A stretch of DNA of 53,764 nt from Saprospiraceae bacterium (GTDB taxonomy: Bacteria; Bacteroidota; Bacteroidia; Chitinophagales; Saprospiraceae), in NCBI GenBank assembly GCA_029212405.1, contig JARGNR010000015.1:1-53764 (forward strand), in the 5' to 3' direction. The notes beneath the pieces are model-generated. The model saw only the letters and a list, made by a program, of their open reading frames with translations, was not told the origin of the DNA and did no database searches. Position 1 is the stretch's first letter. Each line of letters opens with the position of its first letter. Positions 1 to 53,764 of this stretch are shown here, one piece after another. The translations under genes and the position numbers were made by a program.

Positions 1-1
1 C

Positions 2-754
2 CTCGAATTCTTTGTCTATGAAAATTGGCCTGACATGGCTCCTTTTTTAAATAATGGCTTTCCTCCTTCTGAGGATGAATGGGCTGATTATTTAGCCTAT
101 ATGAATGGAGACTTTCATGACTGGTTCTTGGAGTATTATTATGCCATTGCTGAAGCATATCCAAACTCTTGTGTGAAAATGATACCTGTAGGTCCAGTAA
201 TCAATTCTCTTTTGACTTTTGAACCCTTTAATCAAATTCCAATAGAAGAATTATACGAAGATGATGCCCCGCATGGAAGATCAACAATCTATTTTTTAGG
301 TGCTTTGGCTACTTATATGGCAATGTATGCTGAAAAGCCACCCTCTAATTTTGAAGTTGATGCAATTATTCACCCTATTATTCAGCAAAACTTGGATAAT
401 GCTATTGAGTATATTTTTAGTAGGTTGATTGACTTTACAGATCAAGATGGAAAAAATATAGCTTTTTGTTCTGATACTCCTGCTTCTACAAATTTCACAC
501 AAAAAAACGGCCTACAAGCAATCGTATATCCGAATCCAACAAATGGTGAATTGACTATAGACGGGTTGGAGAAAGGTGTAATCGTAGAGATATTTCGTGT
601 AGATGGAACAATTATTTTAAAAGAAAGAAAAACCCTTTCTGGTCCTTATTCAATTAATTTGCACGGATATCCGAATGGTCTCTATCAATTAGTCGTCAGA
701 GACAATACGTATCATATTGTTTTTGAAAAGAAAATTTGTAAGATCGTAGATTAA
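2..754 (+). CDS. C-terminal part of a secreted T9SS-sorted protein (5' end outside window)
   Basis: The reading frame is open to the first bases of the window, so the gene begins upstream; the first internal Met lies at base 35. The last ~75 residues form a type A T9SS sorting domain: an IVYPNPTNGEL start, a central EIFRVDG strand and a final NGLYQLVV strand, as in cell-surface proteins of Bacteroidota exported through the Sec and then the type IX pathway. The N-terminal part begins with a YENWPDM segment and has an APHGRSTIYFLGALATY stretch that vaguely recalls SGNH-like hydrolases, but no catalytic residues can be assigned. The sorting tail is well supported; the function of the main domain is unknown. 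It ends 65 bases before the start chosen for the next gene. Confidence 0.8.
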   Translation, partial: LEFFVYENWPDMAPFLNNGFPPSEDEWADYLAYMNGDFHDWFLEYYYAIAEAYPNSCVKMIPVGPVINSLLTFEPFNQIPIEELYEDDAPHGRSTIYFLGALATYMAMYAEKPPSNFEVDAIIHPIIQQNLDNAIEYIFSRLIDFTDQDGKNIAFCSDTPASTNFTQKNGLQAIVYPNPTNGELTIDGLEKGVIVEIFRVDGTIILKERKTLSGPYSINLHGYPNGLYQLVVRDNTYHIVFEKKICKIVD

Positions 755-819
755 ACGTTTCACGAATTTGAATGTCCAACATAAGTACTATTGAATTTAC
801 TCCGCTTAAATACTTAAGA

Positions 820-3648
820 ATGCGAATTATCCTGCTTTTTCTTTTTGTCATCACATCCCATACTATTTATGCACAATATTCACTCTCAGGAAAAGTAGAA
901 TCCAATGCAGGTAGCCTTATAGGGGCAGAAGTGATTTTGTATAAAATGCAATCGGATTTTTCAACGGGTACTCAAACCGATTTGAGTGGGAAATTTAAGA
1001 TTGAAAACCTTCCGCAAGGAGAATACAAATTAGTGATTAATTTTTTAGGTTTCAAAAAGTATAAAACACGATTTGATATCAATAATGATTTGATATTGGA
1101 CCCTATTAGATTGGAAGAAGATGCGATTGAAATCGATGGAGTAGAGATCACAGGAAGTATGATTCAAGCCATTCAAAAAGGAGATACGACGGTGTTTAAT
1201 GCAGGGGCTTTCAAGACACTGCCTGATGCAGATGCAAAGGAATTAATTGCAAAAATTCCAGGCATAGTCATAGAGAATGGAACAGTTAAAGCCAATGGAG
1301 AGGATGTACAGAAAGTAACTGTCGACGGGAGAGAGTTTTTTGGAAATGATCCTAATATTGCACTAAACACGCTTCCTGCCGAAATTATTGACAAGATAGA
1401 AGTAATAGATGAACAAAGTGAGCAGTCGAGGTTTACAGGGTTTAACGATGGAAATACCACCAAGACCATCAATATTGTCACCAAACAAGATAAACGAAAC
1501 GGAGAATTTGGTAAAATCTATGCAGGATATGGTGAAAATGATCGGTATCAGGCGGGAGGAAATATCAATATTTTTAATGGAAATCAAAGAACTTCTTTCA
1601 TAGGACTTTCCAACAATATCAATCAACAGAATTTTTCTACAGAAGACCTTCTTGGAGTGGTAGGGTCAAGTGGAAACAGACGTCGTGGACGAGGAGGGCG
1701 AGGTGGCGGAGGACGAGGTAGAGGAAGTGTGAACAATTTTTTGATTGGACAACAAAGTGGAATTTCCTCTACAAATTCTATAGGGATGAATTTTTCAGAT
1801 AAATTCAGTGAAAAAGTTGAATTTTCGGGGTCCTATTTTTTCAACAATTCGGAAAACACATCTATTCAAAATATCGAGCAAGAATACTTTGGAGGAAGAG
1901 AGGACGGGGATATTTACAACGAGGACAACACAACAGAAAGCGACAATTTTAATCATCGCTTCCAAGGCCGTTTAGAAGTTAAATTTGATGATAAAAATTC
2001 ATTGACTATACGACCAAGATTAAGTTGGCAACAAAATGAAATCTCTGAATTGGCAGATACTGAATTTTTAAGAGGCAATGGAATTCCTGATGTATCTCAA
2101 AATATATTTGGTTCTGATCAAAGTGGCTATAATTTATCAAATAGTATACTATACAGACATGCTTTTGAAAAAGAAGGAAGGACAATATCTCTTTCATTTA
2201 GCAATAACAGTAGTCCGGGGGATGGGAGTTCTTTTTTGTACTCTACTGCTACTGTAGATACAACTACAGTTGAAACCACTGATCAGGGAAGTAAGAGTGA
2301 GCGGAGAGCCACTGGATTTGAGACAAATTTGAGTTATACGGAGCCGATCAATCAAAGGAGTAGATTGATGTTTGACTATGAATTGGAAAAAGACAATGGG
2401 GACAATGAAGAAATAACCAACAATTTTTTGGACCCTTTACAATCCAACCTTCAAGTGGATGCTTTATCGAATGATTTACGCAATGAAGAATTGACCCAGA
2501 CATTTGGTTCAGGCTACCAATGGAGGAAAGGCAAAACAATGGTCATGGCACGAGCGAGAATGGAACATACTCAGATTTCTGCGGATCAAACGTTGCCATC
2601 TTCTTTTGTAACGGATAAATCATACTTAAATTTTTTACCGTTTGTGATGTTGAGAATGGAATTATCAGAATCAAAAAATTTACGACTATTTTATCGACCA
2701 CGTACAACAAATCCTTCTGCTAGTCAACTCTCAGAGACGGTGGACAATAGCAATCCATTGCAGTTGAGTAAAGGAAATATTGATATTGACCAGACCTATC
2801 AGCATAGCCTTTTTATGCGATATTCTGCAACGAACAACAAAAAAGGAACTGTGTTTTACGTGTTTGCTGGAGGAGATTATTCTAATAATTTTATTGGAGA
2901 ACGTACCTATTTATCGGGTAGAAATGTGGCTCTTTACGAAGAATTAGGGCTAGATACACGGGCGCAATTAACCACTCCAGAAAATTTATCTGGATATTAT
3001 AATTTAAGATCTTATGTAACGATTGGTCTTCCCATTAATTCTCTAAAATCTAAATTAAACTTTAATATAAGCGGAAATTATACCAATACCCCAAGTATAG
3101 TAGATGACAACAATAATGAGAGTCAAAATGCGACCTTAGGATTTGGAGTAAATCTGACGTCCAATATTAGCGAGAATGTTGATTTTACAATTTCTTCCAG
3201 AACAAATGTTGGTGACGCTAAAAATACTTTACTTCCCGAATCAAATACTAGTTATTTAAACCAACAAAGTAGCTTGAAATTAGATGTAATTTTTCCTTTT
3301 GGGATTACTTGGAGAAATCAGGTGACCCATCAAATTTATAGTGGATATGGTGATGACTTTGATGACCAATTTTTATTGGGCAGTATGAGTATCGGAAAAA
3401 AGTTTCTTAAAAACAATAGAGCAGAGATAAGTGTTTCAGTTTTTGATCTTTTTAATCAGAATCAAGCGATTAGTAGAAATGTATCTGGTACATACATCGA
3501 AAGTATTTCTAGTAATGTTCTGCAGCGTTATTTTATGGTCAATTTTAGATATGACCTAAGACACTTTGGCAAGTCGACATCAAGATCGTCTGGTAGGAAA
3601 GATAAAAGAAGAGACCGTGAACCAAGAGGAGATAGACGAGGTTTTTAA
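820..3648 (+). CDS. TonB-dependent-receptor-like outer-membrane beta-barrel protein
   Basis: The start at 820 was chosen because it opens directly on a signal peptide (MRIILLFLFVITSHTIYAQ); a start 16 codons upstream would give an unusual hydrophilic extension. After the signal comes a carboxypeptidase-regulatory beta-sandwich (SGKVESNAGSLIGAEVILY to about residue 100). A plug-like region follows (IPGIVIENGTVKANGEDVQKV) and then a long barrel of the OMP_b-brl type found in Bacteroidota. About 285 residues into the mature frame is a loop of only Arg and Gly, and the C-terminus is a basic Arg/Lys/Asp tail rather than a closing aromatic strand. Such proteins sit in the outer membrane; the transported substrate cannot be inferred. 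The next gene, a small lipoprotein, starts 36 bases downstream and may be co-expressed. Confidence 0.85.
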   Translation: MRIILLFLFVITSHTIYAQYSLSGKVESNAGSLIGAEVILYKMQSDFSTGTQTDLSGKFKIENLPQGEYKLVINFLGFKKYKTRFDINNDLILDPIRLEEDAIEIDGVEITGSMIQAIQKGDTTVFNAGAFKTLPDADAKELIAKIPGIVIENGTVKANGEDVQKVTVDGREFFGNDPNIALNTLPAEIIDKIEVIDEQSEQSRFTGFNDGNTTKTINIVTKQDKRNGEFGKIYAGYGENDRYQAGGNINIFNGNQRTSFIGLSNNINQQNFSTEDLLGVVGSSGNRRRGRGGRGGGGRGRGSVNNFLIGQQSGISSTNSIGMNFSDKFSEKVEFSGSYFFNNSENTSIQNIEQEYFGGREDGDIYNEDNTTESDNFNHRFQGRLEVKFDDKNSLTIRPRLSWQQNEISELADTEFLRGNGIPDVSQNIFGSDQSGYNLSNSILYRHAFEKEGRTISLSFSNNSSPGDGSSFLYSTATVDTTTVETTDQGSKSERRATGFETNLSYTEPINQRSRLMFDYELEKDNGDNEEITNNFLDPLQSNLQVDALSNDLRNEELTQTFGSGYQWRKGKTMVMARARMEHTQISADQTLPSSFVTDKSYLNFLPFVMLRMELSESKNLRLFYRPRTTNPSASQLSETVDNSNPLQLSKGNIDIDQTYQHSLFMRYSATNNKKGTVFYVFAGGDYSNNFIGERTYLSGRNVALYEELGLDTRAQLTTPENLSGYYNLRSYVTIGLPINSLKSKLNFNISGNYTNTPSIVDDNNNESQNATLGFGVNLTSNISENVDFTISSRTNVGDAKNTLLPESNTSYLNQQSSLKLDVIFPFGITWRNQVTHQIYSGYGDDFDDQFLLGSMSIGKKFLKNNRAEISVSVFDLFNQNQAISRNVSGTYIESISSNVLQRYFMVNFRYDLRHFGKSTSRSSGRKDKRRDREPRGDRRGF

Positions 3649-3684
3649 TTATTAAATGATATTTTTGTGAAAAATTATTTCAGA

Positions 3685-4116
3685 ATGAAAAGAGTATTGG
3701 TATTTCTGTTTTTAGGTTTATTGACTATGTCATGTGGCTCAACAAAGGAATTGGAAACGGTAGAAGAAGAAGCTCCAGTTGAGCAAATAGAAGAGCCCAA
3801 ACCTGTAGATATGAAAAGGAAAGTTCGAAAGCCAAGCATGGATCCAGAACAATTGGCTGCTCAGTTGGGTCTGACTGAAGAACAGGAGAAGGAATTCATT
3901 CTAATGTGGAATACTACCTCTCAGGAAATGAGAAGAGTTCGGAGAGAATATAAAGATCAAAAGGATGTGATGCTTGTAAATATGAGGGCACTCAAAGATC
4001 AAAGAGCACAAGAATTGGAGAGAATTTTGACAGACGATCAAATGAAATTGTATTTTGAAATTATGCGTTCAAAAAGAGGTAAAATTGACGGTATTCAACG
4101 CAGAGGAGGCGAATAG
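3685..4116 (+). CDS. Small lipoprotein, Spy/CpxP-like helical protein
   Basis: The start at the ATG of MKRVLVFLF is preferred over an upstream GTG because it begins on the signal sequence. A lipobox-like LLTMSC places the lipidated Cys at residue 17, so the protein should be anchored in a membrane facing the periplasm. An acidic, Pro-rich spacer (residues 20-45) is followed by a helical region with many charged residues (LGLTEEQEKEFILMW, MRRVRREYKDQ, ILTDDQMKLYFEIM). This pattern is like Spy/CpxP or LTXXQ proteins, which are small periplasmic chaperones or stress sensors. The assignment rests on the LTEEQ and LTDDQ motifs and on length (143 residues). It lies directly after the outer-membrane barrel gene, so it may monitor or assist that protein. 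Confidence 0.7.
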   Translation: MKRVLVFLFLGLLTMSCGSTKELETVEEEAPVEQIEEPKPVDMKRKVRKPSMDPEQLAAQLGLTEEQEKEFILMWNTTSQEMRRVRREYKDQKDVMLVNMRALKDQRAQELERILTDDQMKLYFEIMRSKRGKIDGIQRRGGE

Positions 4117-4148
4117 TAGCGGTTGTTTTTTAGATTAAATGGTTGGTT

Positions 4149-5429
4149 TTACAATAATTCTGCAGTTACAAATGTACTACCTGCAACTATGATTGCATCA
4201 TCGGGATTGGATTCAACTACTGCAATTCGATAGGCCACTTTTACAGAATTGTATGCATATCCAAAAAGTCCTTTTTCGATGGCTATGTTCCTTAATGTTT
4301 CTGCATCTATTGCTCTTGCATTTTGAGCACTACAAAAATAATATATTGCATTCTTTGGAAGAAGATTTAAAATTTTATCAATGTCTTTTTCTTCTGTAGA
4401 CCCCCAAATAATTCTCAACTTTTTATATTTCAATTTTTTAAGTTGACTTGTCAGGTTCAGAACGCCTGCTTCATTATGGGCACTGTCAAAAATGACAAGA
4501 GGATTGTTTTTGACGATATTCCATCTTCCAATGTAATAGGTGAGTGTGTTTATTTCTTTTATACCTTCTTCAACTAGTTCTGGCTTAAGATTGAATAAGC
4601 CCTTCAAATGAAATAAAGCAAACAATGCAGTTCTACAATTTTTTATGTGAAATGGACTTGACATCTGGTTTTCAAAATGAATTGGCCAAGAGGCATTGTG
4701 AGGGTTGAAAATATACGCTTCATTCTTAAATTCATGATTTTTTTCAAGAACGGATAATTCTTCTGCAAAAGAGATAGTAGCATTCATTTCTCTTGCTTTT
4801 TTGACAAAGATCTCCTTAATTTCTGGCTGAGATTCTCCGATGATAACCGGTACATTTTGTTTTATAATCCCTGCTTTTTCTCCAGCTATTTCCGTCAAAG
4901 TGTCTCCTAAAATTTTTTGATGATCTAGGCTTATGTTGGTAATTACAGAAATCATTGGGTTGATAATATTGGTACTATCCAAACGGCCTCCAAGTCCTAC
5001 TTCAATTACAGCAACATCAACTTGATTCTCCGCAAAATGTTGGAATGCCATTGCACTGGTGATTTCAAAAAAAGAAGGGCCTATTTCAATTATATCTTGT
5101 TGAAAGGTTTCTATAAATTGAGCAACTTTTTTTTCAGAAATGAATACTCCATTTATTTTAATGCGTTCTCTATAACTTTTATAATGTGGAGATGTAAACA
5201 AACCCACCTTGTATCCATTTGCCTGAAGTCCCGCAGCGATGATATGAGATACAGATCCTTTACCATTGGTCCCAGCTACATGGATAGATTTAAATTTATG
5301 TTGGGGGTTTCCAGTGATACGCGCTAACGCATACGCATTGTCCAGTGTTCCTTTATAAGCAATTTTTCCCTTTTGTTGGAAATTAGCTAATTCTGTAAAA
5401 AGAAATGATTTGGCCTCTTGGTAGGTCAT
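4149..5429 (-). CDS. folC: Bifunctional folylpolyglutamate synthase / dihydrofolate synthase
   Basis: This Mur-ligase-family enzyme adds glutamate to dihydropteroate and to folates, using ATP, in the cytoplasm. The P-loop AGTNGKGSVSH is at residues 52-62, followed by the HYKSYRERIKINGVFIS segment typical of FolC. The central region has EVGLGGRLDSTNII and ISLDHQKILGDTLTEIAGEKAGIIK, both FolC signatures. The C-terminal domain carries the DSAHNEAGV motif. The length of 426 residues is normal for the family. It is transcribed divergently from crtY and converges with the small lipoprotein gene, with no hairpin visible in the short intergenic DNA. A TATATTTG promoter element lies 60 bases upstream of its start. 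Confidence 0.95.
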   Translation of the reverse strand: MTYQEAKSFLFTELANFQQKGKIAYKGTLDNAYALARITGNPQHKFKSIHVAGTNGKGSVSHIIAAGLQANGYKVGLFTSPHYKSYRERIKINGVFISEKKVAQFIETFQQDIIEIGPSFFEITSAMAFQHFAENQVDVAVIEVGLGGRLDSTNIINPMISVITNISLDHQKILGDTLTEIAGEKAGIIKQNVPVIIGESQPEIKEIFVKKAREMNATISFAEELSVLEKNHEFKNEAYIFNPHNASWPIHFENQMSSPFHIKNCRTALFALFHLKGLFNLKPELVEEGIKEINTLTYYIGRWNIVKNNPLVIFDSAHNEAGVLNLTSQLKKLKYKKLRIIWGSTEEKDIDKILNLLPKNAIYYFCSAQNARAIDAETLRNIAIEKGLFGYAYNSVKVAYRIAVVESNPDDAIIVAGSTFVTAELL

Positions 5430-5488
5430 AAACTTATAATAGGAAAGTTTTGTTAATTAGTATTTAAAGTGAATTTTGTAATTCAGCG

Positions 5489-5496
5489 CAAATATA
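5489..5496 (-). promoter_or_regulatory. Candidate -7 promoter element for folC
   Basis: On the minus strand the sequence reads TATATTTG, a full match to the Bacteroidota -7 consensus TAnnTTTG, 60 bases before the folC start codon. A good -33 TTTG partner is not seen at the expected distance, so this is a motif call only. Confidence 0.45.
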
Positions 5497-5548
5497 TGTA
5501 CTGAAAATTAATAATGAACTTATCTTACCTCGCTAAGTGCAAAGAAAC

Positions 5549-6694
5549 ATGAATTTTGACTTTATCATATTGGGAGGAGGAGCCGCAGGGCTAAGCTTAG
5601 CCTATAGAATGGCGAATGATGATTTTTTTTCAAATAAAAAAATAGCTTTAATTGAAAAAGGGGAAAAGAACAAAAATGACAGGACATGGTGTTTTTGGGA
5701 AAAAGATGAAGGCCTCTTTGAGTCAATAATTGATAAGAGATGGGACAATCTTCATTTTTATTCCAAAACCTTAGACAAGGTATTGGATATTTATCCATAT
5801 CAATACAAGATGATTTCTGGTTTGAGTTTCTATAATTATACTCTGCCTAAGGTGAAAGAGGCAAATAATATTATTTATGTAAAGGGAAGCGTAGAATCTA
5901 TTCAAGAGGTGCATCAAGGCGTAGAAGTTAAAACCACAGCAGGTACATATTCCGCACCGATTGTATTTAAAAGTTTTCCTTCCGTCAATGAGATAGATAA
6001 AAAAGAACACCTCTATGTTGATCAACACTTCAAAGGGTATATGATCGCTTTGGAAGAAGATAGATTTGATCCCAATGAGGCTACATTTATGGACTTTCGC
6101 ATCGACCAAAAGGGCGATGCCCGTTTTTTTTATGTCTTGCCACAAACCGCAAGAAAAGCACTAGTAGAGGTGGCTATTTTTTCTAATAATATCTTAAAAC
6201 AAGAAGAGTACGACTCTATTTTACAGGATTATATCAATACATTTCTAGGAATTGAACAATATTCTATTGATGAGGAAGAGTTTGGAGTAATCCCAATGAC
6301 TACTTATCCATTTATGGAAGCGAATACGGATAAAGTCTTTCACATTGGTACCGGTGGTGGTGTAGTTAAACCAAGTTCGGGATATGCATTCAAACGAATT
6401 CAAGAACACAGTGATCAAATTATTACGTGTTTAAAAGAAGGGAAATCTTTAAAAGAAAGCTACAAGGGCTTGAATGGAAGATTTTTATTGTACGACAAAG
6501 TAATGTTGCACGCTATGTTGCACAATGGAGTATCTGGAGAAGAGATTTTTACTAAACTTTTCAAAAAGAAAAAGGCCTCTTCAATTTTTAAGTTTTTAAA
6601 TCAAAAGACGCACTTTTTAGAAGAGTTAAGCATTTTTACAGCCCCTCCAATGTGGCCATTTACTAAATCTTTTTTCACTTTGATATCTAAATGA
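5549..6694 (+). CDS. crtY: Lycopene beta-cyclase (CrtY type)
   Basis: The ATG at 5549 is chosen over a GTG four codons upstream because it starts directly before the FAD-binding strand. The Rossmann dinucleotide motif is FIILGGGAAGLSLAY at residues 4-18. Further signatures are RTWCFWE (about residue 48), seen in CrtY-type cyclases, and FHIGTGGGVVKPSSGYAF, which resembles the conserved cyclase C-terminal FAD motif. The enzyme closes the two ends of lycopene to make beta-carotene and is membrane-associated and FAD-dependent. The length (381 residues) fits. The stop overlaps the start of the next gene by four bases (ATGA), so an ATP-grasp protein is translationally coupled to it. No other carotenoid gene is in the window. 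Confidence 0.9.
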   Translation: MNFDFIILGGGAAGLSLAYRMANDDFFSNKKIALIEKGEKNKNDRTWCFWEKDEGLFESIIDKRWDNLHFYSKTLDKVLDIYPYQYKMISGLSFYNYTLPKVKEANNIIYVKGSVESIQEVHQGVEVKTTAGTYSAPIVFKSFPSVNEIDKKEHLYVDQHFKGYMIALEEDRFDPNEATFMDFRIDQKGDARFFYVLPQTARKALVEVAIFSNNILKQEEYDSILQDYINTFLGIEQYSIDEEEFGVIPMTTYPFMEANTDKVFHIGTGGGVVKPSSGYAFKRIQEHSDQIITCLKEGKSLKESYKGLNGRFLLYDKVMLHAMLHNGVSGEEIFTKLFKKKKASSIFKFLNQKTHFLEELSIFTAPPMWPFTKSFFTLISK

Positions 6695-7833
6695 AAGATT
6701 CGAGCTTGGATTTTAAGATTGGAATCATGTCTGTCGTACATGAGGGTAGACCACCATTTGGCATGCAGACCTATTTTTTTGAAGATATGGTCAAAAGCAT
6801 GAAGAAATGGGAGAAAAACCTTTTTTTCTTTTCTCCTTTGACTTGGTCTGAAGGTAATCCTATGATACCAGGCTTTCAATTTATAAATGGTGTTTGGGTT
6901 CAGGCAAACTCTACTATTCCTAATCTGATTTATGATAGAGCTTTCTCAAGTAGCGTTAAGCAAAAACATGCTTTGAATGCATTCAGAAATCATTTGGCAA
7001 TTACTGATAAAACCCTATTAAACCCTTTTGCTCTTGCAAACCTGCTAAATGATAAAGTTAAATTTCATAGCTTTCTCCAAGAAAAAAGTATTGCTACAAT
7101 AGGCACGTATCCATACTCATGTATAAAAGACCCACTTTTTTTAGATTCAATACATACATCCCAACTATATATTAAGCCCACTTTTGGTTCAAAAGGAAAA
7201 GGAATTTATAGATTAGATGAAAAAAGTGATTCGCTTACATTGTATGATAATTTAGGTAAGCCAAGAGAATTTAGCACATACGATGAAGTGTTAGATTATT
7301 TGGATACGATTATTGTGGATAAAGAAGGATACTTTGTCCAAAAAGCAGTTCAAACAGCATTGATAGATGGTGCTCCTTTTGATATTCGTGTATTGGTTCA
7401 GAATTATGGGGATAAGTATGAAGTTACAGGAAAGGCAGTCAGAATCGGAAAATCTGCATCGATGACGTCTAATTTAAATTCAGGAGGAAGCGCAATGCCT
7501 TTGTCAGAATTAAAAGATTTTTTTGAAATTGAATACGGATATAAGATACAACGGCTTGATGAGCAAATCGAGCAATTAGTACTAGAATCTACTCACTTTT
7601 TGGAAAAGGAATTTGGTGCATTTTGTGAAATAGGTTTCGATATCTTAATTTCAAAGAAAACTGGCCCTTTGATTATCGAAGGCAATGCGAAACCTTCGAG
7701 ATGGGTATTTGTAAAAATTGCTGATTATCTAAGTAGTATAGGTAAGGACAATCAATATTTTTTAGAAAGAAGAAAAGAAACGGTTAGTGTACCTGTGAAG
7801 TATGGACTATTTTTGCATAACAATTCTTTATAG
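6691..7833 (+). CDS. YheC/YheD-like ATP-grasp protein
   Basis: The N-terminal region (IGIMSVVHEGRPPFGMQ, then WVQANSTIPNLIYDRAF) matches the YheC/YheD family, named for Bacillus spore-coat-associated proteins. The C-terminal half is an ATP-grasp fold: LYIKPTFGSKGKGIYRL (about residue 155), FDIRVLVQNYG (about 230) and a metal-binding CEIGFDILIS with IIEGNAKPS (about 310-335). ATP-grasp enzymes usually join a carboxylate to an amine or thiol through an acyl phosphate. The substrate is not known. It is odd to find it in a non-sporulating lineage overlapping crtY by four bases; coupling suggests a role in the same process, such as pigment modification, but that is inference. Confidence 0.8.
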   Translation: MKDSSLDFKIGIMSVVHEGRPPFGMQTYFFEDMVKSMKKWEKNLFFFSPLTWSEGNPMIPGFQFINGVWVQANSTIPNLIYDRAFSSSVKQKHALNAFRNHLAITDKTLLNPFALANLLNDKVKFHSFLQEKSIATIGTYPYSCIKDPLFLDSIHTSQLYIKPTFGSKGKGIYRLDEKSDSLTLYDNLGKPREFSTYDEVLDYLDTIIVDKEGYFVQKAVQTALIDGAPFDIRVLVQNYGDKYEVTGKAVRIGKSASMTSNLNSGGSAMPLSELKDFFEIEYGYKIQRLDEQIEQLVLESTHFLEKEFGAFCEIGFDILISKKTGPLIIEGNAKPSRWVFVKIADYLSSIGKDNQYFLERRKETVSVPVKYGLFLHNNSL

Positions 7834-7865
7834 GTGTTTACTTTTTATTCTAAATCAATTAACCC

Positions 7866-8483
7866 ATGTTGAAACAAATAGTTCTGCTTGTTGTCCTTTC
7901 AATATTATTTGCCCAATGCAGCTCTTACCAATTTCGGGAAGGCTATAAGGAAAAAGGGGAATGTTTTGCCAAGTGCTTAATCGTTCAATATGATGAATTG
8001 GGAAGTGTAGGCGAAGAAAACTCTATGGCTATAGCTATTCAACAAGATTATGTAGACAAAGAAGTAATTATTGAGCCCGCCTCAAAAAAATGGGAGAAAA
8101 AGAAGGCAGATAGAAATTGCTTATCGAACAATCCAGAGGATTGTTTGGTTTGGTGCTTAATTGAAACACCTGCAAAGACTCGCACAGTACGTTATCATAG
8201 AGACAGTATTCCATCGGATGTCAAGTTCTTAGAAAAGAAGAAAGATTTAGAATTACCTAAAGAATCTTATGAATGGAGAGCGGTGGTTTGTGCACATCAG
8301 ATCACAAAAGGATTGATTATACAAATACAAAACCGACTTTATGCATTAGGTTATAATGATTCTGAATCAACAGGAAGAATGAATAAGGAAACTAGAAAAG
8401 GGCTTGTTGCATTTCAGAAAGATAACAGACTTCCAATTGGTCATATGGACTATGAAACATTGGATCGGCTAGGAGTGAAATAA
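7866..8483 (+). CDS. Lipoprotein with C-terminal peptidoglycan-binding domain
   Basis: A signal peptide ends in SILFAQCSS, giving a likely lipidated Cys at residue 18. The middle region has several Cys residues (GECFAKCLI, NCLSNNPEDCLVWCLIE) that could form disulfides in the periplasm and matches no family I recognise. Residues ~150-205 form a PG_binding_1 type three-helix unit (IQIQNRLYALGYNDSESTGRMNKETRKGLVAFQ, broken here only by reading order), the repeat that binds cell-wall peptides. A cell-envelope structural or hydrolase-accessory role is likely. It follows the ATP-grasp gene by 32 bases on the same strand and converges with dnaB. Confidence 0.75.
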   Translation: MLKQIVLLVVLSILFAQCSSYQFREGYKEKGECFAKCLIVQYDELGSVGEENSMAIAIQQDYVDKEVIIEPASKKWEKKKADRNCLSNNPEDCLVWCLIETPAKTRTVRYHRDSIPSDVKFLEKKKDLELPKESYEWRAVVCAHQITKGLIIQIQNRLYALGYNDSESTGRMNKETRKGLVAFQKDNRLPIGHMDYETLDRLGVK

Positions 8484-8505
8484 TACTAAAGAAGACCTTC
8501 TTAAA

Positions 8506-10077
8506 TTAAAATGGGATATCATCAGGAACACCAGCCGGTGGATTAAAACCTCCAGATGGATCACTTCCACCCCCAATATCATCATTCATTTTAGATTGCT
8601 TTGTAACAATTCCGCTGCCAAATGGATCTGCAACAAATCCACCTAGATCATTGGAGAAACCACCTTCACCTGGATCTTCAAACTTGACAAATTGCCCAAT
8701 AAATTTAAGTTCAACGGTATCCAAACTACCATTTCTATGTTTGGCTACAATGATTTCTGTCAAATCTGACGGCACTCCCATATCTCCTTCTTCAATGCCA
8801 TAATAACCTGGTCGATATATAAAGGTAACAATATCAGCATCTTGTTCGATGGCTCCTGATTCCCTCAAATCCGAAAGCATAGGACGTTTTTCACCTCCTC
8901 TAGACTCTACAGCCCTAGACAACTGCGATAAGGCAATGACGGGAACATTTAACTCTTTGGCGAGACCCTTCAGCGCTCTAGAGATAGAAGAAATCTCTTG
9001 TTCTCTATTGCCCCTGCCATCTGATGGAGAGCCACTCATCAATTGTAAGTAATCAATGACGATCATTTGAATGTCACTGTTCTGTTTTAGTCTTCTACAT
9101 TTTGCTCTGAGTTCAAAAATATTAATCGCTGGAGTATCATCAATGAAAATGGGGATATCTGCCAGTTTCTCAACGGCATCGTGTAATTTTCTCCACTCAT
9201 ATTCTTCCAATTGACCATTCCGAAGTTTACTACCAGAAATTTCAGCTTCCATAGAGATTAGCCTTTGTACCAATTGAACACTTGCCATCTCCAGTGAGAA
9301 TACTGCTACTCCTTTTCCATGTTCGGCAGCATTTTTTGCCAGCGACAATGTAAAGGCGGTTTTTCCCATACCTGGTCGCGCAGCAATAATTATCAAATCG
9401 GAAGGCTGCCATCCACTAGTAAGTTTGTCTAACTCCACAAAGCCAGTTGTCACACCTGTCATTTCTGACCCTTTCTGAGAGGCTGCTTCAATTTCTCTTT
9501 GTGCTTTGATGGCAAGATTTTTCAGCGATTCATATCCCGTATTAAGGTTCTTATCGGTAATCTCATACAAGTTCTGTTCAGCTGCATCAAGCAATTGAAA
9601 TACATCTTTGGTATCGTCAAAAGAGTCTTTGATAATCATTGTGGAAACCCGAATCAATTCACGTTGAATATACTTTTGGGCTACAATTCTAGCATGGAAC
9701 TCTATATTCGCAGAGGAAGCAACTTTGTTGGTCAACTCCATTAGGTAACTGATCCCTCCTACTTTTTCTAAGGTACCTGCTTTTTTTAACTCTTCATGTA
9801 CTGTTAATAAATCAATAGGCTGTGACTTTCCATAAATGGTTTCCATACAGCCATAGATCTCCTGATGCGCTTCAAGATAATAAGATTCTTTTCTAAGTAT
9901 CTCAGTAACAGTGGGTAATGCGTCTTTATCTAACATGATGGCACCCAAAACAGCTTCTTCCAGAGGAATAGCTTGGGGTTGGACCTTACCATAAATGAGT
10001 TCATTTACATTATCGTCACCTTTGACAGTACTCATTCGGTTCGAGACCGTTTTCATCATTTTATCAATATCAGACAT
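8506..10077 (-). CDS. dnaB: Replicative DNA helicase DnaB
   Basis: DnaB is the hexameric 5'-3' helicase that opens the replication fork. The N-terminal helical domain starts at PQAIPLEEAVLGAIMLD (residues 34-50). The RecA-type C-terminal domain has Walker A ARPGMGKT at residues 233-240, the catalytic Glu in AVFSLEMAS, Walker B MIVIDYLQLM and the ALSQLSRAVE sensor segment. The DLRESGAIEQDADIV motif is also typical. The family length is about 450-520, so 523 residues is normal; the extra tail is Gly/Pro/Asp-rich. No intein is present. A TAGCTTTG promoter element lies 44 bases upstream, and three DnaA-box-like 9-mers lie just beyond it. Confidence 0.97.
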   Translation of the reverse strand: MSDIDKMMKTVSNRMSTVKGDDNVNELIYGKVQPQAIPLEEAVLGAIMLDKDALPTVTEILRKESYYLEAHQEIYGCMETIYGKSQPIDLLTVHEELKKAGTLEKVGGISYLMELTNKVASSANIEFHARIVAQKYIQRELIRVSTMIIKDSFDDTKDVFQLLDAAEQNLYEITDKNLNTGYESLKNLAIKAQREIEAASQKGSEMTGVTTGFVELDKLTSGWQPSDLIIIAARPGMGKTAFTLSLAKNAAEHGKGVAVFSLEMASVQLVQRLISMEAEISGSKLRNGQLEEYEWRKLHDAVEKLADIPIFIDDTPAINIFELRAKCRRLKQNSDIQMIVIDYLQLMSGSPSDGRGNREQEISSISRALKGLAKELNVPVIALSQLSRAVESRGGEKRPMLSDLRESGAIEQDADIVTFIYRPGYYGIEEGDMGVPSDLTEIIVAKHRNGSLDTVELKFIGQFVKFEDPGEGGFSNDLGGFVADPFGSGIVTKQSKMNDDIGGGSDPSGGFNPPAGVPDDIPF

Positions 10078-10120
10078 TGCTTGTTTTGACTTTGGAACGT
10101 ATTAAAGAAAATTATAATTA

Positions 10121-10128
10121 CAAAGCTA
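10121..10128 (-). promoter_or_regulatory. Candidate -7 promoter element for dnaB
   Basis: The minus strand reads TAGCTTTG, an exact TAnnTTTG match, 44 bases before the dnaB start. The -33 element is poor. DnaA-box-like sequences begin 24 bases further upstream, so DnaA could influence this promoter. Confidence 0.45.
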
Positions 10129-10151
10129 ATAGTTCCATTTAAAATAAAAAC

Positions 10152-10320
10152 TTTTACACATTTTCAAGACTGTTAGTGTTTTGTGGAAAACAGCGAAAAA
10201 GTGTGGATAATGAACTTTTCATCGTTCCAGACAAAGATAGTGGTATTCTCAGTAGGATGCACTACATATTAAATAATAAACATATTTAATTTTTTCTATA
10301 TATAAAAGGGTGTGAAAAAA
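10152..10320. other. Candidate oriC or DnaA-regulated region: DnaA-box cluster with AT-rich stretch
   Basis: Three 9-mers like the DnaA box lie in 59 bases of the dnaB upstream gap. TTTTACACA is on the plus strand at 10152-10160. TTTTCCACA is on the minus strand at 10182-10190. A perfect TTATCCACA is on the minus strand at 10202-10210. The last two have the same orientation and are spaced exactly 20 bases. About 60 bases further right is a very AT-rich stretch (10264-10306), as expected of an unwinding element, followed by a weak box-like TGTGAAAAA. The 386-base gap holds no gene otherwise. Either an origin or DnaA control of dnaB would explain this; the sequence cannot separate them. Confidence 0.4.
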
Positions 10321-10388
10321 AGGGGATTTACATTTTTTACTTCCCAATTTTGATAATACCTAAAAGACAGAATGGGATAGGAAAACAT

Positions 10389-10420
10389 AAAAAAGACCAC
10401 CTTAATCATTTAAGATGGCC
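10389..10420 (-). terminator. Intrinsic terminator after the coiled-coil protein gene
   Basis: Read on the minus strand, an 11-base stem (GGCCATCTTAA pairing with TTAAGGTGGTC, two G-U pairs) with a 4-base loop is followed by six T residues. It lies 44 bases past the stop of the minus-strand gene ending at 10464, and also insulates dnaB from read-through. Confidence 0.8.
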
Positions 10421-10463
10421 TGTGTATATGTTTTCATATATTTTTTAACGCAATATGTTGCAG

Positions 10464-11135
10464 TTAATTTCTTCCCAGATTATTTAATCTTTCGATTATT
10501 TCTTCTATGACTTTTCGTTGTTGCTCGATCGTAATTCTTTGGTCTTCTTGATCTTTCAGATTTTGTTCGATGTTTTTCTCGGCCTTTTCTATTTTCTCTT
10601 TTGCTTTTTCTATGTCTTTATGATACCCAGTATTTTTTTTCTCAAGCTTTCTTAACTCTTTCTCCATCTTATTCATAACCTTCTCTTGCTCCTTCATTTC
10701 TTTTTCAATAGATTTCTTTTTTACTGCCAAGTAGAAATTCATTAAAAACTCTTCTGCCCCTTGCGCCTCTTTTGGGTATTCATTAGAATTAACAAAGCTT
10801 TCTCCCAAATCTACCCACATCATTACTGAAGTCATATTTACTCTTTCATCAAACCTAATGTAAATATCAACATCATTTGCACCATTAATCAATGGAACTC
10901 TTGCACCGACTGAATAATATTCTCTAGCTTTCTTATTTCTTTTCGATTTTCCAAAATCCTTGATAAAGTCCTTCCATACATCTTCCGTGATATCTTCATC
11001 TGCCCCATCAATGTCAATTTGAAACCCTACTTGTTTTCCAAGGCTCATGGACTTGTTCTCTTCATTTATGGTCTGTGCATCTACTAAAGACAGAGTTCCT
11101 ATAAACATGAATAGGAGCATAATAAACTTTTGCAT
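10464..11135 (-). CDS. Secreted coiled-coil protein of unknown function
   Basis: An N-terminal signal peptide (MQKFIMLLFMFIGTLSLVDAQ) predicts export to the periplasm. Residues ~25-130 look like a compact alpha/beta domain with a GFQIDIDGADEDITEDVWKDF segment and an Arg/Lys-rich turn. This pattern recurs in hypothetical Bacteroidota proteins, but I cannot name the family. From residue ~135 to the end the chain is an unbroken, highly charged helix rich in Glu and Lys, predicted to be a coiled coil that probably dimerises. The gene stands alone with its own terminator. No enzymatic motif is visible. Confidence 0.75.
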   Translation of the reverse strand: MQKFIMLLFMFIGTLSLVDAQTINEENKSMSLGKQVGFQIDIDGADEDITEDVWKDFIKDFGKSKRNKKAREYYSVGARVPLINGANDVDIYIRFDERVNMTSVMMWVDLGESFVNSNEYPKEAQGAEEFLMNFYLAVKKKSIEKEMKEQEKVMNKMEKELRKLEKKNTGYHKDIEKAKEKIEKAEKNIEQNLKDQEDQRITIEQQRKVIEEIIERLNNLGRN

Positions 11136-11338
11136 ATTCTTTGGTTTTTATTTAACTAATGTTGACTAGTCTTATTACAAAGCCTAAAACTATACCCTTT
11201 GGACGTAAATTCAAAGATAAGTCACTGGAATCTATACAAATGAAATTGTAGAGAACGATTTGAATATTTTTTAAGTTTACATTGATAGGAATTCAAATTA
11301 AGTCAAACCCCTTCATATTTATCAGTAGAAATTTTAAT

Positions 11339-13651
11339 ATGGAATTAAATACCACTTCTCAAATTACTCCAGGAATACTTACCATGTTGCCCCTCTTTTA
11401 TGTTGGCTGGTCAGACAGTGTATTAAGTCCCAGTGAAATAAAATTGATTCATGAAAAGTTGGAGGATGCTGATTTTCTTACAGATTATGAAAAAGAATAC
11501 CTTATTCATTATACGGACCCTCAAACTCCTCCAACTACAGAAGTATTTAAGTTTTGGGTAGACACATTGAAGGAGAAGGCCTATAATTTAGAAGAGTTAA
11601 AGAAGAAGTCTCTTGTAGATTTGGGAATTGAAATGGCCTTAAGTAGTATTGAATATGACAAAGAAAAACCTTGGAATGCTCCAAAAGCGGTTGCATCGAT
11701 CAAGGAGATTGAAAAGGCGATGGGTTTAGAATCGGAAAGTAGTGTCCATTTATTCTTGGGCAAGATGGAGCATGATTCCAATAAGGAGGACTCTATTGAT
11801 GAGTTTTCGTTTGAGTCAAAAAAAATGCAATCTATCTTGGATGGGGATAAAGCGGATGTGATTGAACGAGTTAAAAAATTGATGAGGGATCCATTTTTTA
11901 GTATTGATTTGAATCCAGATAAATCGGTTAAAAGAAATCGAACACTCAAACAAGTTAAAGCGCTTGCCAAACAAGGATTGGGTTCCTATGCTTTTCCTAA
12001 AAACTTTGGTGGCGGTGGTCGTGTAGGAGATCATATAACTGTTTTTGAAACCTTGGCATATGGGGATTTAAGTCTTCTTATAAAATTTGGGGTGCAATTT
12101 GGTTTATTTGGTGGGACGGTTTTTAATTTGGGTACAGAAAAGCATCATAGAAAATATATTGACCCCTTAGGTAAAGCAGATCTTTTAGGATGCTTTGCTA
12201 TGACTGAAACGGGACATGGTTCTAATGTAAGGGGTTTGGAAACTACTGCGGTGTATGACCATGAGAAGAAATCAATAACAATCCATTCTCCTACCCACCA
12301 ATCGGGTAAAGAGTATATCGGAAATGCAATGCATTGTTCCATGGCTGCAGTATTTGCCCAGCTCATTGTGAATGGCGAAAAACATGGAGTTCATGCTGTT
12401 TTGGTGCCTATTCGTGATCAAGAATCTAATTTGTACCCAGGAATAAAAGTGGAAGATTGCGGGTATAAAATAGGTCTAAATGGGGTTGATAATGGAAGGT
12501 TATGGTTTGATCAAGTAGAAGTCCCTGTTGAAAATTTACTAGATCGATTTGGATCAATTGATGAAGATGGACATTATATCAGTTCCATACAAAATCCGAA
12601 TAAACGATTTTTTACTATGTTGGGTGCCTTAGTGGTAGGTAGAATTTGTGTTGGACAAGCCGGCATAAATGCATCAAAATCTGCACTTGCCATTGCTATA
12701 AAATATGGAAATAAGCGACGTCAGTTTGCATCTAAAGATGATGAACCAGAAACACTATTGATGGACTATCCCACACATCAAAGAAGATTGTTGCCACGGC
12801 TAGCTAAGACCTATGGATATTATTTATCTATTGCAAAACTTTCAAAAGATTATATCAAAGCAGATGAGGATAAGATGCGGAAGATTGAAACCAAGGCAGC
12901 AGGATTGAAAGCTCTTGCAACATGGCATGCAACAGATACGATTCAAGAATGTAGAGAAGCCTGTGGAGGAAAAGGGTATTTGTCAGAAAATAGGATCGGA
13001 GCACTAAAAGCAGATTCTGATATTTTTACCACATTTGAAGGAGACAATACTGTTTTATTGCAATTAGTGGCCAAGGGATTACTAACAGAATTTAAGCAGT
13101 CGTTTCATGATGAAGGATTTACAGCTGTAATTCGATATTTAGGAGATAGAATCGGTAATACATTGAATACCTACAATCCAATATACAAGCGGAATACATC
13201 CAGTGAACACTTATTGGACAGAGAATTTCATCTCGATGCTTTTAGATATAGAGAAAAGCGATTGCTAATCAGTCTTAGCCAAAGAATGCAGGATTATCTC
13301 AAGAAAAGAATCAACCCTTTTGATGCTTTCTTAAAGTGTCAAACACACATGATAGAATTGGCAAAAGCATATATTGAACGATTGGTATTGAGAGATTTTA
13401 ATTCTAAAATTCGAGAATTAGATGATGGGAAGGAAAAGAAAGCGTTGTCAAAGATGTGCGACTTATATGCATTATCTGTAATCGAAGAGCATAAAGGTTG
13501 GTATTTGGAAAGCGACTATATGGATGGTTCAAAAACAAAAGCTGTGCGAAGAATGGTGACAAAGTTGTGTGCAGGTATCAAACTCGATTCCCTTGCTTAT
13601 GTGGATGCATTTGGTATTCCTGATGATTTACTGGGGGCAGAAATAATATAG
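11339..13651 (+). CDS. Acyl-CoA oxidase/dehydrogenase-like flavoprotein with extra N-terminal domain
   Basis: The ATG at 11339 (MELNTTSQI) is preferred to a TTG 19 codons upstream. Residues ~10-90 form a separate helical domain (LPLFYVGWSDSVLSPSEIKLI) like the acidic TerB/DjlA-type modules. The rest follows the acyl-CoA oxidase layout: a GSYAFPKNFGGGG lid, FAD contacts in CFAMTETGHGSNV, the substrate pocket LNGVDNGRLWFD, and CGGKGYLSENRI. The catalytic Glu in TFEGDN is at residue 567. Family members remove two hydrogens from the acyl-CoA at C2-C3. The length (770) is above the ~660 usual for oxidases because of the N-terminal domain. Reduced flavin may pass electrons to O2 or to ETF; this cannot be told here. 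The next gene starts at the base right after the stop. Confidence 0.85.
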   Translation: MELNTTSQITPGILTMLPLFYVGWSDSVLSPSEIKLIHEKLEDADFLTDYEKEYLIHYTDPQTPPTTEVFKFWVDTLKEKAYNLEELKKKSLVDLGIEMALSSIEYDKEKPWNAPKAVASIKEIEKAMGLESESSVHLFLGKMEHDSNKEDSIDEFSFESKKMQSILDGDKADVIERVKKLMRDPFFSIDLNPDKSVKRNRTLKQVKALAKQGLGSYAFPKNFGGGGRVGDHITVFETLAYGDLSLLIKFGVQFGLFGGTVFNLGTEKHHRKYIDPLGKADLLGCFAMTETGHGSNVRGLETTAVYDHEKKSITIHSPTHQSGKEYIGNAMHCSMAAVFAQLIVNGEKHGVHAVLVPIRDQESNLYPGIKVEDCGYKIGLNGVDNGRLWFDQVEVPVENLLDRFGSIDEDGHYISSIQNPNKRFFTMLGALVVGRICVGQAGINASKSALAIAIKYGNKRRQFASKDDEPETLLMDYPTHQRRLLPRLAKTYGYYLSIAKLSKDYIKADEDKMRKIETKAAGLKALATWHATDTIQECREACGGKGYLSENRIGALKADSDIFTTFEGDNTVLLQLVAKGLLTEFKQSFHDEGFTAVIRYLGDRIGNTLNTYNPIYKRNTSSEHLLDREFHLDAFRYREKRLLISLSQRMQDYLKKRINPFDAFLKCQTHMIELAKAYIERLVLRDFNSKIRELDDGKEKKALSKMCDLYALSVIEEHKGWYLESDYMDGSKTKAVRRMVTKLCAGIKLDSLAYVDAFGIPDDLLGAEII

Positions 13652-14449
13652 ATGGTAGGAAAAAGTATTCATATTGGGTTTGGGGATTCAGCTGCGGCAT
13701 GTATACAAGAGGCGATAGTGAATTTTGGCTTGAAAGGGGATGAAGTTATTCCTTCTAGAGATGATTTTACTCAAGGTCCGATCTCGAACTGTCTTATTGA
13801 AAGTGGACTCTCTGAAAGAATGGAGTATTGGAGGCATGTTAACAGGATGCTGGAAGTTGAAATGGATGTACCTCAATTTTATAAACAATCCATAAGCTTA
13901 CTGGACAACCTTGATGCTCAAGAAGTAACCATTTGGCCAGGTGATTCCTGTCATGATATATTGGCTACAGGGTGGTTGATCGCTTATTTAGAGCATAAAA
14001 ACCTAAAATGGTTCATTGTAAATTTAGCTGCAGTGGATCAAGACGACTATCCAGGGGAGCAAGCAGCCGTTAATTTAGCCATATATACACCGGATCAATT
14101 ATTAAGTCTATGCAGATATCAAAGGCCGATAACTCGAGAAGATAAACAGTTTTTCGCCTCAAGATGGCAGAAGGCAAGTGAAGAAAATAGTCATTATAGA
14201 ATCAAAAGTGGAAATGAGATTATCTCTGTTGATGAAGATTATTTTGATGAATATATCATGACGAATATTCGAAAAGAGTATGAACCTACTACTCAAGTTA
14301 TAAGACGCATTTTAATAGATGGAGAACATCGACTTTCGGACACCACTGTAGAGTGGAACATTAGGAAGATGATAGAGCGGAATATTGTTGAATATCAGGG
14401 AGTATTGACATCGATGAAGACTTATTCTATTAGAATCAATAAGAGCTAG
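13652..14449 (+). CDS. DUF1835 domain-containing protein
   Basis: The N-terminal segment (SIHIGFGDSAAACIQEAI, followed by VIPSRDDFTQGPI) is the DUF1835 signature, and the C-terminal half (REDKQFFASRWQKASEEN onward) fits its usual partner domain DUF3658. The ATG immediately follows the stop of the acyl-CoA oxidase-like gene with no intervening base, so the two are almost certainly co-translated. The biochemical role of DUF1835 proteins is unknown. A link to acyl-CoA metabolism is suggested by position only. The length (265 residues) is normal. No signal peptide or membrane segment is seen. Confidence 0.8.
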   Translation: MVGKSIHIGFGDSAAACIQEAIVNFGLKGDEVIPSRDDFTQGPISNCLIESGLSERMEYWRHVNRMLEVEMDVPQFYKQSISLLDNLDAQEVTIWPGDSCHDILATGWLIAYLEHKNLKWFIVNLAAVDQDDYPGEQAAVNLAIYTPDQLLSLCRYQRPITREDKQFFASRWQKASEENSHYRIKSGNEIISVDEDYFDEYIMTNIRKEYEPTTQVIRRILIDGEHRLSDTTVEWNIRKMIERNIVEYQGVLTSMKTYSIRINKS

Positions 14450-14454
14450 AATTT

Positions 14455-14873
14455 TTTTAACCCTAAAGGTCACCAGGAATTCTCAAAGGTTCGCAAAGTT
14501 TTGTTCTTAGTGGCCATTGCACATAGGCGACAACTTAAGAAATTAATATATATAGTTTGGGAATACGTACAATGTTGATTATGATTAAAATATCAGCATT
14601 TATCTATTATACTTATCATTGAAACTAAACAAGAAAGCGTAGCCATGTCGATAAACTGTGGGTGGCGGGAGCAGCCTAGCTTTTTCAGCGACTTGGTTCT
14701 TTAGTATCATTTTCTCATCAAGTAGAAAATGAAAGCCAGTCGCGATAAACGATCATGTATGTATAAAAGAAAAACATTAGTATTCACTATTAATACAACA
14801 GAAATCGAACACGTTACATTTTTTGAAAATACATTTACTATTAGGTTGCTGCCTATGTCCCTTGTGGTTAAAA
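14455..14873. repeat. Gene-free region bounded by imperfect inverted repeats
   Basis: The 550-base gap between the DUF1835 gene and the next T9SS gene holds no convincing ORF. Near its left end the plus strand reads TTTTAACCCTAAAGGTCA (14455-14472). Near its right end the minus strand reads TTTTAACCACAAGGGACA (14873-14856). The two are clearly related and face each other, enclosing about 420 bases. Phrases of this kind (AACC..AAGG..CA, TTCGCAAAG) recall dispersed intergenic repeats of Bacteroidota genomes. It may be a relic mobile unit or a simple dispersed repeat; only this one copy is visible here. Confidence 0.35.
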
Positions 14874-14956
14874 TACTTACCTCTAATTTAAGAAGAATGC
14901 CTTAAAAAAGGGGTAATATTTTCAGGTGTAAGGCCTCTAGTCCTAATGAAAATGGG

Positions 14957-14979
14957 GATATTCGGTATTACTGAATATC
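14957..14979 (-). terminator. Strong hairpin after the minus-strand T9SS gene
   Basis: A 10-base stem (GATATTCGGT with ACTGAATATC, one G-U pair) closes on a 3-base loop, 21 bases past the stop of the minus-strand gene ending at 15000. Only a short, interrupted T-run follows, so this may stabilise the 3' end or act as a weak terminator. Confidence 0.35.
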
Positions 14980-14999
14980 TCTAAAATAATTCAGTAGTT

Positions 15000-16643
15000 C
15001 TAATTTTGTATAATTACTTTTTTGACACTTGCCCTTCCTAAACCGTCTTGGACGGATACTAAATATAAACCATTCTGAAAGTTGTCTATGTCAAGCGAAT
15101 ATTGAGTTGATTGTATATCCACGGTCTTCTCCAATATTACTTGACCTGAAATATTCAACAATTGGATCATATGGATCGGAATTTCACTATTGATCCGAAG
15201 AATATTACTAGCTGGATTTGAGGAAATTTGAAAACTTAAAGTAATATTGTCTTCCACGGTTGATGATGTTAAATTATTAGATGCATCATCAGCAGCTTCT
15301 ATTAGTTCCGTGAGCCTAGGACAAGGATAATCTTGGTTTTCAACTATAACAACTGCGTACGAATTTGTAATTGATTGACCAGGTTGGAGGGTGCCTATAT
15401 CCGTTGACATAACACAACTTCTGTCTTCGAATGCCAAATCTGACGTACACATACTCCATGCATTTTCTTCTGATGGATCTCCATTGAATGCAAATGGTAC
15501 AATATCGCTACTTGAAGGATCGTAGCCATTGCCACCAATTGTCATTGGGATACCATTTTTCCATTTTCCCTGTAGTATATTATAATATTCAAAGTCAATG
15601 TCTGGGTCACTTGTAGGTCCAGAACCTCGCTCTAATACAACAAAACTGGATACTGGGTTATCCGAATTTTCAATTTGCCTGATTCCCATAATCGGATTGG
15701 TTAAATTTGGCACTTCTATTCCACCATAACATATTGAGTTTCCTTCATTTTCATCTTCATTGTAGGCATACATCATTTGATAGTCTTCACTGTACCCAAA
15801 ATATCCTTCAGATAAGCATCCCAATTCTAAATCTGTCCAAAGACCCATGAAAGTATTCAACAATGGTTCTGAGCCTTGATTGGTTATTTTGAAATGGTAG
15901 TATGTTGTATTATCAATGTTCTTATTGTCACTTGCTTCTGCATACGCCATGGCTTGAATCTCTATCGATAAAGGGTTTGAAAGTGTAACTCGGTGTGGTC
16001 CCGAATTATCATTGAATACCCACCATATTGATTGGTCGCCCTTGATCAGTGGATAATCACCCTTGTCTGGGTTGTAATCACCGTCTTGATCTTTATCAAA
16101 AAATGGAGCTAAACTGTGATTAGACGGCAAGTCAAATCCATTGTTGGCGGTGAAGAATGGATTATTCTTGCCAGGCCAGCTGTATATAGATGAGATCTTA
16201 TTTTCTATTGTATTGTTATCATTAAAGTCGGTGATGTGGGCTTCCACATCACTTTTATTGACTTTCCAAAATTTATCCCAGTTTTTGCAATCTTCAAGTG
16301 ACACATTGTTTGTGCCAAATTCAAGAGGACCAGGAAAAAAATCCGTGTTGTTTCCAATCCTATATTGTTGAGCAGCTATTTTGAGATTTCCATTTGGACT
16401 TTTTGCACCAAACCATAAAGCAGCTATAGCGCCAAGATCAATTTCTTGAGTGCTGGATTCTGAAGTGAGGATTGTGTATTTGCTTTCATTACCATTCCAC
16501 CAAAAGTCTCCAGAGTTGAGCAAACCAACTTGGACATTGTTTGCATCTAATTGGATGGTGGCACTGCCATAAGTTTGGCAATCTTGCGCATGTATAAATC
16601 CCGTCAATAGGAAGAAAAATAAAAAGTGTACAAGTTTTTTCAT
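15000..16643 (-). CDS. Secreted T9SS-sorted cell-surface protein
   Basis: A signal peptide (MKKLVHFLFFFLLTGFIHAQ) and a C-terminal type A sorting domain (residues ~470-547; FQISSNPASNILRI, IQLLNISGQVILE, FQNGLYLVSVQ) show export through Sec and then the type IX system, with attachment at the cell surface. The ~450-residue body has Asp-rich, calcium-binding-like loops (DKDQDGDYNPDKGDY) and a WWVFNDNSGPH segment seen in many uncharacterised T9SS proteins. Its function is not known; no catalytic motif was recognised. The gene runs in the same direction as the receptor gene upstream but is separated from it by 210 bases, so it may have its own promoter. Confidence 0.8.
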   Translation of the reverse strand: MKKLVHFLFFFLLTGFIHAQDCQTYGSATIQLDANNVQVGLLNSGDFWWNGNESKYTILTSESSTQEIDLGAIAALWFGAKSPNGNLKIAAQQYRIGNNTDFFPGPLEFGTNNVSLEDCKNWDKFWKVNKSDVEAHITDFNDNNTIENKISSIYSWPGKNNPFFTANNGFDLPSNHSLAPFFDKDQDGDYNPDKGDYPLIKGDQSIWWVFNDNSGPHRVTLSNPLSIEIQAMAYAEASDNKNIDNTTYYHFKITNQGSEPLLNTFMGLWTDLELGCLSEGYFGYSEDYQMMYAYNEDENEGNSICYGGIEVPNLTNPIMGIRQIENSDNPVSSFVVLERGSGPTSDPDIDFEYYNILQGKWKNGIPMTIGGNGYDPSSSDIVPFAFNGDPSEENAWSMCTSDLAFEDRSCVMSTDIGTLQPGQSITNSYAVVIVENQDYPCPRLTELIEAADDASNNLTSSTVEDNITLSFQISSNPASNILRINSEIPIHMIQLLNISGQVILEKTVDIQSTQYSLDIDNFQNGLYLVSVQDGLGRASVKKVIIQN

Positions 16644-16853
16644 GATTTCTAATATTGTTTGATGAAAAAATCTAAGTACTTGATTTCTTTTTGTGCTGAG
16701 TCATTCCAATAGTCATGAATGATATAGCACATTTTCATTTTTTAAAATTACATTTTTTTATGGGTTACAAATAAATTGTAGACTAGAATATCAATTTATG
16801 TCTTTATGAATAAGATAGGTACTATATATCTTTAAAACTATTGGGGGGTATTT

Positions 16854-19352
16854 CTAATTCCTACCTCGACTGCCTCCACTTCCCTGATTTCCGCCACCAC
16901 TTTGACCATCACCTTCTCCTTGTTTCAAATCAGAATTTTTGATTTTTGATTTTCTTTCTTTAAAATCAACTTTACCAAATTTGTATCTAAAATTGACTCC
17001 AATCGAACGAAATGGAAGAGTAAACCCTGTAGTTTGCACAAAATCTGAACCTTCAATAGCAGAATCAAAAGATTTGGTTTCATGGAATGGTTCTACAACT
17101 CGAATTCCAATACTACTATTTTTAAATTCTTTTCTAACTCCAATTCCATAAATAGAAAAAGAAGGATTTACGCCTTGTAGCGTTCTTCTATTGGATCGGA
17201 AAAACCCAAAAAAGTCTGCTTTAAAAGAGCTAGAAATTTTATAATCACCATTGAAGAAGATATTGTATAACACATCATTTGCTTCCAGCTCTTGTCCATT
17301 CACTACTCCTGAAGCATTGTAGGTAAAGAAATTACCACCTCCACGTACTGTTATTTTATTGATGGTCTTGCTGGTAAAAAGATTAAGGCCTACCGAATTA
17401 TTCGTTCCTACGTTACCAAATGTATTGATCGAAATTCCTGCATCATCTACACTTATTATACTCTCAATAATATCATTGGTTATTTTATAATAGGTAGTGG
17501 CAAATACCATGAAACCCTTTACATTGAAGTTGTAACCCAACTCTACCTGATGCGTGATTTCGGGTTCAAGTTCAGGATTTCCAATTGATTGGTTATACAG
17601 ACTAGATTGGTTGTTGAATGGATTTACAAATTGAAGACTAGGACGTTGAATTCTTTTGTTATAACTCAATTTTAAATTTCTAAACCCACTGAATCCCCTG
17701 GCAATTGTGATATTGGGTAAAAAGTTATCGTATTTATTACTAACAGTAGATTCTCCATTTTGGAAATCTCCAAATATTTCTGTGTGCTCATACCGCAACC
17801 CAGAAGTAACTGAATATTTTTTTGCGAGTAAGAAATTGACTTGTGCATACCCAGATATAACATCCTGATTATATTCGAAAAAATTGGACCGTTCATTATC
17901 TAGTACGTTCCCTTGGGCCGTATTTTCAAAATATTCATAGTCACTACTTATATCTCTTAATACACCTTTTATTCCCGTTTCGATTTTCCCACCTTTTCCC
18001 ATCGGGTGCACATAATCTGTCTGAAGCGTGTATTCTCGATTATCACCTTCATTATTCACGATTTCATTTCTGTTTAAAAATTCCAAATTGTGAATTTCAT
18101 CGATGGTATAATCTTGGTTTTGGACGTTTCCAGAATATTGAGCACTAATCGACCATTCTCGGTCTTCTTGTCCTTCAAACTTTTTAGTGTAATCCGTATT
18201 CCAGTCAAAACCATTGGTTAAACTATTACTGGTATTATCTCTAGTGAATTCATCCAAAAAGTTGATCGTTGGATTATCTAAAAGACCGGTTGTTGTTCCA
18301 TCGCGATCAAAACCAAAGCCTCTAAAATTGATGGAGGAGTTAATGGCATTAAATGCATTAAAGTCGTAAAAAGCAGAAGCTGATCCATTGAATCCTAATC
18401 GGCTCGTATTAGTGATTCCTGAATTCATAGCGATCACCTGTTGTCCGTCTACTAGACTTTCCCGATTAAACGAGTTGGTTGCATCAATGGGGTGAGAGTA
18501 AAATACAGCGCCAGAGGAATTAAATCCAAATCGACCTTTACCAGCATTAAGATTCAAAAAACTATTACTTTGACGATTGCCGACAGATGCATTGATTGAT
18601 CCTGCAAAACCATTAATCTCAGTTCGTTTTGTAATGATATTGATAATTCCTGCACTTCCTTCCCCATCAAATTTTGCTGAAGGAGAAGTAATCACTTCTA
18701 CTTTTTTAATTTGATCTGCTGGAAACATTTGCAATGCTTCGGCTTTATTGCTGGCAAACATACCAGATGGTTTCCCATTAATTAATATGGTAACATTTTG
18801 AGATCCTCTCAGCGAAACATTCCCATCTAAATCAACAGATAGTAGAGGTACTTTTCTTAGTACCTCAGTTGCATCTCCTCCAGCTATAGAAGCGTCATTT
18901 TCAGCATTGAATACAATCTTGTCTATTTTATTTTCTACCAATGCTCTTTCTTCAGTGACTTCTACGGCATCCATTACTATGGATGAGGGAGAAAATAATA
19001 TAGTTTCCAAATTGACATCAGGATTTTTGAGTGTGGTTTCTACATTAGGAATGAGTTTATTTTCATATCCCAAAAAGGATATTTCTATGTCATACTTTCC
19101 AGTAATTACGTCACCCAATTTAAACTTGCCGTTGTCTTCACTTAGCGTACCATTTATGATTTTATCACTTCCTGCTTTTTTAAGAGATATAGTTGCAAAT
19201 GGGACTTCTTCATTGGTTAAAGAATCTAAAATACGGCCTTCAATTTTACCTTTTATAGAAGGTCCTTTTTTCTTACCCCAACCTCCTGGGAATTGAGCGA
19301 ATAACTGGGAATTAAAAGCAATTAGAGATAGAAATAGCAAATACTTTTTCAT
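16854..19352 (-). CDS. TonB-dependent-receptor-like outer-membrane protein (OMP_b-brl family)
   Basis: A signal peptide (MKKYLLFLSLIAFNSQLFAQ) is followed by a carboxypeptidase-regulatory domain (GRILDSLTNEEVPFATISL, residues ~38-125). A plug follows, with VLRKVPLLSVDLDGNVSLR and VEVITSPSAKFDGEGSAGI, which are hallmark receptor-plug motifs. The remaining ~550 residues form the beta-barrel, with ISGYAQVNFLLAKKYSVTSG and LSYNKRIQRPSLQFVNPF typical of the Bacteroidota barrel family. The C-terminus is a soluble Gly/Ser/Gln-rich tail after the last barrel strand (GVNFRYKFGK). The substrate cannot be inferred. A candidate promoter lies about 100 bases upstream. Confidence 0.85.
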   Translation of the reverse strand: MKKYLLFLSLIAFNSQLFAQFPGGWGKKKGPSIKGKIEGRILDSLTNEEVPFATISLKKAGSDKIINGTLSEDNGKFKLGDVITGKYDIEISFLGYENKLIPNVETTLKNPDVNLETILFSPSSIVMDAVEVTEERALVENKIDKIVFNAENDASIAGGDATEVLRKVPLLSVDLDGNVSLRGSQNVTILINGKPSGMFASNKAEALQMFPADQIKKVEVITSPSAKFDGEGSAGIINIITKRTEINGFAGSINASVGNRQSNSFLNLNAGKGRFGFNSSGAVFYSHPIDATNSFNRESLVDGQQVIAMNSGITNTSRLGFNGSASAFYDFNAFNAINSSINFRGFGFDRDGTTTGLLDNPTINFLDEFTRDNTSNSLTNGFDWNTDYTKKFEGQEDREWSISAQYSGNVQNQDYTIDEIHNLEFLNRNEIVNNEGDNREYTLQTDYVHPMGKGGKIETGIKGVLRDISSDYEYFENTAQGNVLDNERSNFFEYNQDVISGYAQVNFLLAKKYSVTSGLRYEHTEIFGDFQNGESTVSNKYDNFLPNITIARGFSGFRNLKLSYNKRIQRPSLQFVNPFNNQSSLYNQSIGNPELEPEITHQVELGYNFNVKGFMVFATTYYKITNDIIESIISVDDAGISINTFGNVGTNNSVGLNLFTSKTINKITVRGGGNFFTYNASGVVNGQELEANDVLYNIFFNGDYKISSSFKADFFGFFRSNRRTLQGVNPSFSIYGIGVRKEFKNSSIGIRVVEPFHETKSFDSAIEGSDFVQTTGFTLPFRSIGVNFRYKFGKVDFKERKSKIKNSDLKQGEGDGQSGGGNQGSGGSRGRN

Positions 19353-19454
19353 GCAGCGAAAGTTTAATAGATCGTTTGAGTAGTATGAGAAGTTTAGCAG
19401 TTATATAATGGGTAACTACTCAGAAGAAAAGATGTTCATATTTCAATAAAATGA

Positions 19455-19462
19455 CAAATTTA
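19455..19462 (-). promoter_or_regulatory. Candidate -7 element for the outer-membrane receptor gene
   Basis: The minus strand reads TAAATTTG, a TAnnTTTG match, about 100 bases before the start codon of the minus-strand receptor gene. The -33 region is weak, so this is a motif call. Confidence 0.4.
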
Positions 19463-19511
19463 TGACGATGTAATTAATTGAATTACAATTAGATATGAGG
19501 CTCGAAAAACT

Positions 19512-19535
19512 TTATTAAGAATTAATCTAAATAAA
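19512..19535 (+). promoter_or_regulatory. Upstream copy of a palindromic operator (candidate iron-regulator site)
   Basis: A near-perfect dyad of the form TTATTwAGA-N5-TCTwAATAA. The same 24 bases recur exactly at 19571. The two copies flank the promoter of the DUF4856/imelysin operon. The shape (9-5-9, AT-rich, AGA..TCT core) fits a Fur- or DtxR-family metal repressor box, and the operon content supports iron control; the regulator itself is not in the window. Confidence 0.55.
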
Positions 19536-19559
19536 GTTTTATTTTATCTAAATACCTCT

Positions 19560-19567
19560 TACATTTG
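19560..19567 (+). promoter_or_regulatory. -7 promoter element of the imelysin operon
   Basis: TACATTTG matches TAnnTTTG exactly and sits between the two identical operator copies. Transcription should begin a few bases downstream, inside the second operator, so binding there would block initiation. The start codon of the first gene is 46 bases further on. Confidence 0.55.
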
Positions 19568-19570
19568 CGC

Positions 19571-19594
19571 TTATTAAGAATTAATCTAAATAAA
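19571..19594 (+). promoter_or_regulatory. Downstream copy of the palindromic operator
   Basis: This is identical over 24 bases to the copy starting at 19512, with start-to-start spacing of 59 bases. It covers the expected transcription start. A further half-site (TCTAAATA) lies between the copies at 19547-19554. Confidence 0.55.
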
Positions 19595-19612
19595 AATAAC
19601 AAATATATAGAC

Positions 19613-20839
19613 ATGCATCATAAGTATTATTTCTTCATTTTTGTAGTGTGTTTAATTGGGTTGGTAAGTTGTGGTGATGAATCTTCTTCTGACTTTGAAA
19701 TACCTGAAACATATACATTTTTAAGAGATGGAAATTCAACAGTTTCCTTCTCAGGGCAAACAACTCGAATTCGTATGGCAGAGGAACTGATTTCTGCCTT
19801 AAAAGATAATAACTCATTAGAATCCAATTTATTAGGGATGTATAGAAATACAGATGAAGGCGGAAATAATATTGATCCTTTTGTGTTAGCGGAATTAAAT
19901 GAATCAACTAAGAGTATTAAGTCAAAAGTTGCAGACTCAAAAGATTTTTTTTCAACGAATACTGTGGAAGCTTCTATTATAAAAAACCAATTTGAGCAGT
20001 GGATAAATGATCAAGTGAATGAGGTATTTCCCAGCTATGAGGTTTTGGCTAGTCCAGGGGTTGCAGGTCAAATCTTAGACGGTTCTTCAGTGAGGTACGT
20101 AAATAGCAAAGGTTTAGAATATGATCAAGCGATTGGTAAAGGATTGATAGGTGCATTAATGGCAGATCAGTTAATGAATAATTATTTGAGTCCAAGTGTG
20201 TTAGATGAAGCGGATAATAGAGCCAATAATGATAGTGATGTGACTGTGGAAGGAAAGGCCTATACGAATATGGAACATAAATGGGATGAAGCCTATGGTT
20301 ATTTATTTGGCAATAGTTCTTCTTCGGAGGATCCAATTCAAAATCTAGGTGAAGTGGATGGATTTTTAAATAAATATGTGGGGAGAGTGAATGGAGATGA
20401 AGATTTTGTAGGGATTGGACAGGAAATATTTGATGCATTTAAAAAAGGCAGAGCTGCCATTGTAGCAAAGGAGTATGACACCAGAGATGAACAAGCAGAT
20501 ATAATTATTGAAAAAATTTCAGAAGTTATAGGAATCCGATCTGTATATTATTTGCAACAAGGAAAGAATGGTTTGCCTACAGACCCTGAAAGCACAGCAT
20601 TTGGCCCAGCATTTCATGATCTTTCCGAGGGAATCGGTTTTATCTATTCACTTAGATTCACAAGAAAACCTGGATCCAATGACAGTTATTTTACAAGAGA
20701 AGAAGTTGATGGTTTTCTCGAATCCTTGTTAGATGCAAATGTAAACGGACTATGGGATATTGATACACAGACATTAGACGATATTTCTAGCAGTATTGCG
20801 GATAAATTTGATTTTACAGTAGAACAAGCAGCTGAATAA
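19613..20839 (+). CDS. DUF4856 lipoprotein (imelysin-operon member)
   Basis: The ATG at 19613 opens on a lipoprotein signal (MHHKYYFFIFVVCLIGLVSC, lipid Cys at 20), so the upstream in-frame TTG or ATG options are not used. The body matches the DUF4856 family by its start (YTFLRDGNSTVSFSGQTTRIRMAEEL) and by internal segments such as AYTNMEHKWDEAYGYLFG and IREGIGF-like EGIGFIYSLRF. DUF4856 proteins occur next to imelysins in Bacteroidota and are thought to be periplasmic or surface components of iron uptake. It is the first gene of a four-gene operon; the imelysin start follows 15 bases after its stop. The role is inferred from context. Confidence 0.85.
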   Translation: MHHKYYFFIFVVCLIGLVSCGDESSSDFEIPETYTFLRDGNSTVSFSGQTTRIRMAEELISALKDNNSLESNLLGMYRNTDEGGNNIDPFVLAELNESTKSIKSKVADSKDFFSTNTVEASIIKNQFEQWINDQVNEVFPSYEVLASPGVAGQILDGSSVRYVNSKGLEYDQAIGKGLIGALMADQLMNNYLSPSVLDEADNRANNDSDVTVEGKAYTNMEHKWDEAYGYLFGNSSSSEDPIQNLGEVDGFLNKYVGRVNGDEDFVGIGQEIFDAFKKGRAAIVAKEYDTRDEQADIIIEKISEVIGIRSVYYLQQGKNGLPTDPESTAFGPAFHDLSEGIGFIYSLRFTRKPGSNDSYFTREEVDGFLESLLDANVNGLWDIDTQTLDDISSSIADKFDFTVEQAAE

Positions 20840-20854
20840 TAAACGATATAAAAA

Positions 20855-21964
20855 ATGAATAGAATACCTTTAATATTGACCTTGTTTTTGATTGGAGCTT
20901 TCGTTTCATGTGGAGAGAATGAACCTGATGGACCTAGCGAACCTACAAATTCGTTTGATCGTAAATCTCTTTTAATAAATGCCGCAGATGGGATCATAAT
21001 TCCAGCACTAGAAGATTATGTATCTAAGGTGGAAATTTTAAACAGTGCTGCCAATTCATTTATCTTAGATCCTACCCTCGAAGGAATGGATTTGTTGCAA
21101 GGATTTTGGTTGGATGCTTATTCTCGTTGGCAGTATGTTTCTATGTTTAATATTGGGAAAGCAGAAGAAATTAGTCTAAGAAACTTCACAAATATCTACC
21201 CGACAAACACTACTGAAATTGAGCAAAATATTATTTCTGGAGATTACAATTTAGAATTGCCTTCCAAAAATGATGAGCAAGGATTTCCAGCATTGGATTA
21301 TATGCTTTTTGGAATAGATGTTGATAAATCAGCCATTGTATCCAAATATAGTGAATCACCATACGCTTCCTATTTAACAGATCTCACCCAAAGACTTGAA
21401 GAACTGAGTAGTCAGGTTTTAGAAGATTGGAAAAATGGCTATCGAGAAGAATTCATAAACAACGACGGAACTTCTGCTACCTCTTCCCTCAATAAGATGG
21501 TCAATGATTATCTCTTTTACTATGAAAAATTTTTACGTGCTGGAAAAATAGGTATTCCAGCAGGTGTATTTTCTGGAGATCCTCTGACAGACAAAGTAGA
21601 AGCTTTTTACGCAAAAGATGTTTCTAAAACTTTATTTCTAGAGGGACTATCTGCGACCAAACGTTTTTTTAATGGGACTAACTACGAAACCGATGCAGTA
21701 GGTACTGGATTGAAATCATATTTAGATTATCTAAATACCATCAAAGAAGGAGAAGACTTGAGTCAGTTGATCAATGAACAATTTGATTCAGCACAAGCAC
21801 AAGCTCAAGGTCTTGATGAAAATTTTGTAAATCAGATCGAAAATGATAATATAAGTATGTTAGCTACGTATGATGAGTTACAGAAAAATGTAATCCTACT
21901 AAAAGTAGACATGCTTCAAGCCCTAAACATCAAAGTAGACTTCGTCGATGCAGATGGGGACTGA
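20855..21964 (+). CDS. Imelysin-family periplasmic lipoprotein
   Basis: A lipoprotein signal ends in GAFVSC with the lipid Cys at residue 19. The imelysin domain is recognised by its helical-repeat motifs WLDAYSRWQYVSMFNIG and GFPALDYMLFG (from residue 143), the second being the GxHxxE-region equivalent. Imelysins (such as IrpA/EfeO-M75 relatives) bind or sense iron in the periplasm and are not active peptidases despite the old family name. The length of 369 residues fits. It sits between DUF4856 and HTTM genes behind a promoter with two dyad operators, supporting iron-dependent expression. Confidence 0.88.
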   Translation: MNRIPLILTLFLIGAFVSCGENEPDGPSEPTNSFDRKSLLINAADGIIIPALEDYVSKVEILNSAANSFILDPTLEGMDLLQGFWLDAYSRWQYVSMFNIGKAEEISLRNFTNIYPTNTTEIEQNIISGDYNLELPSKNDEQGFPALDYMLFGIDVDKSAIVSKYSESPYASYLTDLTQRLEELSSQVLEDWKNGYREEFINNDGTSATSSLNKMVNDYLFYYEKFLRAGKIGIPAGVFSGDPLTDKVEAFYAKDVSKTLFLEGLSATKRFFNGTNYETDAVGTGLKSYLDYLNTIKEGEDLSQLINEQFDSAQAQAQGLDENFVNQIENDNISMLATYDELQKNVILLKVDMLQALNIKVDFVDADGD

Positions 21965-22112
21965 CCGATCTTTTAGATATAAAAGTAGAAGCAATAGCTT
22001 CTAAGGGAAGGAACGCGCAAGTTGGATTTAGTAAGAATAGAATTATAAATCTGAGGACTACTTTGGATTAATACAGAGGAATATAAATAGCCAGAAATAG
22101 AATTAAAGTACA

Positions 22113-23468
22113 ATGAAATTTGATTTAAATACATACTTTAAATCTAACATAAATGCTGCACCCTTAGCCTTTTTTAGAATTTGTTTTGGTTTAATGATGT
22201 TCATTAGCATCATTCGATTTTGGGCATATGGGTGGATTGAAAAATTTTACATAGAACCCAAATTTTTCTTCTCATTTTATGGATTTGATTGGGTACATCC
22301 CATTGGACCGTATACCTATGTAGTTTTTGTCCTATGCGGTATATCTGCCTTATTTGTAGCGCTGGGATTCAAATATAGATTTTCAATAATCATGTTTTTT
22401 CTTTCTTTTACTTTCATTGAATTGATGGATAAGACGACGTATTTGAATCATTACTATTTTATAAGTCTTTTAAGTTTTTTGATGATTTTTTTACCTGCGG
22501 GAGTATATTATTCTGTGGATTCTTATCGAGATAATTCGAAAGCGTATACCTATATCCCTAGATGGACTATAGATAGTATAAAGCTCTTATTAGGAATAGT
22601 TTACTTCTATGCAGGATTAGCAAAATTACAACCAGACTGGTTATTGGATGCGATGCCTTTAAAAATATGGTTGCCGGCTCGATATGATTTGCCCATTCTT
22701 GGGGATTTATTGCAACAGTCTTGGGTACATTATTCATTCAGTTGGGGAGGAGCTCTCTACGATTTGTTTATCCCATTTTTACTTCTTTTTAAGAGGACTC
22801 GATTATTTGCTTTTGCAATGGTAGTAGTATTCCATGCGTTGACAAGAATATTATTTCCAATTGGAATGTTCCCCTATATCATGATTGTATCTGCGTTGAT
22901 ATTTTTTGATCCAGATATTCATATTCGGATATTAAACAAGGTATCAAGTCTCCTTCGAATTGATCCATCCACTTGGAAAAACAGAGGGGAGTTAGTGTTA
23001 AAAAATTCGAGTAAGAATTCGATAAAAAATGGCGTTTTAATTGCGTTCTTTGCGCTCCAAATTTTAATTCCATTTCGATTTCTATTCTACCCTGGGCATT
23101 TGTTTTGGACCGAACAGGGATTTCGATTTTCTTGGAGAGTGATGTTGATGGAAAAAGCTGGATATGCCAATTTTAAAGTAGTGGATGCAAAAAGTGGAAA
23201 ACGATTTTATGTGGACAATTTAGATTTTTTGACGGTCCAACAAGAGAAGATGATGTCTACTCAACCCGATATGATTTTACAATATGCTCATTTTTTGGGG
23301 GCGCATTTTGAGTCGCAGGGCCACCAAAATGTGGAGATTTATGTAGAAAGCTATGTAGCTCTCAATGGTCGGAAAAGTGAACCATTTATTGATCCAAGTA
23401 AAAATTTATTGGATTTGAAAGAAGATTTTGGGCATAAAGAATGGATACTTCCTTGGAAAGGTAATTAA
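22113..23468 (+). CDS. HTTM-domain membrane protein (vitamin K-dependent carboxylase-like)
   Basis: The protein has several hydrophobic segments: residues ~15-35, ~65-85, ~90-135 and ~150-170, with more toward residue 320. They carry the HTTM signature: APLAFFRICFGLMMF at the start, then YLNHYYFISLLSFLMIFLPA, and YFYAGLAKLQPDWLLDAMPLK. Around residue 260 is a second hydrophobic pair before a soluble C-terminal region (residues ~345-451). HTTM proteins resemble gamma-glutamyl carboxylase. In Bacteroidota they often lie beside imelysin genes, where their reaction is unknown. A 148-base gap separates it from the imelysin gene, and a TonB receptor follows 29 bases later. Confidence 0.88.
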   Translation: MKFDLNTYFKSNINAAPLAFFRICFGLMMFISIIRFWAYGWIEKFYIEPKFFFSFYGFDWVHPIGPYTYVVFVLCGISALFVALGFKYRFSIIMFFLSFTFIELMDKTTYLNHYYFISLLSFLMIFLPAGVYYSVDSYRDNSKAYTYIPRWTIDSIKLLLGIVYFYAGLAKLQPDWLLDAMPLKIWLPARYDLPILGDLLQQSWVHYSFSWGGALYDLFIPFLLLFKRTRLFAFAMVVVFHALTRILFPIGMFPYIMIVSALIFFDPDIHIRILNKVSSLLRIDPSTWKNRGELVLKNSSKNSIKNGVLIAFFALQILIPFRFLFYPGHLFWTEQGFRFSWRVMLMEKAGYANFKVVDAKSGKRFYVDNLDFLTVQQEKMMSTQPDMILQYAHFLGAHFESQGHQNVEIYVESYVALNGRKSEPFIDPSKNLLDLKEDFGHKEWILPWKGN

Positions 23469-23497
23469 CGGAAAATAAGAGTAAAAGTAATAATAAA

Positions 23498-25969
23498 TTG
23501 AGCTTAAGAAATAGCATAGTACTTATCATTTTTTGGATGTCAACTGGTTGCGTCAGTGCGCAATACACGCTTTCTGGAAGTGTCATTGATCTTAACACTG
23601 GTGATGGTGTACAGAATACAGAAGTGTATAATCAACAAATAGATCGTGTTGTCATAACAGACAAAAATGGATATTTTGAATTTAAGAATTTAGGACCAGG
23701 AACGTACGATATTACAATTTTCACTTTTGAATATTCTACAAAGACAATAACTGTAGATCTAAAAGAAGACACCTCTATTGAGTTTGATCTAGAACCTTTA
23801 ACTCAAGAACTTTCAGCGGTTGAAATTGTAGCGCGAAAAGCCGAATTTTTTGATATTAGGCGATTGAGGCCAGTGGAAGGGACGGCTATTTATGCGGGTA
23901 AAAAATCTGAGGTGATCTTGTTGGATCAAGCTGTTGCGGGAGTTGCTTCGAATACTTCCAGACAAATTTACGCACAGGTAGTTGGGTTGAATATTTATGA
24001 AAGTAATGACGCTGGATTGCAGTTGAGTATCGGAGGAAGAGGGCTGGACCCAAATCGGACAGCTAATTTTAATACCCGACAGAATGGGTATGATATAAGT
24101 GCGGATGTATTGGGCTATCCTGAGAGTTATTATACACCGCCTGCAGAAGCATTAAATGAGATACAAGTGATTCGAGGTGCTGCCTCTCTTCAATATGGAA
24201 CTCAATTTGGAGGCCTGATTAATTTCAAATTGAAAAAGCCTGTACGAGATAAAAAAATTGAATTGGTATCGAGACAGACACTAGGTTCGTTTGGACTTTT
24301 TACTAGTTTTAATAGCCTGAGTGGGACGCACAAGAATGTGAGTTATTACACATATTTCAATTATAAAAAAGGCGATGGGTATCGAGAAAATTCAAATTTT
24401 GACTCGAAGAATTTCTATGGTTATATCAACTATAAAATCAATGATAAACTTAATGTTTCATTAGAAGCAACTTATCTGAAATATTTAGCCAAGCAAGCAG
24501 GTGGATTGACAGATCCCTTATTTAATTCTAATTCCAGATTGAGTACTAGGGATAGAAATTGGTTTGAGGTAGACTGGAGGTTAATATCCACCACCTTAAA
24601 TTATAAGGTTTCTGAAAAATCAGAGTTTAATCTTACTCTTTTTGGATTGGATGCACAGCGAAATTCTGTGGGTTTCAGAGGTAATCCTATCAATTTGAAC
24701 GGGAATCCAGTCATTGAAATTGATGAGCAAGCCAACGATGGATCTTATCTACTTCCCAGAGATTTACTAAAAGGAACATTTAAAAATGGAGGAGCTGAGG
24801 CTCGTTTTTTAAGTAAGTATAAGATAGGAAGTCGAGATGCGGTATTTTTAGTAGGAGCAAAAATCTACAAGTCAAATAATACGAGTCTTCAAGGCGCGGG
24901 GACCAATGATATTGATGCAGATTTCAGTTTTGCAAACGATCAGTTTCCCGATTATGCAAATCAATCCGAATTTACATTTCCAAATTTCAATGCATCTTTA
25001 TTTGGAGAGCACATATTCTATTTAGGAGAAAAACTTACCCTTACTCCTGGTTTTCGACTAGAATATATCAATACGGAAAGTGAAGGGACATATAGCCAGA
25101 TTAATTTCGATATAGCGGGGAATCCAATTAGCAATCAACAACTCACAGATAACCGATCTCTGGATAGAACCTTTATGTTAGCTGGAATTGGAGCCAGTTA
25201 TAAATTTCAAAGAAATTCTGAATTATATGCTAATATTTCACAAAACTATAGATCCGTTACGTTCAGTGATATTCGAGTAGTGAGTCCTACATTTATTATT
25301 GATCCTAATATTCAAGATGAGAAAGGATTTACTGGAGATTTTGGCTGGAGAGGAAGATGGAAAAAATATGTTTCGTTTGATTTGGGAGGTTTTGCATTGC
25401 GTTACAGCAATAGAATTGGACTCATTTTGGACGATCGAGCAAATCGAGTCAGAAAAAATATTGGAACTGCTTTTATTTATGGACTTGAGACTTTTGCCAA
25501 CTGGAATATAGCAGAAACCATGACTAATAATCCATTGTTAAAGCTGAATTTATTTGTGAATTCAGCAATAACGGGTTCTGAATACATCGCCTCCGACGAG
25601 AATAATGTGAAAGGGAATAATGTAGAGTTTATTCCAAAGATCAATTTAAAGTCAGGTATAAAAGCGGGATACAAAAACATGTTATTTAGTATTCAATACT
25701 CTTATTTGTCAAAACAATTTACTGATGCCGAAAATAGTTTAGTCCCGGATGCTGCGGATAATCGAAATGGAGTTATTGGTGAAATTCCGTCGTATGGTGT
25801 GATGGATTTTTCTTCTGCGTATTCGTTTAAACGATTTACTCTTGAATCTGGAATATTAAATATACTCGATACGTCTTATTTTACAAGAAGGGCTACAGGG
25901 TATCCAGGGCCAGGAATAATACCATCCGATGGTAGGAGTTTTTACTTGACCTTGGGTATCAGAATTTAA
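23498..25969 (+). CDS. TonB-dependent receptor, probably for a ferric siderophore or iron citrate
   Basis: The frame starts at a TTG (MSLRNSIVLIIFW...CVSAQ signal); the next Met is already inside the signal sequence, so TTG is the likely start. A carboxypeptidase-regulatory domain (SGSVIDLNTGDGVQNTEV) is followed by a plug with IRGAASLQYGTQFGGLINFKLKKP, the classic TonB-receptor plug end. The ~600-residue barrel contains FGEHIFYLGEKLTLTPGFRLEYI and ends with FYLTLGIRI, a proper C-terminal aromatic strand. Plug motifs resemble FecA-like receptors. Position after imelysin and HTTM genes, behind the dual operator, supports iron import. It converges with the next gene after 17 bases. Confidence 0.88.
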   Translation: MSLRNSIVLIIFWMSTGCVSAQYTLSGSVIDLNTGDGVQNTEVYNQQIDRVVITDKNGYFEFKNLGPGTYDITIFTFEYSTKTITVDLKEDTSIEFDLEPLTQELSAVEIVARKAEFFDIRRLRPVEGTAIYAGKKSEVILLDQAVAGVASNTSRQIYAQVVGLNIYESNDAGLQLSIGGRGLDPNRTANFNTRQNGYDISADVLGYPESYYTPPAEALNEIQVIRGAASLQYGTQFGGLINFKLKKPVRDKKIELVSRQTLGSFGLFTSFNSLSGTHKNVSYYTYFNYKKGDGYRENSNFDSKNFYGYINYKINDKLNVSLEATYLKYLAKQAGGLTDPLFNSNSRLSTRDRNWFEVDWRLISTTLNYKVSEKSEFNLTLFGLDAQRNSVGFRGNPINLNGNPVIEIDEQANDGSYLLPRDLLKGTFKNGGAEARFLSKYKIGSRDAVFLVGAKIYKSNNTSLQGAGTNDIDADFSFANDQFPDYANQSEFTFPNFNASLFGEHIFYLGEKLTLTPGFRLEYINTESEGTYSQINFDIAGNPISNQQLTDNRSLDRTFMLAGIGASYKFQRNSELYANISQNYRSVTFSDIRVVSPTFIIDPNIQDEKGFTGDFGWRGRWKKYVSFDLGGFALRYSNRIGLILDDRANRVRKNIGTAFIYGLETFANWNIAETMTNNPLLKLNLFVNSAITGSEYIASDENNVKGNNVEFIPKINLKSGIKAGYKNMLFSIQYSYLSKQFTDAENSLVPDAADNRNGVIGEIPSYGVMDFSSAYSFKRFTLESGILNILDTSYFTRRATGYPGPGIIPSDGRSFYLTLGIRI

Positions 25970-25986
25970 AGTGTAACTTATTTATA

Positions 25987-26709
25987 TTACTCTACTGTTT
26001 TGATGAATAATTTGAATTGAGAATTTATTTGAAATAGAGGTAAAGTTGCATTTACTTCTACGTTTTTTACATGGATTTCTCCTATGGTGCTTCCTCCATT
26101 GACAGTCGGATTTTTATAAGATACGTCATCTGAATACAGTAAATCTTCATTCAAAAAATAATTTGTAGGAAAACTATAGACGGTATTTTTTTGCAATTCA
26201 ATGGTGTCTCCATTTACATAGCTCAGACGTTCAATAGCACTATTATTTTGAATATTCATTCTGAAATTTGATTCATGGTAGCTTACTGCTCGAATTATCT
26301 TTGCAACTTCTCTTATCATTGCTGTTTTTTCAGAAGAAGCAAGTAAAGATTTTCTCATCTCCGATTTTATATCTTCCGATAGTTTCAATTTTTCCGATTC
26401 TTTTTGAAATGCATCAGAATTTATGTAGCCTAGTATGGACTCTTTTGCCTTCAAAAAATTACAATCTTTTTTTAATTCAAGATTTAGCTTTTCTATGGTT
26501 TGTAAATAGGTAGATCCATTGAACTCAGACTTTTTCTTAGTAAAATTGATGTATCTATCAATCTCAGAATGCGCAAAAATACATGTACTTTTTTCTAAAT
26601 TTATAGACTGATTTTGCACAGCTTCTTTTGGATTTTTTGTTTTAGAAATTTCTTTATTATTACATCCAAAGCAGAGCAAAACAATTAAAATGGAGCACGT
26701 GATCTTCAT
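25987..26709 (-). CDS. Lipoprotein of unknown function
   Basis: The ATG at 26709 is chosen over a TTG three codons upstream; an AGGA lies immediately before it. The signal MKITCSILIVLLCFGC gives a lipidated Cys at 16. After a Lys/Asn-rich spacer, residues ~45-140 are mostly helical with two Cys residues (STCIFAH and KKDCNFL) that could pair. The C-terminal half is richer in beta-type segments (NTVYSFPTNYFLNEDLLY, GEIHVKNVEVNATLPLFQI). I do not recognise a family. It stands alone between the iron operon and the amidohydrolase. Confidence 0.7.
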   Translation of the reverse strand: MKITCSILIVLLCFGCNNKEISKTKNPKEAVQNQSINLEKSTCIFAHSEIDRYINFTKKKSEFNGSTYLQTIEKLNLELKKDCNFLKAKESILGYINSDAFQKESEKLKLSEDIKSEMRKSLLASSEKTAMIREVAKIIRAVSYHESNFRMNIQNNSAIERLSYVNGDTIELQKNTVYSFPTNYFLNEDLLYSDDVSYKNPTVNGGSTIGEIHVKNVEVNATLPLFQINSQFKLFIKTVE

Positions 26710-26809
26710 TCCTTGCAATTATTGTTTGTTTTAAATTATCATGTGTTTATTTTGTTACACTTGTTTTTGAGTCTGTGAAAGATGAAAAAAAACTATTTTT
26801 CATTCTGAA

Positions 26810-28405
26810 TCAAGGCTTTTTTCTCTTTATTCCAGGCTGTAAAATTTCATATCCTTCCTCCTCTTTTTGTTGTTGGACGATCTCTCTAACATCCGCTAAT
26901 AATTGTTTCGCATCATAGACAATTCCATCTTTTATGGTGTATCGAACACCACCTACACGAACCACTTCATTATCATCTGTTAATTTAATAGCACCCGTAC
27001 CATAGAATACTTTAAGATTTTGAAGAGGGTTTTCATCAATCACAATGATATCTGCTTTCTTACCAACTTCTATACTACCAATTTCATCATCCATACCTAA
27101 TGCTTCTGCTCCGTGTAAAGTGGCCGATCGAATTACTTCCAGCGGATGAAATCCCGCCTCTCTTAATAATTCTAGTTCTCTGATATAGCCAAAACCATAC
27201 ACTTGAAAAATAAACCCTGAATCTGAACCCGCAGTTACTCTGCCTCCTCGATTTTTAAATTCATTGATGAATGTCATCCAAAGTTGATAATTTTTACGCC
27301 AGTTGACTTCTTCTTCTGTGCCCCAGAAATGCCAATACGATCCGTGAGATTTTTTACTGGGCTGATAAAATCTCCAAAGACTTGGGATGGTATATTCTTC
27401 ATGCCATTCTGCTCGTCGAGCACGATGCAGATCTCTACTCGCTTCATAGATATTAAAAGTGGGGTCAATCGTAAAATCTAAGGTGATGAGTTCGTCCATC
27501 ACCTTGTTCCAGTGATCAGAATATGGTTTGGCCGCTTGGTCCCAGAGTCGTCCGGCTTCTCCAAAACGATGTTGTTCATTTTGATAATTGTAGTCTAGTG
27601 GATAATTCTGTAGCGTTTGGTTCTCAAATAATGCTTCTGGCAATCCATACCAATGCTCCATCGACGTCAATCCTGCATGTGCAGAGTTGATAACATTCCA
27701 TCGGCCAACTTCCATTTGAGCATGATGACATGCTGACCGAAGTCCTAATTTCTTATTCTCGTCGAGTGCAGCTTCAAAAATTTTGGGAGGCAACCCAAAA
27801 AACTTTATTCCATCAGCTCCATTTTCTGCATTCTTCTTTACCCATGTTCGTGCTTGTTCTGGAGTACTAATTGGGTCGTACGAACCTTGTCCAAAAGAGG
27901 TATACGCCTTGATCCTAGGAGCAGTAATTTTATTCTCTTCACTCATCTTTTTTTGATCCAATACCCAATCCAATCCATTGCCTGCAGAAGGATCACGGAT
28001 GGTTGTAATGCCATGCCCCATCCATAATTTGAATACATATTCTGCATCTGCACCTTGCCATCTCCCGCCAATATGACCATGCATATCTACAAATCCTGGA
28101 AGTATATATTTGCCATGCGCATCGATTTCTTTGCCTCCTTCTTTTAATTCTGGTCTTCCACTAGAATCAATTTCAATCCCTGGATATCCTACAGTTTGAA
28201 TCTTTTTTATGATATTATTTTCAATGACCACATCCACAGGACCAATCGGTGGAGCTCCTGTGCTATTGATTAAAGTGGCACCTCGGATGATGAGTTGATT
28301 AAATGGCCCATCACCTTCATTTTTTATAGGTGCTTTTTCAACTGGGGCTTGAGCAAAACTGGAATATGAAATAAATACAAAAAAGAAGAGAATAATTTTT
28401 TTCAT
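26810..28405 (-). CDS. Secreted amidohydrolase (imidazolonepropionase-like)
   Basis: A signal peptide (MKKIILFFFVFISYSSFAQ) shows export. The metal-dependent hydrolase fold begins with a small beta-sandwich (LIIRGATLINSTG) and the metal motif VDMHGHIGG, with His at 109 and 111. Further metal or active-site positions are NGADGIKFFG (candidate bridging Lys), SACHHAQ, LTSMEHW and the Asp in TAGSDSGF. The C-terminal EIGSIEVGKKADIIVIDENPL is the family closing motif. The family includes imidazolonepropionases, prolidases and related peptidases that cleave C-N bonds in cyclic or peptide substrates; the real substrate is not known. The length (531) is slightly over the usual ~430-480 because of the signal and Pro/Lys-rich ends. 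Confidence 0.85.
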   Translation of the reverse strand: MKKIILFFFVFISYSSFAQAPVEKAPIKNEGDGPFNQLIIRGATLINSTGAPPIGPVDVVIENNIIKKIQTVGYPGIEIDSSGRPELKEGGKEIDAHGKYILPGFVDMHGHIGGRWQGADAEYVFKLWMGHGITTIRDPSAGNGLDWVLDQKKMSEENKITAPRIKAYTSFGQGSYDPISTPEQARTWVKKNAENGADGIKFFGLPPKIFEAALDENKKLGLRSACHHAQMEVGRWNVINSAHAGLTSMEHWYGLPEALFENQTLQNYPLDYNYQNEQHRFGEAGRLWDQAAKPYSDHWNKVMDELITLDFTIDPTFNIYEASRDLHRARRAEWHEEYTIPSLWRFYQPSKKSHGSYWHFWGTEEEVNWRKNYQLWMTFINEFKNRGGRVTAGSDSGFIFQVYGFGYIRELELLREAGFHPLEVIRSATLHGAEALGMDDEIGSIEVGKKADIIVIDENPLQNLKVFYGTGAIKLTDDNEVVRVGGVRYTIKDGIVYDAKQLLADVREIVQQQKEEEGYEILQPGIKRKKP

Positions 28406-28468
28406 GACTATGTTATTATGGTTGCGTAATGTAAAAAGAAATATTGTAAGAGAGGTTCAATCATTTTA

Positions 28469-28497
28469 TTTGTAACCTAAAAGAAGGGCTAATTTTG
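28469..28497 (+). promoter_or_regulatory. Orphan consensus promoter in a gap between two minus-strand genes
   Basis: TTTG at 28469-28472 and TAATTTTG at 28490-28497 match the Bacteroidota -33 and -7 elements with a 17-base spacer. It points rightward, although both flanking genes run left. About 7 bases downstream is an ATG opening an 18-codon frame (MRRNTFKKPWGKTKIGII). An ACCATG/CATGGT stem followed by TTTATTTTTT lies near 28530-28576, so a ~70-base transcript is possible. Confidence 0.35.
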
Positions 28498-28626
28498 CAC
28501 CAAATGCGAAGAAATACTTTTAAAAAACCATGGGGGAAAACTAAAATTGGAATTATATGATGCATGGTTTATTTTTTGTAGGAAAATAGTTCCATACCAA
28601 TTTCTTGTTTGATTGAAAGATAAACT

Positions 28627-29148
28627 TCATTTTTTCAATATTCCTAAATAGGCCTTCCATGGTCCTACTTCCTCTTTATATTGCTTGGCCATGACTCTGG
28701 TTATTTGCGCAATGTGTCCTAAATCATGGACTACCCATGTTGACAACAATTGCTTTAAATTGGCTTCACCTAGTTCAGGATGAATCCCTTTTTTAATATA
28801 GTCTATATCTTCTAAGGTTAATGAAGTAAGGTATTCCAGATTCTTTTTACGAAGAGATTTAAATTCATCCAATAAGTCTTGAATGGATGTAGTAGTAGCA
28901 TTCAATTGTGCAAACCTATCAAAAGGTTCAAATGTTTTATTTTCAGAATTAGATAAAATAATTTTAGCTCTAACCGGCCAATCAGTTTTTTCTCCGTGGA
29001 TCAAATGACCAATAATAGTATAGGGGCTCCATGTATCTTTTCCTTCATTATTATGCAACCAGTCATCCGATAAACCATCCAAAAGCGTAGCTAACGTATC
29101 TGGAGTTCGTTCTAATATTTCAATTGATTTTTGCAGGTCAAATTTCAT
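28627..29148 (-). CDS. DinB-family metal-dependent protein
   Basis: The four-helix DinB_2 fold is indicated by the typical N-terminus (SIEILERTPDTLATLLDGL) and the motif WSPYTIIGHLIHGE with His48. The second motif, TWVVHDLGHIAQITRVM, has His141 and His145. These three His residues form the usual Ni/Zn/Fe site of the family. The group includes damage-inducible proteins, thiol transferases (bacillithiol or mycothiol S-transferases) and hydrolases; the true activity is unknown. The length (173 residues) is typical, and the family is not the DNA polymerase IV of the same name. A TATTTTTG promoter element is just upstream. Confidence 0.85.
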   Translation of the reverse strand: MKFDLQKSIEILERTPDTLATLLDGLSDDWLHNNEGKDTWSPYTIIGHLIHGEKTDWPVRAKIILSNSENKTFEPFDRFAQLNATTTSIQDLLDEFKSLRKKNLEYLTSLTLEDIDYIKKGIHPELGEANLKQLLSTWVVHDLGHIAQITRVMAKQYKEEVGPWKAYLGILKK

Positions 29149-29174
29149 AGCTTTACCATTGAATGATTATTATT

Positions 29175-29182
29175 CAAAAATA
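29175..29182 (-). promoter_or_regulatory. Candidate -7 element of the DinB-like gene
   Basis: The minus strand reads TATTTTTG, an exact TAnnTTTG match, 26 bases before the start codon. A CAA-containing stretch at 29201-29207 (TTG on the minus strand) is a possible weak -33 element. Confidence 0.45.
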
Positions 29183-29334
29183 CAAGTTTCTCTTAATCAG
29201 CAACAATTCTAGTATTCATCTCCATTTTCTTAAATAATTAGCAAATGGATTCCACTAGAAATGGAGATAAGGAAAAAATATTTATTGTTAGCTGGGCACC
29301 TTGTTTATATATTAAATTAATTGAGATACCAATA

Positions 29335-30066
29335 TTACTTAAACACTTCATCTAAGACATCCCTTTCTAGGCGGATAATCATTTGAACCAATGTGGTTTG
29401 TTCACGCTCATCAAACTTATCAAAAAGTCGACCGCCTTCTCGTAACATTGCATACCCTAATTCAATCCCTTTGACTTCATTCGTTGAATAAAGTGTTGGT
29501 TTATTTTTCATCCGCTTGATTAAATAGGTCAAAACTTCTGAAATACGCTGGATAAGTCTTTTATCTCTTAAAATGAAGACCATTGACTCCGAATTTTCAA
29601 TAAAATGTTCAATTTCTTGCCTGGATAAAGCCCCCATAAGTGACTTTATTTTTTTTTGATTAAAAGGGGGATTTATTCCATTTTTTATAGCCTGTTCAGA
29701 TAATTTGGATTCGAATTTGCTTACGGTCCGAAATGATTTAATAGCTTTTAGTCCTGTTCTTAATATTTTGGGTAAATGGCTGCCATGGGTAAATAAAAGT
29801 CGAAAAGAGCCCAACAACATATTCAATAACTTTTCGGGCTTTTTGATATAAGTATCCAAGCTTTCAAATGCTTCATTCAATTCTTGTCGCTTACTGTAAT
29901 CAGGATAAATATATTCTAAAAAGTAAGAACGAATTTGATTGACTGTTTCTTCCGTAATGAAATCTGGCAACTCAATTTTGCGGTTGATTTCAGCATATTG
30001 ATATCTCTGACCGATGAGCATTCTATACCCTTCAATGATTTCGTTCATGATATTTTCTGTGGCCAT
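29335..30066 (-). CDS. Helical protein of unknown function
   Basis: A 243-residue, mostly alpha-helical cytoplasmic protein with many charged residues and no signal peptide or membrane segment. Notable segments are VNQIRSYFLEYIYPDYSKRQELNEAFESLD, LPKILRTGLKAIKSFRTVSKFESKL (cut here for reading) and a C-terminal ELGYAMLREGGRLFDKFDEREQTTLVQMI. No motif or fold family is recognised. It faces away from the RiPP cluster; the 408-base gap between them would hold both promoters. Possible functional links to the cluster cannot be judged from sequence. Confidence 0.7.
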   Translation of the reverse strand: MATENIMNEIIEGYRMLIGQRYQYAEINRKIELPDFITEETVNQIRSYFLEYIYPDYSKRQELNEAFESLDTYIKKPEKLLNMLLGSFRLLFTHGSHLPKILRTGLKAIKSFRTVSKFESKLSEQAIKNGINPPFNQKKIKSLMGALSRQEIEHFIENSESMVFILRDKRLIQRISEVLTYLIKRMKNKPTLYSTNEVKGIELGYAMLREGGRLFDKFDEREQTTLVQMIIRLERDVLDEVFK

Positions 30067-30474
30067 TTTTTAAATGAATTCTTTTTGGGTATTAAATCAA
30101 CAAATAGAAATGTAAATAATTTACTTGAATTCTTGCTTTTGTTGCCTATGATTTTAAAAGAATTTGAGGTAGATCGAATTCGTACTATTTCAGTTTTTCA
30201 TTTTTATTGCTCCAAATAAAAAGTAAAGGACTTGGACGAATATAAGTTAATAAGTTTTGTTTGTTTTGATTGCACTTCATATTTATATTTAATAATAAAG
30301 ATTTTGTAAAATATTAGTTTTTGTAATTTTTTTTGTAGTTTAGAATTTGACTGAGTATGATAACTTATCAAGTTTGAAATATTTCAGATCCAATTTTTTA
30401 ATGAAACTTCATTTAAATAAGACATATCAAAAAAGATCAAATAGAATAACTTCTTAAAACCAAACCAAAAAGCT
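30067..30474. promoter_or_regulatory. Gap upstream of the RiPP cluster with a candidate operator
   Basis: This 408-base, AT-rich divergent gap holds no gene. At 30397-30417 is a dyad, TTTAATGAA-AC-TTCATTTAAA, whose central AATGAA/TTCATT arms are perfect with a 2-base spacer. It lies about 60 bases before the start of the first cluster gene and could bind a dimeric regulator. No exact TAnnTTTG element is seen; near matches with a 3-base gap (TAGAATTTG at 30340-30348, TAGTTTTTG) are present. The region just before the ATG is A-rich, which is usual for translation starts in this phylum. Confidence 0.3.
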
Positions 30475-31893
30475 ATGCAAACCGCAAAGGAAATTCGTAA
30501 GTTCTGTGAGACAGGACTTCACGATCCGAATATTTCTGCAGAAGAAGCTGCGAAACTTCATGTAGAGTTAGGAGGATCCTTCATCACATCAGGCAAATTT
30601 GAAGAAGCTAAAACTGCTTTTTTAGACGCCATACATCACAATCCAAATTTTGCCGAGGCGTTCAGTAACCTCTCTCATGTTTTTGCACGTGAAGGGGATT
30701 TTGATAAGGCTGAAGAATATGGAGCTAAGGCCCATGAATTAAATTCTGAGAGTCATGAGTTGAACTGGTTGTTAGCTCGAGAAGGGAAAAGGATGACGGA
30801 AAAGCTGAAAAAGCATCCGATTCCTACACTTTTCTATAAAAGAGGTTTGCTTTTTGATTTTCAAGGATTTTTTGATAAAGCAAAAGAAGATTATAAAAAG
30901 GCGGTTGAAATTGATCCAGACTTTTTTGACGCATACAAAAAGTTGGGTGATGTATACTTGAAATTAGGAATGATAGAAGAAGCTGTTCAGTCTTATGATG
31001 AAGTTTCTGACCGGGTGCATGACTACAAATTTGATGAAGAGAATTTTTTGTTCATGGTAAAAAAATGGGAGCATTTTATTAAGAAAATAGAACTGAACCC
31101 AAGAGCTGCGGATTGTGCTCAATTGGCAACTTTCTTTGTAAGCCAAAAGACAGAACCGACACTACAAAAAGCTCGAAAGTATTTTAAGAAAGCGCTGGAA
31201 TTGGATCCCAATCATTTGGTAGCTAATGAAGGACTTCAAGAAGTTGAACTATTACTAGAAGGTAAAGGAATTATTGAAGATGATGAGCATATTGGACCTT
31301 CGCCACAGGTTCCAAATATACTTAGGCATCCTACTTCTATTGCAACTTCTGAATTGAGGACGGGAGGTTTTAAACCGAAAATTAAGTACGCCCAAATTTC
31401 AGATCCTAATCAAGTAGGTGTGGTACTATCTATTTCTCCTGATGTAGGCAGTGTTTTACCACATGGGCAAGAGAAAGTAGTGACTATTACTATAGGTCAT
31501 TTGGGATTACCACTTGAAGCTATTGAAGGGATAGGTCCAAAGAATAGAGAAAAACTATTGAATCATGGGGTAAAGGATCTCCAAGATCTTATTTCGAACC
31601 CAGATGTTGGAGATGAAATCGATGGACTTAGTGCAGAATCGACAAGGAAATGGTCTTCAATGGCTACTTGGATGTTTGTACTTCCTGAACACATTGATGG
31701 CAATGCAGCAGAATTGGCAGTTGTAGGCTTGGGGCTTGATTCTCCTGAAGACGCTTATGAAATGTTTCTAGGAAAACCACTGGAGGAAATTAGAGAATTC
31801 ATTAAAAATGCTTGCATTAAGGTCAAACTTCCAAATGACTATGTGAAAAATAATTTGGATACACTTTCACATCTTGTTTACAACATTTACTAG
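30475..31893 (+). CDS. TPR protein with PASTA-like and helix-hairpin-helix domains, RiPP cluster
   Basis: Residues ~25-260 contain tetratricopeptide repeats (FEEAKTAFLDAIHHNPNFAEA, FDKAKEDYKKAVEIDPDFFDA, ARKYFKKALELDPNHLVA), which form a peptide-binding solenoid. Residues ~297-342 look like a PASTA unit (YAQISDPNQVGVVLSISPDVG then VLPHGQEKVVTITI). Residues ~347-400 have a helix-hairpin-helix (LEAIEGIGPKNREKLLNHG). There is no signal peptide, so the protein is likely cytosolic. It lies 127 bases upstream of the precursor on the same strand. In RiPP systems such a protein might hold the precursor or scaffold the enzymes; that is inference. The triple-domain combination is one I do not recognise. 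Confidence 0.8.
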   Translation: MQTAKEIRKFCETGLHDPNISAEEAAKLHVELGGSFITSGKFEEAKTAFLDAIHHNPNFAEAFSNLSHVFAREGDFDKAEEYGAKAHELNSESHELNWLLAREGKRMTEKLKKHPIPTLFYKRGLLFDFQGFFDKAKEDYKKAVEIDPDFFDAYKKLGDVYLKLGMIEEAVQSYDEVSDRVHDYKFDEENFLFMVKKWEHFIKKIELNPRAADCAQLATFFVSQKTEPTLQKARKYFKKALELDPNHLVANEGLQEVELLLEGKGIIEDDEHIGPSPQVPNILRHPTSIATSELRTGGFKPKIKYAQISDPNQVGVVLSISPDVGSVLPHGQEKVVTITIGHLGLPLEAIEGIGPKNREKLLNHGVKDLQDLISNPDVGDEIDGLSAESTRKWSSMATWMFVLPEHIDGNAAELAVVGLGLDSPEDAYEMFLGKPLEEIREFIKNACIKVKLPNDYVKNNLDTLSHLVYNIY

Positions 31894-32020
31894 AAGCAGC
31901 CTGCCATTTTTTAAAACCTCAAATAGTTGAGAAACTTTTCTATGATTTATAGAATGTTTTGATTTTCAAAGAGTGGCAATTTTACCCAATAAATCATTAA
32001 TAACGCCAAAAAAGAAAAAC

Positions 32021-32896
32021 ATGAAAGCTATTGTAAATTCAGAGCTTGAGAATTATTACGGAGGAGCCAATCGTGGTGATCGTCTAAATCCTGGACAATC
32101 TATGTACGCAGGAGACTTTTTAATTTCTAGAAGTGGTATGTTCTATGCAAAGTATGAAAGTAGTGGCAATTTTGCCTTGTACGACTGGAACAATAGACCT
32201 ATATGGACCAGCCCGCGATGGCGATCAAATATAAGTCCAGGTAAAGTGACAATGCAGGCCAGTGACGGTAACTTTGTTGTTTATAATCGGAGCAATCAAC
32301 CTGTTTTTTCATCGAATAAGTATGGCCCTAGTCATGTAGGTAGTTATTTAATACTTCAGAATGATGGTAATTTGGTTACGTACAACCGTTACAATAGACC
32401 AACTTGGGCTTCTGGAACAAATAGAAGCGTGCCAAGTAATGCATTGACATCCTCCAAATATAATCAAGCTGTAGGTGCATCTGTATCCGCTGGTGGATTG
32501 TGTGGTGTTGCAGCGGCTGGGGCTTCAGCATGTGCTGGAGTAGCTTCATTTTATAGTGCATGTGGTGTAGTGACTGCTGCTGGAGCAGTATGTGGTGTTG
32601 TAGGTGGTGTTGCAAATGTGTGTGCAGGTGATGTAGCAGCAGCAAGTGTATGCGGAGCCGTGGCTGGAATAGGAGCAGTATGTGGAGCAGTAGCTTCTGT
32701 GGTTGGTGTTTGCGCAGGCGATATTGCAGGAGCTGAAGCGAATGCAGCAAGTGCTTGTGCTGGAAATATTAGTGGAACAGATGTCTGTGCAGCTGACGCA
32801 AATTTTGGAGTTCAAGGTGCTGGAGTTTGTGCAGCTCAAGTAGGATTCTGTGGAGCTGTAGCGTGTGTAGCACTTCCAATCGGTGGTAACTGGTAG
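32021..32896 (+). CDS. RiPP precursor: double-glycine leader, bulb-type lectin domain and Cys-decad repeat domain
   Basis: The ATG at 32021 is chosen over a GTG 16 codons upstream, because it yields a short leader MKAIVNSELENYYGG. Counting back from the cut after Gly15, Glu is at -8, Leu at -7, Tyr at -4, and Gly-Gly at -2/-1, as in C39-cleaved leaders. Residues ~20-132 form a three-part bulb-type (B-)lectin domain: QNDGNLVTY fits QxDxNxVxY exactly, QASDGNFVVY nearly, and YESSGNFALY is a degenerate third. No Cys occurs before residue 161. Cys then falls at 161, 171, 181, 191, 201, 211, 221 and 231, and next at 246, 256, 270, 277 and 282. The domain is rich in Ala, Gly and Val and ends PIGGNW. 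A radical SAM enzyme gene follows 44 bases later. The mature product and its activity are unknown. Confidence 0.85.
   Translation: MKAIVNSELENYYGGANRGDRLNPGQSMYAGDFLISRSGMFYAKYESSGNFALYDWNNRPIWTSPRWRSNISPGKVTMQASDGNFVVYNRSNQPVFSSNKYGPSHVGSYLILQNDGNLVTYNRYNRPTWASGTNRSVPSNALTSSKYNQAVGASVSAGGLCGVAAAGASACAGVASFYSACGVVTAAGAVCGVVGGVANVCAGDVAAASVCGAVAGIGAVCGAVASVVGVCAGDIAGAEANAASACAGNISGTDVCAADANFGVQGAGVCAAQVGFCGAVACVALPIGGNW
32501..32740 (+). repeat. Eight tandem decapeptide units (30-bp period), each opening with Cys
   Basis: Units read CGVAAAGASA, CAGVASFYSA, CGVVTAAGAV, CGVVGGVANV, CAGDVAAASV, CGAVAGIGAV, CGAVASVVGV and CAGDIAGAEA. Each begins Cys-Gly or Cys-Ala-Gly and ends in Ala or Val. The Cys codon is TGT or TGC in different units and the DNA has diverged while the spacing is fixed, which points to selection on the 10-residue period rather than recent slippage. 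Five further Cys follow with irregular spacing. Confidence 0.9.
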
Positions 32897-32940
32897 ACTT
32901 TTATATGTGTTAAATTTATTTTCTCCCAAAAAACTTACTC

Positions 32941-34479
32941 ATGAAAGAATCAGTTTATAATCTAAAAATAAAAATGAATGAGGGCAAGATGTTGATGTAC
33001 AACTCCCTCAGTCGATCATTAAGTTTACTTGACCCTGAAGATGTTACAGAATTGAATAATGTGCATTCTACGGAAAATGTATCGTTTGGTGATGACATTA
33101 CGAATGCAACTCCAACCATGCATCAAATGATGGCTCAAGGGTTTTTAATTCCCGACAGCGTTGATGAGCTCAATGTCGTCAAAGTAATGTATGAAGAAGC
33201 AAGGTTCAAATCAAACACAGTTAACTTTATCGTATGCTCTACATTGGCATGCAATTTTGGTTGTGATTATTGTTTTCAAGGATTAGACAAACCCATGGAA
33301 ACAATGAAACAAGAAGTGCAGGATGGAATTGTTGATATGTTTGAAAAATTATTGAATGATCGTCCTGATTTAACCAATGTCCAGTTTGTATGGTATGGTG
33401 GGGAACCTCTTGTAAAAAAGAAAATCATAATGGATCTAGCAGATCGAATGATTCCCATTGCCAAAGCCAAGAATGTGACCTATTCCGCGATGATGGTCTC
33501 CAATGGGTACTTAATGGATAAAAAGACAGCGAAAGCATTATATGAAAGGGGCCTTCATACCGTTCAGATCACTTTAGATGGCTCCAAGGAGTTTCATGAT
33601 GCACGTCGACATCTTCTTTCTAAAAAGGGAACGTATGATCGAATTCTAAGTCATTTGAAAGATTGGATTGATGAGGTTCCAATCATGGTGAATATTAGAG
33701 TGAATATTGATGAGCGGAACAAAGATGCAATTTGTGAATTGATTGACGATCTGGAGGTCAGAGGTCTATCTCACAAAAGGAACTTTAAGATGTATTTCAG
33801 TCCAGTTGAGTCCATCACTGAAGGATGTAAGGATGTGGCTGACAAAATGATGCAAAAGGTAGATTATGGACAGCTTGAGATCAAATTATACAGATATGCC
33901 TTTGAACATGGACTTGCGGACCTCCCTTATCCACCAAGATTTTTAGGTATATGTTCAGCTCTTCGCCCCAATGATTTTATCCTAGTGCCCAATGGAGACA
34001 TCCACAAATGTTGGGATACCGTAACTTTTCCAGAAAAAAGAGTGGGGAATGTGTTTGATGATACATCCATTCTCGTTAGTACTAATTCCAACAAAAAATT
34101 ATGGGATTCATTTAATCCATTCGATAATGAAATCTGTGTCAGTTGTAAAATATTACCAAATTGTAGTGGCTATTGTGCCCATAAATTTGTGTATTCTGAG
34201 GACACTTCAGGGGAGTCAATTTTACCATGTCCAAGTATCAAGTACTCTATAAATGAACGGCTTGTGTTGAGGGCTGAAAAAAGTGGTATCATTTCAAAAG
34301 AAGATTATGATCCTTCAATAATTAGAACCGATCCATACGAACTCACACCAAAAATGCATACAGTCGAAAGTATGCGGTCCAACACAGAATTAGAAAAATA
34401 CAAACAAAGTGCTAAAGCATTGGCGAATGACAAATTTATTCCATTAAATGTAGTTAATGCTGCTTCAGCTTCTAGTTAG
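32941..34479 (+). CDS. Radical SAM/SPASM peptide maturase
   Basis: The AdoMet radical motif is CNFGCDYC with Cys104, Cys108 and Cys111 binding the [4Fe-4S] cluster, followed by the SAM-contacting YGGEP (152-156). The C-terminal SPASM domain carries Cys338, Cys357, a CX2CX5CX3C block (Cys399, 402, 408, 412) and Cys430, which fits binding of two extra Fe-S clusters. Residues ~1-95 (MKESVYNLKIKMNEGKMLMY, then a GFLIPDSVDEL segment) look like the small N-terminal region seen in other Bacteroidota peptide maturases and may help bind the leader. SPASM enzymes make thioether (Cys to carbon), C-C or C-O cross-links in peptides. With a 13-Cys precursor next door, thioether or related bonds are the likely product; the exact bond is unknown. 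Length 512. Confidence 0.92.
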   Translation: MKESVYNLKIKMNEGKMLMYNSLSRSLSLLDPEDVTELNNVHSTENVSFGDDITNATPTMHQMMAQGFLIPDSVDELNVVKVMYEEARFKSNTVNFIVCSTLACNFGCDYCFQGLDKPMETMKQEVQDGIVDMFEKLLNDRPDLTNVQFVWYGGEPLVKKKIIMDLADRMIPIAKAKNVTYSAMMVSNGYLMDKKTAKALYERGLHTVQITLDGSKEFHDARRHLLSKKGTYDRILSHLKDWIDEVPIMVNIRVNIDERNKDAICELIDDLEVRGLSHKRNFKMYFSPVESITEGCKDVADKMMQKVDYGQLEIKLYRYAFEHGLADLPYPPRFLGICSALRPNDFILVPNGDIHKCWDTVTFPEKRVGNVFDDTSILVSTNSNKKLWDSFNPFDNEICVSCKILPNCSGYCAHKFVYSEDTSGESILPCPSIKYSINERLVLRAEKSGIISKEDYDPSIIRTDPYELTPKMHTVESMRSNTELEKYKQSAKALANDKFIPLNVVNAASASS

Positions 34480-34514
34480 AATCTAATTTTCAATGTAATC
34501 GAAACCAAAAATCA

Positions 34515-35669
34515 ATGAATAGTATTCAGACGGAACTTCAGAAAATAGCGGCATTCTACAAAATAAATGATACAGCTTCTTTGGATAAAATAAATAATAT
34601 TGATCTTGACCATTATGTTGAAATTGTCTTGACATCGACAGGGTTTGAAATAGTAACAGGTGGTGCAAGTCGAGAAAAAGATCTCATAGAAGCAGCTCGA
34701 TCAAGTGGATATCCTGAGCAAATTGTTGAAGCATTCGATTTATTAACGAAGGCTTTTCCCAATAAAATGTTGTACTCCAAACAATGTTTTGGACCTGATA
34801 ATACACCACCTAGTATGTATTTATGTGTAGTGGAACCGTGGGAAAAAGTGATGCAGGAACTTAATAACTTGCCAGGATTAGATAATTCTTCTGAGTTATT
34901 GTCGAACATAGCAGTTCAACGAAAAATATGTTTTTTACTTGGATTTACAAGTAGTAAGAATGGAGAGCTACTGATTACAAAAACATACCATTTAGCTCCT
35001 TTTAATTCAGAATCAGGGGTTTTATCCCCCTATTTGATATCTAATAGATGTGCGGATAATAAACTATCCAATGAAAGTAAAACCTATGCTGCGGGCGTCA
35101 ACTGGGAACATTTTGAAGGTGACGAAACGTGGAACAAGATCTCAGCATTAGGAAACGAGCTATTTGGAGATAAATATGGAATGATGTTAGGGCAAACCAA
35201 AGAAGATGGAAAGACCACAAGCAAAAAGGCCTATATCTTTCGCTATGATAAACGAGAGAATGAACATTACTCTTTAAAAACCTACAATTATTATGCTGAG
35301 GAAGGGGCGCATCTTATGCGACTTGGAGATTATAGGGCAGCAATAGATGTTTTTACTGAATCTATTGAATTTCACAGGGACAATGATAGATCATTGGCAG
35401 AGCTTTATAATATGCGTGGTACACTTCATTACAGTTTGAGAAATATTAATGAAGCAAAAAAAGACATTTTAAAAGCCTTGGAATTAAATAATGAATTGGC
35501 TTCTGCACACAATAATTTATCTGCTATTCATCTTCAATTCCACGAATATGAAGAAGCGGTATATTCGGCAAGTTCAGCAATGTATTTGGATCCTGCTACA
35601 GATGTAACAAATTTGACAGTTGCCAAACGACTTTTGCGTGAAGCTGAAATGAAAGGAACTCTGCAATGA
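34515..35669 (+). CDS. Unknown domain fused to C-terminal TPR repeats, RiPP cluster
   Basis: Residues ~258-370 contain TPR repeats (YAEEGAHLMRLGDYRAAIDVF, AELYNMRGTLHYSLRNINEA, ASAHNNLSAIHLQFHEYEEA). Residues 1-250 match no family I recognise; a beta-rich middle is suggested by ICFLLGFTSSKNGELLITKTY. There are no catalytic motifs, signal peptide or membrane segments. The stop overlaps the start of the glycosyltransferase gene by four bases (ATGA), so the two are translationally coupled and probably act together. A substrate-adaptor role is plausible from the TPR part. A prenyltransferase-like fold for the N-terminal part is only a guess and should be tested by structure prediction. Confidence 0.75.
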   Translation: MNSIQTELQKIAAFYKINDTASLDKINNIDLDHYVEIVLTSTGFEIVTGGASREKDLIEAARSSGYPEQIVEAFDLLTKAFPNKMLYSKQCFGPDNTPPSMYLCVVEPWEKVMQELNNLPGLDNSSELLSNIAVQRKICFLLGFTSSKNGELLITKTYHLAPFNSESGVLSPYLISNRCADNKLSNESKTYAAGVNWEHFEGDETWNKISALGNELFGDKYGMMLGQTKEDGKTTSKKAYIFRYDKRENEHYSLKTYNYYAEEGAHLMRLGDYRAAIDVFTESIEFHRDNDRSLAELYNMRGTLHYSLRNINEAKKDILKALELNNELASAHNNLSAIHLQFHEYEEAVYSASSAMYLDPATDVTNLTVAKRLLREAEMKGTLQ

Positions 35670-36832
35670 AAAAAAAGTACTTATTCATCCCTTTAACGAG
35701 CTATGGTTATTTATTCCCTTCGATAAAAATAGCACACATGTTAATGGAAAAAGGAGATGATGTTCTTTTTGCAACAACCATTCGATATGATGATATTCTA
35801 AAGTTTAATGGAATACCATCTGTTGGGATTCTGAACCAGGCCAATGACAACCCATTTCTTTTTCCAGGTACTTGGTATTGTGACCCACATTTAAACAATA
35901 CGGTCAATACCTTAGGTCAAATCGTAGATTCTTATAAGCCGGATGCTATTATCAGTAACCCATTGGGTATAGCTGCGATGATAATAGCAGAAAAGTATTC
36001 CATTCCTTTTGTGAATGTTGGTTTTAGTGAGTATCTCTATCCTGGTATTGGAGAGGTTAATAAAACAAAGCAATGGAGGATAAATGAAATTTCTAGTCAC
36101 TACAATGCCAATCGATCAAAATTATTTCTACCACCTATAGCAGTATCTGAAAAGGACAGCCCTCTAATTGGTGAGGCATATTTTATACGCAATATTCCAG
36201 AATTGGATGATGTAAGAGAATTACCTTCTCAAGTTTCTTATGCGGGTGGATTGTATTGGGAACCGCACTATCAAAGTCCTAGACTGAATCGTTTTATCAA
36301 TTGGGCTAAATCTGAGCATCGCCCCGTAGTGTATGTGCAGATTGGACGGTTGTTTGGAGAGGCGCCATTCTGGAAATCATTACTCAATGTTTTTCAAGAC
36401 TTGCCATATGCTTTTATTGCCGATTTGGGTCGTGCTGACTATTTGCATCAAAATGACGTGCTCCCTAAAAATGTATTTGGTAGCCCATTTATACCAATTG
36501 GTGCCATTCAGGAAGATATAGAATTTGTTATATGTTCAGCACAAAGCACAAGTTTGATTTCTGCAATAATTCATGGTAAACCCATTCTTAGTATACCCCA
36601 TTCTGCAGATGCGTATGAGTTTACTAGTAAAATCAAAGAAAAGAATATTGGATTGGGTATAGTAGATAAAGAACTCATTGACAAATCATATTTGCTACAT
36701 TGTTTTAATGAAATAAAAAAGCCTGTCTATAAGGAATCTGTCCACCACTATCAAAATATCTTTCTTGAATTTGATGAAAAATCTCATGTATTAGAGAAAA
36801 TATCTTCTATTTTTCAGTATTCATTCACCTAA
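35666..36832 (+). CDS. GT1-type (MGT/UGT) glycosyltransferase, RiPP cluster
   Basis: The layout is the GT-B fold of family GT1. The N-terminal Rossmann-like domain starts KKKYLFIPLTSYGYLFPSIKIAHMLMEKGDDV. The C-terminal domain has ICSAQSTSLISAIIHGKPILSIP (about residue 287 on) where UDP-glucosyltransferases have the sugar-nucleotide signature. The usual His-x-Gly of the signature is replaced by Ser-Ala-Gln, so donor binding may differ. Such enzymes add sugars to small molecules or peptides; in macrolide and glycopeptide pathways they act as tailoring enzymes. Length 388 is normal. It overlaps the upstream TPR gene and is followed by an oxidase after 14 bases. The cluster thus encodes both a sugar-adding enzyme and, in the precursor, a sugar-binding domain. 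Confidence 0.82.
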   Translation: MKKKYLFIPLTSYGYLFPSIKIAHMLMEKGDDVLFATTIRYDDILKFNGIPSVGILNQANDNPFLFPGTWYCDPHLNNTVNTLGQIVDSYKPDAIISNPLGIAAMIIAEKYSIPFVNVGFSEYLYPGIGEVNKTKQWRINEISSHYNANRSKLFLPPIAVSEKDSPLIGEAYFIRNIPELDDVRELPSQVSYAGGLYWEPHYQSPRLNRFINWAKSEHRPVVYVQIGRLFGEAPFWKSLLNVFQDLPYAFIADLGRADYLHQNDVLPKNVFGSPFIPIGAIQEDIEFVICSAQSTSLISAIIHGKPILSIPHSADAYEFTSKIKEKNIGLGIVDKELIDKSYLLHCFNEIKKPVYKESVHHYQNIFLEFDEKSHVLEKISSIFQYSFT

Positions 36833-36846
36833 TTAGTAGAATTAAA

Positions 36847-38424
36847 TTGAAGGTAAAAGAGGACATTTCCAAGATTAGCCCAGAATGTGTTCTGTTTGAT
36901 GATGTGTTTTCTTTGTATGATGCCAATACGGCTACCTTTCAAACAAGTTCAAAAACTGAGTTGGTTGTAAAGCCAAGAAATGTAAAAGAGATCGTTGACC
37001 TTGTAAAGTTTTCATCGGAGAATAAATTAACTATTTATACGATTAGCCAGGGGAAAAACTGGGGTTTTGGTTCAAAAGTCCCCGTTAAGAATTGTTGCAT
37101 ATTAATGGACTTGTCTCAAATGAATAAAATTGTTTCATATGATGAAAAGTTTGGAACGGTTAGAATTGAACCTGGTGTTACATTCAGACAACTGAGTGAG
37201 TTTCTTGTTGAAAAAGGGGATGATCACTTTCTGAACACTATTGGAGGAGATCCAGAAGCTAGTGTTATGGGAAATCTTCTGGAAAGAGGAGATGGTGTTG
37301 GTCCATATTGTGAACGAGCTGCTTATGCTTGTCATTCTGAAATTATTACTTCAGACGGGGAGATAGTTGACATTGGATATGGGAATATAGATAAGTCAAG
37401 ATTAAGTGATTTGAATAAAGAAGGGATTGGCCCAGGGTTTCAAGAATTATTTTATCAATCCAATTTTGGAATTGTATCTAAAATCACCATTTGGCTACAA
37501 AAAAAGCCGGCCTTTTTTCGTACATTTTCTTTCGCTCAAAATGAGTCCAATAACTTTCCAAAACTATTGGAGTGTATTCGAAATTTATACCGAAAACGAA
37601 TAATAAACTCACCCATCACATTCTGGAACGATTACAAACAATTGGCCTCTAGTATTCAATTTCCTCACCACCTTACTGAAGTCAATCAGCCGTTATTAAG
37701 AGATAAAATTAAGGCATTCTCAAATGATTATTCTACGTGGTATGCCTTCGGAGGTGTGTATGTGGACAGTAAAAAAGTAGGTAGGGCTATTTTAGGTGAG
37801 GTCTTTTCAGCAATTAAACCCTTTATTAAACGGAAGACAATTTGGTCCCAATTATCAACAAGTAAAGTTAAATTATTAAGGCGGTTTAATGGATTTTTAG
37901 GTCTAAAGCAGTTCAATTTTGATCAATTGATCCATTCTTGGGAAGAAAATCACTTGTTGGGACATACAACGGGGAATTCAATTAAGTCGTTATTTTGGAG
38001 AAAAAAGAGACTTCCTCCAAAAGAAATTGATCCTAATAATGAGCTTTGTGGAGTACTTTGGAATTCTTTTTTAGTTCCTTTTGATGGAAATTTGATTGCA
38101 GAGGTATTGGCAGCCATAAACATGATAATACTTGAAAATGGATTCGAACCAGTAATTTCCTTCATTACTCTAAATGATAGATATATTAAAGTATTTCAGC
38201 AATTGATTTTTGATCGAGAAGACCTTAATCAAGACAAAAAAGCTTTGGAATGTCATCAGCTGGTATTTGAATATTTGGAAAAAATGGGTTGTTCTCATTC
38301 ACGACTTGATATATTACATATGCAAACCAGTAATGGTATATTGAAGAATGATTCCCTACATAAAAAGATAAAGCAAGCACTTGATCCTGTTGGTATTTTT
38401 TCTCCAGGAAGATATTTTAGTTAA
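36847..38424 (+). CDS. PCMH-type FAD-binding oxidase (VAO family), RiPP cluster
   Basis: The start is a TTG 14 bases after the glycosyltransferase; no nearer ATG keeps the conserved N-terminus. Residues ~35-220 form the VAO/PCMH FAD domain: VVKPRNVKEIVDLVKFSSE, then QGKNWGFGS, then the GDGVGPYCERAAYACHSEI segment and GPGFQELFYQSNFGIVSKI. This order is like vanillyl-alcohol oxidases and p-cresol methylhydroxylases, which oxidise alcohols, amines or phenols with FAD. Residues ~240-525 form the substrate/cap domain and end in ALDPVGIFSPGRYF, the usual closing motif. The site of covalent flavin attachment is not clear. On a peptide it might oxidise a side chain or a sugar. No signal peptide is seen. 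Confidence 0.82.
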   Translation: MKVKEDISKISPECVLFDDVFSLYDANTATFQTSSKTELVVKPRNVKEIVDLVKFSSENKLTIYTISQGKNWGFGSKVPVKNCCILMDLSQMNKIVSYDEKFGTVRIEPGVTFRQLSEFLVEKGDDHFLNTIGGDPEASVMGNLLERGDGVGPYCERAAYACHSEIITSDGEIVDIGYGNIDKSRLSDLNKEGIGPGFQELFYQSNFGIVSKITIWLQKKPAFFRTFSFAQNESNNFPKLLECIRNLYRKRIINSPITFWNDYKQLASSIQFPHHLTEVNQPLLRDKIKAFSNDYSTWYAFGGVYVDSKKVGRAILGEVFSAIKPFIKRKTIWSQLSTSKVKLLRRFNGFLGLKQFNFDQLIHSWEENHLLGHTTGNSIKSLFWRKKRLPPKEIDPNNELCGVLWNSFLVPFDGNLIAEVLAAINMIILENGFEPVISFITLNDRYIKVFQQLIFDREDLNQDKKALECHQLVFEYLEKMGCSHSRLDILHMQTSNGILKNDSLHKKIKQALDPVGIFSPGRYFS

Positions 38425-38444
38425 ACGATAAAAGTATAGCTCCA

Positions 38445-39650
38445 ATGGATTTTTTGAAACTGTTATCACCACATGCTATTGACGATTTTTTGAATTTATA
38501 TTGGGAGAAAGATTGGCTACATATAGATCGAGAGAATGCTTCTTACTTTGATGATTTACTTACCATGGAGGAAATAGATACAAGTCTTTTTGGCAATAAC
38601 AATTTAGCAGCATCTCCTTTCAAATTTTATAGAGGTAAAACAGAAGCAAGATTGGAACATTGGAGTGCAAATCAAACGTTAAATGGTGTTTCTACAAAAG
38701 TGTTGGATCATACTAGAGGGTTGAAATTACTAGAACAGGGCTTTAGTCTGTACTTAAATTATCCAAATACAATCTTTCCTGGAATCAATGAATTTTGTAA
38801 CAGAATTGAGCAGGCACTAAAAGTGAAAACGGTATCTCACTTGATTATTTCACCACCTAATACAGAAGGATTTTTACCGCACACTGATCCATATGGAGTG
38901 TTTGTATTACAAATTTCAGGGAGAAAATATTGGAATCTTTATCACATAGATGAAGATCGTACCAATCCACAGGGTCAGAATAAACACATGTTTCACAATC
39001 ACCCGCCAAAACATAAACTAGAATTAAGAGGAGGAAGTATGTTGTATATTCCAAGGGGGATGATACATAGTGTCAGTACGAATAATGAATATTCAGTGCA
39101 TATATCTCTAGGTATTTTACCACCCAAAGGCAGCAATATTGTGTCAATGTTTGAAAGAATGTCAGGCTCAATTTCTTTTTTTAATACGTATGTACCATAT
39201 GGATTTTTAAATTCAAAAAAGACTAGTAAAGAATACCAAGATGCGTTTAAGAAACAATTAATCGAATTGATTGAAAATACAGACATTTATGGCTTATTAG
39301 ACGCCTCTATTTCAAATTCAAAACTAAACATAGTTAAAAGGCCATTCAAAAAATTAGTGGATTCTCAGTTGCTTACTGAGAAATCCATACTTAGAGTGGT
39401 TTCAGGCTTAACTTATAGCATTAAAGAAAACGATGATGATGGTAGTTGTATAATTGAATTTCAAGATAAGCAGGTGCGATTTCCTCTCTTCTGGAAAACC
39501 GAACTCGAAAGAATATTGGCAAAAAAAACATTTTCAGTTGAAGAGATTGGTCATTCACTGAATATTGAAGTAAATGAACAAATTCAGATTGCAAAAAATA
39601 TGATTAATGTTGGACTTTTGGAAGAATTGAAAATTTTAGGAAAGACATAA
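38445..39650 (+). CDS. JmjC/ROX-type Fe(II)/2-oxoglutarate oxygenase, RiPP cluster
   Basis: The cupin core carries an iron-binding triad: His146 and Asp148 in LPHTDPYGVFVLQISGRKYW, and His208 in YIPRGMIHSV. Lys161 is a candidate for binding 2-oxoglutarate. The N-terminal part opens with LSPHAIDDFLNLYWEKDWL, as in bacterial ribosomal oxygenases (YcfD/RoxA) and cupin_4 proteins. The C-terminal ~130 residues (ILRVVSGLTYSIKEN, FSVEEIGHSL) look like their winged-helix tail. Known members hydroxylate ribosomal protein side chains; in a peptide cluster the target may be the core peptide. Length 401. The C39 peptidase gene starts two bases after its stop. Confidence 0.85.
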   Translation: MDFLKLLSPHAIDDFLNLYWEKDWLHIDRENASYFDDLLTMEEIDTSLFGNNNLAASPFKFYRGKTEARLEHWSANQTLNGVSTKVLDHTRGLKLLEQGFSLYLNYPNTIFPGINEFCNRIEQALKVKTVSHLIISPPNTEGFLPHTDPYGVFVLQISGRKYWNLYHIDEDRTNPQGQNKHMFHNHPPKHKLELRGGSMLYIPRGMIHSVSTNNEYSVHISLGILPPKGSNIVSMFERMSGSISFFNTYVPYGFLNSKKTSKEYQDAFKKQLIELIENTDIYGLLDASISNSKLNIVKRPFKKLVDSQLLTEKSILRVVSGLTYSIKENDDDGSCIIEFQDKQVRFPLFWKTELERILAKKTFSVEEIGHSLNIEVNEQIQIAKNMINVGLLEELKILGKT

Positions 39651-39652
39651 AA

Positions 39653-40102
39653 ATGAAATTGTTGACTCGAATGCCGGCTAGTTTTTTTCCATTTTATCAA
39701 CAGGAGGGGATGAATGAGTGTGGTCATGCATGTATAAAAATGATTGCAAAGTATTATGGATTAGATTATAATCCTTCAGAAATTGAACGGAGAAAAAGTG
39801 TTACAGCAAAAGGAGTCAACATGCTTCACCTATCCAACATAATCACAGCAATTGGACTTATATCAGAAGCATTAAAAGGAACTTTTGAAGAATTCATGGA
39901 ACAAGGAGAATTACCCTGTATAGCTTTTTGGGAGCAAAATCATTTTATTGTTGTATTCGATGCAAGTGAACAGTATATTCAAATTGCTGATCCTAAGGTT
40001 GGAAAACACACCCTAACTCACCAAGAATTTATTGATGGTTGGACGACAATGAAGAATGGTCAAAAAGAAGGTGTTATTCTGACCGTGAGAAGCACAGATT
40101 AA
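39653..40102 (+). CDS. Standalone C39 double-glycine peptidase, RiPP cluster
   Basis: The papain-like C39 triad is present: Cys23 in EGMNECGHACIKMI, His97 in EQNHFIVV and Asp113 in IADPKVG. Gln17 is six residues before the Cys and would form the oxyanion hole. In most systems C39 is the N-terminal domain of an ABC exporter that cuts after Gly-Gly while exporting the peptide. Here it is only 149 residues, with no membrane or ATPase domain and no signal peptide. It is the last gene of the cluster, two bases after the oxygenase. The precursor leader (Glu -8, Leu -7, Gly-Gly) is a clear candidate substrate. Who exports the product is not explained by the window. Confidence 0.88.
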   Translation: MKLLTRMPASFFPFYQQEGMNECGHACIKMIAKYYGLDYNPSEIERRKSVTAKGVNMLHLSNIITAIGLISEALKGTFEEFMEQGELPCIAFWEQNHFIVVFDASEQYIQIADPKVGKHTLTHQEFIDGWTTMKNGQKEGVILTVRSTD

Positions 40103-40127
40103 ACAGCTGCTTAAACGTTTAATCTTT
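40096..40127 (+). terminator. Candidate terminator at the end of the RiPP cluster
   Basis: A perfect 9-base stem (AGATTAAAC with GTTTAATCT) with a 12-base loop begins within the C39 stop region and is followed by only three T residues. It would close the plus-strand transcript and also face the convergent DUF3592 gene. The weak T-run lowers confidence. Confidence 0.4.
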
Positions 40128-40138
40128 CATGGTAGCCA

Positions 40139-40948
40139 TTACAAATCAAACTTGATATTCCAATTGTTTTTTATGGATTCTAGTTTAGGTACAATAGTTG
40201 AATTTTCTTCGTTGTTTTCTGATATGAAAATAGGTATAAAATCTCCTTTTTCGTTTTCATTTAGAATAGAGTGATCACTTGTAAACGATTCACCAGTGAG
40301 ATTATGACCAGATCGACTCGTGTATTGATATTGTACAAATACTCCTAATGCAGCATTTGAAATTGGGATAGATTTTTTTTGGATCATTGATATTATTTTT
40401 CCTTTTGCTACCCTACCATTTTTATAAAGCATGATTTCTTTTTGCAAAGTATAGAAGGCATAAATTAGGAATGGTAGTCCAATTAAAAAGAAGACTAACG
40501 GAATATATTTGAGAAATTCGGTAGGGAATCTGAAAGGTTTCAAATTTTGAATAACTGAATTGCCTTCTAGTGTTTTGATTTGGATTTCGTCACCTATAGT
40601 TAACCCTTTTGCTTTATTTTCGGAAAGCGTTCTGTATTGGGAGTCAAATTTAACTCCATCTTGAGAATAAGTATAGTATATAATGTATGGGTGTACTCGG
40701 TTTATACTTATATTCTTTTGAACTTCAATATCTGTAATTATTGCAGTAGTCGCTATTCCTTGCTTGTTTATTAAATCATAATCAACAATAGAATCATCGG
40801 ACATTAAAGGGTTAAAAAATATCGAAAAAGCGATAAATACTAAAATAGAGATTCCAGTAAAGGCTGTTCCTATTATTGTTGGAATTGGCTTTGTCTTTAT
40901 TAATTTTATTATTGTGGAAAAAGGAACTTTCCTTGGAATATTGCTCAT
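40139..40948 (-). CDS. DUF3592 membrane protein
   Basis: Two hydrophobic segments (residues ~23-48, TIIGTAFTGISILVFIAFSIFF, and ~148-170, YIPLVFFLIGLPFLIYAFYTL; each shown within limits) flank soluble regions. The region between them (TTAIITDIEVQKNISINRVHPYIIYYTY, shown only in part here) and the C-terminal region (VAKGKIISMIQK, VFVQYQYTSRSG) have the DUF3592 pattern, a beta domain of unknown role in membrane proteins. The gene runs toward the RiPP cluster and ends 36 bases from its last stop. Its position probably does not imply shared function. Confidence 0.75.
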   Translation of the reverse strand: MSNIPRKVPFSTIIKLIKTKPIPTIIGTAFTGISILVFIAFSIFFNPLMSDDSIVDYDLINKQGIATTAIITDIEVQKNISINRVHPYIIYYTYSQDGVKFDSQYRTLSENKAKGLTIGDEIQIKTLEGNSVIQNLKPFRFPTEFLKYIPLVFFLIGLPFLIYAFYTLQKEIMLYKNGRVAKGKIISMIQKKSIPISNAALGVFVQYQYTSRSGHNLTGESFTSDHSILNENEKGDFIPIFISENNEENSTIVPKLESIKNNWNIKFDL

Positions 40949-41341
40949 TGTGTTGATTTTTTTGTTGGGTTATTTCTAAAAGATCTATTCACTTCTTAAA
41001 GTTAACATTTTTAAAGTTTATTTTAATCTAGTAAGAGTAATGATTTATAAGGTATTTTCTTTTCAATCAATTTTAATTTCAAACATTGTTTGGATTGAGT
41101 TTTGCCAAAGACTGGTAAAACTCTAAAATTTTAAGGCTATTGTTTTGGAGCAGAATTAAGTAGTCACAAAGAATTATATTTTAAACGTGTCTAACTCTAA
41201 GCACAGATAAAAAATGACTACAGTTGTATAAATAGAGGAAAGTGAAAATTCAATCTGAATTAAAGCTTTGACCAAAGTAGATTACTTTTAGTTACTTATT
41301 ATTTCCTGTTGATTTCATTAGGCAAACTCACATAATTTTCT
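40949..41341. other. Intergenic DNA between DUF3592 gene and the rimP promoter
   Basis: This ~390-base AT-rich stretch contains no ORF or RNA gene that I can support. The promoter of the minus-strand DUF3592 gene should lie near its left end, but no exact TAnnTTTG match was found there. Confidence 0.5.
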
Positions 41342-41349
41342 TACATTTG
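41342..41349 (+). promoter_or_regulatory. -7 promoter element of the rimP-nusA-infB operon
   Basis: TACATTTG matches TAnnTTTG exactly and is 78 bases before the rimP ATG, with an attenuator-like hairpin in between. The same TTACATTTGCG context occurs at the imelysin operon promoter. Confidence 0.55.
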
Positions 41350-41370
41350 CGGCAGATTAGTAAGAGATAG

Positions 41371-41394
41371 AGGGAACAAAGCGTTCCCTTTTTT
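41371..41394 (+). terminator. Attenuator-like hairpin in the rimP leader
   Basis: A 7-base stem (AGGGAAC with GTTCCCT) with a 5-base loop is followed by six T residues, the form of an intrinsic terminator. It lies between the promoter and the first gene of the operon that encodes NusA, a factor acting at such hairpins. This suggests premature termination as a control step. Confidence 0.6.
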
Positions 41395-41427
41395 CATTGA
41401 ATACCATCTATGAAATGATTGAGAAGT

Positions 41428-41898
41428 ATGATTGAAAATAAAATTGAGAAGCTTATAGGTCAGGCAATCAGTGAGTTAGAGTATGATGATTGCTTTTTGG
41501 TGGAATTGAAAGTCAATAACACCAGAGTAGAAATTTTCCTGGATAGTGATACTTCGGTCACATTTGAAAGATGCCGAAAGGTCAGCCGAAAAATCGAAGC
41601 TGTTTTAGATGAAAAACAATGGTTGGGTGAAAAGTATACGCTTGAAGTAAGTTCCGCGGGTGTTGGGAGGCCTTTAAAGTTTGCCAGACAATATGTAAAG
41701 AATATAGGCAGAACTATTGAAATTAAAAAAGAAGATGGTGAAAAGTTGAAGGGAGAGTTGGTGCAAGCGAATGATGAAAAAGTATCAATCAAATTTGAAG
41801 AGACGATCAAGGAGGGCAAAAAAAAGAAAAAAATAGAAACTATTGTAGAAGTTCCTATGGTTGAAATAAAAGAATCAAAAATTAAAGTGAGTTTTTAA
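41428..41898 (+). CDS. rimP: Ribosome maturation factor RimP
   Basis: The ATG at 41428 (MIENKIEKLIGQ) is preferred over a TTG three codons upstream. RimP helps assemble the 30S subunit by assisting uptake of ribosomal proteins. The family signature VSRKIEAVLDEKQWLGEKYTLEVSSAGVGRPLK (shown in pieces: VSRKIEAVLD and YTLEVSSAGVGRPLK) lies at residues ~48-80. The C-terminal ~70 residues form the SH3-like domain. Length 156 is normal. It is the first gene of the conserved rimP-nusA-infB operon; nusA follows 11 bases later. Confidence 0.93.
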   Translation: MIENKIEKLIGQAISELEYDDCFLVELKVNNTRVEIFLDSDTSVTFERCRKVSRKIEAVLDEKQWLGEKYTLEVSSAGVGRPLKFARQYVKNIGRTIEIKKEDGEKLKGELVQANDEKVSIKFEETIKEGKKKKKIETIVEVPMVEIKESKIKVSF

Positions 41899-41909
41899 AT
41901 CGTAAATAA

Positions 41910-43151
41910 ATGATGAATCTTGTAGAATCATTTTCGGAATTTAAAGCCGGTAAAAATATTGACAGACCAACAATGGTACGTGTACTTGAAGATGTACTAC
42001 GGACATTGATTAAAAAGAAATATGGGTCTGATGAAAATTTTGATGTCATCGTAAATACCCAAAATGGTGATCTTGAGATGTGGAGAGTAAGAGAGATTGT
42101 GCCAGATGGTGAAGTAATGGATGAACAAGCACAAATTTCTGTTTCAGAGGCTATTTCAATAGATGAAGATTATGAAGTAGGAGAAGAGTGCTATGAGGGA
42201 TTGACACTAGCAGAATTTGGAAGAAGAGCGATTATGGCAGCTCGTCAAACATTGATTTCTAGAATCATGGATCTTGAAAAAGATGAAGTGTACAAGAAAT
42301 ACATGGATCGAGTAGGTGAAATTGTCTTAGGAGAGGTGAGCCAGATATTGAAGAGAGAGTTGTTAATTTTGGATGATGTTACTGGAAATGAGCTTATTCT
42401 TCCAAGAAATGAAATGATCAGAAGTGATTACTACAGAAAAGGAGATATGGTTCGTGGTATTATCAGGAGAGTGGAGATGAAAAACAATAACCCAGTGGTT
42501 ATTGTGTCAAGAACTGACAGTACCTTTCTTGAAAAATTATTAGAACAAGAAGTTCCAGAAATTGAAGACGGTTTAATTACAGTGAAAAAGATTGTAAGAA
42601 TACCAGGAGAAAGAGCAAAAGTGGCCGTGGAATCGTATGATGATAGAATTGATCCTGTTGGAGCTTGTGTAGGAATGAAAGGATCTAGAATTCATGGAAT
42701 CGTTCGAGAATTGAAAAATGAGAATATTGATATTGTGAATTATACCAATAACAATATCCTTTTCATTCAACGTTCATTGACTCCTGCAAAAGTTTCTTCG
42801 ATCAATTTGGATGATGAAAATATGAAAGCTTCTGTATTCTTGAAGCCAGATCAAGTATCTTTGGCAATAGGAAAAGGAGGTAGTAACATCAAATTGGCTA
42901 GTAAACTGACAGGATATGAAATCGATGTATTCAGAGAGTCAGATGAATTAGAGCTAGAAGATGTTGAATTAGACGAATTTAGCGATGAGATCGAAGAATG
43001 GGTTATTGATTCATTCAAAAACATCGGATGTGATACAGCTAGATCAGTTTTACAATTGAGCAAGCAAGAATTAGCGAGAAGAACAGATTTAGAAGAAGAA
43101 ACAATTGATGAGGTTATCCAGATATTGGAGGCTGAGTTGAAAGATGATTAA
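41910..43151 (+). CDS. nusA: Transcription termination/antitermination factor NusA
   Basis: NusA binds RNA polymerase and controls pausing and termination. The N-terminal RNAP-binding domain has EFKAGKNIDRPTMVRVLEDVL. An S1 domain lies around residues 130-200 (GEIVLGEVSQILKRELLI to VRGIIRRVEMKN). KH domains follow (DPVGACVGMKGSRIHGIVREL near residue 250 and LAIGKGGSNIKLASKLTGYEI near 320, each given in part). The C-terminal helix-hairpin-helix (IGCDTARSVLQLSKQELA) replaces the longer acidic repeats of E. coli NusA. Length 413 is typical for this phylum. The frame may start at either of two adjacent ATGs. Confidence 0.95.
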   Translation: MMNLVESFSEFKAGKNIDRPTMVRVLEDVLRTLIKKKYGSDENFDVIVNTQNGDLEMWRVREIVPDGEVMDEQAQISVSEAISIDEDYEVGEECYEGLTLAEFGRRAIMAARQTLISRIMDLEKDEVYKKYMDRVGEIVLGEVSQILKRELLILDDVTGNELILPRNEMIRSDYYRKGDMVRGIIRRVEMKNNNPVVIVSRTDSTFLEKLLEQEVPEIEDGLITVKKIVRIPGERAKVAVESYDDRIDPVGACVGMKGSRIHGIVRELKNENIDIVNYTNNNILFIQRSLTPAKVSSINLDDENMKASVFLKPDQVSLAIGKGGSNIKLASKLTGYEIDVFRESDELELEDVELDEFSDEIEEWVIDSFKNIGCDTARSVLQLSKQELARRTDLEEETIDEVIQILEAELKDD

Positions 43152-43234
43152 GAAATGGTCATCTATATTTAAAATACAATTTTAGGTGCGATTTATTTAG
43201 TACCTTTAATTAAAGAGTAACTTAAAACAGCTGA

Positions 43235-46066
43235 ATGGCGGCAATTAGATTAGTAAAAATAGCGAAAGAACTTAATGTGGGGACAAGCACCATTGTTGAC
43301 TTTCTTAAAGGGAAGGGATACGATATTGACAACAAACCTACATCCAAGATTTCGGAAGAGATGCACGAGGAGTTGCTTAAAGAATTCAGTGACTCTATGG
43401 CTGCTAAAGAAAAAGCAGACCAATTGATAATTGGCAGTCGATATGGCAAAGAAGAGGAACAAGCACCTCCAAAAGTTGTCATTTCAGAACCAATTCCAGA
43501 GCCTAAGCCAGAACCAATTCCTGAGCCAGTAGTAGAAGAGGTTAAGCCAGAACCGGAACCAGAACCAATAGTGGAAGAGGTAAAGAAACCTGAGGTGAAA
43601 ATAGAACCGGTAGCTGAAGAGAAAAAAGAAGTACCTGGAATTAAAATTTTAGGAAAGATTGATTTGGATGCCAATAAAAGGCCACCAAAGAAAAAGGAAA
43701 AGCCAGTTGAAAAGAAAGTGGAAAAGCCTGTTTTCGAGGAAAAGAAAGAAGAAGTAAAACCTTCTGAACCTGCTCCAAAAAAGAAAGAAGAAAAGGCTGA
43801 ACCTGCAAAGGATACTGCACCAAAAGAAAAAGAAGCTCCGAAACAAAAAACAGGGTCAAAGGCTCCTGTAGAAGAAATGATCAGAGCCAAGACTCCCGAG
43901 CTTGCTGGATTGAAGATTCAAGGAAAGATAGACTTATCCTCCATACAACCTGCCAAGAAGGCGAAAAAGGATGAGAAAAAACCACAACAATCTGCTTCTA
44001 AACCAGGTCAAAATGACCCTCGAAAGAAGAGAAAGCGTAAGAAAATTCCAGCGAGAGGTGTTCCAAGTGGAGGAAGAAATCAACAAGGAAATAACCGTGG
44101 AAATAATCGAGGGAACAGAAGAAGAGAGGATGAAGTAAAAGAAGTAACGCAAAAAGAGATCGATGATAAGATCAAAGCTACAATGGCAAGAATGTCAGGT
44201 GGTGGGAAAAATAAGCGTCAGAAAATAAGAAGGGATAATAGAGAGGAGAAAAGAGAAAAACAAGAAATTAAAGATCTTGAAAAGGTAGAAACTAAATTAA
44301 AAGTGACAGAATTTATTTCTGTTTCTGAGTTGGCGAGTATCATGGAAGTACCCGTAACAGAAGTAATCACCACTTGTATGAGTCTAGGTGTGATCGTTTC
44401 TATCAACCAAAGATTAGATGCTGAGATTATTGAATTGGTCGCTACAGAGTTTGAATTTGAAGTAGAATTTATTGGAGCGGATCAAGAAACGGAAGAAGAG
44501 GATATTATCGAAGATGATCCTGCTGATTTGGAACCAAGAGCAGCAATTGTTACAGTAATGGGGCACGTCGATCATGGTAAAACATCGTTGCTGGATTTTA
44601 TTCGAGAAGCAAACGTAGCAGATGGAGAAGCCGGAGGAATCACCCAGCATATTGGTGCATATGAGGTGAGTGCTGGTCCAGAAAATAAGAAAATAACCTT
44701 CTTAGATACTCCAGGTCACGAAGCCTTTACGGCAATGAGAGCCAGAGGGGCAAAAGTGACAGATGTTGCCGTAATTATAGTAGCGGCGGACGATAAAATA
44801 ATGCCACAGACAAAAGAGGCAATATCACACGCTCAAGCAGCGGGTGTTCCTATCGTATTTGCAATTAACAAGATTGATAAAGATGGCGCTGATCCTGAGA
44901 GAATTAAATCAGAATTGGCTCAGATGAATTTCTTAGTAGAAGATTGGGGAGGAACCTATCAATCTCAAGATATTTCTGCCAAGATGGGTCAGAATATTGA
45001 TAAATTGTTAGAGAAAATAATTCTTGAATCTGATTTACTGGAGCTAAAAGCGAATCCAAATAGAGAAGCTCACGGAACAGTTATAGAAGCTTCTTTGGAC
45101 AAAGGTAGAGGTTATGTAACCAAATTATTGGTTCAAAATGGGTCTCTTAAGATAGGAGATTCAATGATCGCAGGATCTCACTCAGGTAAGGTTAAGGCGA
45201 TGTTCAACGAGAAAGGAAAGCGAGTGAAAATTGCTGGACCTTCTGCTCCCGTTCTAGTATTGGGATTAAGTGGAGCACCTCAAGCGGGTGAGAAGTTTAA
45301 AGTGATGGAAACAGAACAAGAAGCTAGAGCACTTGCAACCAAACGATCACAGATAGAAAGAGAGCAAACGAATAGAGCAAGCAAGCGTATTTCTTTAGAC
45401 GAAATCGGAAGAAGATTGGCACTTGGAAATTTCAAAGAGCTTAATCTTATTGTGAAGGGTGATGTGGATGGTTCTATTGAAGCATTATCAGATGCATTGA
45501 TCAAACAATCGGTAGAATCTATTCAAGTAAATGTCATTCATAAAGCAGTTGGACAAATTGTAGAATCAGATATTCTATTGGCTTCTGCTTCTGATGCGAT
45601 TATCATTGGATTCCAAGTTAGACCTTCATCTAATGCTAGACATTTAGCGGAGAAGGAAGGAGTGGAAATCAAGACATATTCTATCATTTATGAAGCGTTA
45701 GAAGAGATCAAACTCGCAATGGAAGGAATGCTTGAACCTACCAAGGAAGAAAAAGTACTTGGACAAGTTGAAGTAAGAGAAACTTATAAGATTTCTAAAG
45801 TTGGTACCATTGCTGGATGTTATGTCACAGAAGGTAAGATTACAAGAAACAGTCTGATCAGACTAGTGAGAGAAGGAATTGTTGTTTATCCTACAAAAGA
45901 AGGAGTCACTGGAGAAATATCAAGTTTGAAGCGTTTCAAAGATGATGTAAAAGAAGTGAAGTCTGGATTTGAGTGTGGGGTAACCATTAAAAACTACAAT
46001 GATATCAAAGTAGGAGACGTGGTTGAAGCATACGAAATTGTTGAGGTAAAACAGACTCTTAACTAG
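43235..46066 (+). CDS. infB: Translation initiation factor IF-2
   Basis: IF-2 is the GTPase that places initiator tRNA on the ribosome. Two small N-terminal helices ([21 protein letters not shown]) are followed by a very long, Pro/Glu/Lys-rich linker (residues ~70-300) with a late basic [12 protein letters not shown] stretch. The G domain starts at about residue 443: [12 protein letters not shown] (G1), DTPGHEAF (G3), NKID (G4, ~545). Domains II-IV follow, ending in [12 protein letters not shown]. Length 943 is in the normal range for Bacteroidota. The linker explains the low-complexity look of the DNA; antisense frames there are artefacts. It is the third gene of the operon, 83 bases after nusA. 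Confidence 0.97.
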
Positions 46067-46088
46067 AGACATCAAGCTGTCTTCATAT

Positions 46089-46856
46089 ATGACAGATAGT
46101 CAACTTAAGTCTTTTCTTGATCTAAAAGTCAAAAAGTATAATATCCCAGGGTTCATTCCTTTGGACCCAATATCTATACCACATAAGTACTCTATTTATC
46201 AAGACATTGAAATTACTGGGTTTTGGACCTCGATATTAGCTTGGGGTCAACGCGTAACTATTGTCAATAAAGCAAATGAACTCTTTGCCTTGATGGATAA
46301 TGCCCCTTATGACTTTATCCTCAACCATACCGAAAGTGATCGACAGAAGTTTGAATCATTTAAACATCGCACATTTAATTTTACAGACACTCTTTATTTC
46401 TTAGAATTTTTACAAAATCACTATTCGAACTTCAGCTCCTTAGAAGATGCCTTTTTAGAAAAGGGAGCGTTTACAAGTGTGGAATCTTCTTTGATTCATT
46501 TTCGAAATTATTTTTTTGATCACCCTTTTGCTCCTGATCGTACTCGCAAACATATTGCCAGTCCTGCAAGAAAATCTACTTGTAAACGGCTGAATATGTT
46601 TTTGAGGTGGATGGTGCGAAAAGATGATAATGGGGTAGATTTTGGTATTTGGAATAAAATCCCTCAATCAGCATTGATGATGCCTTTAGATGTGCATGTA
46701 GAACGCCATGGCCGAAACTTAGGATTACTTTCTAGAAAACAGCGAGATTGGCAAGCTGTCAAAGAGTTAACCAATAATCTTCGAAAGTTTGATGCAAATG
46801 ACCCTGTGAAATATGACTTTGCATTGTTTGGCATGGGTGTTGATTCTAAAATATAA
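46089..46856 (+). CDS. TIGR02757-family protein
   Basis: The whole chain fits the TIGR02757 family of uncharacterised proteins: an opening LKSFLDLKVKKYNIPGFI and DPISIPHKYS, then ITGFWTSILAWGQRVTIVNKA, and the conserved MFLRWMVRKDDNGVDFGIW with LMMPLDVHVERHGRNLGLL. These motifs are spread over 255 residues with no membrane segment. The arrangement resembles the helical fold of HhH-GPD DNA glycosylases, but no catalytic Lys/Asp pair can be named with confidence, so the function is open. It starts 22 bases after infB and may be read from the same operon. Confidence 0.85.
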   Translation: MTDSQLKSFLDLKVKKYNIPGFIPLDPISIPHKYSIYQDIEITGFWTSILAWGQRVTIVNKANELFALMDNAPYDFILNHTESDRQKFESFKHRTFNFTDTLYFLEFLQNHYSNFSSLEDAFLEKGAFTSVESSLIHFRNYFFDHPFAPDRTRKHIASPARKSTCKRLNMFLRWMVRKDDNGVDFGIWNKIPQSALMMPLDVHVERHGRNLGLLSRKQRDWQAVKELTNNLRKFDANDPVKYDFALFGMGVDSKI

Positions 46857-47196
46857 ATTTTGAGCCTACCTTGATTTTTGTGCTGAAACATCAAATTTTC
46901 TTTTTCATTAGAATTATATAAGGGAATCGAACTTTTGGGGAGCAAGCTATATTTTATAGCAACTAAGATTGGAGAATCAAATGTTAGTTGATCGAGATAA
47001 ATAGAGTTCCCAAATTGGATGTGATAGATCAAGTTAATTTGACGTACAAGAGATTCAAAAATCAATTCTATTTATTTTTATTGTAAGATGTTTAGATACA
47101 ATCATTTATAGATTCACCCACAAGGGTAGTCTTCGATGTATTCTTTTGTCATAATATTGAGGTAATAAAAATTTGTATAACAGAAACTTAATCGTA
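46857..47196. other. Intergenic DNA before the secreted cupin gene
   Basis: This 340-base AT-rich gap shows no supported gene. A minus-strand open frame that crosses it is mostly antisense to the TIGR02757 gene and was not accepted. No clear promoter or terminator was found. Confidence 0.5.
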
Positions 47197-47739
47197 ATGA
47201 ATAGAAAACAATTTTTAAAAACATCAATATCAGCTGGCACATTGCTTACTATAATGCCACAAGGTCTTAATGCAATCACAATAGCACCGTCTAAGATTGT
47301 TAATCCAAAGATTATACGCGCCGATGAAGGTAAACTTATCAATGTTATTGGTGACATACAAACAATAAAATTAACTGGAAAAGACACAAATGGAATGTTC
47401 ACCTTGATAGAGGAGGAAAATGATCCTGGAGTAGGTATTCCACCGCACGTTCACCAAAATGAGGATGAAGTTTTTAGAGTTTTAGAAGGAGAAATGGAAA
47501 TAACCGTTGGAGATATAACAACAACTTTAAAAGCTGGAGATATGGCTTTTGGACCAAGAGGTGTACCTCATTCTTGGAGAATAATAGGAGACAAAAAGGC
47601 AAAAGTCATCTTGAGTGTTTTTCCCTCAGGCATTGAAACAATGTTCGAAGAACTTGGAAAATTACCTCCAGGACCACCTGATTTTCCTAAGGTAGCAGAA
47701 ATTTGTGGTCGATATGGTATAACGTTTCTGAATTCATAG
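47197..47739 (+). CDS. Secreted cupin-domain protein
   Basis: The ATG at 47197 (MNRKQFLKTSISAGTLLTIM) is chosen over a TTG eight codons upstream since it begins on a signal peptide. The NRKQFLK start resembles a Tat-type signal but has Arg-Lys rather than Arg-Arg, so Sec export is also possible. The cupin barrel has motif 1 PPHVHQNEDEVFRVLEGEM (about residues 82-100; two His and a Glu bind metal) and motif 2 GPRGVPHSWR (His ~125). Cupins of this kind include small quercetinase- or isomerase-like enzymes and sugar- or metal-binding proteins. The substrate is not predictable. Length 180. Confidence 0.82.
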   Translation: MNRKQFLKTSISAGTLLTIMPQGLNAITIAPSKIVNPKIIRADEGKLINVIGDIQTIKLTGKDTNGMFTLIEEENDPGVGIPPHVHQNEDEVFRVLEGEMEITVGDITTTLKAGDMAFGPRGVPHSWRIIGDKKAKVILSVFPSGIETMFEELGKLPPGPPDFPKVAEICGRYGITFLNS

Positions 47740-47803
47740 AAAGAATTCTTGGGAGTAAAGGATAATTGATAAAGTTCTATACCATTTTGAAATAGTGTAA
47801 ATT

Positions 47804-48457
47804 CTATATTTCACCATTCCATTCCTGGTAGAATTGGTTTAGAAAGTCTTCCATGTACTCATGCCGTTTTTGTGCAAGCCGTCTACCAGTTTCCGTATTC
47901 ATCCGATCCTTCAACAATAATAGTTTTTCATAGAAATGATTAATTGTTGGTGCGGTAGATTTTTTATACTCTTCTTTTGTCATATTCAACTTAGGAGAGA
48001 TTGAAGGATCATAAATTTTCATGTTTTTAAAACCACCATAATTAAATGTACGTGCGATACCAATCGCTCCAATGGCATCCAGACGATCGGCATCCTGGAC
48101 CACGTCCAATTCAGGTGATTTGAATTGCTGTTCTAGGTTGCCTCCTTTGAAAGATATGTTATTGATGATTTGAATGACGTGTTCTATATCCGCAGCAGAA
48201 GTATGTTGACTCATGAGCCATTCTGTAGCTACTTTAGGTCCCACAGATTCGTCTCCTCCATGAAATTTAGAATCAGCAATATCGTGCAGTAAGGCACCTA
48301 AAGCAACAATTGTACTATTTACATTTTCTGACTTTGAAATGAGAAGAGCATTTTTATACACTCGTTCAATATGAAACCAATCATGGCCTCCTTCAGCATC
48401 TTTTAATGTTTTTTTTACAAATGCAATCGTATTATGTATCAGTTCAGAATTTGACAT
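47804..48457 (-). CDS. HD-domain phosphohydrolase (YedJ-like)
   Basis: The metal-dependent HD fold is defined by GGHDWFHIERVYKNAL (His25, His29), ALLHDIADSKFHGGDE (HD pair His58-Asp59) and the later VQDADRLDAIGAIGIARTFNYGG segment (given in part: DADRLDAIGAIGIARTF). These are the motifs of the YedJ-type branch, whose members hydrolyse phosphate esters or nucleotides; the exact substrate is unknown. Length 217 is normal and no signal peptide is present. It is a single gene on the minus strand, separated from the small ORF upstream by a terminator. Confidence 0.87.
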   Translation of the reverse strand: MSNSELIHNTIAFVKKTLKDAEGGHDWFHIERVYKNALLISKSENVNSTIVALGALLHDIADSKFHGGDESVGPKVATEWLMSQHTSAADIEHVIQIINNISFKGGNLEQQFKSPELDVVQDADRLDAIGAIGIARTFNYGGFKNMKIYDPSISPKLNMTKEEYKKSTAPTINHFYEKLLLLKDRMNTETGRRLAQKRHEYMEDFLNQFYQEWNGEI

Positions 48458-48498
48458 TGGGCAAAGAAAAGATTTTATATGTAGAAATGCATAAATAT

Positions 48499-48533
48499 AA
48501 AAAAGGCCGGTTTAACCCCCCAGTTAACCGGCC
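48499..48533 (-). terminator. Intrinsic terminator overlapping a small minus-strand ORF end
   Basis: On the minus strand a GC-rich stem (GGCCGGTTAAC pairing with GTTAAACCGGCC, one bulged base) and a 6-base loop (TGGGGG) are followed by six T residues. It is a strong terminator. The stop codon of the 61-codon ORF lies inside the stem, and the HD gene begins about 40 bases downstream. Confidence 0.8.
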
Positions 48534-48709
48534 ATATTAATTCGAAATTGCTTAAGTATTCTCCTTAATAATCTGAACATTGATTTATAGGCACATTCCT
48601 TGCCAAAACTATTCGATCGATGAAAATCAATAGGGTAAAAAACACATTGCTTTTTTGAAACAAGTATATCTAATTTATTTTCAGAATAATGTATAATGTC
48701 ATTTTTCAT
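48524..48709 (-). CDS. Small hypothetical protein (61 residues)
   Basis: A basic 61-residue frame (starting MKNDIIHYSENKLDILVSKK and ending RLLRRILKQFRINMAG) whose stop sits inside a strong terminator hairpin. No homology, signal or motif is recognised, and the region before the start is only AT-rich. The terminator shows that a minus-strand transcript ends here, which favours some expressed unit, coding or not. It could equally be a small RNA. Confidence 0.35.
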   Translation of the reverse strand: MKNDIIHYSENKLDILVSKKQCVFYPIDFHRSNSFGKECAYKSMFRLLRRILKQFRINMAG

Positions 48710-48800
48710 ATTTTATAAAAAAAAATATGAATTGATCTAAGAATATTGATAAAACAAGGATTTATGAGTGATATAAATCCATATTTTAACTTTAGTTTTT

Positions 48801-48827
48801 GTAATTTTTACACTATGTGTATATTAC
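48801..48827. promoter_or_regulatory. Extended dyad upstream of the MFS transporter gene
   Basis: The sequence GTAAT-TTT-TACAC-TAT-GTGTA-T-ATTAC has a perfect inner 5-base dyad (TACAC/GTGTA) and outer arms GTAAT/ATTAC, 41 bases before the transporter start. The form is that of an operator for a dimeric regulator, for instance of sugar use. No regulator gene lies beside it. Confidence 0.4.
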
Positions 48828-48867
48828 AGATCAAAATGACTTCTAACTAACAAACTAAACTATTTTC

Positions 48868-50097
48868 ATGGAAAGCACATCTATTAATAAATCAAAACTC
48901 TTTTTGGCAAGTTGTATCGCTCTAACCGTAACAGCAATGACATTTGGAATAAGAGCGGGTATAATGGGAGAATTGGGAACTGAATTCGCCTTTACAAATC
49001 GAGAATTAGGAATTATGGCCCAAATGGCATTTTTAGGTTTTCCACTTTCCATGATTGTTGGCGGACTAATTTACCCTAAAATTGGTCCTAAACCATTGAT
49101 GTGGGCCGCATTTATTTGTCATTTACTTGGGTTGATATTAACTATTGTTTCTACTAGTTTTCTACCATTTTTAGTTTCTACTTTTTTAATTGGTGTAGCC
49201 AATGGTGCTGTAGAAGCAGCTTGTAATCCATTAATTGCAGATATGTATTCTACCAATAGGACTACAATGCTTAATAAATTTCATGTTTGGTTTCCTGGAG
49301 GAATTGTAATCGGTGCTTTGGTATCTCAGATGATGACAAGCATGGGAATGGGATGGCAAGCACAAATTGCCGTTATGTTCATACCAACAATTATCTATGG
49401 ATATTTAATTTTAGGACAAAGTTTTCCAAAAGCGGAAAACATTGCCTCAGATATAGGAGAAAATATTTCTTCTATGGTATCTCCTCTCTTTATTTTTATG
49501 TTAATCTGCATGGGATTGACGGCAACAACAGAGTTGGGAACGGGACAATTTATCCAACCTCTATTGGAAAATGCGGGTGCTCCACCTTTAATAATATTGG
49601 CATTGGTAACAGGATTGATGGCGGTAGGAAGATATTTTGCAGGACCAGTTATACATAGGTTTAACCCAATAGGCGTTTTATTTATTAGTGCCATCGTGGC
49701 AACTATTGCTTTGGGAGTATTGTCTGTTGCAAATGGACCATTGGTATATTTGGGTGCTTTTTTATTCTCATGTGGAGTTATGTATTTCTGGCCGACTATG
49801 ATTGGTTTTGTTAGTGAATATTGCGACAAGACTGGAGCATTGGGAATGTCTATAATTGGTGGTGCAGGAATGTTGATAACCGGATTTTCTCTGCCAGTCA
49901 TTGGAGACTGGTTGGACAAAGAAAAAGCAATTGCAACTGCCAATGGGTTATCTGAAGAAGCCATTAGTCTTGCCGCTGGTCAGAATACATTAGATAATAT
50001 AGCAGTACTTCCTGGTATTTTGATTGTATTCTTTGGCATCCTTTTCTTTATGAGAAATAAACTGGAAGAACGTCGAATACCACAAGACGCACATTAA
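48868..50097 (+). CDS. MFS transporter, sugar (fucose permease-like) group
   Basis: A 409-residue membrane protein with about 12 hydrophobic helices. The N-terminal half shows FGIRAGIMGELGTEFAFTNRELG and QMAFLGFPLSMIVGGLIYPKIGPKPLMW (parts shown), the MFS loop 2-3 region, and NGAVEAACNPLIADMYSTNR. The latter resembles the fucose/glucose-galactose permease group. The C-terminal half has YFAGPVIHRFNPIGVLF. A sugar or sugar-derivative substrate is likely but not proven. It has its own terminator and an upstream dyad, so it is a single-gene unit. Confidence 0.85.
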   Translation: MESTSINKSKLFLASCIALTVTAMTFGIRAGIMGELGTEFAFTNRELGIMAQMAFLGFPLSMIVGGLIYPKIGPKPLMWAAFICHLLGLILTIVSTSFLPFLVSTFLIGVANGAVEAACNPLIADMYSTNRTTMLNKFHVWFPGGIVIGALVSQMMTSMGMGWQAQIAVMFIPTIIYGYLILGQSFPKAENIASDIGENISSMVSPLFIFMLICMGLTATTELGTGQFIQPLLENAGAPPLIILALVTGLMAVGRYFAGPVIHRFNPIGVLFISAIVATIALGVLSVANGPLVYLGAFLFSCGVMYFWPTMIGFVSEYCDKTGALGMSIIGGAGMLITGFSLPVIGDWLDKEKAIATANGLSEEAISLAAGQNTLDNIAVLPGILIVFFGILFFMRNKLEERRIPQDAH

Positions 50098-50108
50098 AAG
50101 AAAATATA

Positions 50109-50135
50109 AAGGCAATTTTTTAATTGCCTTTTTTT
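50109..50135 (+). terminator. Intrinsic terminator after the MFS gene
   Basis: A perfect 9-base stem (AAGGCAATT with AATTGCCTT), a 4-base loop and a following T-run, 12 bases past the stop of the transporter gene. Confidence 0.9.
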
Positions 50136-50310
50136 ATTTCCAATCTTTTACTTATCAACTACTTACGTCAAGTTATTGACATTGGTTTTCATAGTATTCT
50201 ATTAGTTTTGGTTTTTATTTTGGAATCAAGGCAACCATTATTACATCTTTAAGGTATAGGGTAGTATACTTTGTTTTTCAAATGAACAAATAAAATCGAA
50301 GCTGAATAAA

Positions 50311-50856
50311 ATGGAGGAAACCCTTCACATCATAGTAAAAGGCTGTAAAAAACGAAACAGAAATAGTCAACACGAGTTGTACAAACTGTTTTATGCCTAT
50401 GGTATGAGTATTAGTATTCGATATGTGAAGAATGAAGATGAAGCCATCCACGTTTTGAATGACAGCTTTATGAAAGTTTTTTCAAGGATAGGAAAGTTTG
50501 ATGCGCAATATGACTTCAAGCCTTGGTTTAGAAAAATAGTAGTCAATACATCCATTGATTACATGAAAAAACAAAAAAAATTGCAAATGAAGTCGGAGAT
50601 AGAAGATGCAAAAAATATACAAGATCGGGAAGATATACTCAGTAGAATTGGATATAAAGAACTGATAAATTTGGTTCAATCTCTTTCTACTGCATACAGA
50701 ACAGTTTTTAACATGTATGTAATCGATGGATACAAACATGATGAAATTGCTAAAACGCTCAATATATCCGTAGGAACCTCAAAGTCAAATTTATCTAAAG
50801 CTAGAGCACAACTTCGAGATATGATTACTAAACAACTAAAATTGCAGCATGCCTGA
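50311..50856 (+). CDS. ECF-type RNA polymerase sigma factor
   Basis: Region 2 spans residues ~20-85 (NSQHELYKLFYAYGMSI, DEAIHVLNDSFMKVFSRIGKF, WFRKIVVNTSIDYMKKQKK), which contacts core polymerase and the -10 DNA. Region 4 is at ~120-175 (YRTVFNMYVIDGYKHDEIAKTLNISVGTSKSNLSKAR in parts), a helix-turn-helix that reads the -35 element. There is no region 1 or 3, as in extracytoplasmic-function factors. Length 181. The stop lies 8 bases into the next gene, which encodes a membrane protein that may hold or control the sigma factor. Confidence 0.92.
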   Translation: MEETLHIIVKGCKKRNRNSQHELYKLFYAYGMSISIRYVKNEDEAIHVLNDSFMKVFSRIGKFDAQYDFKPWFRKIVVNTSIDYMKKQKKLQMKSEIEDAKNIQDREDILSRIGYKELINLVQSLSTAYRTVFNMYVIDGYKHDEIAKTLNISVGTSKSNLSKARAQLRDMITKQLKLQHA

Positions 50857-52147
50857 TTTTAATCCCAATGAGATGGATGCTCTTTTTAGAGAAGGAGCAG
50901 AGAGACATGAGTTTGAGTACAATGCAGACGCATGGGCGATGATGGAAGAAAAGCTAGATGAGAAGGATAGAAAAAGAAGAATATTTTTTTACTTAATTGG
51001 ATTCTTAGCAATACTAGCTCTCATAAGTGGAATTTCGTACATGACTCTTATTCATGATTCTAATCAGGCAGTCATCGCTGATGTTAATCCACCGGTTGTT
51101 AATGACTTCACAAACGATAAAGTTGAAGAGTCCACTATTTTAAAAAATAATGCTGTATCAATTGATCAAAACAAAAATGATCAGTTTTCAACTAAAGAAA
51201 TAAAAGAAAATATATCAGCAGACTCTAAAGAGAGGACTGGTAATATACTTGCTCACAACAGTTTTCAAAGCGAAAATACTGGCAATCTTATAGGTAATGA
51301 GATTGTCAGTATTCCTTCGCAAGCAGCAGAGGAGCATCAGGAGAAGCTAATTGTTAACGATAGAAGTGATTCAGATCTTGTATTTGAGGATAAGGCTGAA
51401 GAAGTGACGAACAATAAACTATCAATCGACAGAAAAGTACATATTTCTATTCTTCCACATAACACTTTTTCAACACTTATTAAAAAGGATGCGTTTAAAT
51501 CATTTGATTTGAAACCAGAGAGAATGAATAATAACCAATCCACTATTTCAAATAAAAATAGATTCGCTTTCACCTTGTTTGCTAATCCAGAGTGGTCTTC
51601 TGTTGGGTTTTTCAAAAATCCAAGGACAGGGTGGAGTTTTGGAACTAAAATAGGATATCAGTTCGCAGATAAGTTTGAAATAAGTACTGGTATCGCTTTG
51701 AGTAGAAAAATTTATAAAGGTTCTGGAGGAGAGTATACTATGGATGGCGGATGGTATCAGGACATTGAACCTATGGAAATAAAAGCTAAATGTGATGTAA
51801 TTGAAATTCCATTGAGTCTTTCCTATTATATCAGCGGATTCCGGAATACTGGCTTTTTTGCTGACCTAGGGATCAATAGTTATATGATGCACACAGAGTG
51901 GTATGGATTTGCCTATGATGATGCACTTATTAGACCCCAAGATTTTATAGAAGTAACAAAAGAAGATGAAAACAGCCACTTAGTTGGCGTTGGACGCTTC
52001 GCAATAGGATATCAAAAAGTACTATCAAAACATACATCATTCCAAATAGCTCCATATTTACAGTTTCCTTTAACTGGAATAGGATCTGGAAGAGTAAATC
52101 TTTTTAGTTCTGGAGTACAGATTGCAGTTAAGTTCAATACCCATTAA
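50849..52147 (+). CDS. Membrane-anchored outer-membrane beta-barrel protein, likely partner of the sigma factor
   Basis: The gene overlaps the sigma factor gene by 8 bases. Residues 1-43 are a cytoplasmic-looking segment (FNPNEMDALFREGAERHEFEY, part shown) with no Sec signal. One membrane helix follows (residues ~44-68, IFFYLIGFLAILALISGISY). Residues ~70-230 are a Ser/Asn/Glu-rich linker. Residues ~235-432 look like a porin-family barrel (GWSFGTKIGYQFADKFEIST, FFADLGINSYMMH, FQIAPYLQFPLTG). In Bacteroidota such sigma-linked proteins are common, and the cytoplasmic segment may bind the sigma factor as an anti-sigma domain. Inner and outer membrane placement together is unusual and unresolved. 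Confidence 0.75.
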   Translation: MPDFNPNEMDALFREGAERHEFEYNADAWAMMEEKLDEKDRKRRIFFYLIGFLAILALISGISYMTLIHDSNQAVIADVNPPVVNDFTNDKVEESTILKNNAVSIDQNKNDQFSTKEIKENISADSKERTGNILAHNSFQSENTGNLIGNEIVSIPSQAAEEHQEKLIVNDRSDSDLVFEDKAEEVTNNKLSIDRKVHISILPHNTFSTLIKKDAFKSFDLKPERMNNNQSTISNKNRFAFTLFANPEWSSVGFFKNPRTGWSFGTKIGYQFADKFEISTGIALSRKIYKGSGGEYTMDGGWYQDIEPMEIKAKCDVIEIPLSLSYYISGFRNTGFFADLGINSYMMHTEWYGFAYDDALIRPQDFIEVTKEDENSHLVGVGRFAIGYQKVLSKHTSFQIAPYLQFPLTGIGSGRVNLFSSGVQIAVKFNTH

Positions 52148-52170
52148 TTAATAAACAGAACACCATTATA

Positions 52171-52211
52171 TGACGTATGCTGTCCAGTGTGCGCACAGGA
52201 TAGGTATGTCA
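52171..52211. promoter_or_regulatory. Long imperfect dyad before the giant repeat protein
   Basis: A 10-base perfect palindrome (TGTGCGCACA, 52188-52197) sits at the centre of a longer dyad whose outer arms are TGAC and GTCA with G-U-compatible steps between. No T-run follows, so it is unlikely to be a simple terminator. It may be a regulator site or a structured leader for the gene starting at 52390. Confidence 0.4.
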
Positions 52212-52389
52212 TGTATGAAAAAAATATAATTAAAATGAAACAACTTAGATTACTCTTTCTTTCTGGGTGATTGAGCCTATTTGACTTTTCATCATCATTT
52301 ACATTCCTTTTTTACTAGGACCTCTCTATCTCTACCATGGGATAGGCTAGATTCTTATTGCTTAATTTTTAACCACAATCTAAAATCTA

Positions 52390-53764
52390 ATGAAGATCAC
52401 TTTACAAAATTTTGTCTCCATTCTCTCAGCACTTTTTGTTGTCTGTCAAATGGGTAAATCACAATGCACAGTTGATGCAGGAACCATATCAACGCTAGAT
52501 CCAACAACTATATGTGTAGACGGGATTCCTGATCCCATAAATGTAACAGTTTCTGGAGCCACAGGTACTGAGTCCGCTTGGATAATTACTGACACAGGAA
52601 ATACCATTTTAGCAAGCCCGCCAAGCGGTCCTTTTGATCTGAATGGTGCAGGCCCTGGTACATGTTTGATTTGGTATATCAGTCATGATGGCACCTTAGC
52701 AGGGAATGTTACTGGAAATAATATTAGTGACTTGACAGGGTGTTTTGATTTATCCAATGAAATAACTGTTGAAAGAAACGAACCCTTAGGAGGCATAATA
52801 TCAACGACAGACGAAACTACAATTTGTGTAGATGGTATAGGTGATCCAATTGATGTCAGCTTAGCGGGAAATAGTGGCGGTAATTCCGCATGGGTAATTA
52901 CGGATGAGTCTTTAAATATTCTAGGCTTACCACCAGGACCCCCATTTGATTTAGATGGTGCAGGCCCAGGAGTATGTTTAATCTGGCACTTATCATTTGA
53001 AGATGGACTTACAGGAGCGGAAGTAGGCATGAATGCGGCAGATCTAGATGGTTGCTATGAATTATCGAATAGTATTGCAGTAACCAGAAATGAACCAATA
53101 GGAGGCATGATATCAACAACCGATGAAACTACCATCTGTGTAGATGGCATAGGTGACCCAATTGATGTCAGCTTAACAGGAAATAGTGGCGGTAATTCCG
53201 CATGGGTAATTACGGATGAGTCTTTAAATATTCTAGGCTTACCACCAGGACCCCCATTTGATTTAGATGGTGCAGGCCCAGGAGTATGTTTAATCTGGCA
53301 CTTATCATTTGAAGATGGACTTACAGGAGCGGAAGTAGGGATGAATGCGGCGGATTTAGATGGATGTTATGAATTATCGAATAGTATTGCGGTTACCAGA
53401 AATGAACCAAATGGAGGATCACTTTCTACAGATGATGAAACAACCATTTGTGTAGATGGAACTCCTGACCCAATAGAAGTAATGGTAGAAGATGCAGTTG
53501 GAACAAATGCCCAGTGGATTATAACTAATGATACATTTATGATTTTAGGTAAACCTACTGGCCCAACATTTGATTTAGATGGTGCAGGACCTGGAACATG
53601 TTTAATTTGGTACATGCGATATGAGGGCTCGTTAATGGGAGATACTTTGGGAGGTGTTTTAGAAAATATATCCGGATGTTATGATTTGTCAGATAGCATT
53701 GCGGTGATCAGAAACGAACCGATAGGAGGTACGATCTCGACGACAGATGAGACAACGATCTGTA
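52390..53764 (+). CDS. Giant secreted repeat protein (3' end outside window)
   Basis: The frame is open to the last base of the window. A signal peptide (MKITLQNFVSILSALFVVCQ, cleaved near GKSQC) predicts export. From about residue 30 the chain is built of 104-residue repeats, each with ETTICVDGIGDPI-like and PPFDLDGAGPGVCLIW-like segments and two or three Cys (ICVD, TCLIW or VCLIW, GCYDLS), which could form disulfides. Four full repeats and the start of a fifth are visible. Such repeat proteins of Bacteroidota are usually surface adhesins, often ending in a type IX sorting domain; the end is not visible here. It may be controlled by the sigma factor operon upstream, but that is inference. 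Confidence 0.85.
   Translation, partial: MKITLQNFVSILSALFVVCQMGKSQCTVDAGTISTLDPTTICVDGIPDPINVTVSGATGTESAWIITDTGNTILASPPSGPFDLNGAGPGTCLIWYISHDGTLAGNVTGNNISDLTGCFDLSNEITVERNEPLGGIISTTDETTICVDGIGDPIDVSLAGNSGGNSAWVITDESLNILGLPPGPPFDLDGAGPGVCLIWHLSFEDGLTGAEVGMNAADLDGCYELSNSIAVTRNEPIGGMISTTDETTICVDGIGDPIDVSLTGNSGGNSAWVITDESLNILGLPPGPPFDLDGAGPGVCLIWHLSFEDGLTGAEVGMNAADLDGCYELSNSIAVTRNEPNGGSLSTDDETTICVDGTPDPIEVMVEDAVGTNAQWIITNDTFMILGKPTGPTFDLDGAGPGTCLIWYMRYEGSLMGDTLGGVLENISGCYDLSDSIAVIRNEPIGGTISTTDETTIC
52479..53764 (+). repeat. Tandem repeats with exact 312-bp period
   Basis: The recurring AGG-A/C-x phrase that opens the repeats starts at 52479, 52791, 53103, 53415 and 53727, each step exactly 312 bases (104 codons). 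Repeats 2 and 3 are nearly identical at DNA level over about 300 bases, while 1 and 4 have diverged, so the central pair arose by recent duplication or conversion. Confidence 0.95.

What the first reader, a model, noticed from the sequence alone, without database searches (positions are those of the whole stretch)
32501..32866. Cysteines at an exact 10-residue period in the precursor
Cys161 to Cys231 fall every 10 residues without exception (eight positions), then at 246, 256, 270, 277 and 282. No Cys occurs in the first 160 residues. The units differ in sequence but keep Cys-Gly or Cys-Ala-Gly at the start and Ala or Val at the end. Strict spacing with diverged DNA suggests structural constraint, such as a repeated thioether or other ring per decad, or a stacked solenoid.
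Basis: seen in the sequence. Interest (0 to 1): 0.93.

Follow-up and report, generated by a model that had tools for sequence, protein, structure and literature searches.

The report
Lectin-fused peptide with cysteine ladder
A bacterium encodes a sugar-binding-type protein whose tail carries cysteines at regular steps, next to the gene of an enzyme that probably modifies them; it is an unusual variant of a peptide family known from sequence models.

Summary
The cysteine pattern is real and far beyond chance: eight Cys exactly 10 residues apart, then 15, 10, 14, 7, 5. It forms the C-terminal part of a 291-aa protein whose N-terminal half is a mannose-binding-lectin-type domain. The next gene is a TIGR04463 radical SAM/SPASM RiPP maturase. 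Of 26 loci with related maturases, 23 have a Cys-periodic protein beside it; in 21 of these gaps of five or its multiples recur. The nearest outgroup maturase (Hormoscilla) has mostly Cys every fifth residue. The decad is best read as a pentad lattice with alternate Cys missing, a CefA-like ('Cys-every-fifth') relative. A second Chitinophagales genome has the same seven-gene cluster (lectin precursor, maturase, TPR protein, glycosyltransferase, VAO-type flavoenzyme, JmjC oxygenase, C39 peptidase) and the same last ten Cys gaps. Most likely the maturase forms intramolecular thioethers on the array, with the lectin kept as a targeting domain. Neither chemistry nor function is shown. Asp/Glu-linked (PapB-type) rings could serve about 3 of 13 Cys.

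The parts
32021..32065 (+). Putative leader, residues 1-15 (MKAIVNSELENYYGG), ending in Gly-Gly that would fit C39 peptidase cleavage
   Evidence: Sequence. Gly-Gly is kept in L046 (YGGAKRG). Resemblance to the family N-terminal motif (MKYIVQP-like) is weak: 14 of 1574 other ORF starts score as well. The cleavage site is inference.
32084..32422 (+). Lectin domain (monocot mannose-binding / B_lectin type), residues about 22-134; one perfect QxDxNxVxY site at residues 113-121
   Evidence: PF01453 E 3.9e-6, 27.7 bits, below the gathering score 32.4; phmmer to gastrodianin-4 1.4e-12, an agglutinin (1jpc) 1.3e-11, pyocin L2 8.4e-9; putidacin L1 model E 9.9e-14, 51.3 bits, far below cut-off 275; motif.
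32501..32893 (+). Cys-periodic core, residues 161-291: 13 Cys, read as a pentad lattice with Cys heading every second pentad, phase breaking near the end (14, 7, 5), tail CVALPIGGNW
32021..32896 (+). Precursor gene, 291 aa (an in-frame GTG at 31973 is an alternative start)
32941..34479 (+). Radical SAM/SPASM peptide maturase, TIGR04463
   Evidence: 538.2 bits, cut-off 525; CNFGCDYC and the full 7-Cys SPASM motif; all ten cluster Cys invariant in the 24 maturases aligned
34515..35669 (+). TPR protein with an unassigned N-terminal part (about 250 aa)
   Evidence: L046 55%, L047 26% identity
35666..36832 (+). Glycosyltransferase, MGT/GT1-like
   Evidence: TIGR01426 E 2.3e-17, below cut-off; YjiC 1.3e-10 and oleandomycin GT 8.5e-8 in the PDB; L046 62%, L047 42%
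36847..38424 (+). Flavoenzyme, nearest named solved relatives p-cresol methylhydroxylase and vanillyl-alcohol oxidase
   Evidence: PF01565 3.5e-20; PDB: 'FAD-binding oxidoreductase' 7.5e-46, 4-cresol dehydrogenase flavoprotein subunit 1.8e-40, vanillyl-alcohol oxidase 8.2e-23; L046 63%. Start codon TTG.
38445..39650 (+). JmjC (NO66/MINA-like) oxygenase
   Evidence: PF08007 2.3e-22; NO66 5.4e-16, MINA 1e-11; H146-x-D148 and H208 in place (that these are the iron ligands is recalled); L046 49%
39653..40102 (+). Stand-alone C39 peptidase domain, 149 aa
   Evidence: PF03412 7.4e-31; PCAT-type peptidase domains in the PDB; Cys23, His97, Asp113 in place (catalytic role recalled); L046 53%

Best explanation
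The feature is the substrate region of a ribosomally made, post-translationally modified protein (RiPP) of the TIGR04463 / Cys-every-fifth kind, fused behind a lectin domain. SHOWN by sequence: a maturase-precursor pair in a seven-gene cluster kept in one other genome, and a Cys lattice whose basic step in relatives is five and which here heads every second pentad. INFERRED: the maturase uses its 5'-deoxyadenosyl radical to join many of the Cys sulfurs to a nearby residue, giving a ladder of small thioether rings. The acceptor is probably a backbone alpha-carbon or an aliphatic side chain, because few units carry an acid. The JmjC oxygenase, the flavoenzyme and the glycosyltransferase then hydroxylate, oxidise and glycosylate the protein. 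The C39 peptidase cuts after Gly14-Gly15, leaving lectin and ladder as one exported product. The lectin directs the ladder to a glycan on another cell or on the producer's own surface; targeted antagonism is the leading guess for function.
For: Maturase 538 bits against cut-off 525, both cluster motifs; closest solved structure by sequence 5wgg, listed as 'Radical SAM domain protein' (that this is the thioether-forming CteB is recalled). Cys-periodic ORFs lie beside the maturase in 23 of 26 loci: 21 with steps of five or multiples, 2 with 10+7 and 9+7. By the same spacing test, 0 of 2158 ORFs in 32 loci with distant rSAM relatives; ranked by longest run of equal Cys gaps, the top 18 of 3578 ORFs are all such precursors. 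23 of 24 maturases scanned hit TIGR04463 at E 1e-100 or better; 13 of 23 precursors scanned hit the CefA model at E 0.001, as does Methylomagnum's. L046 keeps genes, order and last ten gaps. Window + L046 + L047 group with 100/100 support, and L047 has 16 of 20 gaps of five.
Against: No chemistry for a TIGR04463 or Cef maturase was found in the papers searched. The window precursor does not match the CefA model. With Cys masked, residue identity at lags 5 and 10 in the window is not above chance (p 0.84 and 0.29; L046 0.04 and 0.001). Around Cys, information is above the shuffled level at all 16 offsets from -8 to +8, not only at +1 to +4, so constraint is not confined to a Cys-headed unit. 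The leader motif is weak in the window. No PqqD-type recognition domain was found in the maturase's first 100 residues. No full ABC transporter was found on the window's contig in the HlyB search; four C39-ABC proteins are elsewhere in the genome. There is only one close homologue, and its contig starts inside the precursor. The flavoenzyme and JmjC genes were matched in L046 alone among 26 loci.
Confidence: 0.6

Rival explanations
1. Asp/Glu-linked ranthipeptide: each Cys joins the beta- or gamma-carbon of an acid a few residues on, as PapB does in its CX3D motifs.
For: The window maturase scores 101.7 bits with the PapB model (cut-off 340); +3 is the most informative position after Cys in 24 precursors (157 Cys with a next gap of 9 or more; D 40%); PapB accepts CXnD with n 0-6 (PMC9413430, passages read).
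Against: Only 3 of 13 window Cys (5 of 14 in L046; 251 of 518 in 22 others) have D or E at +1 to +7 before the next Cys; 6 of 10 in-phase Cys pentads of the window carry Val at +3.
Confidence: 0.12
2. Beta-solenoid: pentads stack as in pentapeptide-repeat proteins, Cys line interior columns, and the maturase does something else, such as closing a few staples or changing stereochemistry.
For: Small residues (A, S, G, N) stand in for Cys at position 1 of the ten non-Cys pentads and A/V/I fill position 5 in 17 of 19 pentads; no indels against L046 in the core; constraint extends over -8 to +8 around Cys.
Against: No pentapeptide-repeat model matches at E up to 10. The step differs between lineages (5, 10+5, 9+7, 10+7, 5+5+7) and breaks inside the window (14, 7, 5), which suits a local unit better than a coil of fixed length. 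Not tested by fold prediction.
Confidence: 0.17
3. Sulfur decoration or metal binding: the glycosyltransferase caps Cys (S-glycosylation), or the thiols bind metal, and no rings form.
For: A glycosyltransferase is kept in L046 and L047.
Against: Among 26 loci that glycosyltransferase was matched only in L046 and L047 (flanks of at most 12 kb, often less), while a Cys lattice is in 23.
Confidence: 0.08
4. Low-complexity Ala/Gly/Val tail whose Cys spacing is accidental, or an antisense frame of a pentapeptide-repeat gene.
For: Antisense frames of pentapeptide-repeat genes do give Cys-every-fifth ORFs.
Against: 0 of 100,000 shuffles reach the observed run; the window core's three antisense frames have 1-3 stops and no A[DN][LFM] unit; spacing kept in L046.
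Confidence: 0.02

Closest known systems
TIGR04463 maturase with CefA (NF038108)-type precursor, e.g. Methylomagnum ishizawai plasmid NZ_AP019784
   Same: Same maturase family (46% identity); precursor with ricin-B and crystallin domains in front and a Cys-lattice tail that includes a run of four 10-residue gaps
   Different: There 20 of 27 gaps are five and a TIGR03975 radical SAM methyltransferase follows. The window has alternate-pentad Cys, a B_lectin-type domain, no second radical SAM gene found on its contig, and TPR, GT, flavoenzyme, JmjC and C39 genes
CefA/CefB (NF038108/NF038107)
   Same: Cys-periodic precursor and related rSAM/SPASM maturase (206 bits with CefB)
   Different: Window maturase is far below the CefB cut-off of 600 and the precursor does not match CefA
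PapA/PapB ranthipeptides
   Same: Several Cys in a repeated motif; related maturase; possible small thioether rings
   Different: PapB links Cys to Asp/Glu (PMC9413430, passages); 10 of 13 window Cys have no acid at +1 to +7
Lectin-like bacteriocins (putidacin L1, pyocin L1)
   Same: Monocot mannose-binding-type lectin domain with QxDxNxVxY
   Different: Those have tandem lectin domains (PMC3916391, start of abstract and passages); here one domain plus a Cys array

Membership tests
TIGR04463 rSAM/SPASM RiPP maturase system | Maturase above the curated cut-off | tested here: met
   538.2 against 525 bits
TIGR04463 rSAM/SPASM RiPP maturase system | Radical SAM CX3CX2C and SPASM 7-Cys motif | tested here: met
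   C104/108/111 and C338...C430; invariant in the 24 aligned
TIGR04463 rSAM/SPASM RiPP maturase system | Adjacent Cys-rich target (taken from the model name rSAM_vs_C_rich) | tested here: met
   Precursor ends 44 bases upstream
CefA (NF038108) Cys-every-fifth peptide | Match to the CefA model above cut-off 30 | tested here: not met
   No match for precursor or core at E up to 10; 13 of 23 precursors scanned match at E 0.001
CefA (NF038108) Cys-every-fifth peptide | Cys every fifth residue | tested here: not met
   1 of 12 gaps is 5, 8 are 10; 10 are multiples of five
Ranthipeptide (PapB type) | Cys-Xn-Asp/Glu motif for each cross-link | tested here: not met
   3 of 13 Cys
Ranthipeptide or sactipeptide | Thioether to a beta/gamma- or alpha-carbon | not testable with these tools
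   needs mass spectrometry
Lectin-like bacteriocin (putidacin L1, NF033557) | Model score above cut-off 275; tandem lectin domains | tested here: not met
   51.3 bits; one lectin domain by phmmer
Pentapeptide-repeat protein | Match to a Pfam pentapeptide model | tested here: not met
   none at E up to 10

The most novel reading that the evidence does not exclude
A glycan-guided RiPP protein: a folded lectin stays covalently attached to a ladder of about a dozen radical-made thioether rings on mostly non-acidic residues, further hydroxylated and glycosylated, and the pair acts as a targeted antibacterial or adhesive. It would be one case of a class spread over many phyla in which a folded domain (lectin, trefoil or crystallin type) sits between the N-terminus and a distant modified core.
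Probability: 0.22. Interest if true: 0.86.

Novelty: new variant of a known kind. Interest (0 to 1): 0.58.

Why it matters
TIGR04463 and CefA are model-defined families; two searches of the held library found no paper naming them. One lattice seen at steps of 5, 10, 10+5, 9+7, 10+7 and 5+5+7 is a natural mutant series that makes the maturase's rule (local Cys-headed unit or global period) directly testable. Different folded domains precede the core: of nine precursors given to Pfam whole, the window and L046 showed B_lectin (both below the gathering score, L046 weakly), L045 and L049 ricin-B and crystallin, L093 crystallin and FRG1/fascin, while L047, L060, L062 and L066 gave nothing above a cut-off. 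That suggests a modular carrier for a radical-modified tail. Loci with such precursors come from Bacteroidota, Cyanobacteriota, Chloroflexota, Myxococcota, Pseudomonadota, Actinomycetota, Verrucomicrobiota, Synergistota, Bacillota and methanogens.

Tried and rejected
Structure prediction of the precursor and of a pentad core: not accepted, so no fold search was run. Maturase in viral contigs: 49 stretches matched a pattern, none a relative. Core profile A3 in 395 genomes of the phylum: 6 hit; of seven loci opened, four (L241, L242, L244, L245) show pentapeptide-repeat genes in what was printed, with Cys-every-fifth ORFs antisense to them in L241, L242 and in part L245; the window does not behave so. 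The A3 profile did not find the window's own core at E 1e-8. Maturase against phage records: 57 records, all under 60% identity, the five listed 21-29%, not pursued. Precursor against plasmids: 23 records; the ten listed match residues 13-146, the lectin, only. PqqD-like domain in the maturase: none. Foreign origin by base composition: cluster GC 0.36 against 0.35 on both sides, no signal. Lectin-core profile in 148 relatives: 7 genomes hit, core matched only in the window's own.

An error of mine: in the tree two of three outgroups (L002, L041) were translated from the wrong strand. rebuilt it with the right strands but its display failed; one search shows it. The group window + L046 + L047 stands at 100/100 in both; much of the deeper branching is open and the outgroups sit on very long branches, so nothing else is taken from the tree but the pairing of L061 with L063.

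Rows dropped or not used: L051, L068 and L069 (no lattice precursor found; L069 holds only part of the maturase at the end of its held stretch); L061 and L063 (16-17 step) are not in the 462 gaps. The 21 locus precursors there were selected by at least five gaps of 5, 10, 15 or 20 making over 30% of gaps, so 422 of 462 is biased upward. L046, L050 and L065 were left out of the N-terminal motif test. L067 and L069 were left out of the trees; L045, L067 and L069 out of the 24 maturases; L045 out of the 23 precursors.

Full report
OBSERVATION. The ORF that starts at ATG 32021 encodes 291 residues with 13 Cys, all between 161 and 282: seven gaps of 10, then 15, 10, 14, 7, 5. In 100,000 shuffles of the tail the longest run of equal gaps was 5, observed 7. 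Decads differ at the DNA level (mean nucleotide identity 0.54).

WHAT IT IS. The N-terminal half is a lectin domain of the monocot mannose-binding type: phmmer finds gastrodianin, an agglutinin (1jpc, snowdrop by recall), pyocins L1 and L2 and putidacin L1; the Pfam B_lectin match is below the gathering score. One perfect QxDxNxVxY site lies at 113-121; the motif is the sugar site of this fold (PMC3916391, passages read). L046 has no perfect site. The next gene is a radical SAM/SPASM enzyme above the cut-off of TIGR04463.

RELATIVES. A plasmid of Methylomagnum ishizawai carries a TIGR04463 enzyme 46% identical to the window's, beside a 679-residue protein with ricin-B and crystallin domains and a Cys-every-fifth tail annotated CefA. 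A genome scan gave 57 loci. I examined the plasmid locus and 25 of the 57 (L046-L069, L093), those matching at 33% identity or more over their best segment. Of these 26, 21 have an ORF with recurring Cys gaps of 5, 10, 15 or 20 beside the maturase and 2 more, from one clade, have steps of 10+7 and 9+7. L051, L068 and L069 show none. The other 32 loci, with distant rSAM relatives, gave 0 such ORFs in 2158; ranked by longest run of equal gaps, the top 18 of 3578 ORFs in all 58 loci are precursors. Of 24 maturases scanned, 23 match TIGR04463 at E 1e-100 or better, with all ten cluster Cys invariant. Of 23 precursors scanned, 13 match CefA at E 0.001; the window's does not.

PERIOD. In 20 precursors other than the window's and L046's, 401 of 437 core gaps are multiples of five (selection bias stated under Tried and rejected), and 15 of the 20 contain gaps of 10. 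There the pentad without Cys is headed mostly by G, S or A (69 of 93). The window's non-Cys pentads fit the non-Cys pentad profile of those 20 (7 of 5000 shuffles as good; all pentads together 0 of 5000), and A/V/I fill pentad position 5 in 17 of 19 (p 0.0012). Against this, plain residue identity at lags 5 and 10 with Cys masked is not above chance in the window (lag 15: p 0.03); in L046 lags 5, 10 and 15 give p 0.04, 0.001 and 0.002. The maturase trees group window, L046 and L047 at 100/100; L047 has 16 of 20 gaps of five. That the decad arose by loss of alternate Cys is therefore likely but inferred.

CONSTRAINT. L046, a Chitinophagales metagenome-assembled genome with an 82% identical maturase, has the same lectin-core architecture; from residue 159 the two cores align without a gap, 12 of 13 Cys are kept and the last ten gaps are identical. 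Core dN 0.34, dS 2.3 (rough; dS for the lectin part was not computable). L046 also keeps the order precursor, maturase, TPR, glycosyltransferase, flavoenzyme, JmjC, C39. The system is rare: over the TIGR04463 cut-off in 1 of 148 relatives and 1 of 395 genomes of the phylum, both the window's own genome; the three same-genus genomes searched are not over it.

MECHANISM. Cys is mostly followed by [GA], then A/G/V, while the distance to the next Cys varies between lineages. This favours local chemistry over a coil of fixed length, but not cleanly: positions from -8 to +8 around Cys all carry more information than shuffles. The related maturase PapB joins Cys to Asp/Glu (PMC9413430, passages read). 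Only 3 of 13 window Cys have an acid at +1 to +7, against 251 of 518 in 22 other precursors, so the acceptor must be something else for most Cys if they are modified. Tailoring genes: NO66/MINA-like JmjC with HxD and distal His, a flavoenzyme near p-cresol methylhydroxylase and vanillyl-alcohol oxidase, an MGT-like glycosyltransferase. That these act on the product is inferred from their place in the cluster. The C39 domain has its Cys, His and Asp, and Gly-Gly stands at the same place in both species, so cleavage there is plausible. Four C39-ABC proteins elsewhere in the genome could export the product.

FUNCTION. Lectin plus modified tail suggests glycan-directed delivery. The comparison with lectin-like bacteriocins rests on the domain only; the window is not a member (51 bits against 275). 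Adhesion or surface coating is equally open.

LITERATURE. No paper in the held library names TIGR04463 or NF038107, NF038108, Cys-every-fifth, TIGR04334 or Clo7bot. Broader searches on radical SAM with Cys-rich, lectin or repeat precursors listed none that I recognised as this system from titles and abstract starts; the lists were 17 of 18 papers, 20 of 3,408, 14 of 14, 20 of 85, 25 of 103, 20 of 213 and 5 of 6. PMC9062424 (passages) maps radical SAM enzymes, but the passages shown do not describe this system. Most subscription journals are not held. The names CefA and TIGR04463 come from NCBIfam.

Noticed in passing
window 40139-40948 (-): Membrane-type protein with a weak, below-cut-off DUF3592 match, also present after the C39 gene in L046 (46% identity); it may belong to the system although it is on the opposite strand.
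   Followed up: partly
L061 2068-3510, L063 7628-9292: Precursors of two Rhodobacterales-type genomes with 41 and 34 Cys, largely at alternating 10+7 and 9+7 steps, so the period itself evolves.
   Followed up: partly
L056, L058, L059, L060: Precursors with a leader-like segment ending in VAGG or IAGG shortly before the core, with a 10+5 Cys pattern in L056, L059 and L060; L060 has a C39-ABC transporter near by.
   Followed up: partly
L241 and L242: Frames antisense to pentapeptide-repeat genes give ORFs with Cys every fifth residue, a trap for spacing-based mining.
   Followed up: yes
L048 11480-12253 and 12523-13767: The Okeania precursor looks split into two ORFs, N-terminal part and lattice part apart; described only.
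   Followed up: no
window 52390-53763 (+): Protein built of long, nearly identical repeats, running off the window end.
   Followed up: no
window 30475-31893 (+): Protein combining TPR, a PASTA domain and a weak helix-hairpin-helix match just upstream of the precursor.
   Followed up: no
window 36847-38424 (+): Flavoenzyme resembles 4-alkylphenol-oxidising enzymes; tyrosine side chains are 4-alkylphenols, so Tyr in the lectin or core could be its target (idea only).
   Followed up: no
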